Shown here: positions 1 to 42,906 of the stretch, in pieces
How the letters are laid out: each line of letters begins with the position of its first letter
Position numbering within the stretch: the stretch's first letter is position 1
NCBI GenBank assembly: GCA_029012085.1
Contig: JAQXLK010000235.1
Location: forward strand, 1 to 42,906
Origin: Clostridiales bacterium
GTDB taxonomy: Bacteria > Bacillota > Clostridia > Lachnospirales > Lachnospiraceae
Length of the DNA: 42,906 nucleotides
Direction: 5' to 3'
Program-made: the position numbers and the translations under genes
The notes under the pieces: generated by a model
Told to the model about the DNA's origin: nothing
Seen by the model: the letters and a program-made list of their open reading frames with translations, nothing else
Database searches by the model: none

Positions 1-21
1 ACCGGGCCCGCTTGCGCTTAG

Positions 22-81
22 TTGCGTGCGTAATGGTACATAAGGCTGCAAAGAACGCAGCCTAAGTACCAACGGACGCAA
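22..81. repeat. Long imperfect hairpin at window edge
   Basis: A nested inverted repeat: outer arms TTGCGT (22-27) and ACGCAA (76-81), then CGT/ACG, GGTAC (35-39)/GTACC (66-70), and inner GGCTGC (44-49)/GCAGCC (57-62) around a 7-nt loop. A further GAAAAA/TTTTTTC pair follows near 93-110. It is GC-richer than its surroundings. It could be the 3' end of a structured RNA or a terminator of a gene left of the window; it is not a canonical terminator because no T-run follows directly. Nothing coding is seen from 1 to 286. Confidence 0.5.
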
Positions 82-188
82 ATAGCCCTCATGAAAAACA
101 ATTTTTTCGAATCTGAAGCTGTGTATTGATAACGTCTGTACAGTAACAAAGATACAATAAATTGTCCACTTTTCTCTACTTAGTACGT

Positions 189-228
189 TATAATAATTAG
201 TATAGCAAATATAAATCACTCGCTATAC
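189..228 (+). promoter_or_regulatory. Possible promoter and inverted repeat before the sigma gene
   Basis: TATAAT at 189-194 is a good -10 box, but no -35 box lies at 16-18 bp; TTGTCC at 162-167 is 21 bp away. Just downstream, GTATAGC (200-206) and GCTATAC (222-228) form 7-bp arms that could fold in the leader RNA or bind a regulator. An ECF-type promoter cannot be ruled out. Confidence 0.3.
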
Positions 229-286
229 CAGAACGTTCAAAATCCTATAGGAAGCATCAGATTATCAAAAGAAAGGAAGTGCACGC

Positions 287-832
287 ATGAAGAAACCCCT
301 CAGTGACCGGCAGATTATGGAACAGCTTTACGAACTTTATGAACAGAAAATGTTTATGACAGCCTATTCCATTCTGCGGGATCATCATCAGGCAGAAGAT
401 GCTGTACAGGAAGCATTTGTAAAGCTTTCCAGACATCTTAACAAATTCGGCAATGTGACTTCACGAAAAAGCCGTAACTATATATTAATGACCATAAAAG
501 ATGTAGCGATTGATATGTACCGAAAAAATAAACTAAACAGTACTTATACTTTTTCCACAGAAGATGAAAATCTGGATTATTTTACAGATAATTCATCCAT
601 TCATGACACACTGCAGATTGAAAATGAAATCTATATCAAAGATTTACTAAACAGACTTCCTCTTACATATAAAGAAATCATTATCGACTACTACTATAAG
701 CAGTTATCCATTACGGAAATTGCTCAGGCATTGAAAATCAGTGACGCTGCTGCCCGTAAACGATTGCAAAGGGCCGTTACTACCCTAAAAAATATGATAG
801 GAGATGAACATTATGAGTACAAAATTATTTAA
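287..832 (+). CDS. ECF-like RNA polymerase sigma factor (sigma-70 family)
   Basis: A 181-aa protein with the two-domain layout of ECF sigma factors. Region 2 is near residues 12-85 (AYSILRDHHQAEDAVQEAF, then a basic segment ending IDMYRKNK). Region 4 is near 112-170 (LPLTYKEIIIDYYYKQLSI, then the helix-turn-helix ITEIAQALKISDAAARKRLQ). No membrane segment, so a cytoplasmic regulator directing RNA polymerase to a stress or envelope regulon. AAAGGAAG 8-14 nt upstream supports the ATG. The 3' end overlaps the next gene, whose product has a membrane segment, the usual pairing of ECF sigma and anti-sigma factor. The regulon cannot be told from sequence. Confidence 0.9.
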   Translation: MKKPLSDRQIMEQLYELYEQKMFMTAYSILRDHHQAEDAVQEAFVKLSRHLNKFGNVTSRKSRNYILMTIKDVAIDMYRKNKLNSTYTFSTEDENLDYFTDNSSIHDTLQIENEIYIKDLLNRLPLTYKEIIIDYYYKQLSITEIAQALKISDAAARKRLQRAVTTLKNMIGDEHYEYKII

Positions 833-2312
833 TAACAATGAATTTTCTACATCGGATATAAAAAACAGCAACATTACTCTGGATGACTTCGACCATTTTG
901 AAGGAAACCACCAATTCTCAGAAAAATATACAGAAAAGAAATCTGCGTTTTTAGACAGCTTAAATGATAAACCAAAAGCTCATTTGTTCCGCTATAAGCC
1001 ATACCAGATTGCGGCTGTATTTGCTCTTATTCTGATTATTGGTTCTTCCACCACAATGGCTGCATCTAAACTTTACAAGACTCATCTCGAAAAAAATGAA
1101 TATCAGGCTGATATTGTAATCACTCCAGCCGTAAAATCCTCTACGGAATCCTCTGACCAATCATCCACTAAATTATCTGCAGATAGTGAAACAGATTCCT
1201 CTGACCAGACTTCTATTAAAACAGGGATCACAGGCTCATCAAGCTATGACTTCCAGCCGGTAAAGATAAAGTTTTCCTATCTTCCGGAAGGAGTTAAAAC
1301 ATCTGTTGATGAGGAGGATAAATATGAAAACCCAAACGATGAGAATCCTTCTGCACATGGCATCTCTCCGGGTGTTACAAAACTAGACTATGACGGAGAA
1401 ATCCACCTGACAACAGACTATATCGTATCCACAGAGGAGTTTACTTCCAACGGACGTCCTGCCTACCTTTTGAAAAAGTCCTCCAACTTTGAATACGACA
1501 AAATGCTTTATGTCCTTTTTGCAGACGAACATTACATGTTCGAAGCTTTGCTTGGATATGAAATTTCAGACGATGAAGCGAAGAAAATTGCGGATGGCAT
1601 CATCTTAGAACCTACCGATGCCGAACATGCGTCTATCACGAATTCCTATGCTGAAATAATGGAATCCCGGATTCAGGCAGAGGAAGATGACTACCAGCCA
1701 CTTTTCCCTAGTTCTTATTACAATATCGGGGATACGCTTCCAGTTGACCTCGACCTCAATCCTGACTGCCATGTGACTGTGGAGCAGGTAGAATACTACG
1801 ATTCCATTAAAGACTTTGACCGTTCTAATTTCAGGAATGATTTAAAACTGGATGAAAAATATATCACCGCTGACGGAACTCTTCTTTCCCGGGAACGCAA
1901 ACTTTATTCAGAAGGAGATGGCATCCATACTGTTCCAGAAGTCATTGAGTCAAAAAAAGTCAAACAGAAATTTGTCTACCTGACCATTAGTGTTGCCAAT
2001 TCTTCCCAAGAAGATGTAATGAACTATTGTACAGATTATGAACTTGCTTTCTTTAATGAAAATACAGATGGCACACTTACAGAAGATACGGTCTACTACA
2101 CCGATTCATCCTTTACCGAACCTATTTATTTTGACGCCTCCCTTACTAATAATCAGGATGAACACTTCCTGTATACAAAGATTCCTGCGGGACAAACCGT
2201 TACTTTCCATATAGGATTCCTTGTAGATGAAGACTACACAGATGAAATGTTCTTTTGTACCCGCGGAGCAGCAAGTTCTTATGTCCTGATAGACGTCCGC
2301 GAAAAGAAATAA
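813..2312 (+). CDS. Membrane-anchored anti-sigma-like protein
   Basis: About 499 aa. A roughly 60-residue N-terminal cytoplasmic part is followed by one membrane helix (IAAVFALILIIGSSTTMAAS), a Ser/Thr-rich stretch (SSTESSDQSSTKLSADSETD) and a large acidic extracellular part. This layout, and a start overlapping the ECF sigma gene, fits the clostridial sigma/anti-sigma pairs annotated with DUF4179 or DUF4367-like domains; the family match is from memory. I prefer the ATG at 813 over that at 804 because AGGAG (799-803) then sits at normal distance. Its likely job is to hold the sigma factor until an envelope signal arrives. The ligand sensed outside is unknown. Confidence 0.7.
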   Translation: MSTKLFNNNEFSTSDIKNSNITLDDFDHFEGNHQFSEKYTEKKSAFLDSLNDKPKAHLFRYKPYQIAAVFALILIIGSSTTMAASKLYKTHLEKNEYQADIVITPAVKSSTESSDQSSTKLSADSETDSSDQTSIKTGITGSSSYDFQPVKIKFSYLPEGVKTSVDEEDKYENPNDENPSAHGISPGVTKLDYDGEIHLTTDYIVSTEEFTSNGRPAYLLKKSSNFEYDKMLYVLFADEHYMFEALLGYEISDDEAKKIADGIILEPTDAEHASITNSYAEIMESRIQAEEDDYQPLFPSSYYNIGDTLPVDLDLNPDCHVTVEQVEYYDSIKDFDRSNFRNDLKLDEKYITADGTLLSRERKLYSEGDGIHTVPEVIESKKVKQKFVYLTISVANSSQEDVMNYCTDYELAFFNENTDGTLTEDTVYYTDSSFTEPIYFDASLTNNQDEHFLYTKIPAGQTVTFHIGFLVDEDYTDEMFFCTRGAASSYVLIDVREKK

Positions 2313-2351
2313 TATTTCATTCCAGCTAAAAAGATTACAACATCTACAAAA

Positions 2352-2398
2352 AAAGAGCCAATGACCTGTGAAAATCTCCACAAGTTCATTGGCTCTTT
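2352..2398. terminator. Bidirectional terminator
   Basis: Perfect 13-bp stem AAAGAGCCAATGA (2352-2364) / TCATTGGCTCTTT (2386-2398). Seven A residues at 2348-2354 give a T-run for minus-strand transcription, and TTT ends the arm on the plus strand. It serves the convergent ends of the anti-sigma-like gene and the minus-strand transcription unit. Confidence 0.85.
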
Positions 2399-2408
2399 GC
2401 TAAATTAT

Positions 2409-2540
2409 CTATTCCTCGCCCTGTACAAGATCCATTAACTGACCTGTTATGTCTGCCATATCCGTAGAAATCTGTTTGCTACTCTGTGAAATCTCTACGT
2501 TTGCTTTCTCAATTGCCTTCACCGCAATATCAAAAGAATC
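2409..2540 (-). pseudogene. C-terminal remnant, coiled-coil (chemoreceptor-like)
   Basis: Between the terminator and the stop of the repeat protein, one minus-strand frame reads as a protein tail: VDSFDIAVKAIEKANVEISQ, then SSKQISTDMADITGQLMDLV and QGEE, ending in TAG at 2409-2411. It has the spaced A/I/S heptad character of a methyl-accepting chemotaxis receptor tail. There is no start codon; the frame runs into the 3' end of the neighbouring gene in a different register. It looks like a leftover of a gene deleted when the upstream gene was joined here. The receptor identity is a guess. Confidence 0.4.
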
Positions 2541-4573
2541 TACTTTAACTTTAACAATTTTTTATATTTCCTTTTCTTGGAAGAAGGTACTTTTATCTTT
2601 GCATTAGACTTAATTCCCTTAAATGCATTCTTTCCTACTTTTTTTAATTTTTTTGATTTGATAGTTACTTTCTTTAACTTACTACAGCCTCTAAACGCCT
2701 CTTTTCCTATTGTTGTTACATTAGAACCAATTGTTACAGACGTCAGCTTTTTGTACTTCTTAAATGCATATTTTCTAATAGCAGTTACTTTATAGACTTC
2801 ATCTCCGAAAGAGAGTTTTGCAGGAATCACAATGTTTTTACATTTTTTATTTTTTGCACCTATGCACTCTACCTTTCCCTCTCCATTTTTAACCTCTAAC
2901 ACTTTATACTTTACACCCTTAACACTAAAGACGTCTCCCTTTTTTCTTACCAGCTTGCTCTCTATTGTTGTCGGTGTCTCTGTCTTCTTTTCCGTTGTTG
3001 TCGATACTTCTGTCTTCTTCTCGGTCGTTGCCGGTATTTCTGTCTTCTTTTCCGTTGTTACCGGTACTTCTGTTGTCTTCTCCGTTGTTTCAGAACTACC
3101 TTCATTTTTCGCATACTCTGCAAGATTGATACGAAGAACCGTTCCACTGTAAGTACTGACTTCAGAACTGCCAATTCCATCAATTTCACCATTACTGCCT
3201 AATCCAAAGTAAAGATACCCGTCATTATACGCAAAACTTCTGGCAAAAGACTTTGTTGGGAAACTTACCACTTTACGAAATTTTTCAAAATTATCATCTG
3301 TTTCAAATACTGCCGTCGTAAAATCATCTTTTCCATTTTTTACGGAAGCAAGGAAATAGTATTTTCCATCCTGCTCAAATGCATCACGAACTACATAATT
3401 TTCATATCCTTTTCCTAACGATACCGGTTCACATGACATCATATCCGGGCATTTAAAGATTCCATTGCATACTACCACAAACCATTTATCCGTTTCAAAC
3501 TTTGCCGTAAAAACCGGCTCACTGAAAACCGTTTCCTGTCCATATTTTAATTCCTCATATACTTGAGAATTATCTTCAAAGGAAAAATAGAAAGGAAGCT
3601 TTTTTCCCCCTGCATATGTACCATCCGGATTTGCATACGTAAAGTGTGTATAATTTCGATGCGCCGACACAATTGTTTGCGACTCCTTACCATCATAAAC
3701 CATATAAAATCCATTTTTTTCTTTATCATATTTAAATAAACCTGATGTCGTTGTGCAGGAATAATTCGGATTGGAAGTATGAATCGCATATAATTCATTT
3801 TTATATACAAATAAATTATATGCACGCCAGTAATCATAACAATAATAGGTCTTACCATCGTATGAACTGACACATTCTGTCGATTCAAACTCAGTCCCAT
3901 CTTGATAATAAAACTTAACAACCTGTGAACTTTTACTGGTACAGAAATCTTTCTTGTCCAAACTATTAACACAGCAATATATCTGGTCTTTTCCTGGTTG
4001 GATACGGTACATACCGCCAAAGAAAATCTTACCATCATATTCCACCATGTCATAAACATGTACGGCTGCCTGTAACGTATAATAATCTGTCCATTGATTC
4101 TTTGCACTATCATATTTGTAGTAGCTTCCATGAGCGGCTCCTAACGGATCCGTCGCCGTTGCATAAATCTCGCCATCAATTTCCATAAAACGCTTAATTT
4201 CCTCTGAGCTCAGTCCACCACTAAATCCGTTATAAGAACATTCCTTTTTCTCTGTCGAGTCATTCGTATAATAATAAATTGGCACTCTTCCTGTATTACT
4301 TTCATAATCGCCCATCGACAACAGAACTTTGCCATCTTTTACTGCCATATCCCAAATGTTCTTTGCATAATAGGAAGTTCCATACCGTTTCTCCCCTGGG
4401 ATCCCAAGATCTTCCGCTGTTACTTCTGCCTCATTCACTTTCGAAAGCAGATTGGAATCCGCTTCTTGTGCAAAAACTGTCTTTTCCGCTGCCAATCGCC
4501 TATCCACGTCAGGTAAAGACAGGGCTGACAAAACCATAGCAAACGCCATCATTCCTGCAAACTTTCTTTTCAT
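2540..4573 (-). CDS. Secreted protein with BspA-type leucine-rich repeats
   Basis: 677 aa. N-terminal signal peptide (MKRKFAGMMAFAMVLSALSL, small residues before cleavage near AEKTVFA). The middle (about 40-480) has many YYxY and W/F motifs with a repeated 'DGKxYF' pattern suggesting beta-propeller-like repeats. A Thr/Glu/Lys linker of four 10-residue units follows, then a C-terminal domain (about 555-677) with LRR_5/BspA repeats (IRKYAFKKYKKLTSVTIGSN, TTIGKEAFRGCSKLKKVTI, KKVGKNAFKGI) and a very basic end. No sortase motif is seen, so the basic tail may bind the wall. BspA repeats are common in gut Firmicutes surface proteins that bind host or polysaccharide ligands. AGAGGGG precedes the ATG. 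Ligand unknown. Confidence 0.75.
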   Translation of the reverse strand: MKRKFAGMMAFAMVLSALSLPDVDRRLAAEKTVFAQEADSNLLSKVNEAEVTAEDLGIPGEKRYGTSYYAKNIWDMAVKDGKVLLSMGDYESNTGRVPIYYYTNDSTEKKECSYNGFSGGLSSEEIKRFMEIDGEIYATATDPLGAAHGSYYKYDSAKNQWTDYYTLQAAVHVYDMVEYDGKIFFGGMYRIQPGKDQIYCCVNSLDKKDFCTSKSSQVVKFYYQDGTEFESTECVSSYDGKTYYCYDYWRAYNLFVYKNELYAIHTSNPNYSCTTTSGLFKYDKEKNGFYMVYDGKESQTIVSAHRNYTHFTYANPDGTYAGGKKLPFYFSFEDNSQVYEELKYGQETVFSEPVFTAKFETDKWFVVVCNGIFKCPDMMSCEPVSLGKGYENYVVRDAFEQDGKYYFLASVKNGKDDFTTAVFETDDNFEKFRKVVSFPTKSFARSFAYNDGYLYFGLGSNGEIDGIGSSEVSTYSGTVLRINLAEYAKNEGSSETTEKTTEVPVTTEKKTEIPATTEKKTEVSTTTEKKTETPTTIESKLVRKKGDVFSVKGVKYKVLEVKNGEGKVECIGAKNKKCKNIVIPAKLSFGDEVYKVTAIRKYAFKKYKKLTSVTIGSNVTTIGKEAFRGCSKLKKVTIKSKKLKKVGKNAFKGIKSNAKIKVPSSKKRKYKKLLKLK
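2969..3088 (-). repeat. Four 30-bp tandem repeats encoding a TTEKKTE linker
   Basis: Four successive 10-codon units (TTEKTTEVPV, TTEKKTEIPA, TTEKKTEVST, TTEKKTETPT on the minus strand) inside the BspA-like gene. They encode a flexible Thr/Glu/Lys spacer between the folded middle and the repeat domain. Such in-frame repeats can change copy number by slippage. Confidence 0.85.
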
Positions 4574-4761
4574 TATTTCGTTCCCCTCTCTAATACAGTT
4601 ATAATCGATAATCCTAAAATATATGACCGAAACTATACGTTGTTCAATCTACTCAATTTTCAAGTATTTTTTTATTTTATCACTAAACAATGATAGACAC
4701 AATCATTTAGTAAAGAGAAAAGAATAAAATAAATAAACCACTATTACCTTGATTTAAGCAA
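4574..4761. other. Divergent intergenic region
   Basis: No gene seen. It separates the minus-strand BspA-like gene from the plus-strand lipoprotein gene. It contains a bulged inverted repeat (ACTAAA..TGAT near 4682-4694 against ATCATTTAGT near 4702-4711), which might be an operator for the promoter just downstream, and a T-rich tract near 4667-4678. Confidence 0.4.
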
Positions 4762-4790
4762 TAGACACCCACTGCAATTTATGTTATAGT
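4762..4790 (+). promoter_or_regulatory. Sigma-A promoter for the lipoprotein gene
   Basis: TAGACA (4762-4767), 17-bp spacer, TATAGT (4785-4790), about 85 bp before the ATG at 4875. Each box matches consensus at five of six positions. Confidence 0.7.
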
Positions 4791-4874
4791 AAACTAGCAT
4801 ACGAGTAAATTCTACTATACCTTATAGATATTTTATTCGTCTGAACGAATTTATACCCTAGGAGGAGTTTATAT

Positions 4875-5627
4875 ATGAAATCTACATTCAAAAAAATATC
4901 AGTACTTAGTCTCGTCTGTGTTTTAATGCTTTCGCTTGCAGGATGCAGCCTGTTTGACAGCAAGGCCAAGGTATATTCCCGATATGTAACAAGTCTTTTG
5001 GATATTAACTATAAGAATGTTTCAAAGGATTACATGACTTTAACCGGTGTTTCTCAAAAGGATGCAGAAGCTGTTTACGTTGCAAACATGGATTATCAGG
5101 CTCACAACCTTATGAACTACTATGGTGTGAAGGAAGTAGATGATGGTACGATTCTTTCTGAGTTTTATTATCTGGCACAATCCATTTTTGCTAATGCCAA
5201 GTACGAGGTTACAGATGTAAAGGAAGATAAGAGCACTGACAGCTACATTGTGGAAGTAACTGTTTATCCATTAGATACCTTAGAGACCACCTACGATGAT
5301 GTAGTTGCTTATATTGAGAAATTTAACGCTCAGGTAGAAGATGGTGATTTTAATAACACCACAGAAGTGGATTACGAAACAGAATTTGCAGAAGGAATTA
5401 TTGAAATTTTAAAAGGAACGACCGCAAATCCGGGATATATGGATCCGGTTGTTTTGGAAGTTCCGATTAAACTTTCTAATGATTATTATTATTTTGAAGA
5501 TGAAGATTTTTTAAAGATTGATTCCAATATTTTATTTATTCGTGAAAATGATGGTTCTGCACTACCGGAAACATCCGATGATAATACAGAAGAAGCAGTA
5601 GAGGACACAGAGGCAGCAGCGGAGTAA
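4875..5627 (+). CDS. Lipoprotein of unknown function
   Basis: 250 aa with a clear lipoprotein signal: basic start, hydrophobic core and lipobox LAGC (Cys 25), so it should be lipid-anchored on the outer face of the membrane. The mature part is acidic, with mixed helices and strands, and ends in a low-complexity Glu/Ala/Thr tail. It resembles small clostridial lipoproteins with a DUF5105-like fold, but I do not recognise the family. GGAGGAG lies 7-8 nt upstream of the ATG. It is monocistronic, with its own promoter and a terminator overlapping its stop codon. Confidence 0.8.
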   Translation: MKSTFKKISVLSLVCVLMLSLAGCSLFDSKAKVYSRYVTSLLDINYKNVSKDYMTLTGVSQKDAEAVYVANMDYQAHNLMNYYGVKEVDDGTILSEFYYLAQSIFANAKYEVTDVKEDKSTDSYIVEVTVYPLDTLETTYDDVVAYIEKFNAQVEDGDFNNTTEVDYETEFAEGIIEILKGTTANPGYMDPVVLEVPIKLSNDYYYFEDEDFLKIDSNILFIRENDGSALPETSDDNTEEAVEDTEAAAE

Positions 5628-5645
5628 TCCGGTGCTGCTTTTTCT
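5615..5645 (+). terminator. Terminator overlapping the lipoprotein stop codon
   Basis: Stem AGCAGC (5615-5620) / GCTGCT (5634-5639), with GGA/TCC inside, then TTTTT to 5643. The stop codon TAA is in the loop. Confidence 0.75.
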
Positions 5646-5647
5646 AT

Positions 5648-6544
5648 TTATTCTTCTCCCTTCTGCTCCATCCCCCCTATCAAGTCATCGACCAATGTCC
5701 CATAATATGCCCCATGAATACTTCCCTTATTCCAAATGGCATTAAATTCATGCTCTAACCGGAAATCCGGCAGGAAAATCTCCTTTAAATTGCCCTTATC
5801 AAGCATCTCCTCCCCCACATCATGATAAAGAACACTAATACCCATTCCATCGGATATTAATTTTAAAATCAGTTCCGGATTATTCATCTCACAAAAACTC
5901 ACAAAGGACAAAACCGAATACCCATTTTCATGCAGAAAATGTTCGAAAATCTCTCTTGTACCAGACCCCTTCTCCCGAAGAAAAATCCGATGTGAAAATA
6001 GTGACTTCAAATCCGTAATGTCGCTTGTATCATAATTTGCTCCGCAAAATACAGTCAGATGGGACTGCTTAATCAGCTTGTAGTCATAATCCTGCTTGCT
6101 GAAATTTCCTTCACATAAAATAAATGCAAATTCTCCATTGTTAAGCTTTAGCAGCAACTCTTCCGTAGATGAAATTGTAACAGAAATGTCTAGCTCCGGA
6201 TGCTTCTTCAAAAACAAGGTCAGGCGTTCAGGAAGATAATAACCACCGATTGATAAAGTGGCTCCAATCCGTATCTGCTGTCTTTTTTTCAATAACGCAA
6301 TATCATCCTTCACCTTTTCTGAATCATGATACATGGCTTCCATTGCATTTCTTAAAAAGATGCCCTGTTCTGTCAGGTTAAGTTTCCTGTTCTCATAATG
6401 AAACAACTTAACGTTGTAAAAATCTTCAAGATAGCGAATGTGCTTCGATACCGCCGGCTGTGTAAGATTCAAAGCTTCAGCTGCTTTTGTATAGTTCATA
6501 CAGTGACATACGGCAAGAAATGTCTGGATTCTTAAATCAAGCAT
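5648..6544 (-). CDS. LysR-family transcriptional regulator
   Basis: 298 aa. The N-terminal winged helix-turn-helix (residues 1-62) reads FLAVCHCMNYTKAAEALNLT followed by QPAVSKHIRYLE, the classic LysR signature. Residues about 90-295 form the periplasmic-binding-like effector domain (IRIGATLSIGGYYLPERL). It is transcribed divergently from a YeiH-type transporter, the same pairing as YeiE-YeiH and CysL/CysB-like regulators with putative sulfur-compound exporters. By analogy it probably controls the transporter and itself from the 6545-6752 intergenic region. The effector cannot be named. Confidence 0.9.
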   Translation of the reverse strand: MLDLRIQTFLAVCHCMNYTKAAEALNLTQPAVSKHIRYLEDFYNVKLFHYENRKLNLTEQGIFLRNAMEAMYHDSEKVKDDIALLKKRQQIRIGATLSIGGYYLPERLTLFLKKHPELDISVTISSTEELLLKLNNGEFAFILCEGNFSKQDYDYKLIKQSHLTVFCGANYDTSDITDLKSLFSHRIFLREKGSGTREIFEHFLHENGYSVLSFVSFCEMNNPELILKLISDGMGISVLYHDVGEEMLDKGNLKEIFLPDFRLEHEFNAIWNKGSIHGAYYGTLVDDLIGGMEQKGEE

Positions 6545-6642
6545 AGTTTTGTCCTCCCTATTTTATACAGTTTTCGGTAATTATCTAATATACTCTTTCA
6601 TTATTCATTCCGTATAGTTATCATATCATAATAATTTATAAT

Positions 6643-6671
6643 TTGTCATTATCTTTCTGTTATGATATTCT
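6643..6671 (+). promoter_or_regulatory. Promoter candidate for the YeiH-type exporter
   Basis: TTGTCA (6643-6648), 17-bp spacer, TATTCT (6666-6671). The -10 box is weak, as expected for a LysR-activated promoter. Two near-direct copies, GTTATCATAT (6617-6626) and GTTATGATAT (6659-6668), lie in the same intergenic region and may be regulator contacts. Confidence 0.4.
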
Positions 6672-6752
6672 ACTTTTAGAAAAACAAATTTGAAAACACG
6701 CATAAATGAATCATTTATACAAATCATATTTAACATGAAAGGATTAAAAATT

Positions 6753-7793
6753 ATGAAAACTCTTAAGACATTCGGAAGTTATCTTCCCGGTTTTTTCTTA
6801 GCATTATGTATCGCGGCGGTGGCAAAATGGCTGGAATCGCTACTTCCAATACACTTGATTGGAGCCTCCGTAATCGCACTATTTCTTGGAATGATTATCA
6901 ATCATTTTAAGAAACCCAGTGAACTCCTGACAGGCGGATTGAAATTCACCTCAAAAAAGATACTTAAATTTGCCATTATTTTACTCGGTGCTTCCTTAAG
7001 CGTTGGCACGATTTTAAATGTGGGAAAAATGTCATTAACGGTTATGTGCTTTACATTGCTTACCTGTTTTGGTGGTGGACATTTTATCGGAAAAGCATTA
7101 GGACTGAACTGGAAGCTTTCCAATCTCATCTCTGCCGGAACCGGAATCTGTGGAGGTTCTGCCATCGCTGCCATTTCTCCAGCAATTGACGCCGAGGACA
7201 GCGATATTGCTTATGCTATGTCCGCAACCTTTTTATTTGATATGGCAATGATTGTATTGTTTCCGATTATGGGAAAAGCACTAGGATTGAGTGACATTGC
7301 ATACGGCTTATGGTCTGGAACCGCAGTAAATGATACCTCCAGCGTTGTAGCTGCCGGCTATGCATTTTCAGAAGCAGCCGGAGATTTCGCCACCATGGTA
7401 AAGCTCACACGAACACTTTCGATTATTCCAACGGTAATCATCTTTGCCTTAATCGAAGTACATTTAAAGAAAAAAGAAGCACTTGCTGCCGGTGGTGATG
7501 ACAGCGAAATAAAGACACATGTGAATTTCCTGTCTCTGTTCCCATGGTTCATTTTGGGCTTTATCGCACTGGCTGTTATAAACAGCGTCGGACTGATTCC
7601 GGTTGCCGTTGCCAACGCAGCCAAAGAATTAAGCAAGTTCTTAATGGTTGCCGCCCTTGCCGCAATTGGGCTTAATACAAGCTTTAAGGATATGAGCAAG
7701 TCTGGAATTAAGCCTATGGTTCATGGCTTTATTATCTCTGCTCTTGTGGTGATTGTTGCGATAGTTGTGGAATATTTTATTGGGTTAGTATAA
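6753..7793 (+). CDS. YeiH-family putative sulfate/sulfonate exporter
   Basis: About 346 aa, integral membrane, 9-11 predicted helices. Glycine-rich motifs typical of the UPF0324/YeiH family are visible: LLGASLSVGTILNVGKMSL, LISAGTGICGGSAIAAISP and GTAVNDTSSVVAAGYAFSEA. The family is annotated as putative sulfate exporters; the substrate is not proven for most members. I choose ATG 6753 rather than 6690 or 6735 because AAAGGA (6738-6743) lies at normal distance and the protein then starts MKTLKTFG. It has its own terminator downstream and a divergent LysR regulator upstream. Confidence 0.85.
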   Translation: MKTLKTFGSYLPGFFLALCIAAVAKWLESLLPIHLIGASVIALFLGMIINHFKKPSELLTGGLKFTSKKILKFAIILLGASLSVGTILNVGKMSLTVMCFTLLTCFGGGHFIGKALGLNWKLSNLISAGTGICGGSAIAAISPAIDAEDSDIAYAMSATFLFDMAMIVLFPIMGKALGLSDIAYGLWSGTAVNDTSSVVAAGYAFSEAAGDFATMVKLTRTLSIIPTVIIFALIEVHLKKKEALAAGGDDSEIKTHVNFLSLFPWFILGFIALAVINSVGLIPVAVANAAKELSKFLMVAALAAIGLNTSFKDMSKSGIKPMVHGFIISALVVIVAIVVEYFIGLV

Positions 7794-7808
7794 GGATATA
7801 AATATCAA

Positions 7809-7864
7809 AAGGCTTCAGGCTGGTATTAGCAAATAAATAATACCAGTCTGAAGCCTTACTTTTT
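7809..7864 (+). terminator. Terminator after the YeiH-type gene
   Basis: A 20-bp stem with one G-T pair: AAGGCTTCAGGCTGGTATTA (7809-7828) / TAATACCAGTCTGAAGCCTT (7838-7857), 9-nt loop, then ACTTTTT. Very stable. Confidence 0.95.
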
Positions 7865-7883
7865 CTGGATTGAAACAGACCTG

Positions 7884-7955
7884 TTATGCTTGTTGTTTCT
7901 TTAGCTGCTCAATCTGTTACTGAAGTTGTTCAATCGCTGTAGTACTTACCCACTT
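7884..7955 (-). pseudogene. Short protein-tail remnant with internal stop
   Basis: Downstream of the AAA ATPase, a minus-strand frame reads LKWVSTTAIEQLQ, stop, QIEQLKKQQA, stop. The Gln/Glu/Leu coiled-coil character continues across the internal TAA, as if CAA had mutated to TAA. No start codon. It may be the end of a deleted gene; too short to identify, and chance is possible. Confidence 0.25.
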
Positions 7956-7960
7956 CAACT

Positions 7961-9547
7961 TTATACAACTGCTTCAATTATGACTTTATCTCCTATTTGA
8001 AGTTCTTTTACCCCAACTTTTTTCTTCTTATTAAAATTAAAACTCAACATATACCCCTTATCCAAATGATACGAATCCAAATAATCCAACAACTGCTTTT
8101 CACCACGATGATTATACTCGTCCCCATGCCAGATTTTCATTTCAATTACATATTGTTCTCCACGATAATCCACAATTACATCAGTCCTACGTTCGTTTCG
8201 TGTCTGTGCCTCAATATAATAATTACCAGTACCATTAATAATTGGCTTAAGATAAAACAAGAAATACTTCCTTCCAACATTCTCAAGGAACTTCTCGTCG
8301 TTATCACCATACAAATCTGTAAAATGCACAATGAATCGTTCCAAAATGAGCTGCATATTTAAATGTCCATTTTCAACAAATTGATTTCGATCATTTGCCC
8401 CTGCGGTATATATTGTACTATTTTTTCCCTCTTCAAAAGCGAACAAATTATACAATCTGGTTTCAAAAATTCGATTTGCCAATTTCAATACATTTCCATT
8501 ACTTCTAATGTAGCCAAACATCTCTGCAATATCAACATATTTATCATCAATTACATACGGATAACTCTTACCATTGTATAGCATCTCATACAACATATTC
8601 CGAAGTTCCGGAAACTCATGCAATTTCTTTCGCATATCATCAAAAAGTGTATTTGACTCAGACAGCAGTATCTTGACTGCTTCTTTTACTCCTTCTTGGG
8701 ACCATGCATTTACAATGCCATACTCTGCTTCATGTCCCTTAATTATTTCATCTATTAACATACAAATTCTGGATACCATAAATGGATACCCTGAAGTATA
8801 GTCATATATCAATTGTGCGATGGACATAATATCCATACCTGTATGATGCTCCTGCTCATAATCAGACAGCATTGTAGCAATCTGCTGAGGCTCGAAATCC
8901 ATAGAAATGGTAAATGCAGTTGCAATATTCCATGGACTATTATACTGATGTTCATTCTCATTACGAATCTTTAACTTCAGATTCGTGATATCATATACCC
9001 CTGCCAGAATAACTGACTGAAAAGTTGGTCTTGTATCCCTCTTCAAAAACTTAGCACGGAGAAGTCCTAAGAAATCCACAAAGCTCTCATAATTGCTTGC
9101 CTGGTCTACTTCATCAATCAGCAGAACTACCGGCTTATCCAACATCTTGCAGAACTTAGAAATGCAATTACCTAATTCGTAAAAATCTATTTCTCTTTTT
9201 TCTGTCTGCTCTTTTAAGAATTGCTGGGCAGCAACACCCACATGCAACACCTCACCATATTCAATCGTGTCATACAACATTCTCAAAAAAGTCTGAGTAA
9301 ATTTCAGGGTATTTTTAAAGTTTTCTTCACTTAGTCCCTCAAAACTGATAGAAAACACCACATATTCAGATTCTAGTTTCTTCTTAAGCAAAGACAGGGT
9401 TGTCGTTTTTCCATACTGACGCCCACGGTTAATCGCAAAGTAGCATCCATCATCCACCATCTGTTTAATTTCACAGATACGGTCAGTAATATCCACCATA
9501 TAATGTTTCTCTGGATAACATGCACCCGTCACGTTGAATTTTTTCAT
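7961..9547 (-). CDS. AAA-ATPase-like protein with PD-(D/E)XK_9 tail
   Basis: 528 aa. The N-terminal AAA-ATPase_like domain (about 1-290) has a P-loop variant INRGRQYGKTTTLSLLKKKL, Walker B VVLLIDEVDQ and a sensor-like region. The C-terminal domain (about 400-528) has the PD-(D/E)XK core RRTDVIVDYRGEQYVIEMKI (Asp, then Glu-x-Lys), as in Pfam PDDEXK_9. This pair (PF09820 + PF08011) is expanded in gut Firmicutes and Bacteroidetes; its function is unknown, with defence or mobile-element roles often suspected. I choose the start giving MKKFNV because GGGAGGG lies 6-7 nt upstream of it; a start 5 codons earlier would lie before that site. It has its own promoter. Confidence 0.85.
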   Translation of the reverse strand: MKKFNVTGACYPEKHYMVDITDRICEIKQMVDDGCYFAINRGRQYGKTTTLSLLKKKLESEYVVFSISFEGLSEENFKNTLKFTQTFLRMLYDTIEYGEVLHVGVAAQQFLKEQTEKREIDFYELGNCISKFCKMLDKPVVLLIDEVDQASNYESFVDFLGLLRAKFLKRDTRPTFQSVILAGVYDITNLKLKIRNENEHQYNSPWNIATAFTISMDFEPQQIATMLSDYEQEHHTGMDIMSIAQLIYDYTSGYPFMVSRICMLIDEIIKGHEAEYGIVNAWSQEGVKEAVKILLSESNTLFDDMRKKLHEFPELRNMLYEMLYNGKSYPYVIDDKYVDIAEMFGYIRSNGNVLKLANRIFETRLYNLFAFEEGKNSTIYTAGANDRNQFVENGHLNMQLILERFIVHFTDLYGDNDEKFLENVGRKYFLFYLKPIINGTGNYYIEAQTRNERRTDVIVDYRGEQYVIEMKIWHGDEYNHRGEKQLLDYLDSYHLDKGYMLSFNFNKKKKVGVKELQIGDKVIIEAVV

Positions 9548-9602
9548 CAGACACCCTCCCATTTATATTCTAATCCGTTTCTTATCAACCACTGACTTTT
9601 AT

Positions 9603-9631
9603 ATTATATACAATTTTACCCCTTAAAACAA
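9603..9631 (-). promoter_or_regulatory. Promoter for the AAA-ATPase/PDDEXK gene
   Basis: On the minus strand TTGTTT (9626-9631), 17-bp spacer, TATAAT (9603-9608), about 55 bp before the start at 9547. It lies just past the stop of the regulator remnant. Confidence 0.65.
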
Positions 9632-9635
9632 CTCC

Positions 9636-9809
9636 TCACCCCTGCTTTTTCCCAGTCAAATAGTACACCGCAAGCGCCGTTCTATGAGAAAGGTTCTCCT
9701 TTGCCAGAATGGATGTCACATAATTCTTTACCGTCCCTTCACTAATAAAGAGTTTTTCTGCAATCTCTTTGTTGGAAAGCCCTTCTGCTACTGCCTCTAT
9801 TATCTTTAT
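9636..9809 (-). pseudogene. Decapitated NarL/LuxR-type response regulator
   Basis: About 57 codons, beginning after an in-frame TAA and ending TGA at 9636-9638. They read IKIIEAVAEGLSNKEIAEKL, FISEGTVKNYVTSILAKENL, SHRTALAVYYLTGKKQG: the complete GerE/LuxR helix-turn-helix of a NarL-family regulator. The receiver domain (about 140 residues) and the start codon are gone. It directly follows the kinase module, where the partner regulator of a HisKA_3 kinase normally sits, so this locus can no longer phosphorylate its own regulator. An expressed DNA-binding-only fragment seems unlikely without a start. Confidence 0.85.
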
Positions 9810-9813
9810 TTAT

Positions 9814-11619
9814 TCATGAACTAACTGATTTTGTTCCATCCTTACATTGTTCTATCGGTAACAGCATATTAATGGTAAATCCCGTCTCCGATTTAAAATC
9901 CAGTATTCCGTTCACATCTCTCATTCTGCGCCGCATCCCTGAAAGCCCCATTCCATCCACAATCTCTTCACAGCCAACTCCATTATCCGATATACTGCAT
10001 CTTACAACCTGGTTCATTACATGTATTTTTATATCAATTTTGGTACACTTCGCGTATTTTAAAGAATTAGAGACCGACTCGTATGCATTGTCCAGTATAA
10101 TTTCCAAATATTTCTCCGATACCTCTGACAAATCACCCTCGGTAACCAGCTTTGCCTCCACACCCTTTTGACGGCAGTCTTCACATAGTTTTTCCAACTG
10201 CAAAATTGCCAGCTTGAATTTCTCTGGCCGCTCTTTTCTCAAAATCGCACGAATTTCATCCATCCCGGTTCGAAGCTCGTCTATCACAGCCTGAACCATC
10301 CGCTTAGCGGTTTCCGGTTCCTTTTCCAACAAAACCTTTACCGCTTCTAACTGATATACGGAACCATTTATGTTATGCCCAAGCTTATCATGCAAGGTCT
10401 GAGACAACTGCGCTCTCTCTTCTAACAGCTGGTTTTCTGCCATTAACAGTCCCTTTTTTATCTCCTCCTGCATTTCATATTCCTTTTGGGAAATATTGCG
10501 TTTCAGGTTTTGCTCTAACAAAATATCTTCCTTTGTCTGTTTCTTATAAGACTCTACCACATAATCATGCTGTACATAAATAAAGCATAGAAGCAATGTA
10601 AAAATGATTTGTGTATAAATGCCATTCTCGCTTGGAATACACGCAATTCCAAATGGAACCAGATACCAGAGACCTCCCTTCTTTAAATGTGAAATACCTT
10701 CATAGAAAAGAAAGATTCCAAGCAGCAGAAATTCCCTTCCAAGCATCAATACCATTACCACAAAAACCACAAACGCCATGCCAAAGAAAATCCACCGTTT
10801 CTCTTTCTTTACCAGCTCTTTTCCTGCCGTCACTCCAACAAATAACGCCAAAAGCAGGAGCACCTTATCCGATGCCCCTGTCAAGACAGACTGTGATAAA
10901 ACAATATATATTTCCAATACCAGTACTAAGCTGATGCGTACTGCCAAAAAATAATTTTCACGAAGCTGCTCTTCCATAGCCCTTCCATTATCCATAATTG
11001 CAATTCTTGTACAGATGGCTTCCACTTCCTCCATATAATGGCTGGTATAGATAACCGTCGCACCATTTTCATTGGATTCTTTAATCTTTTCCAATATAAA
11101 GTTTCTTGACTGTGGATCAATTCCTACTGTTGGTTCATCAAAAATGAGCAAATCCGGTTTATGCCCTATGGCACATGCTATATTTAATCTTCGTTTCATT
11201 CCACCCGAAAAGTTTTTTGCAAACTCCTGTTTTCTTTCCCATAGACCTACATACTTTAAGGATTCTTCTACTGCATTCTTTAGCTCACTTCCCTTGATTC
11301 CATAAAGAGATGTGAATAGTTCTACATTTTCCCAAGCCTTTAAATTCCCATGTATGGCTAGCTCCTGCGGAATATAACCGACTTTATGAAGGGCATCCTT
11401 TTTCTGTTTCAAAGGATCTTTCCCAAACAGCTCTATGGAACCGGTGGTTGGACGGACAATGGAACAGATCATATTCATCGTTGTACTTTTTCCTGCACCA
11501 TTTGGTCCCAGTAGTCCGAAAATTTCTCCCTTTTTAATCTGAATATTTAAATTATCAACAACTACTTTGTTTTGATATTTCTTTGTTAAATCCTTTGTCT
11601 GCAAAATCATATCTTCCAT
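9814..11619 (-). CDS. ABC ATPase fused in frame to a NarL-type histidine kinase
   Basis: 601 aa. Residues 1-213 are an ABC-2-type ATPase: Walker A GPNGAGKS (38-45), Q-loop PQE, signature FSGGMKRR (137-144), Walker B LLIFDEP, H-loop TSH. From Met 215 the protein becomes a sensor kinase: membrane helices (about 225-350), coiled coil, HisKA_3 box QTLHDKLGH with phospho-acceptor His 410, then a HATPase domain with N-box ESVSNSLKYA and DNGVGC. The usual 80-100 C-terminal residues of such an ATPase and its permease genes are absent. In related loci the order is ATPase, permease(s), kinase, regulator, so an internal deletion probably fused the first and third genes. GGAAGG just before Met 215 looks like the old kinase ribosome site. 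Partner regulator also truncated. Probably not functional as a transporter. Confidence 0.85.
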   Translation of the reverse strand: MEDMILQTKDLTKKYQNKVVVDNLNIQIKKGEIFGLLGPNGAGKSTTMNMICSIVRPTTGSIELFGKDPLKQKKDALHKVGYIPQELAIHGNLKAWENVELFTSLYGIKGSELKNAVEESLKYVGLWERKQEFAKNFSGGMKRRLNIACAIGHKPDLLIFDEPTVGIDPQSRNFILEKIKESNENGATVIYTSHYMEEVEAICTRIAIMDNGRAMEEQLRENYFLAVRISLVLVLEIYIVLSQSVLTGASDKVLLLLALFVGVTAGKELVKKEKRWIFFGMAFVVFVVMVLMLGREFLLLGIFLFYEGISHLKKGGLWYLVPFGIACIPSENGIYTQIIFTLLLCFIYVQHDYVVESYKKQTKEDILLEQNLKRNISQKEYEMQEEIKKGLLMAENQLLEERAQLSQTLHDKLGHNINGSVYQLEAVKVLLEKEPETAKRMVQAVIDELRTGMDEIRAILRKERPEKFKLAILQLEKLCEDCRQKGVEAKLVTEGDLSEVSEKYLEIILDNAYESVSNSLKYAKCTKIDIKIHVMNQVVRCSISDNGVGCEEIVDGMGLSGMRRRMRDVNGILDFKSETGFTINMLLPIEQCKDGTKSVSS

Positions 11620-11718
11620 ATCTGTTTTTCCTCTCCTTGTATTACTTTATCAACTTTACATCCTTATCCTATCAGTTATGAGATTTCTTTGGTAGTGAAA
11701 AAAGGACTAATTTAGGTA

Positions 11719-11730
11719 TGACTAAAGTCA
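11719..11730. promoter_or_regulatory. TGACT-TT-AGTCA operator-like inverted repeat
   Basis: 5-bp arms around two bases on the minus strand, about 100 bp upstream of the ATPase-kinase fusion. NarL/LiaR-type regulators commonly bind such TGACT/AGTCA dyads upstream of their own operons. The regulator expected to bind here is the one reduced to its helix-turn-helix downstream. The flanking CTAATTTAGG sequence also shows partial symmetry. Confidence 0.45.
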
Positions 11731-11800
11731 CATAATCTATTAGCTGCTGATAATCCCGAAACTTATCCTATTTCCAGAAAGTAAACGAATAGACAAATAT

Positions 11801-11839
11801 AAAGAAAAATGACCATACCCCAACTTGAAGTATGATCAT
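11801..11839 (-). terminator. Terminator after the DUF4143 ATPase gene
   Basis: On the minus strand, stem ATGATCATAC (11830-11839) / GTATGGTCAT (11809-11818) with one G-T pair and an 11-nt loop, then TTTTTCTTT. It ends transcription of the gene at 11900-13270. Confidence 0.85.
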
Positions 11840-11899
11840 CTATCAAATGCTTATTTTAGATATTTATTGAATTTACAACTACTCATTATATTTGCCTAA

Positions 11900-13270
11900 T
11901 TAAAGACACATCGTCATATAAACAGGCAAATAAACAATATCATCCTCTACTCGTAAATCCTTGGTGTATATAATATACCTCATTCCTATCTTTTTCCCAA
12001 ACTTCTTCTTGCACTTATCCAGAGAAGTATGCTTTTGATATTTTCCGGATTTTACCTCTAACGGACTGATTTTTTTATTCTGACGAATAAGAAAGTCAAT
12101 CTCCATCCTGTTGTCTGCATTCTCTCTGTCATTTTTAGAATAGAAATATAATTTATATCCGGAACTTACCAGCATTTGTGCCACAATATTTTCTAAAAAC
12201 ATTCCTTCATTTAATTCCAGCTTATCGAAAAGAATAGACTTGTAAACCTCTTCTTCTGTCAGTTCTTTATCAGAAAATGCAAGGCTGAATAGTAATCCTG
12301 TATCTGCCATATAACATTTCAAAGTCATACGCTCTGTATTAAGCCCCAAACCTACACCCGGGTCTGTCGAATTGAAACAAATATTAATGATATCTGCCTC
12401 ATCCAGCCACATAAAGGAATCTTCATACTCTCTAAATCTTGCCTGTTTTTCAATAGATGCTAAATTGTATCGTTTTTCATGCTTTGACAATTGAGCCGGA
12501 ATTCCATCAAAAATAGAAAGAACCTTGCTTTCATATCCCTTTGCAAATTTGGTTACATCGTTCCGATATAGATTAAGAATCCGGCGCTTTATCACATCCG
12601 TCTTTTCAAAATCCTTCGTTCTAACATATTCTAAAACTGCCTGTGGCATCCCACCCACAAGCATATACTGCCGAAACTGATTCATCACCTTGCGATGCAG
12701 GGCACCACCCAAAGGAGTCTTTTTCTCATAGCAATTACGGATATAATCTGCGGTCACTTCATCCCCCATTGCCCAAAGGTACTCTTCGAAATCCAGTGGA
12801 TTAATCTGAAAATGTTCTTCCTCTGACGGTAAAACAATATTCTCTACATTCTGCCGCAATGTAATCAAAGAACCGGTTTCTAAATAATCATATCTTCCGT
12901 CTTCTACCAAATGCTTAATCAACTGTCTTGCCTTTGGATACATCTGCACCTCATCAAAAATAATCAGACTATCCCGTGAATACAGCTTTACATTATAAAA
13001 TACCGATAACTTATTAAAAAACAAATCCAAATCTGTTTTATCATGTTCAAAAACCGCTAAAACATCATCAGAAATATTTGAAAAATCAATTAGCAAATAC
13101 GTTTTATACTCCTGCTCACCGAAATACCTTGCAATATAACTCTTACCAACACGCCTTGCTCCTTCTAGCAAAATAGCAGAAGTCCCCTGACTTTCTTTTC
13201 TCCATTTGACTAGCTTGTCATATATTTTTCTTTTCAAATTCATATTCATCACCACTTTTACTATATCCAT
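11900..13270 (-). CDS. AAA_14/DUF4143 ATP-binding protein
   Basis: 456 aa. The N-terminal AAA_14 domain has a P-loop ILLEGARRVGKSYIARYFGE, Walker B SLIIFDEVQMYPKARQLIKH and the polar motif LETGSLITL. The C-terminal DUF4143 part carries a PD-(D/E)XK-like core (MEIDFLIRQNKKISPLEVKS). This architecture is widespread and multicopy in gut anaerobes; its biochemical role is not established. Family members usually begin MxLKRKIYDKL, so Met 10 (13243) may be the true start; neither candidate has a good ribosome site. The 33-bp tandem array ends 12-20 bp upstream of the first possible start, an unusual and probably regulatory placement. Terminated at 11801-11839. Confidence 0.85.
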   Translation of the reverse strand: MDIVKVVMNMNLKRKIYDKLVKWRKESQGTSAILLEGARRVGKSYIARYFGEQEYKTYLLIDFSNISDDVLAVFEHDKTDLDLFFNKLSVFYNVKLYSRDSLIIFDEVQMYPKARQLIKHLVEDGRYDYLETGSLITLRQNVENIVLPSEEEHFQINPLDFEEYLWAMGDEVTADYIRNCYEKKTPLGGALHRKVMNQFRQYMLVGGMPQAVLEYVRTKDFEKTDVIKRRILNLYRNDVTKFAKGYESKVLSIFDGIPAQLSKHEKRYNLASIEKQARFREYEDSFMWLDEADIINICFNSTDPGVGLGLNTERMTLKCYMADTGLLFSLAFSDKELTEEEVYKSILFDKLELNEGMFLENIVAQMLVSSGYKLYFYSKNDRENADNRMEIDFLIRQNKKISPLEVKSGKYQKHTSLDKCKKKFGKKIGMRYIIYTKDLRVEDDIVYLPVYMTMCL

Positions 13271-13283
13271 TGCAATGATTTTT

Positions 13284-13437
13284 ATGCAATAATCACGTTT
13301 TCAAGTATTTCATGTTGTAATATTATCACGTTTTCAAGTTTTTCATGTTGTAATATTATCACGTTTTCAAGATTTTTATATCGCAATATTATCACGTTTT
13401 CAAGATTTTTACAATATATCATAATTACGTTTTCAAG
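13284..13437 (-). repeat. Five-copy 33-bp tandem array upstream of the DUF4143 ATPase
   Basis: The core CTTGAAAACGTG (minus strand) starts exactly every 33 bp: plus-strand cores at 13294, 13327, 13360, 13393 and 13426 (the last with one change). Between cores lies a less conserved ATAATATTACAACATGAAAA-like stretch. One frame stays open throughout and would encode LENVIILQHEK-type 11-mers ending 12 bp before the ATPase, but it has only a TTG start (13473) without a ribosome site, so I list DNA repeats rather than a gene. Iteron-like operator array or leader-peptide repeats are both possible. Confidence 0.85.
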
Positions 13438-13572
13438 ATTTTCAAAAAATCCTCCCTGTTCTTCCGCTTTCAAAGCATCTTATGAACAAGAAGGATTCTT
13501 TCATATTACTTATTAAATTATCTGCTATCTATAAAGACAATACTCTTCTCATAGTGCATCATACTATCCTCT

Positions 13573-15525
13573 TTAGCAAATCTCTGCCCCATGTGGGAAA
13601 TTCTTCTCACTGGTAATGAGAGAAAGGTTACCCTCTGCATCCTCTGCGCAGAGAATCATACCCTGTGACTCAATACCTGCAAGCTTGGCAGGCTTTAAGT
13701 TTGTTACTACAACTACCTTCTTACCCACCATATCCTCTGGAGTATAATGTGCCTTAATACCAGATACAATCTGTCTTACTTCACTTCCAATCTTAACCTG
13801 GGAGCAAAGCAGCTTCTTTGATTTCTTCACTTCCTCACAGGCAATTACTTCACCAATCTGAAGCTGAATCTTGTCAAAATCCTCAATGGTGATTTCCGCC
13901 TTTTTCTCCTCTAAATCAATTCCCGGATTCTCCTCTTTCTCCGGCTCTGCCTCAGGCTGCATTTCTGCCACCTTTGCCAATACCTCTTCAAGGTCTAATC
14001 TTGCGAATAAAATCTTAGGCTTATCGGTTACAAAGCTTCCTGACTTGTAGCCACCAAACTTCACAATGTCATTTACCTTACGTTTTGGTGCATTAAGCTG
14101 TAACAAAATCTTCTCGGAAGTCTCCGGCATATATGGCTCAAGCAGGGTTGCACCAATAATAATGCTCTCTACCAGATTGTAAAGCACCGTTGCAAGACGA
14201 TCCTGCTTATCCTCTTCCTTTGCCAGTGCCCAAGGCATTGTCTCATCAATATATTTATTACAACGCTTAAACAGGTTGAAAATCTCAGTAATCGCATCTG
14301 ACACACGCAGCTTATCCATTGCCTTTGACACACGGATTCTGGTATCTAAAGCATAATCGATTAATTCCTTGTCCACATCCTCATTTACATTCTTATTATT
14401 TACCTCACCGGCAAAATACTTGTTGGACATGGAAATCGTACGGTTTACAAGGTTACCTAATGTATTGGCAAGGTCAGAATTCAAACGCTCCACCAAAAGC
14501 TCCCAGGAAATGACACCATCATTTTCAAATGGCATCTCATGAAGTACAAAATAACGTACTGCATCTACACCGAACATATCCACAAGGTCATCTGCATAGA
14601 TTACATTTCCCTTTGACTTACTCATCTTTCCATCACTCTGAATTAACCAAGGGTGTCCAAATACCTGCTTTGGAAGCGGTAAATCAAGAGCCATCAGCAT
14701 AATCGGCCAGTAAATGGTATGGAATCGTAAAATATCCTTTCCAATCAGATGAAGGTCACATGGCCAGTACTGCTCAAACATCTTATCACTTGGCTCATCT
14801 ACTTTGTATCCAAGTCCGGTAATATAGTTGGTCAACGCATCAATCCATACATAGATTACATGCTTTGGATCAAAATCTACCGGGATTCCCCACTTAAATG
14901 AAGTTCTGGACACACATAAATCCTGAAGACCCGGAAGAAGGAAATTATTCATCATCTCATTTTTACGTGACTCCGGCTGAATGAAATCCGGATGGGTGTT
15001 GATGTAATCAATCAGCTTACCCTCATACTTACTCATACGGAAGAAATAAGCCTCTTCCTTAGCCGGCTGTACCTCACGACCACAGTCCGGACATTTACCA
15101 TCCACAAGCTGTGACTCTGTGAAGAAGGACTCACAAGGTGTACAGTAAAGTCCCTCATAATAACCTTTATATATATCACCCTGGTCATATAATTTCTTGA
15201 AAATCTTCTGAACCTGCTTTTCATGCTCCTCATCCGTTGTACGAATGAATTTGTCATAAGAGGTATTCATCAAATCCCAGATTCTCTTAATCTCTCCGGC
15301 AGTCTGGTCAACAAACTCCTTCGGTGTAATTCCTGCCTCTGCTGCCTTTAATTCAATCTTTTGTCCATGCTCATCCGTTCCTGTCTGGAAACGAACGTCA
15401 TATCCTACAAATCTTTTGTATCTTGCAATACTGTCTGCAAGAACAATCTCGTAGGTATTTCCAATATGCGGTTTGCCGGATGTATAGGCAATCGCTGTCG
15501 TAATGTAGTATGGTTTCTTTGCCAT
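13573..15525 (-). CDS. metG: Methionyl-tRNA synthetase
   Basis: 650 aa, full length for the bacterial form with C-terminal tRNA-binding domain. Class I signatures HIGN (20-23) and KMSKS (300-304) are present. The connective insert carries a Cys4 zinc knuckle (Cys 128, 131, 145, 148). An anticodon-binding helical domain spans about 340-520, and the C-terminal OB-fold (about 545-650) has IEDFDKIQLQIGEVIACEEV, SGIKAHYTPE and KPAKLAGIESQGMIL. It charges initiator and elongator tRNA-Met in the cytosol. It sits alone behind a T-box leader and a consensus promoter, so expression should rise when tRNA-Met is uncharged. No clear terminator is visible at 13474-13572. Confidence 0.97.
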   Translation of the reverse strand: MAKKPYYITTAIAYTSGKPHIGNTYEIVLADSIARYKRFVGYDVRFQTGTDEHGQKIELKAAEAGITPKEFVDQTAGEIKRIWDLMNTSYDKFIRTTDEEHEKQVQKIFKKLYDQGDIYKGYYEGLYCTPCESFFTESQLVDGKCPDCGREVQPAKEEAYFFRMSKYEGKLIDYINTHPDFIQPESRKNEMMNNFLLPGLQDLCVSRTSFKWGIPVDFDPKHVIYVWIDALTNYITGLGYKVDEPSDKMFEQYWPCDLHLIGKDILRFHTIYWPIMLMALDLPLPKQVFGHPWLIQSDGKMSKSKGNVIYADDLVDMFGVDAVRYFVLHEMPFENDGVISWELLVERLNSDLANTLGNLVNRTISMSNKYFAGEVNNKNVNEDVDKELIDYALDTRIRVSKAMDKLRVSDAITEIFNLFKRCNKYIDETMPWALAKEEDKQDRLATVLYNLVESIIIGATLLEPYMPETSEKILLQLNAPKRKVNDIVKFGGYKSGSFVTDKPKILFARLDLEEVLAKVAEMQPEAEPEKEENPGIDLEEKKAEITIEDFDKIQLQIGEVIACEEVKKSKKLLCSQVKIGSEVRQIVSGIKAHYTPEDMVGKKVVVVTNLKPAKLAGIESQGMILCAEDAEGNLSLITSEKNFPHGAEIC

Positions 15526-15553
15526 TTTGCTACCCTCCTGAATAGTTATAAAT

Positions 15554-15835
15554 AAAAAACGCCCGCCCTTAAACTATCTTAAAGGCGAGCTGTTATCTCA
15601 CGGTACCACTTTAATTCATCTGCATATCACTATGCTGACCTTATCAACTGGCTGCTACCAGTCTGCACTGTAACGGGTGCACCCGCCTTATGCTAAACAC
15701 TGCATGTCTCACACAAGAAGCTCCAAGACCATCTTCCATCTGTTCCGTCTTTTCCTGTTCTCAGCTCCCCAGGTTCTCTGTTAAAAACATTCCAGATGTA
15801 CTCTTCTTTTCCCTGCTTTTGTCTTTTATAGCTGT
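15554..15835 (-). ncRNA. T-box riboswitch (methionine) of metG
   Basis: The conserved T-box core GTGGTACCGTG is on the minus strand at about 15597-15607. The terminator follows: GCTCGCCTTTAA / TTAAGGGCGGGC (15579-15590 with 15561-15572) and a T-run (15554-15559). In stem I the base AAGAAG/CTTCTT, the AGTA loop and CATCTG/CAGATG helix are visible. The 3' side of the specifier loop reads GAAGATGGTC, giving an AUG specifier at 15730-15732, as expected for methionine. Uncharged tRNA-Met should stabilise the antiterminator and allow metG transcription. Confidence 0.92.
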
Positions 15836-15840
15836 GTTCT

Positions 15841-15869
15841 ATTATAGTTTTTTTGAGGTGTTGTGTCAA
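15841..15869 (-). promoter_or_regulatory. Consensus sigma-A promoter of the metG T-box
   Basis: Minus strand TTGACA (15864-15869), 17-bp spacer, TATAAT (15841-15846): perfect match in both boxes. Transcription would start near 15834, just before T-box stem I. Confidence 0.95.
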
Positions 15870-15905
15870 GGAGAAACATTACCACTCACAATTTGACCAG
15901 CCTGC

Positions 15906-16262
15906 TTATTTTCGTAGTCTGTTGTCGATATATTGCTTAATAAATGCATCATCTATGTAATTTATTACCATAAAACCTTGTGCATCTGCAAAAACACATG
16001 GCTTCTTCTATAGTAGTTACTGAATCATCAACTATTTCCGAAGACGATTCTTCCGTAGAAACTGTATCCTCAGTTGTATTTGATTTTTCAAATGCTTCTT
16101 CATCCTTTAGTACTTCACTGTTTATAGTCTCAGATGATATTTCTTCTGTACTTACTTCATCTGAAAATGCTTCAGTAGTTATTTCTTGTGAAATAGTAGA
16201 TGATTTTTGTTTGTTACATCTAACCATCAACATAAATGTCATAATCCAGTTTTTCAGTCATG
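15906..16262 (-). pseudogene. Frameshifted small lipoprotein-like gene
   Basis: The central frame (16242 to about 15985) reads MTFMLMVRCNKQKSSTISQE followed by a long Ser/Thr/Glu-rich stretch: a hydrophobic start and a lone Cys like a degraded lipobox. Upstream, an ATG at about 16262 is out of frame with it by one base. Near the 3' end another frame takes over as a convincing C-terminus, KPCVFADAQGFMVINYID then DAFIKQYIDNRLRK, ending TAA at 15906-15908. Two frame breaks imply a decayed gene. It directly follows the RiPP precursor, where an immunity or accessory lipoprotein would be plausible; that is inference. Confidence 0.5.
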
Positions 16263-16281
16263 ATGTTTAAATAAATTTAGC

Positions 16282-16319
16282 CGCTTGTATCAATAAGCAA
16301 ACACCTCTCAAAACAAGCG
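16282..16319 (-). terminator. Possible terminator or attenuator after the precursor gene
   Basis: CGCTTGT/ACAAGCG (arms 16313-16319 and 16282-16288) encloses a 24-nt loop, followed on the minus strand by GCTAAATTTATTT. The U-tract is poor, so partial read-through into the lipoprotein remnant is more likely than strict termination. Confidence 0.35.
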
Positions 16320-16354
16320 ACCAAAAAACTCTTAAATCATTTATCTGACTCAAG

Positions 16355-16528
16355 TCACTTCGAAGAAAAATGTGCTGATGCTGATGATCCAGCAAGACCT
16401 AAAGCAGCACCTGCCGTACCAACAACAGTACCTGCCAATGCAGTCGCTAAACATCCACCTATACATGTTCCTACCGCAGACGCTGAACAAATAACAGCAC
16501 AAAACGATTTAGTACATTTCCACGCCAT
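16355..16528 (-). CDS. Cys-rich RiPP precursor (sactipeptide/ranthipeptide-like)
   Basis: 57 aa starting MAWKCTKSFCAVICSASAVG. Cysteines at 5, 10, 14, 22 and 26 (two C-x3-C pairs) fill the N-terminal half. The C-terminal half is almost only Ala, Gly, Thr, Val, Leu and Ser. This Cys-half/acceptor-half split is that of subtilosin, thurincin H and thuricin CD peptides, in which radical-SAM enzymes join Cys sulfur to a backbone carbon. The ATG is fixed by GGAAGGAGGAA 5-6 nt upstream, leaving only four residues before the first Cys, so a conventional leader is missing. A Gly-Gly at 24-25 is the only classical cleavage-like motif, but the exporter has no peptidase domain. It has its own promoter and follows exporter and maturase genes in the same direction. 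Exact class unproven. Confidence 0.8.
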   Translation of the reverse strand: MAWKCTKSFCAVICSASAVGTCIGGCLATALAGTVVGTAGAALGLAGSSASAHFSSK

Positions 16529-16551
16529 TGTGAATTCCTCCTTCCCCAATA

Positions 16552-16591
16552 TTTATATTGTGAAGATGAATCATTTCAACAATGGTTCATC
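16552..16591 (-). promoter_or_regulatory. Precursor promoter embedded in an 11-bp inverted repeat
   Basis: Minus strand TTGAAA (16574-16579), 16-bp spacer, TATAAA (16552-16557), just before the ribosome site. The -35 box lies at the centre of an inverted repeat, GATGAATCATT (16565-16575) / AATGGTTCATC (16581-16591), with one mismatch and a 5-nt gap. It is most simply an operator that would block the promoter. It could also act as a 3' hairpin for the upstream exporter mRNA. Confidence 0.55.
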
Positions 16592-16625
16592 ATTCAAATA
16601 TACAGTAAATAACATATCGATTTTA

Positions 16626-17318
16626 TCATCGATGAATATTAACCCAATACTCTTTACTTACTTTTCTAATTGCATTATGTATTAATGCCAAAACAATCAA
16701 TGTAACAATTATCGATGAAAGTACAACATACCAATTGATATCTATATTCTTATCAACTAATGTCTGACAAAAATATATAGAAAACATATATAATCCAGTT
16801 GGGAATATACCTGCTATCATATTTCCCAAACTCTTCGTTACCCACATAAGCAACCATAAAATTGCTGAAAAAGCCAGACTTATTACCGGGAAAATTAAAT
16901 ACATAAGTAAAATTTGCTCAAAAGAATATTTTATCCAAAATGACCACTGCATATAAACCGCCACTTCAAATATAATAGATGAAACTATCAAAGTTACATA
17001 TGCCAGAACAAATGCTGCTATGAGTTTACTTATCCATATATCTTGTTGCTTAATTCTATTTGCAAACAAATAAATTATAGTCTTATCCTTTATTTCAATA
17101 GCAAATGAGGAAGTAAGTAAAAGAGAAATTACAATACATATAATCATAGGTGACATAAACACAAAAGATATCCCAAGTGAAATCTCAACAATGCTTTGCT
17201 CAAAATCTGAATATAAAACGCAATTTATAAGCGGTGTTACACATGAAGCCAAAAGACATAGAAGTAATCCCGCACTTTTATAATAATGTAAAATATCTTT
17301 TTTTAATAATTTTTTCAT
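16626..17318 (-). CDS. ABC-2-type permease of the RiPP cluster
   Basis: 230 aa with six predicted membrane helices (LLLCLLASCVTPLINCVLYS, FVFMSPMIICIVISLLLT, LIAAFVLAYVTLIVSSIIF, ILLMYLIFPVISLAFSAILW, then two more). The size and topology are those of an ABC-2 half transporter. The ATG overlaps the TGA of the ATPase gene (ATGA), so the two are translated together. With that ATPase it should export the modified peptide or provide self-protection, like TrnF/TrnG in the thuricin CD cluster. No peptidase domain is attached, so leader removal, if any, must use another enzyme. Confidence 0.85.
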   Translation of the reverse strand: MKKLLKKDILHYYKSAGLLLCLLASCVTPLINCVLYSDFEQSIVEISLGISFVFMSPMIICIVISLLLTSSFAIEIKDKTIIYLFANRIKQQDIWISKLIAAFVLAYVTLIVSSIIFEVAVYMQWSFWIKYSFEQILLMYLIFPVISLAFSAILWLLMWVTKSLGNMIAGIFPTGLYMFSIYFCQTLVDKNIDINWYVVLSSIIVTLIVLALIHNAIRKVSKEYWVNIHR

Positions 17319-18184
17319 TTGTCGTCTCCCATCAAATTAAGATACATCTTTGTTAAACTATCTTTATCGAAGGTAACCTCACCAATAACAATTCCATTCT
17401 CCAACAACATAGACAATATAATTTGCAAATTATCAATTGTCATGTTATAAATTTTTAACTCATTATCTAATACAAATGTATAATTCAAATCTTCCAATAT
17501 TTTTGCAAGAAGTATTCTATCAGGGTTATGAAAAAGCTTAATTGAAACATATTCGGAATTGTCTTGCTTTAGTTCGCTTGTTTTTCCATCTAAAATTACT
17601 TTGCCATCTTTAACAATCACAAGCCTATCACATAATTCTTCTATATCACTCATTATATGAGACGTAATAATTATAGAATTTCCACTCTCTTTCCACTTAA
17701 GAAGAAATTTCATCCAATAGTGTCTGCTCTCAATATCTAACCCATCAAAAGGTTCATCCAAAATCAAAATATTAGGATTCTTCAGCAGTGCCCTAGCCAT
17801 TGTTAGTTTGCGTTGCATTCCCTTAGAATATGTATCGGTGCGACGATTTCTATCATCCCATAAATCAACCGTCCTTAAGACCTGTTCAATTTTATCCAAA
17901 GAGTCTTCCTTATCCAAATACAAAGACAAATTTTGGATAGCATTAAAGGAACTGTATAAACCATTAAAATCAAAAACTACTGACATTCTATCTTCTTTAT
18001 CAACAGAAACTTTTCCTGAGCTTGGTTTATTAATATCACATAATATTTTTATTAGAGTTGTTTTTCCAACACCGTTCGGACCAAGAAGCCCAACAATTTC
18101 GCCTTTGTCAAGTTTAAAACTGATTCCATTAAGTACTTTTTTATCTTTGAAATTTTTGTATATGTCTTCAACCACAATCATCAT
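17315..18184 (-). CDS. ABC transporter ATPase of the RiPP cluster
   Basis: About 289 aa. Walker A LLGPNGVGKTTLIKILC, signature TYSKGMQRKL (a common variant in ABC-2 exporters), Walker B ILILDEPFDGLD, H-loop SH. The C-terminal 80 residues are the accessory domain seen in peptide and drug exporters. Met codons at 18184/18181 are preferred to 18211 because GTGAGG lies just upstream and the protein then starts MMIVVEDIYKNF; the earlier start would lie in the end of the preceding gene. It is coupled to the permease downstream and to the SPASM protein upstream (overlapping junction), so one transcript is likely. Confidence 0.9.
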   Translation of the reverse strand: MMIVVEDIYKNFKDKKVLNGISFKLDKGEIVGLLGPNGVGKTTLIKILCDINKPSSGKVSVDKEDRMSVVFDFNGLYSSFNAIQNLSLYLDKEDSLDKIEQVLRTVDLWDDRNRRTDTYSKGMQRKLTMARALLKNPNILILDEPFDGLDIESRHYWMKFLLKWKESGNSIIITSHIMSDIEELCDRLVIVKDGKVILDGKTSELKQDNSEYVSIKLFHNPDRILLAKILEDLNYTFVLDNELKIYNMTIDNLQIILSMLLENGIVIGEVTFDKDSLTKMYLNLMGDDK

Positions 18185-18191
18185 TATTACC

Positions 18192-19343
18192 TCACGCTTT
18201 AATATTTTCACATATTAGTTTTCGCTTTAATTCCAAATCTAACGATTCAGCAACAATGCAATCCTCACATCCATTGCGATATATGCATCCAGCGCAAGAT
18301 TCTATTTTGCTTTTAGAAAGTCTCCACCATTTATATATCCCTTCATCAGAAAATACTTTCGCCATGTCAACTTCGGAAATATTACCTAAACTCTCTGTCA
18401 CACCCGGACATGGATGTACATCCCCATTGGCATCAATGGAGATTGTTCCTTTTAGGCAATTATGATTATAAAAATTTTCAGGAAACTTTATTTTTTTTAT
18501 TTCCTTTCTTTGTTCATATGTCAAAACCGTAGCAAGGCTGTCTCCCTCAATGAATTCGCTTACATTTTCAATATTTAATTTACTATCATTTGCTTTTTCA
18601 ATCGCAAACAATAGATCATCTTTGTTACCATATAAAGAAATTGAAAAATCAATTTTATTCTTTTTAGCGATTTCTATATTCTCACATTTAAGAAAATCTC
18701 GGGCTTCAATTGATAAAACCATTTTTGCCCTCTTTCTTTTAACTATATCTAAATGCATTGCATTCAATTTTCCGCCAACAATTAAGTGAAATACTACATC
18801 ATTATTTTTTGCATAAAATCGATTAACAAGTTCTTCAAGGCATTGGATTCCATCATCACCATCAATTCCCTTAATAAATAAATTTTTTATGTAATATTCT
18901 GAGAACAAATCAATAAAATTATCCAAGTAACCAACATTCTTTTGTTTCATTTTGATGCCTACCTGATAGCACGGACGAAGCACAGTCATATCGGACTTGA
19001 CACAACTATCTATATCAGAATAATCACCAAAATCCAAAAACATTTTTTCAATAAATGGTATTTTTTCTAATAAGCCACCAACATTTAAATCACTAGATGT
19101 TTTCCATTCTTCGATATGAATATTTTCTTCAAAAACATATGCGATTCCTTTTTTAATCATCTCATTAGCAAGTTCCTTATTTTTTACATGTTCCCAATGG
19201 CAAGTAAACATATCATTAAGGGCACTTGCATCTTTTCCATAATATGTTGTACTTACACCATCAAACAAATTAAGTAAGACCAATTCGTTATTCACTTCAT
19301 CATAGAGGTATTTGTAGCCCTGCAGCAAAAATAGTTTTTTCAA
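18192..19343 (-). CDS. SPASM protein without radical-SAM motif (pseudo-rSAM partner)
   Basis: 383 aa. The N-terminal ~80 residues (KKLFLLQGYKYLYDEVNNEL..) resemble the PqqD-like/RRE start of peptide maturases. The middle looks like a TIM-barrel with IEARDFLKCENIEIAKKNKI and FSISLYGN at radical-SAM strand positions, but no CxxxCxxC exists anywhere, so it cannot bind the SAM-cleaving cluster. The C-terminus is a SPASM-type auxiliary-cluster domain: Cys 296, 312, 350, 353, 359, 362 (CLKGTISIDANGDVHPCPG; CAGCIYRNGCEDC). It lies 21 bp after the intact maturase. It may be a scaffold or substrate-recognition subunit, comparable to the partner annotated TIGR04066 beside CcpM maturases; that link is from memory. 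Confidence 0.75.
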   Translation of the reverse strand: MKKLFLLQGYKYLYDEVNNELVLLNLFDGVSTTYYGKDASALNDMFTCHWEHVKNKELANEMIKKGIAYVFEENIHIEEWKTSSDLNVGGLLEKIPFIEKMFLDFGDYSDIDSCVKSDMTVLRPCYQVGIKMKQKNVGYLDNFIDLFSEYYIKNLFIKGIDGDDGIQCLEELVNRFYAKNNDVVFHLIVGGKLNAMHLDIVKRKRAKMVLSIEARDFLKCENIEIAKKNKIDFSISLYGNKDDLLFAIEKANDSKLNIENVSEFIEGDSLATVLTYEQRKEIKKIKFPENFYNHNCLKGTISIDANGDVHPCPGVTESLGNISEVDMAKVFSDEGIYKWWRLSKSKIESCAGCIYRNGCEDCIVAESLDLELKRKLICENIKA

Positions 19344-19364
19344 CCTGAATTCTCCTTATTCATT

Positions 19365-20855
19365 TTAATTGTTTAATAATAATTCTATAGGTGCAACTAA
19401 ATCATCATAAGCACTCCTATTGTTTTCTAACACAGAATACATTGTTGATAATTTCTCAATAAAGGAATTTATCAATCCCGAACAATTATAATTCTCAAAA
19501 GCTCCATCTTTGCAGCACTGAGCAAAACATATAGGACATTTTTTGTTCAGTGGACATTTCCAACAATCTTCTGTAACAGCTGAAGTAAAGTCATTAACAA
19601 TGTGTGCTATTTTATTATAATCAAGCCATCTGTCATATTGCCCTATAGAGAAATTTGGATTAACTCTTTCACACATATCCAGTTCACCTGTGGCTCTTAC
19701 GCTGACTTTGCTTCCTGGAATACACGCCCCTGTATACCGCAAAAAGTCGGGCCTATCATCATTAATTCTTGGCCTTATCATAGTTTCTGTCATAGGCATT
19801 TCGAACAAAGCAATTAAATATTTCTCAATATATTTGTTTTCGCTTCTCTTCCTTACATAATCACTTAACAAATCGTAGTAATCTTTAGCGTATCTTTCAA
19901 TATCATCCTGTGTAAATTGCTTATAATAGTCTGTATTATAGTCAGCAACCATCGTCATAAAACTAATCCTTGGTAAATCTTTATTTTCTTCAAAGAAAAT
20001 AAGATTATCCTTCAAATTTGTTTTAAAATCATTCACCATCAATATACTAATGTTGTTATATCCACTATGGCGTTTAGAAAAATCCTTCAAATTTTTCACA
20101 ACAATGTCAAATGAGCCATTACCATTTGTGAAAACTCTGTTTCTGTCATGATTTACTTTGTTCCCATCAAGACTCACTCCTATATAAACATTATTATCCA
20201 CTAAATAATCAGCTATTTCCTGATCCAAAAGTGTTCCGTTTGTAGTTATCGAAAAGATAACGTCAGCTGGTGCATTTTCTTTAGCGTATTCGATACAATC
20301 CTTAAGTAATGTCTTTTCCATTAATATTTCGCCACCATAAAAAGTAATTGCACACTTTTTACCGGGAATAGTCTTTTTAATTTTTGCAATTGATGCAAAA
20401 AAATTATCCATTGATTTCTTTGCAGTTTCAAAAGACATTTTGTTATATGTTCTGTTTCTTGAAAATTCATATACCGTAGACAGATAACAATACTTGCATC
20501 TCATATTACAGTTTTCAGTTAAATTTAAAATCAGCTGAAACATACCTCCATATTCAATGACATTTTGATACGCCTCCCTACATGTTAAATGTCCACTGTG
20601 ATTTTCCGAAGCAACAATGCCGCCCATAGAAACCAACTTAAATATATACTTTACAGCTCCTTCTACAAGCACACTATCTTCATATCTTTTGTTTAATTCG
20701 TTAAGTATCTCTTTCTTCTCATAACCTTCTCTGATATATACTAGGGTGTCTTGCATAATATCATCCATGGGATATATTCCACCAGTATAAGCATCATAAA
20801 AATAAGAGTTGCCATTTAAAGTTTTAAAGATTAATATATTAATGCTCTTTTTCAT
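19365..20855 (-). CDS. Radical-SAM/SPASM peptide maturase
   Basis: About 496 aa. Numbered from the TTG five codons upstream, Cys 121, 125 and 128 form the CxxxCxxC motif (NLTENCNMRCKYCYLSTVYE) that binds the SAM 4Fe-4S cluster. GGE (179-181), TTNGTLL and GVSLDGN are further radical-SAM markers. The SPASM domain holds Cys 383, 400, 436, 439, 445, 448, 452 and 463 for auxiliary clusters. The N-terminal 90 residues look like a PqqD-type recognition domain. The layout matches sactionine/ranthionine-forming enzymes (AlbA, TrnC/D, CcpM-like). I choose the ATG at 20855 over the TTG at 20870 because GGAAGGAAGG sits just before it. Expected to install thioether bonds in the Cys-rich 57-mer. Confidence 0.9.
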   Translation of the reverse strand: MKKSINILIFKTLNGNSYFYDAYTGGIYPMDDIMQDTLVYIREGYEKKEILNELNKRYEDSVLVEGAVKYIFKLVSMGGIVASENHSGHLTCREAYQNVIEYGGMFQLILNLTENCNMRCKYCYLSTVYEFSRNRTYNKMSFETAKKSMDNFFASIAKIKKTIPGKKCAITFYGGEILMEKTLLKDCIEYAKENAPADVIFSITTNGTLLDQEIADYLVDNNVYIGVSLDGNKVNHDRNRVFTNGNGSFDIVVKNLKDFSKRHSGYNNISILMVNDFKTNLKDNLIFFEENKDLPRISFMTMVADYNTDYYKQFTQDDIERYAKDYYDLLSDYVRKRSENKYIEKYLIALFEMPMTETMIRPRINDDRPDFLRYTGACIPGSKVSVRATGELDMCERVNPNFSIGQYDRWLDYNKIAHIVNDFTSAVTEDCWKCPLNKKCPICFAQCCKDGAFENYNCSGLINSFIEKLSTMYSVLENNRSAYDDLVAPIELLLNN

Positions 20856-21052
20856 AACCCTTCCTTCCAATAATATTTACACTTATTCGAAAAAGTTATA
20901 TACTTGTCCTAGGTACTTTTTCATAAGTGCTGATTATGGGACTCTGATGATACTTTGTGAATTATTCCGAGTCCTCTTTTTATATAAAGCCGTCCTGATG
21001 GAATTGTAAGACCGCAATATACCAATATGATTTCTAAACGATAAAACGTTAC
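20856..21052 (-). other. Leader between the small ORF and the maturase gene
   Basis: No convincing gene; a 13-codon ATG frame near 20926 lacks a ribosome site. Two hairpins are visible: GGACTC (20939-20944)/GAGTCC (20969-20974), whose T-run lies on the plus-strand side, and GAAAAAGT (20889-20896)/ACTTTTTC (20915-20922). They may tune read-through or stabilise the maturase mRNA. Confidence 0.4.
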
Positions 21053-21212
21053 TCAATTCTGGTTTTTATTCTTCTTTATCTCTGTCATTCTTCTAAATAC
21101 TTCCCAAAGCAACTTAATAAATTGATGCATTGACAGTAAAATATCAACCGGCAATCCATGCAAAAAATGTTTCTAACAAACTACCATATAACTGAATACC
21201 CAAAAAAGTCAT
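21053..21212 (-). CDS. Small ORF with apparent frameshift, between LytTR system and maturase
   Basis: GGAGGAGGT (21221-21229) stands 8 nt before ATG 21210-21212, one of the strongest ribosome sites in the window. The frame reads MTFLGIQLYGSLLETFFAWI-AG and stops at 21144-21146 after 22 residues. If one T of the T6 run (21162-21167) is removed, the reading continues as LHGLPVDILLSMHQFIKL, LWEVFRRMTEIKKNKNQN to a stop at 21053-21055, giving 52 aa with an amphipathic middle and basic tail. So it is either a genuine 22-mer, a slippage-controlled ORF, or a recently broken gene. It does not look like AgrD: no Cys-containing ring motif and no AgrB nearby. It is first in line behind the LytTR-type promoter. 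Confidence 0.6.
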
Positions 21213-21236
21213 AGTTTTATACCTCCTCCAAACAGG

Positions 21237-21304
21237 ATACTAGCATACAAAACTATGACTCACAACAATAGCTTAATTATCGGTCGTTTAACTTAATTAA
21301 CGGT
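21237..21304 (-). promoter_or_regulatory. LytTR-type promoter: two direct repeats plus extended -10
   Basis: On the minus strand, direct repeats ACCGTTAAT (21296-21304) and ACCGATAAT (21276-21284) start 20 bp apart, about two helical turns, resembling the paired 9-bp sites of AgrA/LytTR regulators (usual period 21 bp). The second repeat ends 10 bp before a -35 box TTGTGA (21260-21265); after 17 bp comes TAGTAT (21237-21242) preceded by TGC (extended -10). Weak boxes with activator sites immediately upstream suggest a regulator-dependent promoter. The LytTR gene is 1.3 kb upstream. Confidence 0.6.
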
Positions 21305-22605
21305 CATTTTGTTCTCAAACTCACGACACTACAGAACTCATTTCCCTCTATGGAATATTCATATACTCCCTGGTTTTTCTGAACTGTCTCTTTAATATTC
21401 TTAAGGCCTATACCATGAATTTCTTTTTCTTTTTTGGTTGTTTGCAAGTTGCCATTTTTATCAAACATCACCGATTCAGCTTTCATCGAATTCTTGATTA
21501 TCAAACGGACAAACATATCTCCGACGACTATTTCTATGCTTAATCTTGGTTTATCCAAGTCGCATATTTGTATTGCCTCCACTGCATTTTTCAGTAAATT
21601 CGACACAATCGTTCCCAAATCATAATCCGATAATACTGTTTCTTTTTTCCACATTCCTTTTACAGAAACATTAACATTTTCATCCAACTGTGATACATAA
21701 TAATTTATCATGATATTCATCAATTTATTTCCTGTATCATAATTACTATTACGAATTTGCTCTACATATCCCAGCATATTCTTTATGTACGATTTCGCCT
21801 CTTCAAGCTCTTGTTCACAAAGCAATTTATCCACAAATGAAAGATGATTTATTATATCATGACGGAATTCCTTTGTCCGTTCTTCTTTTTTTAGCAACTC
21901 TTCAAAATGCTGTATTTCCAATTGGTACAGTTTTTTTTCCATTTCCATCATACGCTGCATTTTTTCATTCATGTACTTCACATAATATACTATCGCAAAT
22001 AGAACACCAATACTAATCATTGCAAATATGCACACTACACTTCCTATTATGTGAATCCGCACTTTGTGAATAGTTTTCAAAATATAATTCAAATATACGA
22101 TAACCGCCATAATTTCCACAGTAACCAGAATAAGAATTGGAATTACTAATTTCCGAAAAGTGTTCTTTATACCACTATCTTTTTCACGAATTCTATTATA
22201 TAAGATAGCAAATATAATAAGTATAACCAAATCAATCAAAGAACTGATTACATCTTGTACCTTCGACGAAATCCCTTTAAAATAAAACAATAAATCTCCA
22301 ACCACAATACTTGTCAGCTCTTCTTGATAAAACAAAAGAAAACCATAATATAACTTTGATTTCCAATCCTTATCAACAGGGACTTTCACCATCATAATAT
22401 ATGATAAAATAATCATACTCCACGTTAGTACTCCCATATCGTCAGGATGAAATGGTACAAAAAAGAACATCATGCTTAGTATTCCATATGCAAATGGAAT
22501 AAACCATTTTTTTACAATATCACATCCAAAAATATACTTTGCACCAATCCATATACAAATTGATTCTACTCCATACAATATTAATAAAAGTATTCTGCTA
22601 TCCAT
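21304..22605 (-). CDS. AgrC-like GHKL sensor histidine kinase
   Basis: 433 aa. Six or seven membrane helices fill residues 1-210. A coiled coil leads to FRHDIINHLSFVDKLL with phospho-acceptor His 249 (HPK10 family), then a GHKL ATPase with N-box SNLLKNAVEAIQ and HGIGLKNIKETVQ. Such kinases (AgrC, ComD, PlnB type) sense extracellular peptides. It starts 2 nt after the regulator stop codon, so the two are co-translated. Its stop codon overlaps the first LytTR-type repeat of the next promoter. The signal is unknown; the cluster's own Cys-rich product or the small-ORF peptide are obvious candidates (inference). Confidence 0.9.
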   Translation of the reverse strand: MDSRILLLILYGVESICIWIGAKYIFGCDIVKKWFIPFAYGILSMMFFFVPFHPDDMGVLTWSMIILSYIMMVKVPVDKDWKSKLYYGFLLFYQEELTSIVVGDLLFYFKGISSKVQDVISSLIDLVILIIFAILYNRIREKDSGIKNTFRKLVIPILILVTVEIMAVIVYLNYILKTIHKVRIHIIGSVVCIFAMISIGVLFAIVYYVKYMNEKMQRMMEMEKKLYQLEIQHFEELLKKEERTKEFRHDIINHLSFVDKLLCEQELEEAKSYIKNMLGYVEQIRNSNYDTGNKLMNIMINYYVSQLDENVNVSVKGMWKKETVLSDYDLGTIVSNLLKNAVEAIQICDLDKPRLSIEIVVGDMFVRLIIKNSMKAESVMFDKNGNLQTTKKEKEIHGIGLKNIKETVQKNQGVYEYSIEGNEFCSVVSLRTK

Positions 22606-22607
22606 AT

Positions 22608-23324
22608 TTATCCTCTGTATTTGAGATCAAAATCCATAAAGACCCTTTCAAATTCTTTGCTGTTTCGTCTTGACAATGGTAAGATTTCTTTGTCAATAAA
22701 CACTTTGTCTTTTGTATATTCCGTAACAAAACCCAAACCAACAATAATCGCCTTGTGAATTTTGAAAAAAATATGTTCATCCAACATTTCTTCCATCTTA
22801 CTTAGTGTCACTTCTTTATGAAAAACAGTATTACGCGCATATATATTAACTGCCCCATTATAAGCTTGTATATACCGGATTTCCCGTTGCATAATATAAT
22901 ATGGTTTTCTATTTTTATATACCTCGATTTTCTGCAATCCTACTTGATAGGTTTGTAAATACGCATCAATTGCTTCCATTATTTCCTCTCGGTTATACGG
23001 TTTTGACACGAATCTCATTGCATCTAATCGAAATACTTCTTTCATTCTATCTTCTCTTGCTGATGCAACTATAATCTTACATTTCTCATTTTCTCTTCTT
23101 ATACGCTCACCTGTTTTAATTCCATCCATTTCAGGCATTTCTAAATCTAAGAAAACGAGATTTACATTATCTATCTGCTCCAACAAATCTCTTCCGGATT
23201 GAAACGCTAATATCTCATATTCTATCTTCTTCTCATCCATTATATTACTAATAATATTGGTCATAAATTTTGTCATTTCCAATATATCATCACATATGGC
23301 AATTCGTATTATATTATTTTCCAT
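22608..23324 (-). CDS. AgrA-like LytTR response regulator
   Basis: 238 aa. Receiver domain 1-120 with CDD (11-13), phospho-acceptor Asp 60 (VFLDLEMPEMDG) and the conserved KPY (about 106-108). The C-terminal LytTR domain (about 135-235) has the typical start YYIMQREIRYIQAYNGAVNI and the end LPLSRRNSKEFERVF. GGAGAG precedes the ATG. LytTR proteins bind paired direct repeats, and such a pair lies right after the kinase gene, before the small ORF and maturation genes. The simplest model is peptide-triggered activation of the RiPP operon. Confidence 0.92.
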   Translation of the reverse strand: MENNIIRIAICDDILEMTKFMTNIISNIMDEKKIEYEILAFQSGRDLLEQIDNVNLVFLDLEMPEMDGIKTGERIRRENEKCKIIVASAREDRMKEVFRLDAMRFVSKPYNREEIMEAIDAYLQTYQVGLQKIEVYKNRKPYYIMQREIRYIQAYNGAVNIYARNTVFHKEVTLSKMEEMLDEHIFFKIHKAIIVGLGFVTEYTKDKVFIDKEILPLSRRNSKEFERVFMDFDLKYRG

Positions 23325-23369
23325 TTGGTAGACTCTCCTCAGTGAAATCCCATGCTTCTTTGCCTTTTC

Positions 23370-23398
23370 AATATAACATCTTCTCAGTAAGATAACAA
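23370..23398 (-). promoter_or_regulatory. Promoter of the LytTR two-component operon
   Basis: Minus strand TTGTTA (23393-23398), 17-bp spacer, TATATT (23370-23375), about 45 bp before the regulator ATG. Confidence 0.55.
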
Positions 23399-23420
23399 AA
23401 ACCCTGTCACCTCTTTTTGC

Positions 23421-24263
23421 TTACTCCTCCAGCAGCGCCTGATAAACCTCCCGCTTTCCGATTCCTCTGTCCTTCGCCACTGCCTTCATGGCATCCTTTT
23501 TATCCATCCCCTGGTTCATATAATGTTCCACATGCTCCGGAATACTCAAAGAAAGCACATCCTGCATTTCCTCTTCCCGAATCGCCTGCCTGTCAGCACC
23601 TTCTATCACCAGCACAAATTCCCCTCGAGGCTCCTGCTCCTCATAAAATGCGATTGTTCCTGCAAGGGTTGTCCGATAGTTTTCTTCATGCTTTTTCGTA
23701 AGCTCCCGGCACAAAGAAATGCTGCGGTCACCCAATGCCTCATACAAGTCCTTCAGCGTCTTCTTAAGCTTATGAGGTGCCTCGTACACAATGATTGTAC
23801 GGGTCTCTTTCTTTAACTCCTCTAACACTGCTGCCCTCTCTTTTTTATCATATGGCAAAAAGGCTTCAAAACAAAACCGTCTCGTCTTCTGTCCGGAAAT
23901 GGTAAGTGCCGTAACAAATGCCGAAGGTCCCGGAAGAGAAGTCACTTCCACTCCTGCCTCTAAACACTGTCTCACCAGCTCTTCACCCGGATCCGATATT
24001 GCCGGTGTTCCCGCATCGGTAATCAGAGCAATATTGGTTCCTGCCAGCATTTTCTCTACTAATAGTTTTGCCTTGTCGTATTTATTAAATTCATGATAAC
24101 TCGTCATCGGTGTTTTGATTTCAAAATGATTCAACAGCTTAATGCTGTTTCTTGTATCCTCTGCCGCAATCAAATCCACCTCTTTTAAAATGCGCAATGT
24201 CCGAAGGGTAATATCCTCTAAATTCCCAATGGGAGTTGCGCATATATATAACATTCCTGCCAT
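23421..24263 (-). CDS. rsmI: 16S rRNA (cytidine1402-2'-O)-methyltransferase
   Basis: 280 aa, normal length. Start GMLYICATPIGNLEDITLRT is the RsmI signature; LIAAEDTRNSIKLLNHF, LITDAGTPAISDPGEELVRQ and SLPGPSAFVTAL follow, typical of the SAM-binding tetrapyrrole-methylase fold. It methylates the ribose of C1402 in the decoding centre. AGGAGA precedes the ATG. It is the last gene of the housekeeping block and is separated from trmN6 by the type III toxin-antitoxin locus. Confidence 0.95.
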   Translation of the reverse strand: MAGMLYICATPIGNLEDITLRTLRILKEVDLIAAEDTRNSIKLLNHFEIKTPMTSYHEFNKYDKAKLLVEKMLAGTNIALITDAGTPAISDPGEELVRQCLEAGVEVTSLPGPSAFVTALTISGQKTRRFCFEAFLPYDKKERAAVLEELKKETRTIIVYEAPHKLKKTLKDLYEALGDRSISLCRELTKKHEENYRTTLAGTIAFYEEQEPRGEFVLVIEGADRQAIREEEMQDVLSLSIPEHVEHYMNQGMDKKDAMKAVAKDRGIGKREVYQALLEE

Positions 24264-24330
24264 GTAGTTCTCCTGTAATATATTTTCCTATACTAATTAT
24301 TCTGTCATCTTAGTGTTTGCAAAGTTCTTA

Positions 24331-24813
24331 TCATCCTATATATTCTTTACATCTTTTTTCCAATTCCACAAAATTATTTGTTCTTTTCGCAAGTGGTGTT
24401 GCATCACCATATCTTAACTTATGTTTATATACAATATCTGCATTTTTCAAAATACGATTTCTCTGACGGTTAATTTCACGACTTTCTGCCTGCATCAAAA
24501 ATCTATATTGCTGATCTTTTGTCCCATTCACATCCACTAAATGATATTCTCCTTCTGGAACAGGAACTATATTATTTATGTTAATTACTGCATAATCCCG
24601 AAGCTTTATAAAGTCCACAGATCCTTTCATTCTTTTATGCTTTTGTTTAAATGATGATAAAGGAGCAAAATATTTTAAACCATTCATTTGTAAAATAATA
24701 CCTATGTATTTTCTGTTTGCTTTATCTCCATCTGAAATAAACAAATGATCTTGGTATTTTGCTAAATATTTTATGTAGTTTGAATTTATCTCATATAACT
24801 TTAGTCCTCTCAA
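24331..24813 (-). CDS. ToxN/AbiQ-like type III toxin endoribonuclease
   Basis: 160 aa from a TTG start (24811-24813) set by GGGAGG 7 nt upstream. The ToxN/AbiQ fold signature is clear: KLYEINSNYIKYLAKYQDHL, KYIGIILQMNGLKYFAPLSS and the following FKQKH, matching the APL[ST]SxK catalytic loop (Ser 53, Ser 54, Lys 56 here). Known members are endoribonucleases neutralised by a repeated RNA, and they cause phage abortive infection or dormancy. Directly upstream are repeats of about 38 nt, a terminator and a promoter, the whole type III arrangement. A longer frame into the repeats is open, but it would cross the terminator and is not the start. No C-terminal truncation is evident (usual length 160-180). 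Confidence 0.9.
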   Translation of the reverse strand: MRGLKLYEINSNYIKYLAKYQDHLFISDGDKANRKYIGIILQMNGLKYFAPLSSFKQKHKRMKGSVDFIKLRDYAVININNIVPVPEGEYHLVDVNGTKDQQYRFLMQAESREINRQRNRILKNADIVYKHKLRYGDATPLAKRTNNFVELEKRCKEYIG

Positions 24814-24827
24814 ATGATTTCCTCCCG

Positions 24828-24854
24828 AAAAAAACAGGGGCAAAAATGCCCCTG
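24828..24854 (-). terminator. Terminator between antitoxin RNA and toxin gene
   Basis: Minus strand CAGGGGCA/TGCCCCTG (24847-24854 and 24835-24842), 4-nt loop, then seven T. It directly precedes the toxin ribosome site. In ToxIN systems such a leaky terminator keeps antitoxin RNA in excess over toxin mRNA. Confidence 0.95.
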
Positions 24855-24931
24855 CTGTTAACTCGCTCATTTAAGGGCTGTGCATCACCCACTCTTAACT
24901 CGCTCACTTATAAGGCTGTGCATCACCTTCT
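24852..24931 (-). ncRNA. Type III antitoxin RNA, two tandem repeats
   Basis: Two copies of a 38-nt unit begin at 24927 and 24889 on the minus strand. Each opens GGTGATGCACAGCC and contains GAGCGAGTTAA; they differ by small changes between (TTATAAGT against CTTAAAT). They lie between a promoter and a strong terminator, just upstream of the ToxN-like toxin. Known antitoxins of this type have two to six repeats of 33-48 nt, each processed unit binding one toxin. GTGATGCACAGCC is the best candidate for the pseudoknot core. Confidence 0.88.
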
Positions 24932-24937
24932 ACTTTT

Positions 24938-24965
24938 ATTATACACATCTATATTCTTTTTTCAA
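24938..24965 (-). promoter_or_regulatory. Promoter of the type III toxin-antitoxin locus
   Basis: Minus strand TTGAAA (24960-24965), 16-bp spacer, TATAAT (24938-24943). Transcription would start a few bases before the first repeat. Confidence 0.8.
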
Positions 24966-25016
24966 TCATTATTTAAGATTTTTCTATAGCAAATTCAAAT
25001 AAATATTACTTTAGGC

Positions 25017-25757
25017 TTACACTTTCATTTTATAGATTTCATACACCTCATCGGTATACTCATTCTTCGCCTTATAAATAATAAGTGGTGGCTCAATGGT
25101 AATCCGTTCCCTGCCACCCTTAAGCCCCTCAATCAGCACCATAGTCGGCTCCTTATCCACATACGGATGCACCAACCGCATGCGTTTCGGCTCAATATGA
25201 TACTGCTTCATGACTTTGAAAATCTCTGCTAACCGGAAAGGTTTATGTATCATAAAAAAGCTTCCATTTTGTGGTAGTACGAAACTTGCTGCAGCAATCA
25301 CATCCTCTAAAGAAAGAGCCACCTCATGCCTGGCAATGGTCTTTGGTTCATAAAGATTGGTCAACCCATGCTGCTCCGTCATATACGGAGGATTTACCGT
25401 TACAACAGGAAAAGAAGCTCCCGAAAAAAGCTTCTTTACATCCTTTACATCCCCACAGATAATATTCACTTTATCTTCTAAATGATTGAATCTTACACTT
25501 CTGTCTGCCATGTCCGCATAGGCTTCCTGCAACTCCAGCCCGGTAAATGCACTTCCCTCCGTCTTTGCTGCCAGTAAAATCGGTATCACGCCGCTTCCCG
25601 TACAAAGATCAAGCACCTTCTGTCCCTTTTTCACTCTTGCAAAATCCGAAAGCAGTACCGCATCAATCCCAAAACAGAACCCCTTCGGCTTCTGAATCAA
25701 CTGATACCCTTTACACTGTAGATCATCAATCCTCTCATCCTCATATATTGTAACCAT
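25017..25757 (-). CDS. tRNA1(Val) A37 N6-methyltransferase-like (TrmN6/YabB)
   Basis: 246 aa. Class I SAM methyltransferase with motif I VLDLCTGSGVIPILLA and the amino-methylating catalytic motif NPPY (VVTVNPPYMTEQHG). The opening ERIDDLQCKGYQLIQKPKGF (CFGIDAVLLSDF) is characteristic of the YabB/TrmN6 group, which methylates N6 of adenine 37 in tRNA1(Val) in Escherichia coli. It sits 17 bp after ricT, the same order as ricT-yabB in Bacillus. The next housekeeping gene, rsmI, is displaced by the toxin-antitoxin insertion. The exact tRNA substrate here is inferred. Confidence 0.9.
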   Translation of the reverse strand: MVTIYEDERIDDLQCKGYQLIQKPKGFCFGIDAVLLSDFARVKKGQKVLDLCTGSGVIPILLAAKTEGSAFTGLELQEAYADMADRSVRFNHLEDKVNIICGDVKDVKKLFSGASFPVVTVNPPYMTEQHGLTNLYEPKTIARHEVALSLEDVIAAASFVLPQNGSFFMIHKPFRLAEIFKVMKQYHIEPKRMRLVHPYVDKEPTMVLIEGLKGGRERITIEPPLIIYKAKNEYTDEVYEIYKMKV

Positions 25758-25773
25758 AAATTACCCTTCTTAA

Positions 25774-26688
25774 CTAATCATCTATCTTCGATCCGGCTTC
25801 CTTCTTCTCAAGAGCCTCAAGTGCCTTCAATTCCTCATCATTTCCCTTATCCTTGTCATTGTTCCGTCTCTTTCTCGGCTTAAACTTAAGCTCCTCGGCC
25901 TTATATTCCCGAATTTCCTTGTCTCCGTTCTCCAACTCAACAATCACTTTTACTTTCTGACGCAGAACACTGACACTGCTCACTTCACCCTTTAATCCGT
26001 CTGTCGTGCGGACAAAATCACCCACATTTGGCAGTCTGTCATTTAAATACTCATATGTTTCCTGCTCGTTCTTAAGGCAGCACATCAATCTTCCGCAAAC
26101 ACCGGAAATCTTTGTTGGATTAAGCGATAAATTCTGTTCCTTTGCCATTTTAATGGACACCGGTACAAAATCCGATAAATGCTGATGACAGCAAAGCTCT
26201 CTGCCACAAATACCAATGCCTCCTAATATCTTTGTCTCATCCCGGACACCAATCTGGCGAAGCTCAATTCGTGTTTTAAATACTGCTGCCAAATCTTTTA
26301 CAAGCTCACGGAAATCAATTCTTCCATCCGCTGTAAAATAGAATAAAACCTTATTATTATCAAAGGTATATTCCACATCAATCAACTTCATCTCAAGACC
26401 ATGCTTCTTAATCTTTTCCAGACAAATATCAAATGCCTTCTTGCATTTTTCCTTGTTTGCCTCATTCTTTGCATCATCATCCTTTGTCGCCTTACGAATG
26501 ACCGGTTTCAAAGTTCCTGTAATATTTGTCTCTTCGATTTCTCTACGGCTAAGTACCATCTTACCATACTCCACACCTCTGGCGGTCTCCACAATCACTG
26601 CATCTCCAACCTCTAAATCCAGTTTTCCCGGTGCAAAGAAATATATTTTTCCATTTGGTCTGAAACGTACCCCAATTACTTCTGTCAT
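25774..26688 (-). CDS. ricT: RicT/YaaT PSP1-domain protein
   Basis: About 304 aa from ATG 26688 (MTEVIGVRFRPNGKIYFFAP), preferred over the upstream ATG because GGAAAG lies before it. The PSP1 domain has GDAVIVETARGVEYGKMVLS and FYFTADGRIDFRELVKDLA. The cysteine cluster GGIGICGRELCCHQHL plus ISGVCGRLMCCL is that of RicT, which with RicA and RicF carries 4Fe-4S clusters and, in Bacillus, controls RNase Y specificity, sporulation and competence. The C-terminus is a charged, disordered tail. Member of the holB-ricT-trmN6 block. Confidence 0.95.
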   Translation of the reverse strand: MTEVIGVRFRPNGKIYFFAPGKLDLEVGDAVIVETARGVEYGKMVLSRREIEETNITGTLKPVIRKATKDDDAKNEANKEKCKKAFDICLEKIKKHGLEMKLIDVEYTFDNNKVLFYFTADGRIDFRELVKDLAAVFKTRIELRQIGVRDETKILGGIGICGRELCCHQHLSDFVPVSIKMAKEQNLSLNPTKISGVCGRLMCCLKNEQETYEYLNDRLPNVGDFVRTTDGLKGEVSSVSVLRQKVKVIVELENGDKEIREYKAEELKFKPRKRRNNDKDKGNDEELKALEALEKKEAGSKIDD

Positions 26689-26764
26689 TCTAATTTTCTT
26701 TCCTTTCCTTAAGAACAAAATGCTTTCAGTACAAGCCTTATAATGACTGTGCTAAATTCAATTT

Positions 26765-27763
26765 TCATGCTAAATTCTCTTTTATTGTAAGAAGCATAAG
26801 CTCCATTGCGATGTCAAAATTTACATTTGCCTCTAAGCGAATCTTTAACTTATTCAAGGCTTCCAAAATCTCCTCCACGCCTTCATAGGAAACTCGGCTT
26901 GCCTGCTTACGCATCGTAGAATATTCGTCTTTAAAGATAATTTTATTTGGTGAATTGGATATCTTTACCATCAAAATATCCCGAAACCACATCGTCATAA
27001 TATCAATATAATCCGTTATGTCTAACTTATATTTTCCCATCTGTTTCACAGCATCAATCACTTCATCCATTTCCATGGAATCAATCTGCCGCAAAAGACG
27101 TATGGAATCTTCTTTAATCTCCTTGTACTCCGGAGAAATAGCAAGTCGAACTGCCTTACCAAGATTACCCTGGGCAAAATCTGCACAAAAACGTGCGGTA
27201 GGCAAATCCACACCTTCTATCTGTGTTGTCAGATATTCAATCACGTCTAATGGTTCCACCGGCTTAAAATTAAGAACGATACACCGACTTAAAATGGTCG
27301 GTAAAAATCGATCCACATTATTTGTAAGCAGCATAATAATTGCATACTCCGGTGGTTCTTCTAACGTCTTAAGCAGCGCATTTTGTGCCTGAGAATTCAT
27401 TAACTGGGCATCCGGTACAATGTATATTTTGTATCTGCTGCTATATGGTTTTAAATCAATATCATTTACAATCTGTTCCCGAATCTCATCCACAGAAATC
27501 ACATTCGGCTTTTCATGATTAATCCATATAATATCCGGCTGATTCCCTGATTCTGCCTGAAGACAGGACTTACAGGTATTACAAGGATCTGCTTCTCCGC
27601 TTTCGCACTGTAACGATTTTGCCACAACAGAAGCTAATGTCTTCTTACCGGCACCTTTTTCTCCATTTAAAATATATGCATGGGATACCTTTCCAAGCTC
27701 AATACTGCTTTTAAAATGCTTGACAATATCTCCATGTCCAATAATATCACTGTAATTTGCCAT
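26765..27763 (-). CDS. holB: DNA polymerase III subunit delta'
   Basis: 332 aa. AAA+ clamp-loader fold: HAYILNGEKGAGKKTLASVV (P-loop), Cys4 zinc module CESGEADPCNTCKSC, then YIVPDAQLMNSQAQNALLKT and LEEPPEYAIIMLLTNN with sensor SRC (LPTILSRC). The delta' role is to complete the clamp-loader ring that loads the beta clamp onto primed DNA. GAAGGAG precedes the ATG. It lies 16 bp after yaaR and before ricT, the conserved Firmicutes order. Confidence 0.95.
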   Translation of the reverse strand: MANYSDIIGHGDIVKHFKSSIELGKVSHAYILNGEKGAGKKTLASVVAKSLQCESGEADPCNTCKSCLQAESGNQPDIIWINHEKPNVISVDEIREQIVNDIDLKPYSSRYKIYIVPDAQLMNSQAQNALLKTLEEPPEYAIIMLLTNNVDRFLPTILSRCIVLNFKPVEPLDVIEYLTTQIEGVDLPTARFCADFAQGNLGKAVRLAISPEYKEIKEDSIRLLRQIDSMEMDEVIDAVKQMGKYKLDITDYIDIMTMWFRDILMVKISNSPNKIIFKDEYSTMRKQASRVSYEGVEEILEALNKLKIRLEANVNFDIAMELMLLTIKENLA

Positions 27764-27779
27764 ATTTTTTCTCCTTCTA

Positions 27780-28223
27780 TCACGTCGAAATGTCTAAAAG
27801 CATTCCCCGTATATCATCAATTTTATTTAAAATAGCAAGGTTATCCTTTTCATCCTTTAGAAGCTCCTTGGCAAGGTCATCCAATGATTTATCCACTTCT
27901 TTCACGATACCATATACCCGGTGTCTTCCCCTTCTATCTAAAAAATTCTCTCTTGAAAATTCATGGGAATTTGCTGCCACCTCATTCATAAACTCCTTTA
28001 CCAAAGAACGATAACGTTTCATATCCCGGATATCCATATGTTTCGCAATCTTTTCCCCCTGCGCCTCAATATCCTTCATCAGATTAGAGAGTTTTTCCTG
28101 TAATTCGTTATTCTCAATATGACTAATTAATGTAAATTTGAAACTGTCATCTCCCTTAGGTGCCTGGGTATTATTCTCTATCGGCGCCTGGTTTTGCACC
28201 TGATTTACCCGCATCATATCCAT
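27780..28223 (-). CDS. yaaR: YaaR-family protein (DUF327)
   Basis: About 147 aa from [22 protein letters not shown] just upstream fixes this start, eight codons inside a longer frame. Helical throughout, with the conserved core [20 protein letters not shown] and [39 protein letters not shown] is the DUF327 hallmark. The function is unknown, but the gene is almost always between tmk and holB in Firmicutes, as here. Confidence 0.9.
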
Positions 28224-28247
28224 ATCAAACCCTCCTCTCTTAACCAA

Positions 28248-28874
28248 TTAACCCATAAAAAAACGTTTTTCCACCTCTTCCACAATCCTGTTATGTATCT
28301 CCTCAATTGACAATGTTGCATCAATTGGAACAATACGCTCCGGATACAGGGTTGCAAGCTTCCGATACCCTTCTACCACCCGCTTGTGGAATGTCATATC
28401 TTCCATCTCCATGCGATCAAGGTTAGCCTGCTTTTTCTTCCTTTTTATTCCCTCTTCCGCATCCAAATCCATAAAAATAGTCAGCTTCGGTTTCACATCT
28501 CCCAAAGCAAAATTATTAACCTCATAAACGGTATCCACACCAAGTCCTCTTCCGATTCCCTGATATACCGCAGATGACTCTACGAACCGGTCACAGATAA
28601 CAGCCTTTCCTTCTAAAAGAGCCGGTCCGATTACCTGGCTTACAAGCTGTGCTCTGGCAGAAGCATATAACAAAAGCTCTGTCATATGACTCATTTCCTT
28701 ATGTGCAGGATTCAATATTACCTCCCGAATCACCTCTCCGATGGCAGTACCACCCGGCTCTCTGGCAATTACAATGTCGTATCCCCTGCTCTCTAAATAC
28801 TTTTTTAACAAATCAATCTGTGTTGTCTTACCGGAACCATCCGGTCCTTCCATGGTTATAAATATTCCTTCCAC
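28248..28874 (-). CDS. tmk: Thymidylate kinase
   Basis: 208 aa. P-loop TMEGPDGSGKTTQIDLLKK, Asp-Arg motif DRFVESSAVYQGIGRGLGVD, AREPGGT, and a LID region with KRKKKQANLDRMEMEDMTFH. It phosphorylates dTMP to dTDP in DNA precursor synthesis. It ends just before yaaR and follows the PLP decarboxylase gene. Normal length and complete motifs. Confidence 0.97.
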   Translation of the reverse strand: MEGIFITMEGPDGSGKTTQIDLLKKYLESRGYDIVIAREPGGTAIGEVIREVILNPAHKEMSHMTELLLYASARAQLVSQVIGPALLEGKAVICDRFVESSAVYQGIGRGLGVDTVYEVNNFALGDVKPKLTIFMDLDAEEGIKRKKKQANLDRMEMEDMTFHKRVVEGYRKLATLYPERIVPIDATLSIEEIHNRIVEEVEKRFFMG

Positions 28875-28940
28875 ATCTATATCCTCTTATCTTCCTTGTA
28901 CTCTATATTAATGAAACATTATTTTTCAAACCCTTGCCGT

Positions 28941-30533
28941 TTACAGCATTTTCTTTCCCCGCTGTTTTTTTCTACGCCCCATAAATCCACGAGGCTCCGG
29001 ACTTGCAGCCGCCGTCACGGATACATAAATGTCTGATGCACTTAATAAATTCTGCTCTTCCGTTAACTGCTTTACATCAACACCCTTCACATTCAGTCCA
29101 CAGGTTACCGTCTTCAAAATCTCTTCCACAAGTGCTCTTGTAAATACCTCTCCCGGAGCAATCATTGGAATGCCCGGCGGATATACATAGATATAATCAC
29201 TGCTTACTCTTCCCACTGCATCAGACAATGTTACCTGTTCACAATTTGCATCTTTTGCCCTTGCAATATCCATAAAATGCTCCGGCAATATATTATATAA
29301 TATGTTATCGGTTGTATCCTCGAAATCTATTAACTGCCCATCTATTACCTCTAGCGCCTGATAAAGTGCTTCAAAAGCTTCTGCCGAGTCGGCTATGGAC
29401 GTCATGGCAATCACATAACTCCCACCTGCCATCTCCATCATCTGCCCATATTCCTCTTCTAACATAGTGCCAAGCATTTTCCCGGTAAAAGGAATCATCT
29501 TACCATCCTGCATGATTCCACAATTTCTAACAGAAAATACCAGCTTGCCATCATCATATCCGGCAACGCATTCTTTCTTAAAATCCTCTTCCTTAACAAG
29601 ATGTATATGCACGAACTGATCAAACTTCTTCCTGTATTCTGCAAGAAGTTCCTTATAAATGATAAATAACCCATCCCGCTCATGATTCATTTTCTCAATA
29701 CATGCTTCCATGGAAGCCATAAATACATAAGAAGGGGAAGTACTCTGATAAATCGATAAATACTCCTCTAATCTGGCTGACTCCACAATCTGACTGTTTT
29801 CATGCAGGATTGCACACTGTGTCATGGCTGGCAACGTCTTATGCAGACTCTCCACTACAATATCTGCACCCTTTCGAATTGCCGGGTCCGGCACCTTCTT
29901 ATAATTTGTAGTGGATAGCGTTTCATTTACATTGGCCATAAATTCAAAATGTGCGCCATGAGCAGCATCCACAATAAGAGGAATCCCTTTTTTATGGGCT
30001 ATCTTGGCAATCTTCTCTATATCGCTTACTACACCTTCATAGGTAGGTGAAACAATAAGAACTCCCTTCGCCTCCGGATACCGTTTTATCAGCTTCTTTA
30101 CCTGTTCTGCAGAAATGCCGCCAAACATAGACAGCTCACTGTTCCACTCCGGCATCACATAAATCGGCTTAATCTGTAATAAACGCATGGCATTATATAC
30201 TGCTTTATGGCAGTTGCGTGCTACAATCAGACTTTCTCCCCGTTTACATACAGCGGAAATTGCCGCAAGCAATCCACAACTTGAACCATTTATTAAGTAA
30301 TAGCTTTTATGGGAACCATAAATATCTGCTGCCCGTTCAAATGCCGCCTTAATGATTCCCTCCGGATTATGAAACTCATCCAGATTTCCCACCTCTGTTA
30401 CATCAATGGAAAACGGATTTTCCACCAGTTCCGGAAAAATTGTATTCAGTCTTCTCTTATGCCCCGGCATATGCCACGGATAACATCCCGATGTCTGGTA
30501 TTCAATTAATCCATCTAAAATTGGCTGTTCCAT
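28941..30533 (-). CDS. Orn/Lys/Arg decarboxylase-family PLP enzyme
   Basis: 530 aa. N-terminal CYPWHMPGHKRR and the fold-type-I core with YEGVVSDIEKIAKIAHKKGI, IVDAAHGAH (PLP-contacting Asp) and VVESLHKTLPAMTQ (Schiff-base Lys in S-x-HK) are typical of the short arginine/lysine/ornithine decarboxylase group that includes Bacillus YaaO and SpeA. The C-terminal domain has VYPPGIPMIAPGE. Substrate preference cannot be read from sequence. It is the first gene of the tmk-yaaR-holB block, with its own promoter overlapped by a perfect palindrome. A basic C-terminal tail is present. Confidence 0.9.
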   Translation of the reverse strand: MEQPILDGLIEYQTSGCYPWHMPGHKRRLNTIFPELVENPFSIDVTEVGNLDEFHNPEGIIKAAFERAADIYGSHKSYYLINGSSCGLLAAISAVCKRGESLIVARNCHKAVYNAMRLLQIKPIYVMPEWNSELSMFGGISAEQVKKLIKRYPEAKGVLIVSPTYEGVVSDIEKIAKIAHKKGIPLIVDAAHGAHFEFMANVNETLSTTNYKKVPDPAIRKGADIVVESLHKTLPAMTQCAILHENSQIVESARLEEYLSIYQSTSPSYVFMASMEACIEKMNHERDGLFIIYKELLAEYRKKFDQFVHIHLVKEEDFKKECVAGYDDGKLVFSVRNCGIMQDGKMIPFTGKMLGTMLEEEYGQMMEMAGGSYVIAMTSIADSAEAFEALYQALEVIDGQLIDFEDTTDNILYNILPEHFMDIARAKDANCEQVTLSDAVGRVSSDYIYVYPPGIPMIAPGEVFTRALVEEILKTVTCGLNVKGVDVKQLTEEQNLLSASDIYVSVTAAASPEPRGFMGRRKKQRGKKML

Positions 30534-30568
30534 ATGTTCTGCTCCTGAAATTGAATATAATCCAATTT

Positions 30569-30609
30569 ATTATACCAAACTATACGTCAAAATGCAAAGT
30601 TTGCATTTT
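30569..30609 (-). promoter_or_regulatory. Promoter with palindromic operator for the decarboxylase operon
   Basis: Minus strand TTGCAT (30592-30597), 17-bp spacer, TATAAT (30569-30574), about 36 bp before the ATG. The -35 box lies inside the palindrome AAAATGCAAA-g-TTTGCATTTT (30589-30609), 10-bp perfect arms. It may be an operator, or it may double as the end hairpin of the YitT-family gene upstream (minus strand), whose stop is at 30614. Confidence 0.6.
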
Positions 30610-30613
30610 CATA

Positions 30614-31504
30614 CTACATCTTTTCTAACAATATATTTTTGTAACCCTCACCATATATTTCACTGGCACTGGAAATAATCATAAATGCCCGACTGTCCTC
30701 CTGTTTCACAATCTCCTCCAGCCTCGGTGCACTGCGTTTTTTAATTACACACATAATAATATCCTTTTCCGTTTTGCTGTAAGCACCATGCCCACATAAA
30801 ATAGTAGCCCCAATCTCTAGTTCTTCTAATATACGTTCTAGCAATTTATTTGATTGATCCGACACAATGTAAATGAGTTTCGCCTCATCATTTCCATACA
30901 ATACATAATCCAGTACTCTTCCATTTAACGCTACAGTTATAAATGCATACATAGCAATATTAAAATCACGAAAAATAAAACCTGATAAAGTGACAATCAT
31001 CAAGTCTATTGTCAAAAAAAGTGTACTTGTTTTAATGGCAGGATGCCGGCGTCTCAAAATTTTGATAATAATATCCATTCCCCCGGTAGTTGCACCTGTC
31101 CTAAGAACAATCCCAATCCCCGTTCCAATCAGCATACTTCCTGCAATGGCCGCAAGTAATAAATTTGTTGTTACCGGCGGAAACAAAGAAAACAGATTCG
31201 TAAAAATGGAGTTTAATGTAACTGCATAGAAGCTGTAAGTAATAAATTTTCCTCCAAACTTCCACCAGCCCAGAATCGTGATTGGAATGTTAATTAAAAA
31301 ATACCATGTTCCTGTAGGTCCTCCAAGTGTATGACTTGCAATAACAGACAAACCAACTACCCCTCCCGGTGCCAGCTCATTTGGGTCAAGAAACAAAGCA
31401 ATTCCTGCCGAATAGAGAAAAGTTCCAATTAAAATGATACTTAGCTTACGAAATAAATGCCCGACGGACGGATACCTGCCGGACATACTCTTACTATTTT
31501 CCAT
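30614..31504 (-). CDS. YitT-family membrane protein
   Basis: 296 aa. Five to six membrane helices in the first 200 residues (GVVGLSVIASHTLGGPTGTW, IPITILGWWKFGGKF) followed by a cytoplasmic DUF2179 domain (about 210-290: GATILCGHGAYSKTEKDIIM, SRAFMIISSASEIYGEGY). DUF161+DUF2179 is the YitT architecture; its transport function is unproven. GGAGG lies before the ATG. It is monocistronic between two unrelated loci. Confidence 0.9.
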   Translation of the reverse strand: MENSKSMSGRYPSVGHLFRKLSIILIGTFLYSAGIALFLDPNELAPGGVVGLSVIASHTLGGPTGTWYFLINIPITILGWWKFGGKFITYSFYAVTLNSIFTNLFSLFPPVTTNLLLAAIAGSMLIGTGIGIVLRTGATTGGMDIIIKILRRRHPAIKTSTLFLTIDLMIVTLSGFIFRDFNIAMYAFITVALNGRVLDYVLYGNDEAKLIYIVSDQSNKLLERILEELEIGATILCGHGAYSKTEKDIIMCVIKKRSAPRLEEIVKQEDSRAFMIISSASEIYGEGYKNILLEKM

Positions 31505-31578
31505 ATATAACCTCCAGTAGATGTTTTTATAAGTCTTTCACATCTTTTCGAAAGCTATACAATTTTTCATTCTCTTTC

Positions 31579-34143
31579 CTATTTGCTGCCAAATAACATT
31601 TGCAGAGTTTCAAACAGCTGTTTTATATCAATTGGTTTCGTAAGGAAACCATTCATACCATTTTCAACTGCCATTTGCTGATCTTCTTTAAATGCATTTG
31701 CTGTCATAGCTAAAATGGTGATATCTGCCAGATACGGATTCTCCATTGCCCTGATTTTTCTTGTAGCCTCATAGCCATCCATTACCGGCATCTGAATATC
31801 CATCAATATAAGGTCATAATAACCAGGCTTCGAAGCCGCCACCTTTGAAACAGCTTCTGCGCCATCTTTGGCAATTTCAATCTGAAAACCAAACGCCTTT
31901 AATATTTCCATTGCAATCTCTCGATTGATTTCATTATCTTCTACAACCAAAATCCGCTTACCAATGAAACCTTTCATATCGTCAATGGTTGGAAGACTCT
32001 GAAGCACCTTTAACTGTTGTTGTTTGATTTTCTTTACACTTCTTTGTTCGGATTGCAGCCGCAGTGGAATTCTGATAATAAACTCTGTACCTTTCCCCTG
32101 TTCCGTTAAAACCTCAATGGTACCCTGCATCATATTAATAATATTCTTAGAAATCGGCATCCCTAAACCGGTTCCCTGTATCCTGCTAACTGTTGATGAT
32201 CTCTCCCTCTCAAATGGTTCAAAAATTCTTTCCGCAAATTTCGGACTCATTCCGATTCCATTATCCTTTACACGGATTTCATATAACCCCATACCTGCCG
32301 GAGACTCAGAAAGCTGTGATACTCTCACATAAATCATTCCACCCTGTGGTGTAAATTTAACAGCATTTGACAAAAGATTCAAAAGTACCTGATTAAGACG
32401 AGTCTTGTCACAGAATACATTCTCATCCTTAACATCTACAATATCCATCTTCAGTTTCAATTGTTTTTCCTGAACCTGTCCACTGATCATACTTTTCATA
32501 TTTTGAAAAATATCCAGCAGATTCACTTCCTCCTCCTCTAAATGGACTTTTCCACTTTCTATACGGCTCATATCCAGTATATCATTAATCAGACCCAGCA
32601 AATGATTACTTGAAGAAAGAATTTTTGCTAAATATTCCTTTATTTTCTCTGTATTTTGGACATTTGCGGCAGCCAGTGTTGCAAATCCAATAATAGCATT
32701 CATAGGTGTACGGATGTCATGGGACATATTAGACAGAAATGTGCTTTTTGCCTGATTTGCACTTCTTGCCAGATTAATAGCCTCTTCCAGTGTCTGCTCT
32801 CTTTTCGCATCTGCCGTCTCATCCAAAATTGCCATAACGGTTTCGCCATTTTGCTCTGGAAACACCCTGCATCTTAAAAATTTATCTTCATCACTATTTT
32901 CCTGTTTAATACGAAACCGTCCAAACTCGATTACCTTCTGACAATCCCATTCACGTAATCCCTTTTCAAAATCTTCTGAATGTAAAATATCCAGCAGTTT
33001 TCTTAAAGAGTGTCCCCGCAGTGAAGATGGCTCTATTCCCAGTAAATCCTGAATACTCTCACTTACAAAAGAACAATTTTTCGTATCTGCATCTATCAGA
33101 ATATATGCCCCAAGACTATCCGTAGACAAAACGTTGATGACCCGTTCTCTGCTAGACAGCTTCTGTGCGGAACGCCTGCGAAGCAACATCGTATTCATCA
33201 TATAAAGCACAAAACAAATGACCATAATAAGAACGATTATCCCCATGGAAATTTGCTTAGTCTGTTGTATGTAATTGACACGTCCACTGGCAATGGCGGA
33301 ACGATCCACCATCAGTACAAGCGTCCAGTCCATAATTTTCAATGGAAAATAACTAATGGCATAAGAATATTCATCATCCATTGCATAAACGGCACCCTTC
33401 TTTCCCTCCTCAATCTGCGCCTTTAAAGTATCAACATCCACAACAGACGAATTTCCTTCAAATTTCATTCCTTTCAAAAATTGATAAAAGAAATAATTTT
33501 CCGCATGACTTTTTGGCAGATTTCCTTCCGTTTTAAATAAAGTTCTTCCACTTTGGTCAATTACGTAGGCAACCCCTTTCCCTCCATAAGACCGAAGTGC
33601 CAAAACCTCTAAAAAAGAATCCAGTTCATATTCAGCTAATAATATACTGTATTCCTGCTCCGTCACCTTTTTAGTCAGTGGTATGGCAAATTCTAAAAAG
33701 TCACCACCTAAAGCAGTCTGTTTTAATCTGCATACCGGCTTACCATCTTCTACTAATGGAAATACAGCTTCATCAAATTCCCACCGCCCTGTATTTCCGG
33801 CATCATCAAGATAATCCCCATCCTCTGCAATCAGATACGCCTGTACTGCCTGGGAATTATCCCGCATTTCTTCAAGATAATGTACCGCATTTTCCGGTGT
33901 ATCTTTTTCTAACCCGGATATGCTCATATCTGCAAAATCCAGCATAATCCAAGTATCATCAATTCTATTAGAAAGACTGTAATAAAGCTGCTCTGTATTT
34001 TCCACAATGTGGTTAAGAGCTTCTTCATCCGCTGCCCGATCCATGTCATGAACCATCTTGTTTACAACAAAAAATGAGGATAACATGGCAATCAGTAATA
34101 GAACTATCATTACTACCTGGTTATGTCGAATCTGCTTTTCCAT
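31579..34143 (-). CDS. Hybrid sensor histidine kinase with dCache-like sensor and receiver
   Basis: 854 aa. A membrane helix (about 12-30), an extracellular Cache-like sensor (about 35-285) and a second helix (298-318). Then a PAS domain (about 335-445), HisKA with His 475 (FLSNMSHDIRTPMNAIIGFA), HATPase (N-box NLLSNAVKFTP, DNGIGM, GTGLGM) and a C-terminal receiver (about 730-850) with phospho-acceptor Asp 782 (LILMDIQMPVMDGYEATRKI). It lies 27 bp after the solute-binding lipoprotein gene, so the pair probably works as extracellular binding protein plus kinase. No output regulator is adjacent; a separate phosphotransfer protein is expected. Confidence 0.92.
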   Translation of the reverse strand: MEKQIRHNQVVMIVLLLIAMLSSFFVVNKMVHDMDRAADEEALNHIVENTEQLYYSLSNRIDDTWIMLDFADMSISGLEKDTPENAVHYLEEMRDNSQAVQAYLIAEDGDYLDDAGNTGRWEFDEAVFPLVEDGKPVCRLKQTALGGDFLEFAIPLTKKVTEQEYSILLAEYELDSFLEVLALRSYGGKGVAYVIDQSGRTLFKTEGNLPKSHAENYFFYQFLKGMKFEGNSSVVDVDTLKAQIEEGKKGAVYAMDDEYSYAISYFPLKIMDWTLVLMVDRSAIASGRVNYIQQTKQISMGIIVLIMVICFVLYMMNTMLLRRRSAQKLSSRERVINVLSTDSLGAYILIDADTKNCSFVSESIQDLLGIEPSSLRGHSLRKLLDILHSEDFEKGLREWDCQKVIEFGRFRIKQENSDEDKFLRCRVFPEQNGETVMAILDETADAKREQTLEEAINLARSANQAKSTFLSNMSHDIRTPMNAIIGFATLAAANVQNTEKIKEYLAKILSSSNHLLGLINDILDMSRIESGKVHLEEEEVNLLDIFQNMKSMISGQVQEKQLKLKMDIVDVKDENVFCDKTRLNQVLLNLLSNAVKFTPQGGMIYVRVSQLSESPAGMGLYEIRVKDNGIGMSPKFAERIFEPFERERSSTVSRIQGTGLGMPISKNIINMMQGTIEVLTEQGKGTEFIIRIPLRLQSEQRSVKKIKQQQLKVLQSLPTIDDMKGFIGKRILVVEDNEINREIAMEILKAFGFQIEIAKDGAEAVSKVAASKPGYYDLILMDIQMPVMDGYEATRKIRAMENPYLADITILAMTANAFKEDQQMAVENGMNGFLTKPIDIKQLFETLQMLFGSK

Positions 34144-34170
34144 TTGTCTTCTCCTTGGCTGTTTTGTAAA

Positions 34171-36198
34171 TTATTTCTGAATATCCCAATTTAAAGTCGT
34201 TGTCTTGTCCGGAGTCTTTATTACCCCTCCCTGGCTATCCAGGTATTCAATAAATAAATCCTTCCACTTCTTCTTCATAACTTTCACATCTGACAACTGT
34301 AAGGATATATTATCTTTATGATTTGTATCAGGTAACTTATCACTAAAAAATGCCACCTTATATTTTCCATCCGGTTTTAGTTCACTGCCATCCGGTAGTG
34401 TACAACGGATAAGACGCTCACCGGATTTATACCACGGAGCATATTCCACATTTAATCCGGAAGCCACAAAATACCAATCCGGAATAGTATTATCATCATA
34501 TTTTGTACCAGCCAGACTATCCATAATCTGCTGACCGGTCATCGTTGCATAAGCTACACTTTCTCCATCTTCACTAACGCGGTCAGGAGCAATATTTGCA
34601 AGCACAACATCATTGATATCACCTGCATACATATTACAGTTGACGCCCTGCTCATGTTTATTTACATACACTAAGGCAATATCCGCACCGGTAACGGCCC
34701 GGTACATTTCTCCCATCATCAAAGCAACCTCAATTCGTGTCATATCATTTTCACAAGTTCCATAGACATTATTTTCTACCAATTTACCTGACAGAAATTC
34801 ATCCCGTACTTCATCAGCACTCCGCAGCCATTCTTCCACTGTAATCGTTCCAGTCACCATATCCCGGACAGTATCATTCATTTTGGTCTCTACTACACGT
34901 GATGTATCACCACCTACAAAATAAAAGTTGCTGATGACACGACCTTCCTCAACCGTTTTCTGGACCTCTTTCGTAAAATCACTGCTGTTTACAGGAACAT
35001 TTTTTACACTGGAAATCTGCATCCCGCTGCCAAATATCTTAAGCTGTGCTTCCGGCGTACTTAGATATCCCACAATATCCAAAAGCAGCTGCTTCCGCTC
35101 CGGACTGACATCAGCTGCAGCCTTATTAATACCCATAAAATAACTTGGCATAGCATAAAGATAATCACTTCCCGGCTCATCCCCAGTCCAAAAAGGAAGC
35201 ATTCCAATCTCATCAGCTTCGTCACCGGCAGACTGTATATTGTTGTCATAAGCGCTCTGTGTCTCAAAAATCATTGCTGTGGAATGATATATGTACATCA
35301 TATCACTACGAAAACGAGGCTTAAAATCCCAGTCCTCCAATCGGAGAATTCCATCATCTACAAGCTTCTTAACTGTATCAGCGTAAGGCTCCATATGCCC
35401 TACCATACTGCCTTCCCCGTGCTGGTAATCTGTCAGCCATTTCAAATTATCCTTTCCGGCAAATACTTTATCATAAGCGAAAGAATGAACCAACAGCTGA
35501 AATGCATCGCTGAAATACAAAGAAGGACGTACTGCACGAAGTGGCACCTCTTCCTCCCCATCAAAATTCTCTATAGCAGTTAATCCTGCATTATCTATAG
35601 TATGAATCAGTTCCACAAACTCGGAATAGCTATGCGGTACCTGCCATCCATTTTCTTCAAACATGGTTTTATTATAAATCACACCATATACATCAGAAGG
35701 ACCCGGAAGATAGTATAATCCGCCATCCTGCAAAACACAAGCATCCAGCGCAGTCAGATAATAATTGTTTACAAACTCTTCTCCTGACAAATCCAACAAA
35801 GCATCCGGGGCAATATCATCTATCTGCTGCATCACACGGCTTAAAATAATATCCTGTTCCATACCATGTTCCAGATTATCCCGTAAAGCACTTACTGAAT
35901 TCGTTGCCCCATCGTGTATCATTACCACATCTATATTTGGAAACTGTTCTTCAATCGTCTGCTCTATCTGTTCTTTATTAATCTGTCCATACTCATAGTG
36001 AATTGTAACCAGTTCCTTTTCCTGATCTACAGGAATTACAGTCAAAATATCATTTTCTGCTGCACCTGCAGGCAAAGTTTCTTTCGTTCTTAACGAAACG
36101 CAGCCACTTAGACTGCAAATCAACATAGTAGTTATAAGTATACAGCTTATTTGTTTCGCCATTTTTTTCTTCTTTTGCTTTCTCATTTGTTTTTTCAT
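34171..36198 (-). CDS. Solute-binding lipoprotein with 5'-nucleotidase C-terminal-like domain
   Basis: About 675 aa from the ATG after GGAGGAG; a start 20 codons earlier lacks support. Basic start, then lipobox SLSGC. Residues about 70-480 resemble an ABC-type family 1 solute-binding protein (YNKTMFEENGWQVPHSYSEF, then ALDACVLQDGG and GYLSTPEAQLKIFG). Residues about 500-660 look like the 5'-nucleotidase C-terminal domain (VTGADIALVYVNKHEQGVNC, GDINDVVLANIAP, MTGQQIMDSLAG), here without its usual metallophosphatase half. No transporter permease genes are nearby; the hybrid kinase follows by 27 bp. It therefore looks like a sensing rather than an import protein. The domain assignment of the C-terminus is moderately sure. 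Confidence 0.75.
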   Translation of the reverse strand: MKKQMRKQKKKKMAKQISCILITTMLICSLSGCVSLRTKETLPAGAAENDILTVIPVDQEKELVTIHYEYGQINKEQIEQTIEEQFPNIDVVMIHDGATNSVSALRDNLEHGMEQDIILSRVMQQIDDIAPDALLDLSGEEFVNNYYLTALDACVLQDGGLYYLPGPSDVYGVIYNKTMFEENGWQVPHSYSEFVELIHTIDNAGLTAIENFDGEEEVPLRAVRPSLYFSDAFQLLVHSFAYDKVFAGKDNLKWLTDYQHGEGSMVGHMEPYADTVKKLVDDGILRLEDWDFKPRFRSDMMYIYHSTAMIFETQSAYDNNIQSAGDEADEIGMLPFWTGDEPGSDYLYAMPSYFMGINKAAADVSPERKQLLLDIVGYLSTPEAQLKIFGSGMQISSVKNVPVNSSDFTKEVQKTVEEGRVISNFYFVGGDTSRVVETKMNDTVRDMVTGTITVEEWLRSADEVRDEFLSGKLVENNVYGTCENDMTRIEVALMMGEMYRAVTGADIALVYVNKHEQGVNCNMYAGDINDVVLANIAPDRVSEDGESVAYATMTGQQIMDSLAGTKYDDNTIPDWYFVASGLNVEYAPWYKSGERLIRCTLPDGSELKPDGKYKVAFFSDKLPDTNHKDNISLQLSDVKVMKKKWKDLFIEYLDSQGGVIKTPDKTTTLNWDIQK

Positions 36199-36381
36199 TG
36201 CTCCTCCATTCCAAACGTCGTATATTGAATCTATACAAATATGAATACCCAAGTCCAATATAGTCTATCACTTTTTATATATCGAATTATGTCGAAATAT
36301 ATCATATTTACTCGCAATATAAATATAAAGTACATGTATGGAAATGAAAGATTTGATACTAGAAAATTTATTATCCTGTAT

Positions 36382-37293
36382 TTACTCCGAAACCGGTATA
36401 TACACTTTCACTGTAAAACACTGCTCTTCCAAAGAAGCTTCCGCTTCCCCTCCCATCTCTATTGCAAAACGTTTCACAATAGATAAACCAAGCCCCGTCG
36501 TCTTACGGCTTCTGGACTGGTCACTGGTGTAAAATCGGTCAAAAATATATTCCATATCTTTTTGCTCAATACTCTCTGTCAGATTCGAAACACAGACAAC
36601 CATCCGGTTTTCTTCCCTTGTAAGAGACATCTTATATCCACCTTTTCCGTGAACCAATGCATTTTTCACCAAATTCTCAATGATACGGATAAATGCACTT
36701 TTGTCCACATGAATATAACAAGGTTCCTCTGACACATAAACCTCAGGCTCACATCCGATTTTTACAAAGTCCTCATAGAACATGGAAATGGTCTCTGCAA
36801 AAACATTACCGGCTAAAAATGTTTCCGGTTCCATACCCATCTCGCCAGCCTCAATCCGTGCATATTCAAACAGCTGACTAAGCATTCCTGTCACATCTTC
36901 TAACCGGTTTGTTACAATCCGAATATATTCCCGTTTTTTCTCCTCCTCAATGGCATCATCTAATAGCATCTGCATATACCCTTTTGCAGATGTTAAAGGT
37001 GTACGGATGTCATGGGATATTCCGGTGATACTTTCTTTATAAATTCGGTTCTCTCTCTTTAGGGCAATTTCCTTTTCTTTGTGCTGCTGAATCACCCGGT
37101 TCATAGACACAATCATTTTCTCTGTCTTTCCCACCGGCCAGCAGGAGGTCACCTGACAATTGGTTTCCCCTTCCTGTTTTTTTAATTCATCCGTAATATG
37201 CCGAATTTGCTTCCGATAACACCACAGTCGAAAAAGTGCAATTCCCAATCCAGCCACTAGTATTCCATTGACAATCCATACAATATTCTGCAT
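36382..37293 (-). CDS. Sensor histidine kinase (single membrane helix)
   Basis: 303 aa. One N-terminal membrane helix (NGILVAGLGIALFRLW), a short coiled region, HisKA with His 94 (GISHDIRTPLTSAKGYMQML) and HATPase (ENLVKNALVHGKGGY, then TGLGLSIVKRFAIEMGG). There is no extracellular sensor domain, so it is an intramembrane- or transporter-sensing type, as in lantibiotic/bacitracin response loci. It is the last gene after regulator, ABC ATPase and permease, and starts 11 bp after the permease. The regulator at 39117-39821 is the presumed partner. Confidence 0.9.
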   Translation of the reverse strand: MQNIVWIVNGILVAGLGIALFRLWCYRKQIRHITDELKKQEGETNCQVTSCWPVGKTEKMIVSMNRVIQQHKEKEIALKRENRIYKESITGISHDIRTPLTSAKGYMQMLLDDAIEEEKKREYIRIVTNRLEDVTGMLSQLFEYARIEAGEMGMEPETFLAGNVFAETISMFYEDFVKIGCEPEVYVSEEPCYIHVDKSAFIRIIENLVKNALVHGKGGYKMSLTREENRMVVCVSNLTESIEQKDMEYIFDRFYTSDQSRSRKTTGLGLSIVKRFAIEMGGEAEASLEEQCFTVKVYIPVSE

Positions 37294-37304
37294 CCTGTTC
37301 CCCT

Positions 37305-38120
37305 TTATTTTACATCTGCTTTCTTAAAATGCAGCATTCCTGCTGCCATAGATACAACAATCCAAAAAATAACCGCAATTATAACACGACTCATAAAATC
37401 CCCGCTAATATCCTTTAAAGGACAATCCGTTACCAAATTAGCAACCCAGTACTCGGATGGCCGGAAATCTACTTTATGAAATAATAAGTCCAGCCCGCTG
37501 AATAACGTACTTGCCAGCATATAAACACCAAGACTAATAGAAATTCCCACACCTAAATTCCGGCTCACTTCTCCTATCGCAACAATGATTCCTGAAAAAG
37601 CTGCGCCTAACAATATCTGTATTCCAACATACTGGCACAAATTCTTTATGAGTTCTGTATTCATCCTATCCATTCCAAAAATAAACAAACCACATATAAA
37701 AGTTACAATCCCGATTATTAGCAATAGAACAATCGTAGCAAGCATTGCCATAATATACTTTGCCAGAAAAATACTGGTTCTGGACATCCCTTTCCCGACT
37801 ATGTTCTTGATTGCACCATTTCCAAATTCACCAATCACAAAAATACATACAAAAACTGCTGTAACGATACTCGCAACAGAACAAAAGATAACCTGCTCCA
37901 CATCCAGTATACCAATACTATCCAATATTGACTCACTTTGTGCATCCGTCTCTACTACAACACCAGCTGTACCATTTTCCATTTCACCCTTTTGAATCTG
38001 ATCTGCCATTAAAAAACTTCCATACATAAATAGAATAAATAAAATGGTTATCACACAACATACCTTAAAACTTTTACCTTTTCTCCATTTATAAAACTCT
38101 CCACTTAATAAATTAAACAT
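37305..38120 (-). CDS. ABC-2 permease (lantibiotic-immunity-like)
   Basis: 271 aa with six membrane helices. It opens MFNLLSGEFYKWRKGKSFKV, then VITILFILFMYGSFLM, FCSVASIVTAVFVCIFVIGE, FGNGAIKNIVGKGMSRTSIF. The helix-strand pattern FGNGAIKNxxxxGxSR is typical of ABC-2 permeases in immunity/efflux systems. It overlaps the ATPase gene by 8 bp, so the two are translationally coupled. Confidence 0.88.
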   Translation of the reverse strand: MFNLLSGEFYKWRKGKSFKVCCVITILFILFMYGSFLMADQIQKGEMENGTAGVVVETDAQSESILDSIGILDVEQVIFCSVASIVTAVFVCIFVIGEFGNGAIKNIVGKGMSRTSIFLAKYIMAMLATIVLLLIIGIVTFICGLFIFGMDRMNTELIKNLCQYVGIQILLGAAFSGIIVAIGEVSRNLGVGISISLGVYMLASTLFSGLDLLFHKVDFRPSEYWVANLVTDCPLKDISGDFMSRVIIAVIFWIVVSMAAGMLHFKKADVK

Positions 38121-39024
38121 GGCTTTCTCCTCCTAACAAATCCATAAAATATCCTTCCAAATCCTGACCTGACAAATACGTTTCTTTGATATTTACACCA
38201 TTTAAAATAAGCTCCCGGTTGGTTTCTTCTAAATCATCCAAATGTTCAAAAATACGTATCGTTCCATCTTCCTTCACATCATAACCGGTAATACCTAATG
38301 ACTCTTCCAGAATACGAACTGCCTTCCTTGCATCATCCACCACCAGCTTCTGGCATCTTTTACATCGTTCTTCTAGTTCCTCTGCCTGAAACTCTTCTAC
38401 CAGCTCGCCATCCCGGATAATTCCATAACGTGTCGCCATTTTGGATAGTTCACCTAAAATATGGCTGGATATGAGAATGGTTATTTCTCTTTCCTGATTT
38501 AATTTTAAAAGGAGTTCTCGAATTTCTTTTATTCCCGCAGGATCCAAACCATTAATTGGCTCATCCAATATCAGAAAATCCGGATTTCGAAACAAAGAAA
38601 TTCCAATTCCTAATCTCTGCTTCATACCCATCGAAAAATTCTTAACCTTTTTCTTTCCAGTATCCGATAGACCTACAAAATCCAACATGTCTTCTACTGC
38701 CTGCTTATCCGCAATTCCAAAATTTCTTCTTGCTACTTCCAGATTCTCTTTGGCAGTCATATTAGGATAAATGCCAGGATTTTCAATTAATGTTCCGATT
38801 CTGCTTCTCTGTTTTTCCAATTCTTCCGATTCAAATAATTGTATGGTTCCCGCAGTTGGAGCCGCCATTCCTGCCACCATGCGCATAAATGTAGTTTTAC
38901 CAGCCCCATTTTTTCCAATGAATCCATAAATATCGCCTTTTCGCACATGCATGCATACATTTTTAACAACTTTATTCTTACCATAAACCTTGGTAAGATT
39001 TTCGGTTTTTAATACATATTCCAT
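38113..39024 (-). CDS. ABC ATPase (lantibiotic-immunity-like)
   Basis: 303 aa. Walker A FIGKNGAGKTTFMRMVAG, signature FSMGMKQRLGIGISLF, Walker B FLILDEPINGLDPAGI and H-loop SSH. The C-terminal 80 residues form the accessory domain of BcrA/SpaF-type ATPases. It works with the adjacent permease, probably exporting or expelling a membrane-active peptide or drug. A regulator-ATPase-permease-kinase order suggests induction by the substrate. Confidence 0.92.
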   Translation of the reverse strand: MEYVLKTENLTKVYGKNKVVKNVCMHVRKGDIYGFIGKNGAGKTTFMRMVAGMAAPTAGTIQLFESEELEKQRSRIGTLIENPGIYPNMTAKENLEVARRNFGIADKQAVEDMLDFVGLSDTGKKKVKNFSMGMKQRLGIGISLFRNPDFLILDEPINGLDPAGIKEIRELLLKLNQEREITILISSHILGELSKMATRYGIIRDGELVEEFQAEELEERCKRCQKLVVDDARKAVRILEESLGITGYDVKEDGTIRIFEHLDDLEETNRELILNGVNIKETYLSGQDLEGYFMDLLGGESHV

Positions 39025-39058
39025 CTTCCTGTATCCTTTCTTTTCATTTGATAGACAT

Positions 39059-39115
39059 AGTATAACAAGCGATATTTTAGAAACTTTAGGAAAAGTATAA
39101 AGATTTCTTAAAGTT
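39059..39115 (-). promoter_or_regulatory. Promoter region between regulator and ABC genes
   Basis: Minus strand TATACT (39059-39064) is a good -10; the -35 at 17 bp (AAAGTT) is poor. Upstream are several CTTTAAG/CTTTATA/CTAAAG-like elements that could be sites for the OmpR-type regulator encoded just upstream. Suggestive only. Confidence 0.35.
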
Positions 39116-39116
39116 T

Positions 39117-39821
39117 TTATTGCATCTTAAATCCTATTCCCCATACCGTCTGAATATAGTTCTCACCACTATTCACCTTTGCAAGCTTTTGACGAATATT
39201 GCTGATATGTACATTTACTGCGTTCTCTTCTCCTAAGAATTCCTCATTCCATACAGATTCATATATATTGTTTTTGGTAAATACCTTCTCCGGGTGCTGC
39301 ATCAAGAGTTCTAATATCATAAATTCTCTCTTTGTCAATTTCACTTCTTCGCCTGCCACCATCACTTTGAAGTTTTCCGGCTCCATTACAATATCCTTGT
39401 ATTGCAAAACATTTTCTGTACTTTTATCTTTTTCTTCTTTTCGAAAGGACTCTTTTCCATTACGTCGCAACACAACCTCTAATCTTGCCAGTAATTCTTC
39501 CGTATCAAAAGGTTTACTTATGAAATCTTCTGCACCAGACCGAAGAAGATTTACTTTTGTCTTCACATCTTCTTTTGCTGATGCAACCAACACGACAATA
39601 TCCGGATATCGTTCCTTAATATGTGCAAGCAGTTCCTCACCGTTCATTCCCGGCAGCATCAAATCTAAGATAACTGCCTGCGGCTGCTGTTGTTCAATAA
39701 GCATAAGTGCTTCTGTTCCCGAAAATGCCTGTTTTACTTTATAGTGATGTGCTGTAAGCAAATCCCTTAGCATCTGGTTTATATCATTATCATCTTCTAC
39801 AATTAAAATATATTCTTCCAT
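39117..39821 (-). CDS. OmpR-family response regulator
   Basis: 234 aa. Receiver 1-118 with acidic pair ED/D (9-11), phospho-acceptor Asp 53 (AVILDLMLPGMNGEELL) and Lys 103-region (FISKPFDTEELLARL). The C-terminal winged helix (about 140-232) has LTKREFMILELLMQHPEKVF and NAVNVHISNIRQKLA, then TVWGIGFKM. It likely activates the downstream ABC/kinase genes, and is itself transcribed leftward from near 39840-39900. Confidence 0.95.
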   Translation of the reverse strand: MEEYILIVEDDNDINQMLRDLLTAHHYKVKQAFSGTEALMLIEQQQPQAVILDLMLPGMNGEELLAHIKERYPDIVVLVASAKEDVKTKVNLLRSGAEDFISKPFDTEELLARLEVVLRRNGKESFRKEEKDKSTENVLQYKDIVMEPENFKVMVAGEEVKLTKREFMILELLMQHPEKVFTKNNIYESVWNEEFLGEENAVNVHISNIRQKLAKVNSGENYIQTVWGIGFKMQ

Positions 39822-39932
39822 TGGTTCTCCTTATTTTTTTCATGTGTCAAACTATTATACTGTTTTATTTGAGTTTTATCTATACTTTTCCTTTTTTATA
39901 ATTATACAAAGTATAAAATGATATTCTTTTTA

Positions 39933-41480
39933 TTAGTTATTTTTTTCTCCGTAAATCCAATTTTTATCTATTTTGCTGGAAACAACCCAAACGACTAGCA
40001 GAATTAAACCGGCAATTCCTATTTCCACCATTACTACAGCAAATTGCATTTGGTATACTGCTTTGTTCCACACCATAACCAAAATTAACCCTATAGATTC
40101 TCCAATCACAACTGGAAGTACATACCGAACAAAATTACGAAACCACATATACTTTGCCATCTGCTCTTTTGTAACTCCGATTTTATGCAGACTATCAGCC
40201 ATTCTTCTATGCTCATCCTGTTCGGATCGAACTCCTAAAAAACTGATAGACATTGCAGCAATCCACAATACAAAAACAACAAAACTCATCACAAATATAA
40301 AAAATTGTCCGGACTGTTTTGCCTGCTGATATTGTTTTACATATGAAGAAACACGATAATAATATTGCTCCTCTTTTTTTAGTCCATTTGCCTGTTGTAA
40401 ATACTCCTCAACCTTTTCAACTGCAGCCATGGACAATTTCCAATCTGAAAATTTGTAGAGATTCACTTTTCCCATATAGCAATCTTTTGCATATTTTATA
40501 TCACCATAATCTGAATCATTCACTACTAAAGTTCTATCTGCAAAGGTTGGGTTTTGATTCCATAAAATGCGTATATCACTTCCAATGGATGTTAACCGTA
40601 TATTATCTGATACTGTCACTTCATTAACCGGAGTCACATCATGCTCATACCCATCCATTTCATCAATTTGAAACAGATTTATGCATTCTCCTTCTTGTAC
40701 TTTATAACCGCACTGAAATGTCTTGTTCACTTCCGATACAGGAACAAAATTAAATATTGCATTTCAGACAAATTCAAACTTTTTATACTCTGTCAGTTCT
40801 ACATTATTTTCTTTTATTATTCTTGCAATATCATCTTGCGTTACCTGGTTCACTCCATATATTTCTGTATAAAGCATGTCATAGGGTGAATACATATGGG
40901 CATCTTTCTTTAACGCCGGATATAAAGATACGCAAATACCAATCAGGACCATCATTCCACATATCAGTATGCTTTCTATTCCATAACGGACAACCCACAT
41001 TCTTTTATGCAACCGTATAAAAACAAGCTTTGGCAATAAATGATTCCATAGCTTCGGAAATTTGTTTTTTATGAAATGTACAAACATCCCATCCTGCTCC
41101 AAAACGATTGGTTTTAATTTAAATATCAGATTTTCTTTTATATAGATTATCACATTACATGCAATTGATAACAACGATATAATACCATATAATATTACTG
41201 TTAAAATGTATCCGTACCCGCTGTCTATCCAAGTTATACCTTCAATCCCTATTACATAACGTATAACAATATAGAAAACAAATGATACTATTGTTCCAAG
41301 GAGCAATGCAACTGGAACTGTACTTACCACAACAAATATATTTTCATAAATGATTTTTTGCACTGCTTCTTTTGTGCTCATGCCAAGCACAGTTATCACT
41401 TCATATTCCTTTTGCCGTTCCTTCCAAACCACCCGCCCCGATAGAAAAATCATTGTTACAAAAAATAATGAGATTAAGTT
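39933..41480 (-). pseudogene. Broken BceB-type FtsX permease
   Basis: Two same-frame pieces of one large permease are separated only by a TGA at 40764-40766 (EFV-stop-NAIFNFVPVSEV). The first piece (to 41453 and in frame back to about 41480) has the FtsX-like core RVVWKERQKEYEVITVLGMS and several helices. The second carries the extracellular part and helices including VSSKIDKNWIYG at the end. The N-terminal ~60 residues, including the first helix, are missing: the frame joins straight onto a truncated ATPase gene. Nonsense mutation plus N-terminal loss make it inactive. Such permeases normally export or detach antimicrobial peptides with a partner ATPase. Confidence 0.85.
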
Positions 41481-41898
41481 TCTTATTTTTTAAATGTTCA
41501 ATTTCTAAAGCATTCAAAATACGTTGTAATTGCTGCTCCTGCATTTCATAATCCACTTCATCAATTACCAACGGAAGTAATATATTTTCCTGTACATTCA
41601 AGCTTTCAATTAACTGAAAATCTTGAAAAATCATTCCTATATTCTTTCTACAGAATCGTGCCGTTTCCTCTGAACCCATCATACTAATATTCTTGTCCTT
41701 CACAAAAACACATCCACTATCCGGTATATCGATTCCTGAAAGTATCTGTAAAAGTGTAGTTTTACCACTACCTGATGGTCCCATTATTGCTATCATTTCC
41801 CCTTGATTAACAGACATAGAAATATCTTGTAAAACAGCGATTGTCTCCCCTCCTGTTTTATAAGATTTTGATAAATGATTTATTTTCAAAATAGACAT
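41401..41898 (-). pseudogene. Truncated BceA-type ABC ATPase
   Basis: About 140 residues of a MacB/BceA-type ATPase are intact: IMGPSGSGKTTLLQILSGID (Walker A) and MIFQDFQLIESLNVQENILL (Q-loop), up to LEIEHLKNKK. The signature LSGGQ, Walker B and H-loop are absent. After residue ~143 the frame runs into permease sequence in the wrong register and stops. A deletion of several hundred bases removed the ATPase C-terminus and permease N-terminus at about 41465-41480. AGGAGG-like site before the ATG and an adjacent hairpin remain. Confidence 0.9.
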
Positions 41899-41907
41899 AT
41901 TATTCCT

Positions 41908-41940
41908 CCATTATTCAATTCATTTCTTTTTGAATAATGG
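41908..41940 (-). repeat. Perfect 11-bp inverted repeat next to a ribosome site
   Basis: CCATTATTCAA (41908-41918) / TTGAATAATGG (41930-41940) with 11-nt loop. On the minus strand the 3' arm ends in ..AATGG, and the GGAGG ribosome site of the ATPase remnant begins within it, so folding would occlude translation. It could also serve as operator or mRNA 3' end for the upstream 116-aa gene. Confidence 0.6.
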
Positions 41941-41943
41941 ATT

Positions 41944-42294
41944 TCAATTATCAAGACGCACTGATAGACGTACCAATGTATTTAATAAATAAAATAATTT
42001 TTGACTTTTTCTAAAATAAAAAACAAAAAAAACTAGACCGCATAATCCTATAATATCAAATGATACCATCCATAACTCTATCATTTGATGGTTAAAATGC
42101 ATGGCTGATAAAAGTTGTTGATCTGTTCCTTTCTCAATTATCTGCATTCCCTGATATACAATACACTCTGGACTCAAACCATCTTCTGTATAAATACCAC
42201 CCCACGCAGTAAAATGAATCGATAGAAAAAACAAAAGGAAAATATGTATTAATGTAGTTTTCGCAATAATATCTCTATATTTGTGAATAATCAT
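41944..42294 (-). CDS. Small membrane protein of unknown function
   Basis: 116 aa. Two hydrophobic helices: TLIHIFLLFFLSIHFTAWGG (N-terminal) and LWMVSFDIIGLCGLVFFVFY, with an intervening region of about 50 residues (likely extracellular) and a basic C-terminal end. No family recognised. It precedes the broken BceAB-type genes on the same strand and may be an accessory of that dead transporter. AAAGGAGAAG lies 8-10 nt before the ATG. Confidence 0.65.
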   Translation of the reverse strand: MIIHKYRDIIAKTTLIHIFLLFFLSIHFTAWGGIYTEDGLSPECIVYQGMQIIEKGTDQQLLSAMHFNHQMIELWMVSFDIIGLCGLVFFVFYFRKSQKLFYLLNTLVRLSVRLDN

Positions 42295-42315
42295 AATACA
42301 CTTCTCCTTTTCATA

Positions 42316-42335
42316 ATTATAACACTGTAAACAGT
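42316..42335 (-). promoter_or_regulatory. -10 box and operator-like dyad upstream of the 116-aa gene
   Basis: Minus strand TATAAT (42316-42321) immediately preceded by ACTGT-TT-ACAGT (42324-42335). The dyad occupies the spacer between the -10 box and a poor -35 box, a position typical of repressor sites. A second inverted repeat, ACTCTAAA/TTTAGAGT (42376-42415), lies further upstream. Confidence 0.45.
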
Positions 42336-42413
42336 TTGAATAGCTATTTCCACCCCATATTTACCCCACTTTTTCACTCTAAAACACCATAAAACATTCT
42401 AAATTACTTTAGA

Positions 42414-42464
42414 GTAAAAAAAAGAAAAATGCCATAAACCCTAATAAATTCAAGGTTTACAGCA
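42414..42464 (-). terminator. Terminator of the rRNA-tRNA operon
   Basis: Minus strand TGCTGTAAACC (42454-42464) / GGTTTATGGCA (42430-42440), 11 bp including G-T pairs, followed by TTTTTCTTTTTTTT (42416-42429). It ends the operon 14 bp after tRNA-Cys. Confidence 0.9.
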
Positions 42465-42477
42465 CTTCTACTGTTAG

Positions 42478-42548
42478 AGGCGCCAACCAGATTTGAACTG
42501 GTGATAAAGGTGTTGCAGACCTCTGCCTTACCACTTGGCTATGGCGCC
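42478..42548 (-). tRNA. tRNA-Cys (GCA)
   Basis: 71 nt. Acceptor GGCGCCA/TGGCGCC with discriminator U, D-arm GCCAAGTGGTAAGGC, anticodon loop CTGCAAC giving GCA, T-arm CAGTTCAAATCTG. CCA is not encoded. It is the last gene of the rRNA operon. Confidence 0.97.
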
Positions 42549-42603
42549 ATATTTAATTATCTAATGTTATTATATGCAACTATTAAACATATGATAACAA
42601 AAA

Positions 42604-42675
42604 CTCCCCGAGTAGGGCTCGAACCTACAACACCACGGTTAACAGCCGTGTGCTCTACCATTGAGCTATCAGGGA
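42604..42675 (-). tRNA. tRNA-Asn (GTT)
   Basis: 72 nt. Acceptor TCCCTGA/TCGGGGA with discriminator G, D-arm GCTCAATGGTAGAGC, anticodon loop CTGTTAA giving GTT, T-arm TAGGTTCGAGCCCTA. CCA not encoded. It lies between 23S rRNA and tRNA-Cys. Confidence 0.97.
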
Positions 42676-42797
42676 TTATATAATTTAAGACTACCATCTT
42701 TCAGGTAATCTTTAAAGGTATTATATTCTGTACCTTCAGAACTTCATACAAAGATTCACATCAATCATATCTTTCCTTCAACGTTTAACTTCTTTGA

Positions 42798-42906
42798 AGA
42801 TAAGCCTTCGACCGATTAGTACTTGTCAGCTCCATGCATTACTGCACTTCCACCTCAAGCCTATCTACCTCGTCGTCTTCAAGGGGTCTTATTGACTTGT
42901 GTCAGG
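42798..42906 (-). rRNA. 23S rRNA, 3' end (partial)
   Basis: The minus strand reads AAGACCCCTTGAAGACGACG, then GAGGTAGATAGGCTTGAGGT, and ACAAGTACTAATCGGTCGAAG near the end, the conserved terminal helices of 23S rRNA. The gene continues past the window edge. The 3' boundary is estimated. No 5S gene lies in the 120 bp between it and tRNA-Asn. Confidence 0.93.

Follow-up and report, generated by a model that had tools for sequence, protein, structure and literature searches.

Many RiPP enzymes are modeled as recognizing a leader peptide through an RRE domain, and in genome mining a leader and then a core are commonly sought. Among the known products, ruminococcin C is a double hairpin. Known sactipeptide leaders comprise 8–29 amino acids according to passages of PMC8326336. 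Passages of PMC8172795 describe thuricin Z as linked from Cys 4, 8, 12 and 16 to residues 38, 34, 30 and 26, and passages of PMC12093266 describe C13–S21 and C9–T25 links in thuricin CD; in these same passages, both clusters pair two radical-SAM enzymes. For thuricin CD, the PMC12093266 passages further report that TrnD with a mutated CxxxCxxC motif still allows full modification, the activity being slightly lower, and that an AlphaFold model places TrnD mainly on the leader. Source passages on RumMC state that its RRE is required even for a substrate without a leader, while for the SacP23 precursor, of the TIGR04068 family, a 19-aa leader is given as its authors' prediction.

Here, we analyzed a 42,906-nucleotide stretch of DNA from a Clostridiales bacterium (hereafter, the window). 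On its minus strand, a LytTR regulator is followed, in order, by a GHKL kinase, a direct repeat, a 22-aa ORF, the maturase, its SPASM partner, an ABC ATPase, a permease and the precursor, with the maturase upstream and the precursor as the last gene (Table 1). The sequence-only reading had proposed a complete, co-directional, LytTR-type radical-SAM RiPP cluster, and every feature that it claimed was recovered in place and on this strand. Window frames other than the partner were open over their expected length. The coordinates of the maturase run from an ATG, the listed ORF starting at a TTG five codons earlier, and for the ATPase, an ATG some 27 bases within the ORF that is listed from a GTG is the likely true start. 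Clusters of this kind are rare.

Table 1. Features of the radical-SAM cluster in the window.
Feature	Position	Strand	Evidence
LytTR-family response regulator	22608..23324	-	Pfam Response_reg 2.9e-19, LytTR 1.8e-12
GHKL sensor kinase	21304..22605	-	Pfam HATPase_c_5 (GHKL domain) 2.5e-19
LytTR-site-type direct repeat (period 20 bp), immediately following the kinase gene	21272..21304	-	Pattern match and TRF
22-aa ORF MTFLGIQLYGSLLETFFAWIAG, first ORF after the repeat, strong ribosome-binding site	21144..21212	-	Small-ORF scan
Radical SAM/SPASM maturase, RRE-like N-terminal domain, CxxxCxxC intact	19365..20855	-	Pfam 9.5e-17
Partner, degenerate second radical SAM protein	18192..19343	-	Pfam SPASM 2e-7; CxxxCxxC lost, SPASM cysteines kept
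ABC transporter ATPase	17315..18211	-	Pfam ABC_tran 1.2e-28
ABC-2 type permease	16626..17318	-	Weak ABC-2 Pfam matches only, best 0.029; similar to permeases of related clusters
57-aa nearly leaderless precursor, Cys 5, 10, 14, 22, 26	16355..16528	-	ORF and relatives
Stretch with no counterpart in G020, a genome of the same genus	15872..23437		Flank alignment and G+C

The alignable flanks of the locus (the end of rsmI and the T-box leader of metG) lie 95 bp apart in G020 compared to 7,566 bp in the window, an absence of about 7.6 kb at the same site that is seen in this one same-genus genome. The G+C content was 30–33% at 16001–23000 vs. 31–43%, mostly above 34%, in the remainder of the window. 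The stretch also takes in the last 17 bp of rsmI and an ORF at 15949–16242.

The precursor carries only MAWK before Cys5 and five cysteines in all, as the sequence-only reading had held, and its ATG is favored by an AAGGAGG motif at a normal distance. Counted from the start favored by the upstream sequence, 1–5 residues precede the first Cys in all 14 precursors from 13 clusters (the window and 12 relatives), short of the 8–29 residues given for sactipeptide leaders in passages of PMC8326336. In-frame stops cap the leader at 2–12 codons in nine of the 14, excluding long leaders, and a single change on the maturase tree accounts for the leaderless state. The short leader is thus a clade-wide family trait.

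Precursors were sought in 16 of 56 loci (L057–L069 and L071–L073), the other 40 being more distant or partial matches; L062 comes from a cultured strain, Ruminococcus flavefaciens ATCC 19208. Homologues were found inside the cluster in 12 of 13 close relatives (13 of 14 clade members counting the window); the one locus without it, L067, has a stop within its maturase frame, so that no otherwise conserved cluster lacked the peptide. A profile built without the window placed its precursor at the top of the 438 window ORFs (E = 1.1e-6, compared to 1.8 for the runner-up), and the corresponding leave-out profiles ranked the precursor first among the locus ORFs of the relatives (E = 5.7e-14 to 0.0037, weakest in L073), the two copies of L059 taking the top two places. 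When compared to free shuffles of the window peptide, at most 3 in 1000 did as well for seven of 13 relatives; with the Cys positions fixed, the peptide was clearly better (at most 6 in 1000) for only three of 13, and much of the shared signal is therefore that of the Cys ladder and the composition. A profile search of 391 genomes of the class (E ≤ 0.001), the sensitivity of which is shown by the window only, recovered the window itself, no other clade member and one further match (E = 1.8e-4). The latter was rejected as a chance match, given its internal stop codon and its position within another frame of 251 aa, which looks acyltransferase-like by eye. Thus, no credible homologue apart from a radical-SAM gene was found in these genomes, and none matched in plasmids.

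The precursor cysteines form a CX3C ladder, with all five of the window peptide in its N-terminal half. Leaving out near copies (L063, L065 and L073), 39 of 44 successive N-half spacings were multiples of four, against a mean of 7.7 and a maximum of 18 in 20,000 random draws. In the C-terminal half, positions in phase with the ladder were poor in Gly (6% vs. 19–26%), which was matched by 6 of 5000 shuffles, or 11 for any phase; this test, devised after a table of Gly by loop size had been seen, left out L063, L065, L073, L058 and L059b (near copies or second copy). The cluster thus holds an adjacent precursor with N-half donor cysteines and predicted C-half acceptors, and the four-residue pattern is as expected of a nested sactipeptide hairpin that would fill the whole ORF. 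Since inner loops of 4, 8 or 12 fall in the same phase, each with Gly-poor positions, the loop size and hence the exact acceptors are tentative. Against PDB sequences (E ≤ 10), the precursor profile matched only 2l9x (0.2) and 2la0 (0.65), neither significantly, both of which we take to be thuricin CD peptides.

The maturase retains its CxxxCxxC motif (CNMRCKYC) and SPASM cysteines that are invariant or nearly so in the alignment, from which, as from the trees, L067 was left out owing to its broken frame. Its best NCBIfam matches were sacti- and ranthipeptide maturases, namely CcpM TIGR04068 (2.8e-62; 211 bits, equivalog cut-off 500) and, second, RumMC NF035951 (174 bits, cut-off 720), and PapB-family and SCIFF maturase profiles matched as well; it passed no curated cut-off among the matches listed. 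By inspection of the structure model, residues 7–76 form a β-β-β-α-α-α, RRE-like domain (pLDDT 84), and the best PDB sequence and fold matches of the protein were 5wgg and 5why, respectively, presumably both CteB. The RRE-like domain is thus kept, although no leader is seen. A viral origin was considered and rejected: in 55 viral loci with radical SAM relatives, identity was at most 35% among the matches listed, with 28% for the best long match.

The second SPASM protein had been called a pseudo-radical-SAM partner, and this description stood: the two adjacent proteins do not both carry CxxxCxxC. The motif was kept in 13 of 20 aligned partners (13 of 19 relatives) and lost in the window and six relatives, while the SPASM cysteines were kept in all 20; the alignment included L067 and left out L066 (undetermined residues) and L072 (divergent). 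In the window, the CxxC following the lost motif is also reduced to one Cys. About three separate losses were reconstructed, with a single loss rejected (AU p = 9.15e-5), although on either tree no more than one loss is required if only the well-supported branches are considered, and some branches are long. The concatenated tree left out L043, L067 and L072. The partner is the degenerate descendant of a second radical-SAM enzyme, a descent absent from the sequence-only reading. Its structure model was of low confidence (pLDDT 68.6). As a query, the window partner matched nothing in genome contigs, and among plasmids the intact partner of L057 matched only that of Ruminococcus albus.

Upstream of the operon, the 33-bp direct repeat reads ACCGTTAATTAAG-N7-ACCGATAATTAAG; it was the only match, and no such pair occurred in 100 shuffles. 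The LytTR-type promoter repeat and the small ORF, with its ribosome-binding site, were both present. The repeat, which resembles known LytTR sites, is a candidate binding site of the LytTR regulator, and the kinase is presumably AgrC/ComD-like. Single half-sites elsewhere were no more frequent than by chance (4 found vs. 4.24 expected with two mismatches allowed, two of the four being this repeat), and thus neither the regulator nor the precursor showed a second LytTR-type site ahead of it. Likewise, sigma-70-like sites in the region were at chance level (45 vs. 44.7). Folds of the stretches between the 22-aa ORF and the maturase (z = 0.33) and before the precursor (z = −0.26) were no better than shuffles, giving no indication of structured RNA there. 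A small-ORF scan of the region (minus strand only; ATG, ribosome-binding motif, 12–75 codons, outside frames of at least 120 codons) yielded the 22-aa ORF and the precursor only; it is not exhaustive, as it missed the L060 precursor. LytTR genes were found in seven of the 13 clade loci with a precursor, counting the window. In L066, an AgrB gene (2.9e-36) lies beside kinase and regulator, as does a short ORF that looks AgrD-like by eye and had no Pfam match.

With regard to export, the ATPase is 31–40% identical to its close-clade relatives. Pfam recognized no dedicated protease among 10 window proteins or among 10 proteins flanking the clusters of relatives. In L057, one flanking protein resembles a serine protease by eye but matched no family, and an M23 peptidase lies further upstream in L058.

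These observations are probably best explained by a LytTR/GHKL-switched, sactipeptide-type cluster in which a leaderless, all-core peptide is processed by the maturase and its pseudo-radical-SAM partner into a nested helical hairpin. The quorum-type two-component system would switch the cluster on, and the maturase, in complex with the partner, would join Cys 5, 10, 14, 22 and 26 to α-carbons in the C-terminal half, which is rich in Ala, Gly, Ser and Thr; if the inner loop is 8, as in thuricin CD, T34, T38, A46, A50 and S55 would be the acceptors. Because there is no leader and the whole translation product would be core, the enzymes would have to recognize the core itself. The product, probably sulfur-bridged and perhaps antimicrobial, would leave through the ABC-2 transporter, which may also confer immunity, with little or no proteolysis, although a general peptidase may remove a few N-terminal residues. 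Extended to the whole clade, we consider it an even chance that the ORF is all core and forms a symmetrical helical hairpin with about four to six thioether rungs, that the maturase RRE holds the partner instead of reading a leader, that the partner has on several occasions lost its radical-SAM cluster to become a scaffold, and that export of the intact product involves no protease.

The nature of the links bears on a distinctly unlikely alternative, a ranthipeptide or mixed thioether peptide for which the same maturase would join Cys to β or γ carbons. The acceptors of such links are mostly Asp, Glu, Asn or Thr, and none of the 14 precursors holds more than one Asp or Glu. The four-residue ladder is moreover that of thuricin Z and CD, both S-Cα, while the 5wgg, PapB-family and SCIFF matches point the other way, CteB being called a ranthipeptide enzyme in passages of PMC12093266. 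S-Cα and β/γ links are not separable from sequence alone. We hold out only a faint possibility that the leaderless claim is an annotation error and that an ordinary sactipeptide with a leader of about 11 residues starts at an upstream TTG (MGKEEFTMAWK). In the window, the frame stays open upstream of the ATG, and 8-residue leaders are known (8–29 aa in passages of PMC8326336), but the TTG has no ribosome-binding site, unlike the ATG, and in-frame stops cap the leader at 2, 4, 6, 7 and 8 codons in L057, L060, L066, L065 and L073, respectively.

The 22-aa ORF could also supply the leader function in trans by binding the RRE, given its position toward the 5′ side of the maturase operon, its strong ribosome-binding site and the RRE-like domain retained without a visible leader. 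However, the non-exhaustive scan listed no ORF like it in the other 12 loci of the clade, whose precursors are equally leaderless, and in 200 family genomes the one strong match was the window itself (next best E = 0.34), which makes this extremely improbable. Its occurrence in the window only also counts against the idea that its product, or the mature RiPP, is a pheromone sensed by the GHKL kinase and mainly a signal. This reading, which the adjoining GHKL/LytTR pair and the AgrB gene and AgrD-like ORF of L066 favor, is unlikely, LytTR genes having been found in only about half of the precursor-bearing loci. Finally, the lost partner motifs and the visibly broken L067 would suit a decaying cluster, inactive in this genome, with the partner as a pseudogene product. 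We regard this as very unlikely, since the other window frames are open, the SPASM cysteines persist in every aligned partner, and the six relatives sharing the loss still have maturase, ATPase, permease and precursor.

If the preferred explanation of a leaderless, all-core sactipeptide is true, such peptides could be made or engineered without proteolysis. In a clade with an RRE-like domain but no leader, the function of an RRE in the absence of a leader can also be addressed directly. That partners have repeatedly lost their radical-SAM site in nature parallels, in evolution, the mutation of TrnD in the thuricin CD system, and suggests a structural role as the lasting one of the second protein.

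Among the matches listed from the open-licence PMC literature on leaderless RiPPs, sactipeptides and huazacin, no description of this clade was found, and the passages of PMC10731318, PMC8172795, PMC12093266, PMC8188230 and PMC8326336 contained none. The closest NCBIfam maturase family is that of the CcpM/CLI_3235 Cys-rich peptide systems (TIGR04068), short of the equivalog cut-off. Ruminococcin C resembles the window in its RRE, radical SAM and SPASM sactisynthases (RumMC1/RumMC2) and differs, in the passages describing it, by a 19-residue leader. Thuricin CD, compared by its description in source passages rather than by Trn sequences, likewise has a two-protein maturase in which the radical SAM chemistry of the partner (TrnD) is not essential, a four-residue Cys spacing (C5, C9, C13) and nested links; in contrast, TrnA and TrnB are leadered, and the TrnD site was lost by mutation whereas that of the window partner was lost in nature. 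Closest, together with the thuricin Z/huazacin cluster, is the huazacin-family cluster on plasmid pRUMAL03 of R. albus 7, which has the same gene set, and the cluster type is therefore already known. There, two leadered huazacin-family precursors precede the maturase, while the window precursor closes the cluster; 18 residues lie before the first Cys in R. albus compared to the four of MAWK; the second radical SAM protein keeps CxxxCxxC; and the maturases are about 30% identical. The R. albus precursor matches NF037972 (2e-13, 50 bits), while that of the window had no match at E ≤ 1, falling outside this huazacin family (>35 bits). The cluster had been put forward as an undescribed system: its kind is known from pRUMAL03 and thuricin CD and Z, and what is new is the leaderless precursor together with a natural pseudo-radical-SAM partner, the unusual features being the clade-wide absence of a leader and the repeated loss in the partner.

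The gene list that the sequence-only reading had drawn up for the predicted sactipeptide-type cluster proved correct in content, order and strand. A second copy of the direct repeat was seen neither upstream of the regulator nor upstream of the precursor, and the 22-aa ORF, which may or may not encode a pheromone, was sought in the related clade loci and in the family genomes and was found in the window only. Neither a protease in the window cluster nor a peptidase domain in its ABC ATPase was recognised.

Features of the predicted cluster in 5' to 3' order along the minus strand
Feature	Position	Strand	Remark
LytTR response regulator	22608-23324	minus	
GHKL sensor kinase	21304-22605	minus	
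Direct repeat ACCGTTAATTAAG-N7-ACCGATAATTAAG	21272-21304	minus	0 counterparts in 100 shuffles
22-aa ORF	21144-21212	minus	strong ribosome-binding site
Radical SAM/SPASM maturase	19365-20855	minus	
SPASM partner	18192-19343	minus	
ABC ATPase	17315-18211	minus	
Permease	16626-17318	minus	
57-aa precursor	16355-16528	minus	

Relatives were sought with both SPASM proteins. Of 397 family genomes, 11 matched the partner query at E ≤ 0.001; apart from the window, three of these matches were convincing (G136, G193 and G155). The maturase query matched four of 392 order genomes besides the window (E ≤ 1e-40), with G593 alone in the close clade. Scanning the GTDB species collection with a profile yielded 56 loci, 16 of which were taken into precursor examination. 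Thirteen of these (L057-L068, L073; maturase identity 38-46%) formed the close clade; their hosts were Lachnospiraceae, R. flavefaciens ATCC 19208, a Halanaerobiales, a Clostridium, a Defluviitaleaceae MAG, a Clostridia MAG and a Coriobacteriales genome. A precursor homologue lay within the cluster in 12 of the 13, so that the peptide is not missing from otherwise conserved clusters; in the exception, the related cluster of the Defluviitaleaceae MAG (L053/L067), a TAG interrupts the maturase frame and a search for a precursor found none. In nine clusters the precursor was located 5' of the maturase and in three (window, L060 and L068) 3' of the permease, whereas in L066 it sat between the ATPase and permease genes. 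The next relatives were two TA06 loci, L069 and L071, whose precursor candidates carry extended N-terminal parts, of 10 residues in L069 and 20 in L071 (the latter a weak match, E 5e-3), and no precursor was found when looked for in L072.

Of the 13 clade loci with a precursor, counting the window, 7 had LytTR genes; the L066 match was below the Pfam cut-off, in a frame that ends early. At L066:135-3067, an AgrB gene, a kinase and a LytTR-type regulator adjoin the leaderless-precursor cluster, and a short ORF there looks AgrD-like to us. Separately, two precursor candidates at L046:4899-5326, with about 15-17 residues followed by Cys at every third residue, adjoin a related two-radical-SAM cluster.

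The nearly leaderless nature of the precursor was confirmed beyond the window. With starts judged by eye and favoured by upstream sequence, all 14 precursors (13 clusters, the window's among them) have only 1-5 residues ahead of the first Cys (2 or 4 in L064 and L065, which have two nearby ATGs). In-frame upstream stops cap the leader at 2 codons in L057, 4 in L060, 6 in L066, 7 in L065, 8 in L073, 9 in L059b, 10 in L058 and L064 and 12 in the window; in the remaining five precursors the stops would allow up to 27-63 codons, and the short leader there rests on the ribosome-binding site. Known sactipeptide leaders comprise 8-29 residues according to a review (PMC8326336). The leaderless state required one change on the maturase tree (L072 not counted).

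Successive Cys spacings in the N-terminal half were multiples of four in 39 of 44 cases (11 precursors; random mean 7.7, maximum 18 in 20,000 draws). The tails are rich in Ala, Gly, Ser and Thr, and no precursor has more than one Asp/Glu. When the loop between the innermost predicted Cys/acceptor pair was varied, Gly was lowest at loops 4, 8 and 12 (7, 9 and 11%; background 19%). In a phase test on nine precursors, designed after this table had been seen, ladder-phase tail positions were Gly-poor (6% vs. 19-26%), with 6 of 5000 shuffles as low, or 11 of 5000 for any phase. Thr was highest in the ladder phase (22% vs. 6-12%), a weaker signal (245/5000 shuffles, any phase). Such a pattern would be expected from bridges between every ladder Cys and a mirrored position, of the kind found in thuricin Z (Cys 4, 8, 12 and 16 to 38, 34, 30 and 26; PMC8172795) and thuricin CD (C13-S21 and C9-T25; PMC12093266). 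For 12 of the 14 precursors, a loop of 8 puts the outermost predicted rung 0-4 residues away from the C-terminus, and a loop of 10 puts it within two residues, L060 overshooting by two; in L061 and L063 it stops 5-7 residues short. Predicted rungs thus leave little space for a leader or follower. With Cys positions fixed, the window peptide clearly beat shuffles (≤6/1000) in pairwise similarity for L060, L066 and L068 only, so the case for common descent of the precursors is carried mainly by the profile searches and by gene position.

Likewise, the partner was a pseudo-radical-SAM protein, as had been proposed: CxxxCxxC is lost in the window, L061-L065 and L073, and the SPASM cysteines are conserved in 20 of 20 aligned partners. 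Since the motif is intact in the other 13, the family is that of a second radical SAM enzyme. Motif loss required two changes on the maturase tree (2-3 in bootstraps) and three on a tree of four genes from which the motif region had been taken out, where holding all seven motif-less partners together was rejected (AU p 9.15e-5). If only well-supported branches are counted, either tree requires a single loss; both contain long branches and place the window with poor support. These natural losses agree with the mutated CxxxCxxC of TrnD, the thuricin CD partner enzyme, which still supports full modification at slightly reduced activity (PMC12093266). In the model presented there, TrnD binds mainly the leader, whereas the window cluster has none; the role of its partner must therefore differ. 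Most simply, the partner would hold the core or the maturase.

The AlphaFold2 model of the maturase (pLDDT 84) has an RRE-like β3-α3 N-terminus and resembles CteB; the best-matching structures were 5wgg/5why, which we take to be CteB. Core recognition by RRE-bearing maturases of this type is plausible, given that RumMC2 requires its RRE even with a leader-less substrate (PMC8188230) and that the leader dependence of AlbA is not strict (PMC8326336).

With regard to origin, only 95 bp separate the alignable ends of rsmI and of the metG leader in G020, a genome of the same genus (rsmI 87% identical), vs. 7,566 bp in the window (15872-23437), where the additional DNA comprises the cluster and one more ORF. 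This empty site is one-genome evidence: rsmI loci were retrieved for 23 relatives of the same genus, and only in G020 did the retrieved 1.5 kb include metG. G+C is 30-33% across 16001-23000, and 25 other same-genus genomes searched lacked a close maturase homologue (best E 4.8e-27, 27% identity). Taken together, these results indicate that the cluster was likely acquired recently. The additional ORF (15949-16242, minus strand), downstream of the precursor, encodes 97 residues rich in Ser, Thr and Glu; a search for family matches gave none that was convincing, and it may be what is left of an immunity or surface protein. Elsewhere, toxN, the toxin gene of a type III toxin-antitoxin system (24331-24930, minus strand; Pfam 1.3e-46), lies between rsmI and a yfiC-like gene; judged by eye, two repeats of ~36 nt at the 5' end of toxN are ToxI-like. 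The loci of the 23 relatives gave no toxN match, and the yfiC-like gene adjoins rsmI in 17 of them. Tandem repeats occur at 2965-3089 (30 bp, 4.2 copies) and 13292-13444 (33 bp, 4.6 copies).

The proposal that the whole system is undescribed held in part. In the open-licence papers searched, we found neither a clade of leaderless precursors nor natural pseudo-radical-SAM partners described, and it is these two features that appear new, chemistry and activity being predicted from sequence. The cluster type itself is already known, since this gene set also occurs on plasmid pRUMAL03 of R. albus 7, there with two identical precursors of the huazacin family; these lie 5' of the maturase, whereas the window precursor lies 3' of the permease.
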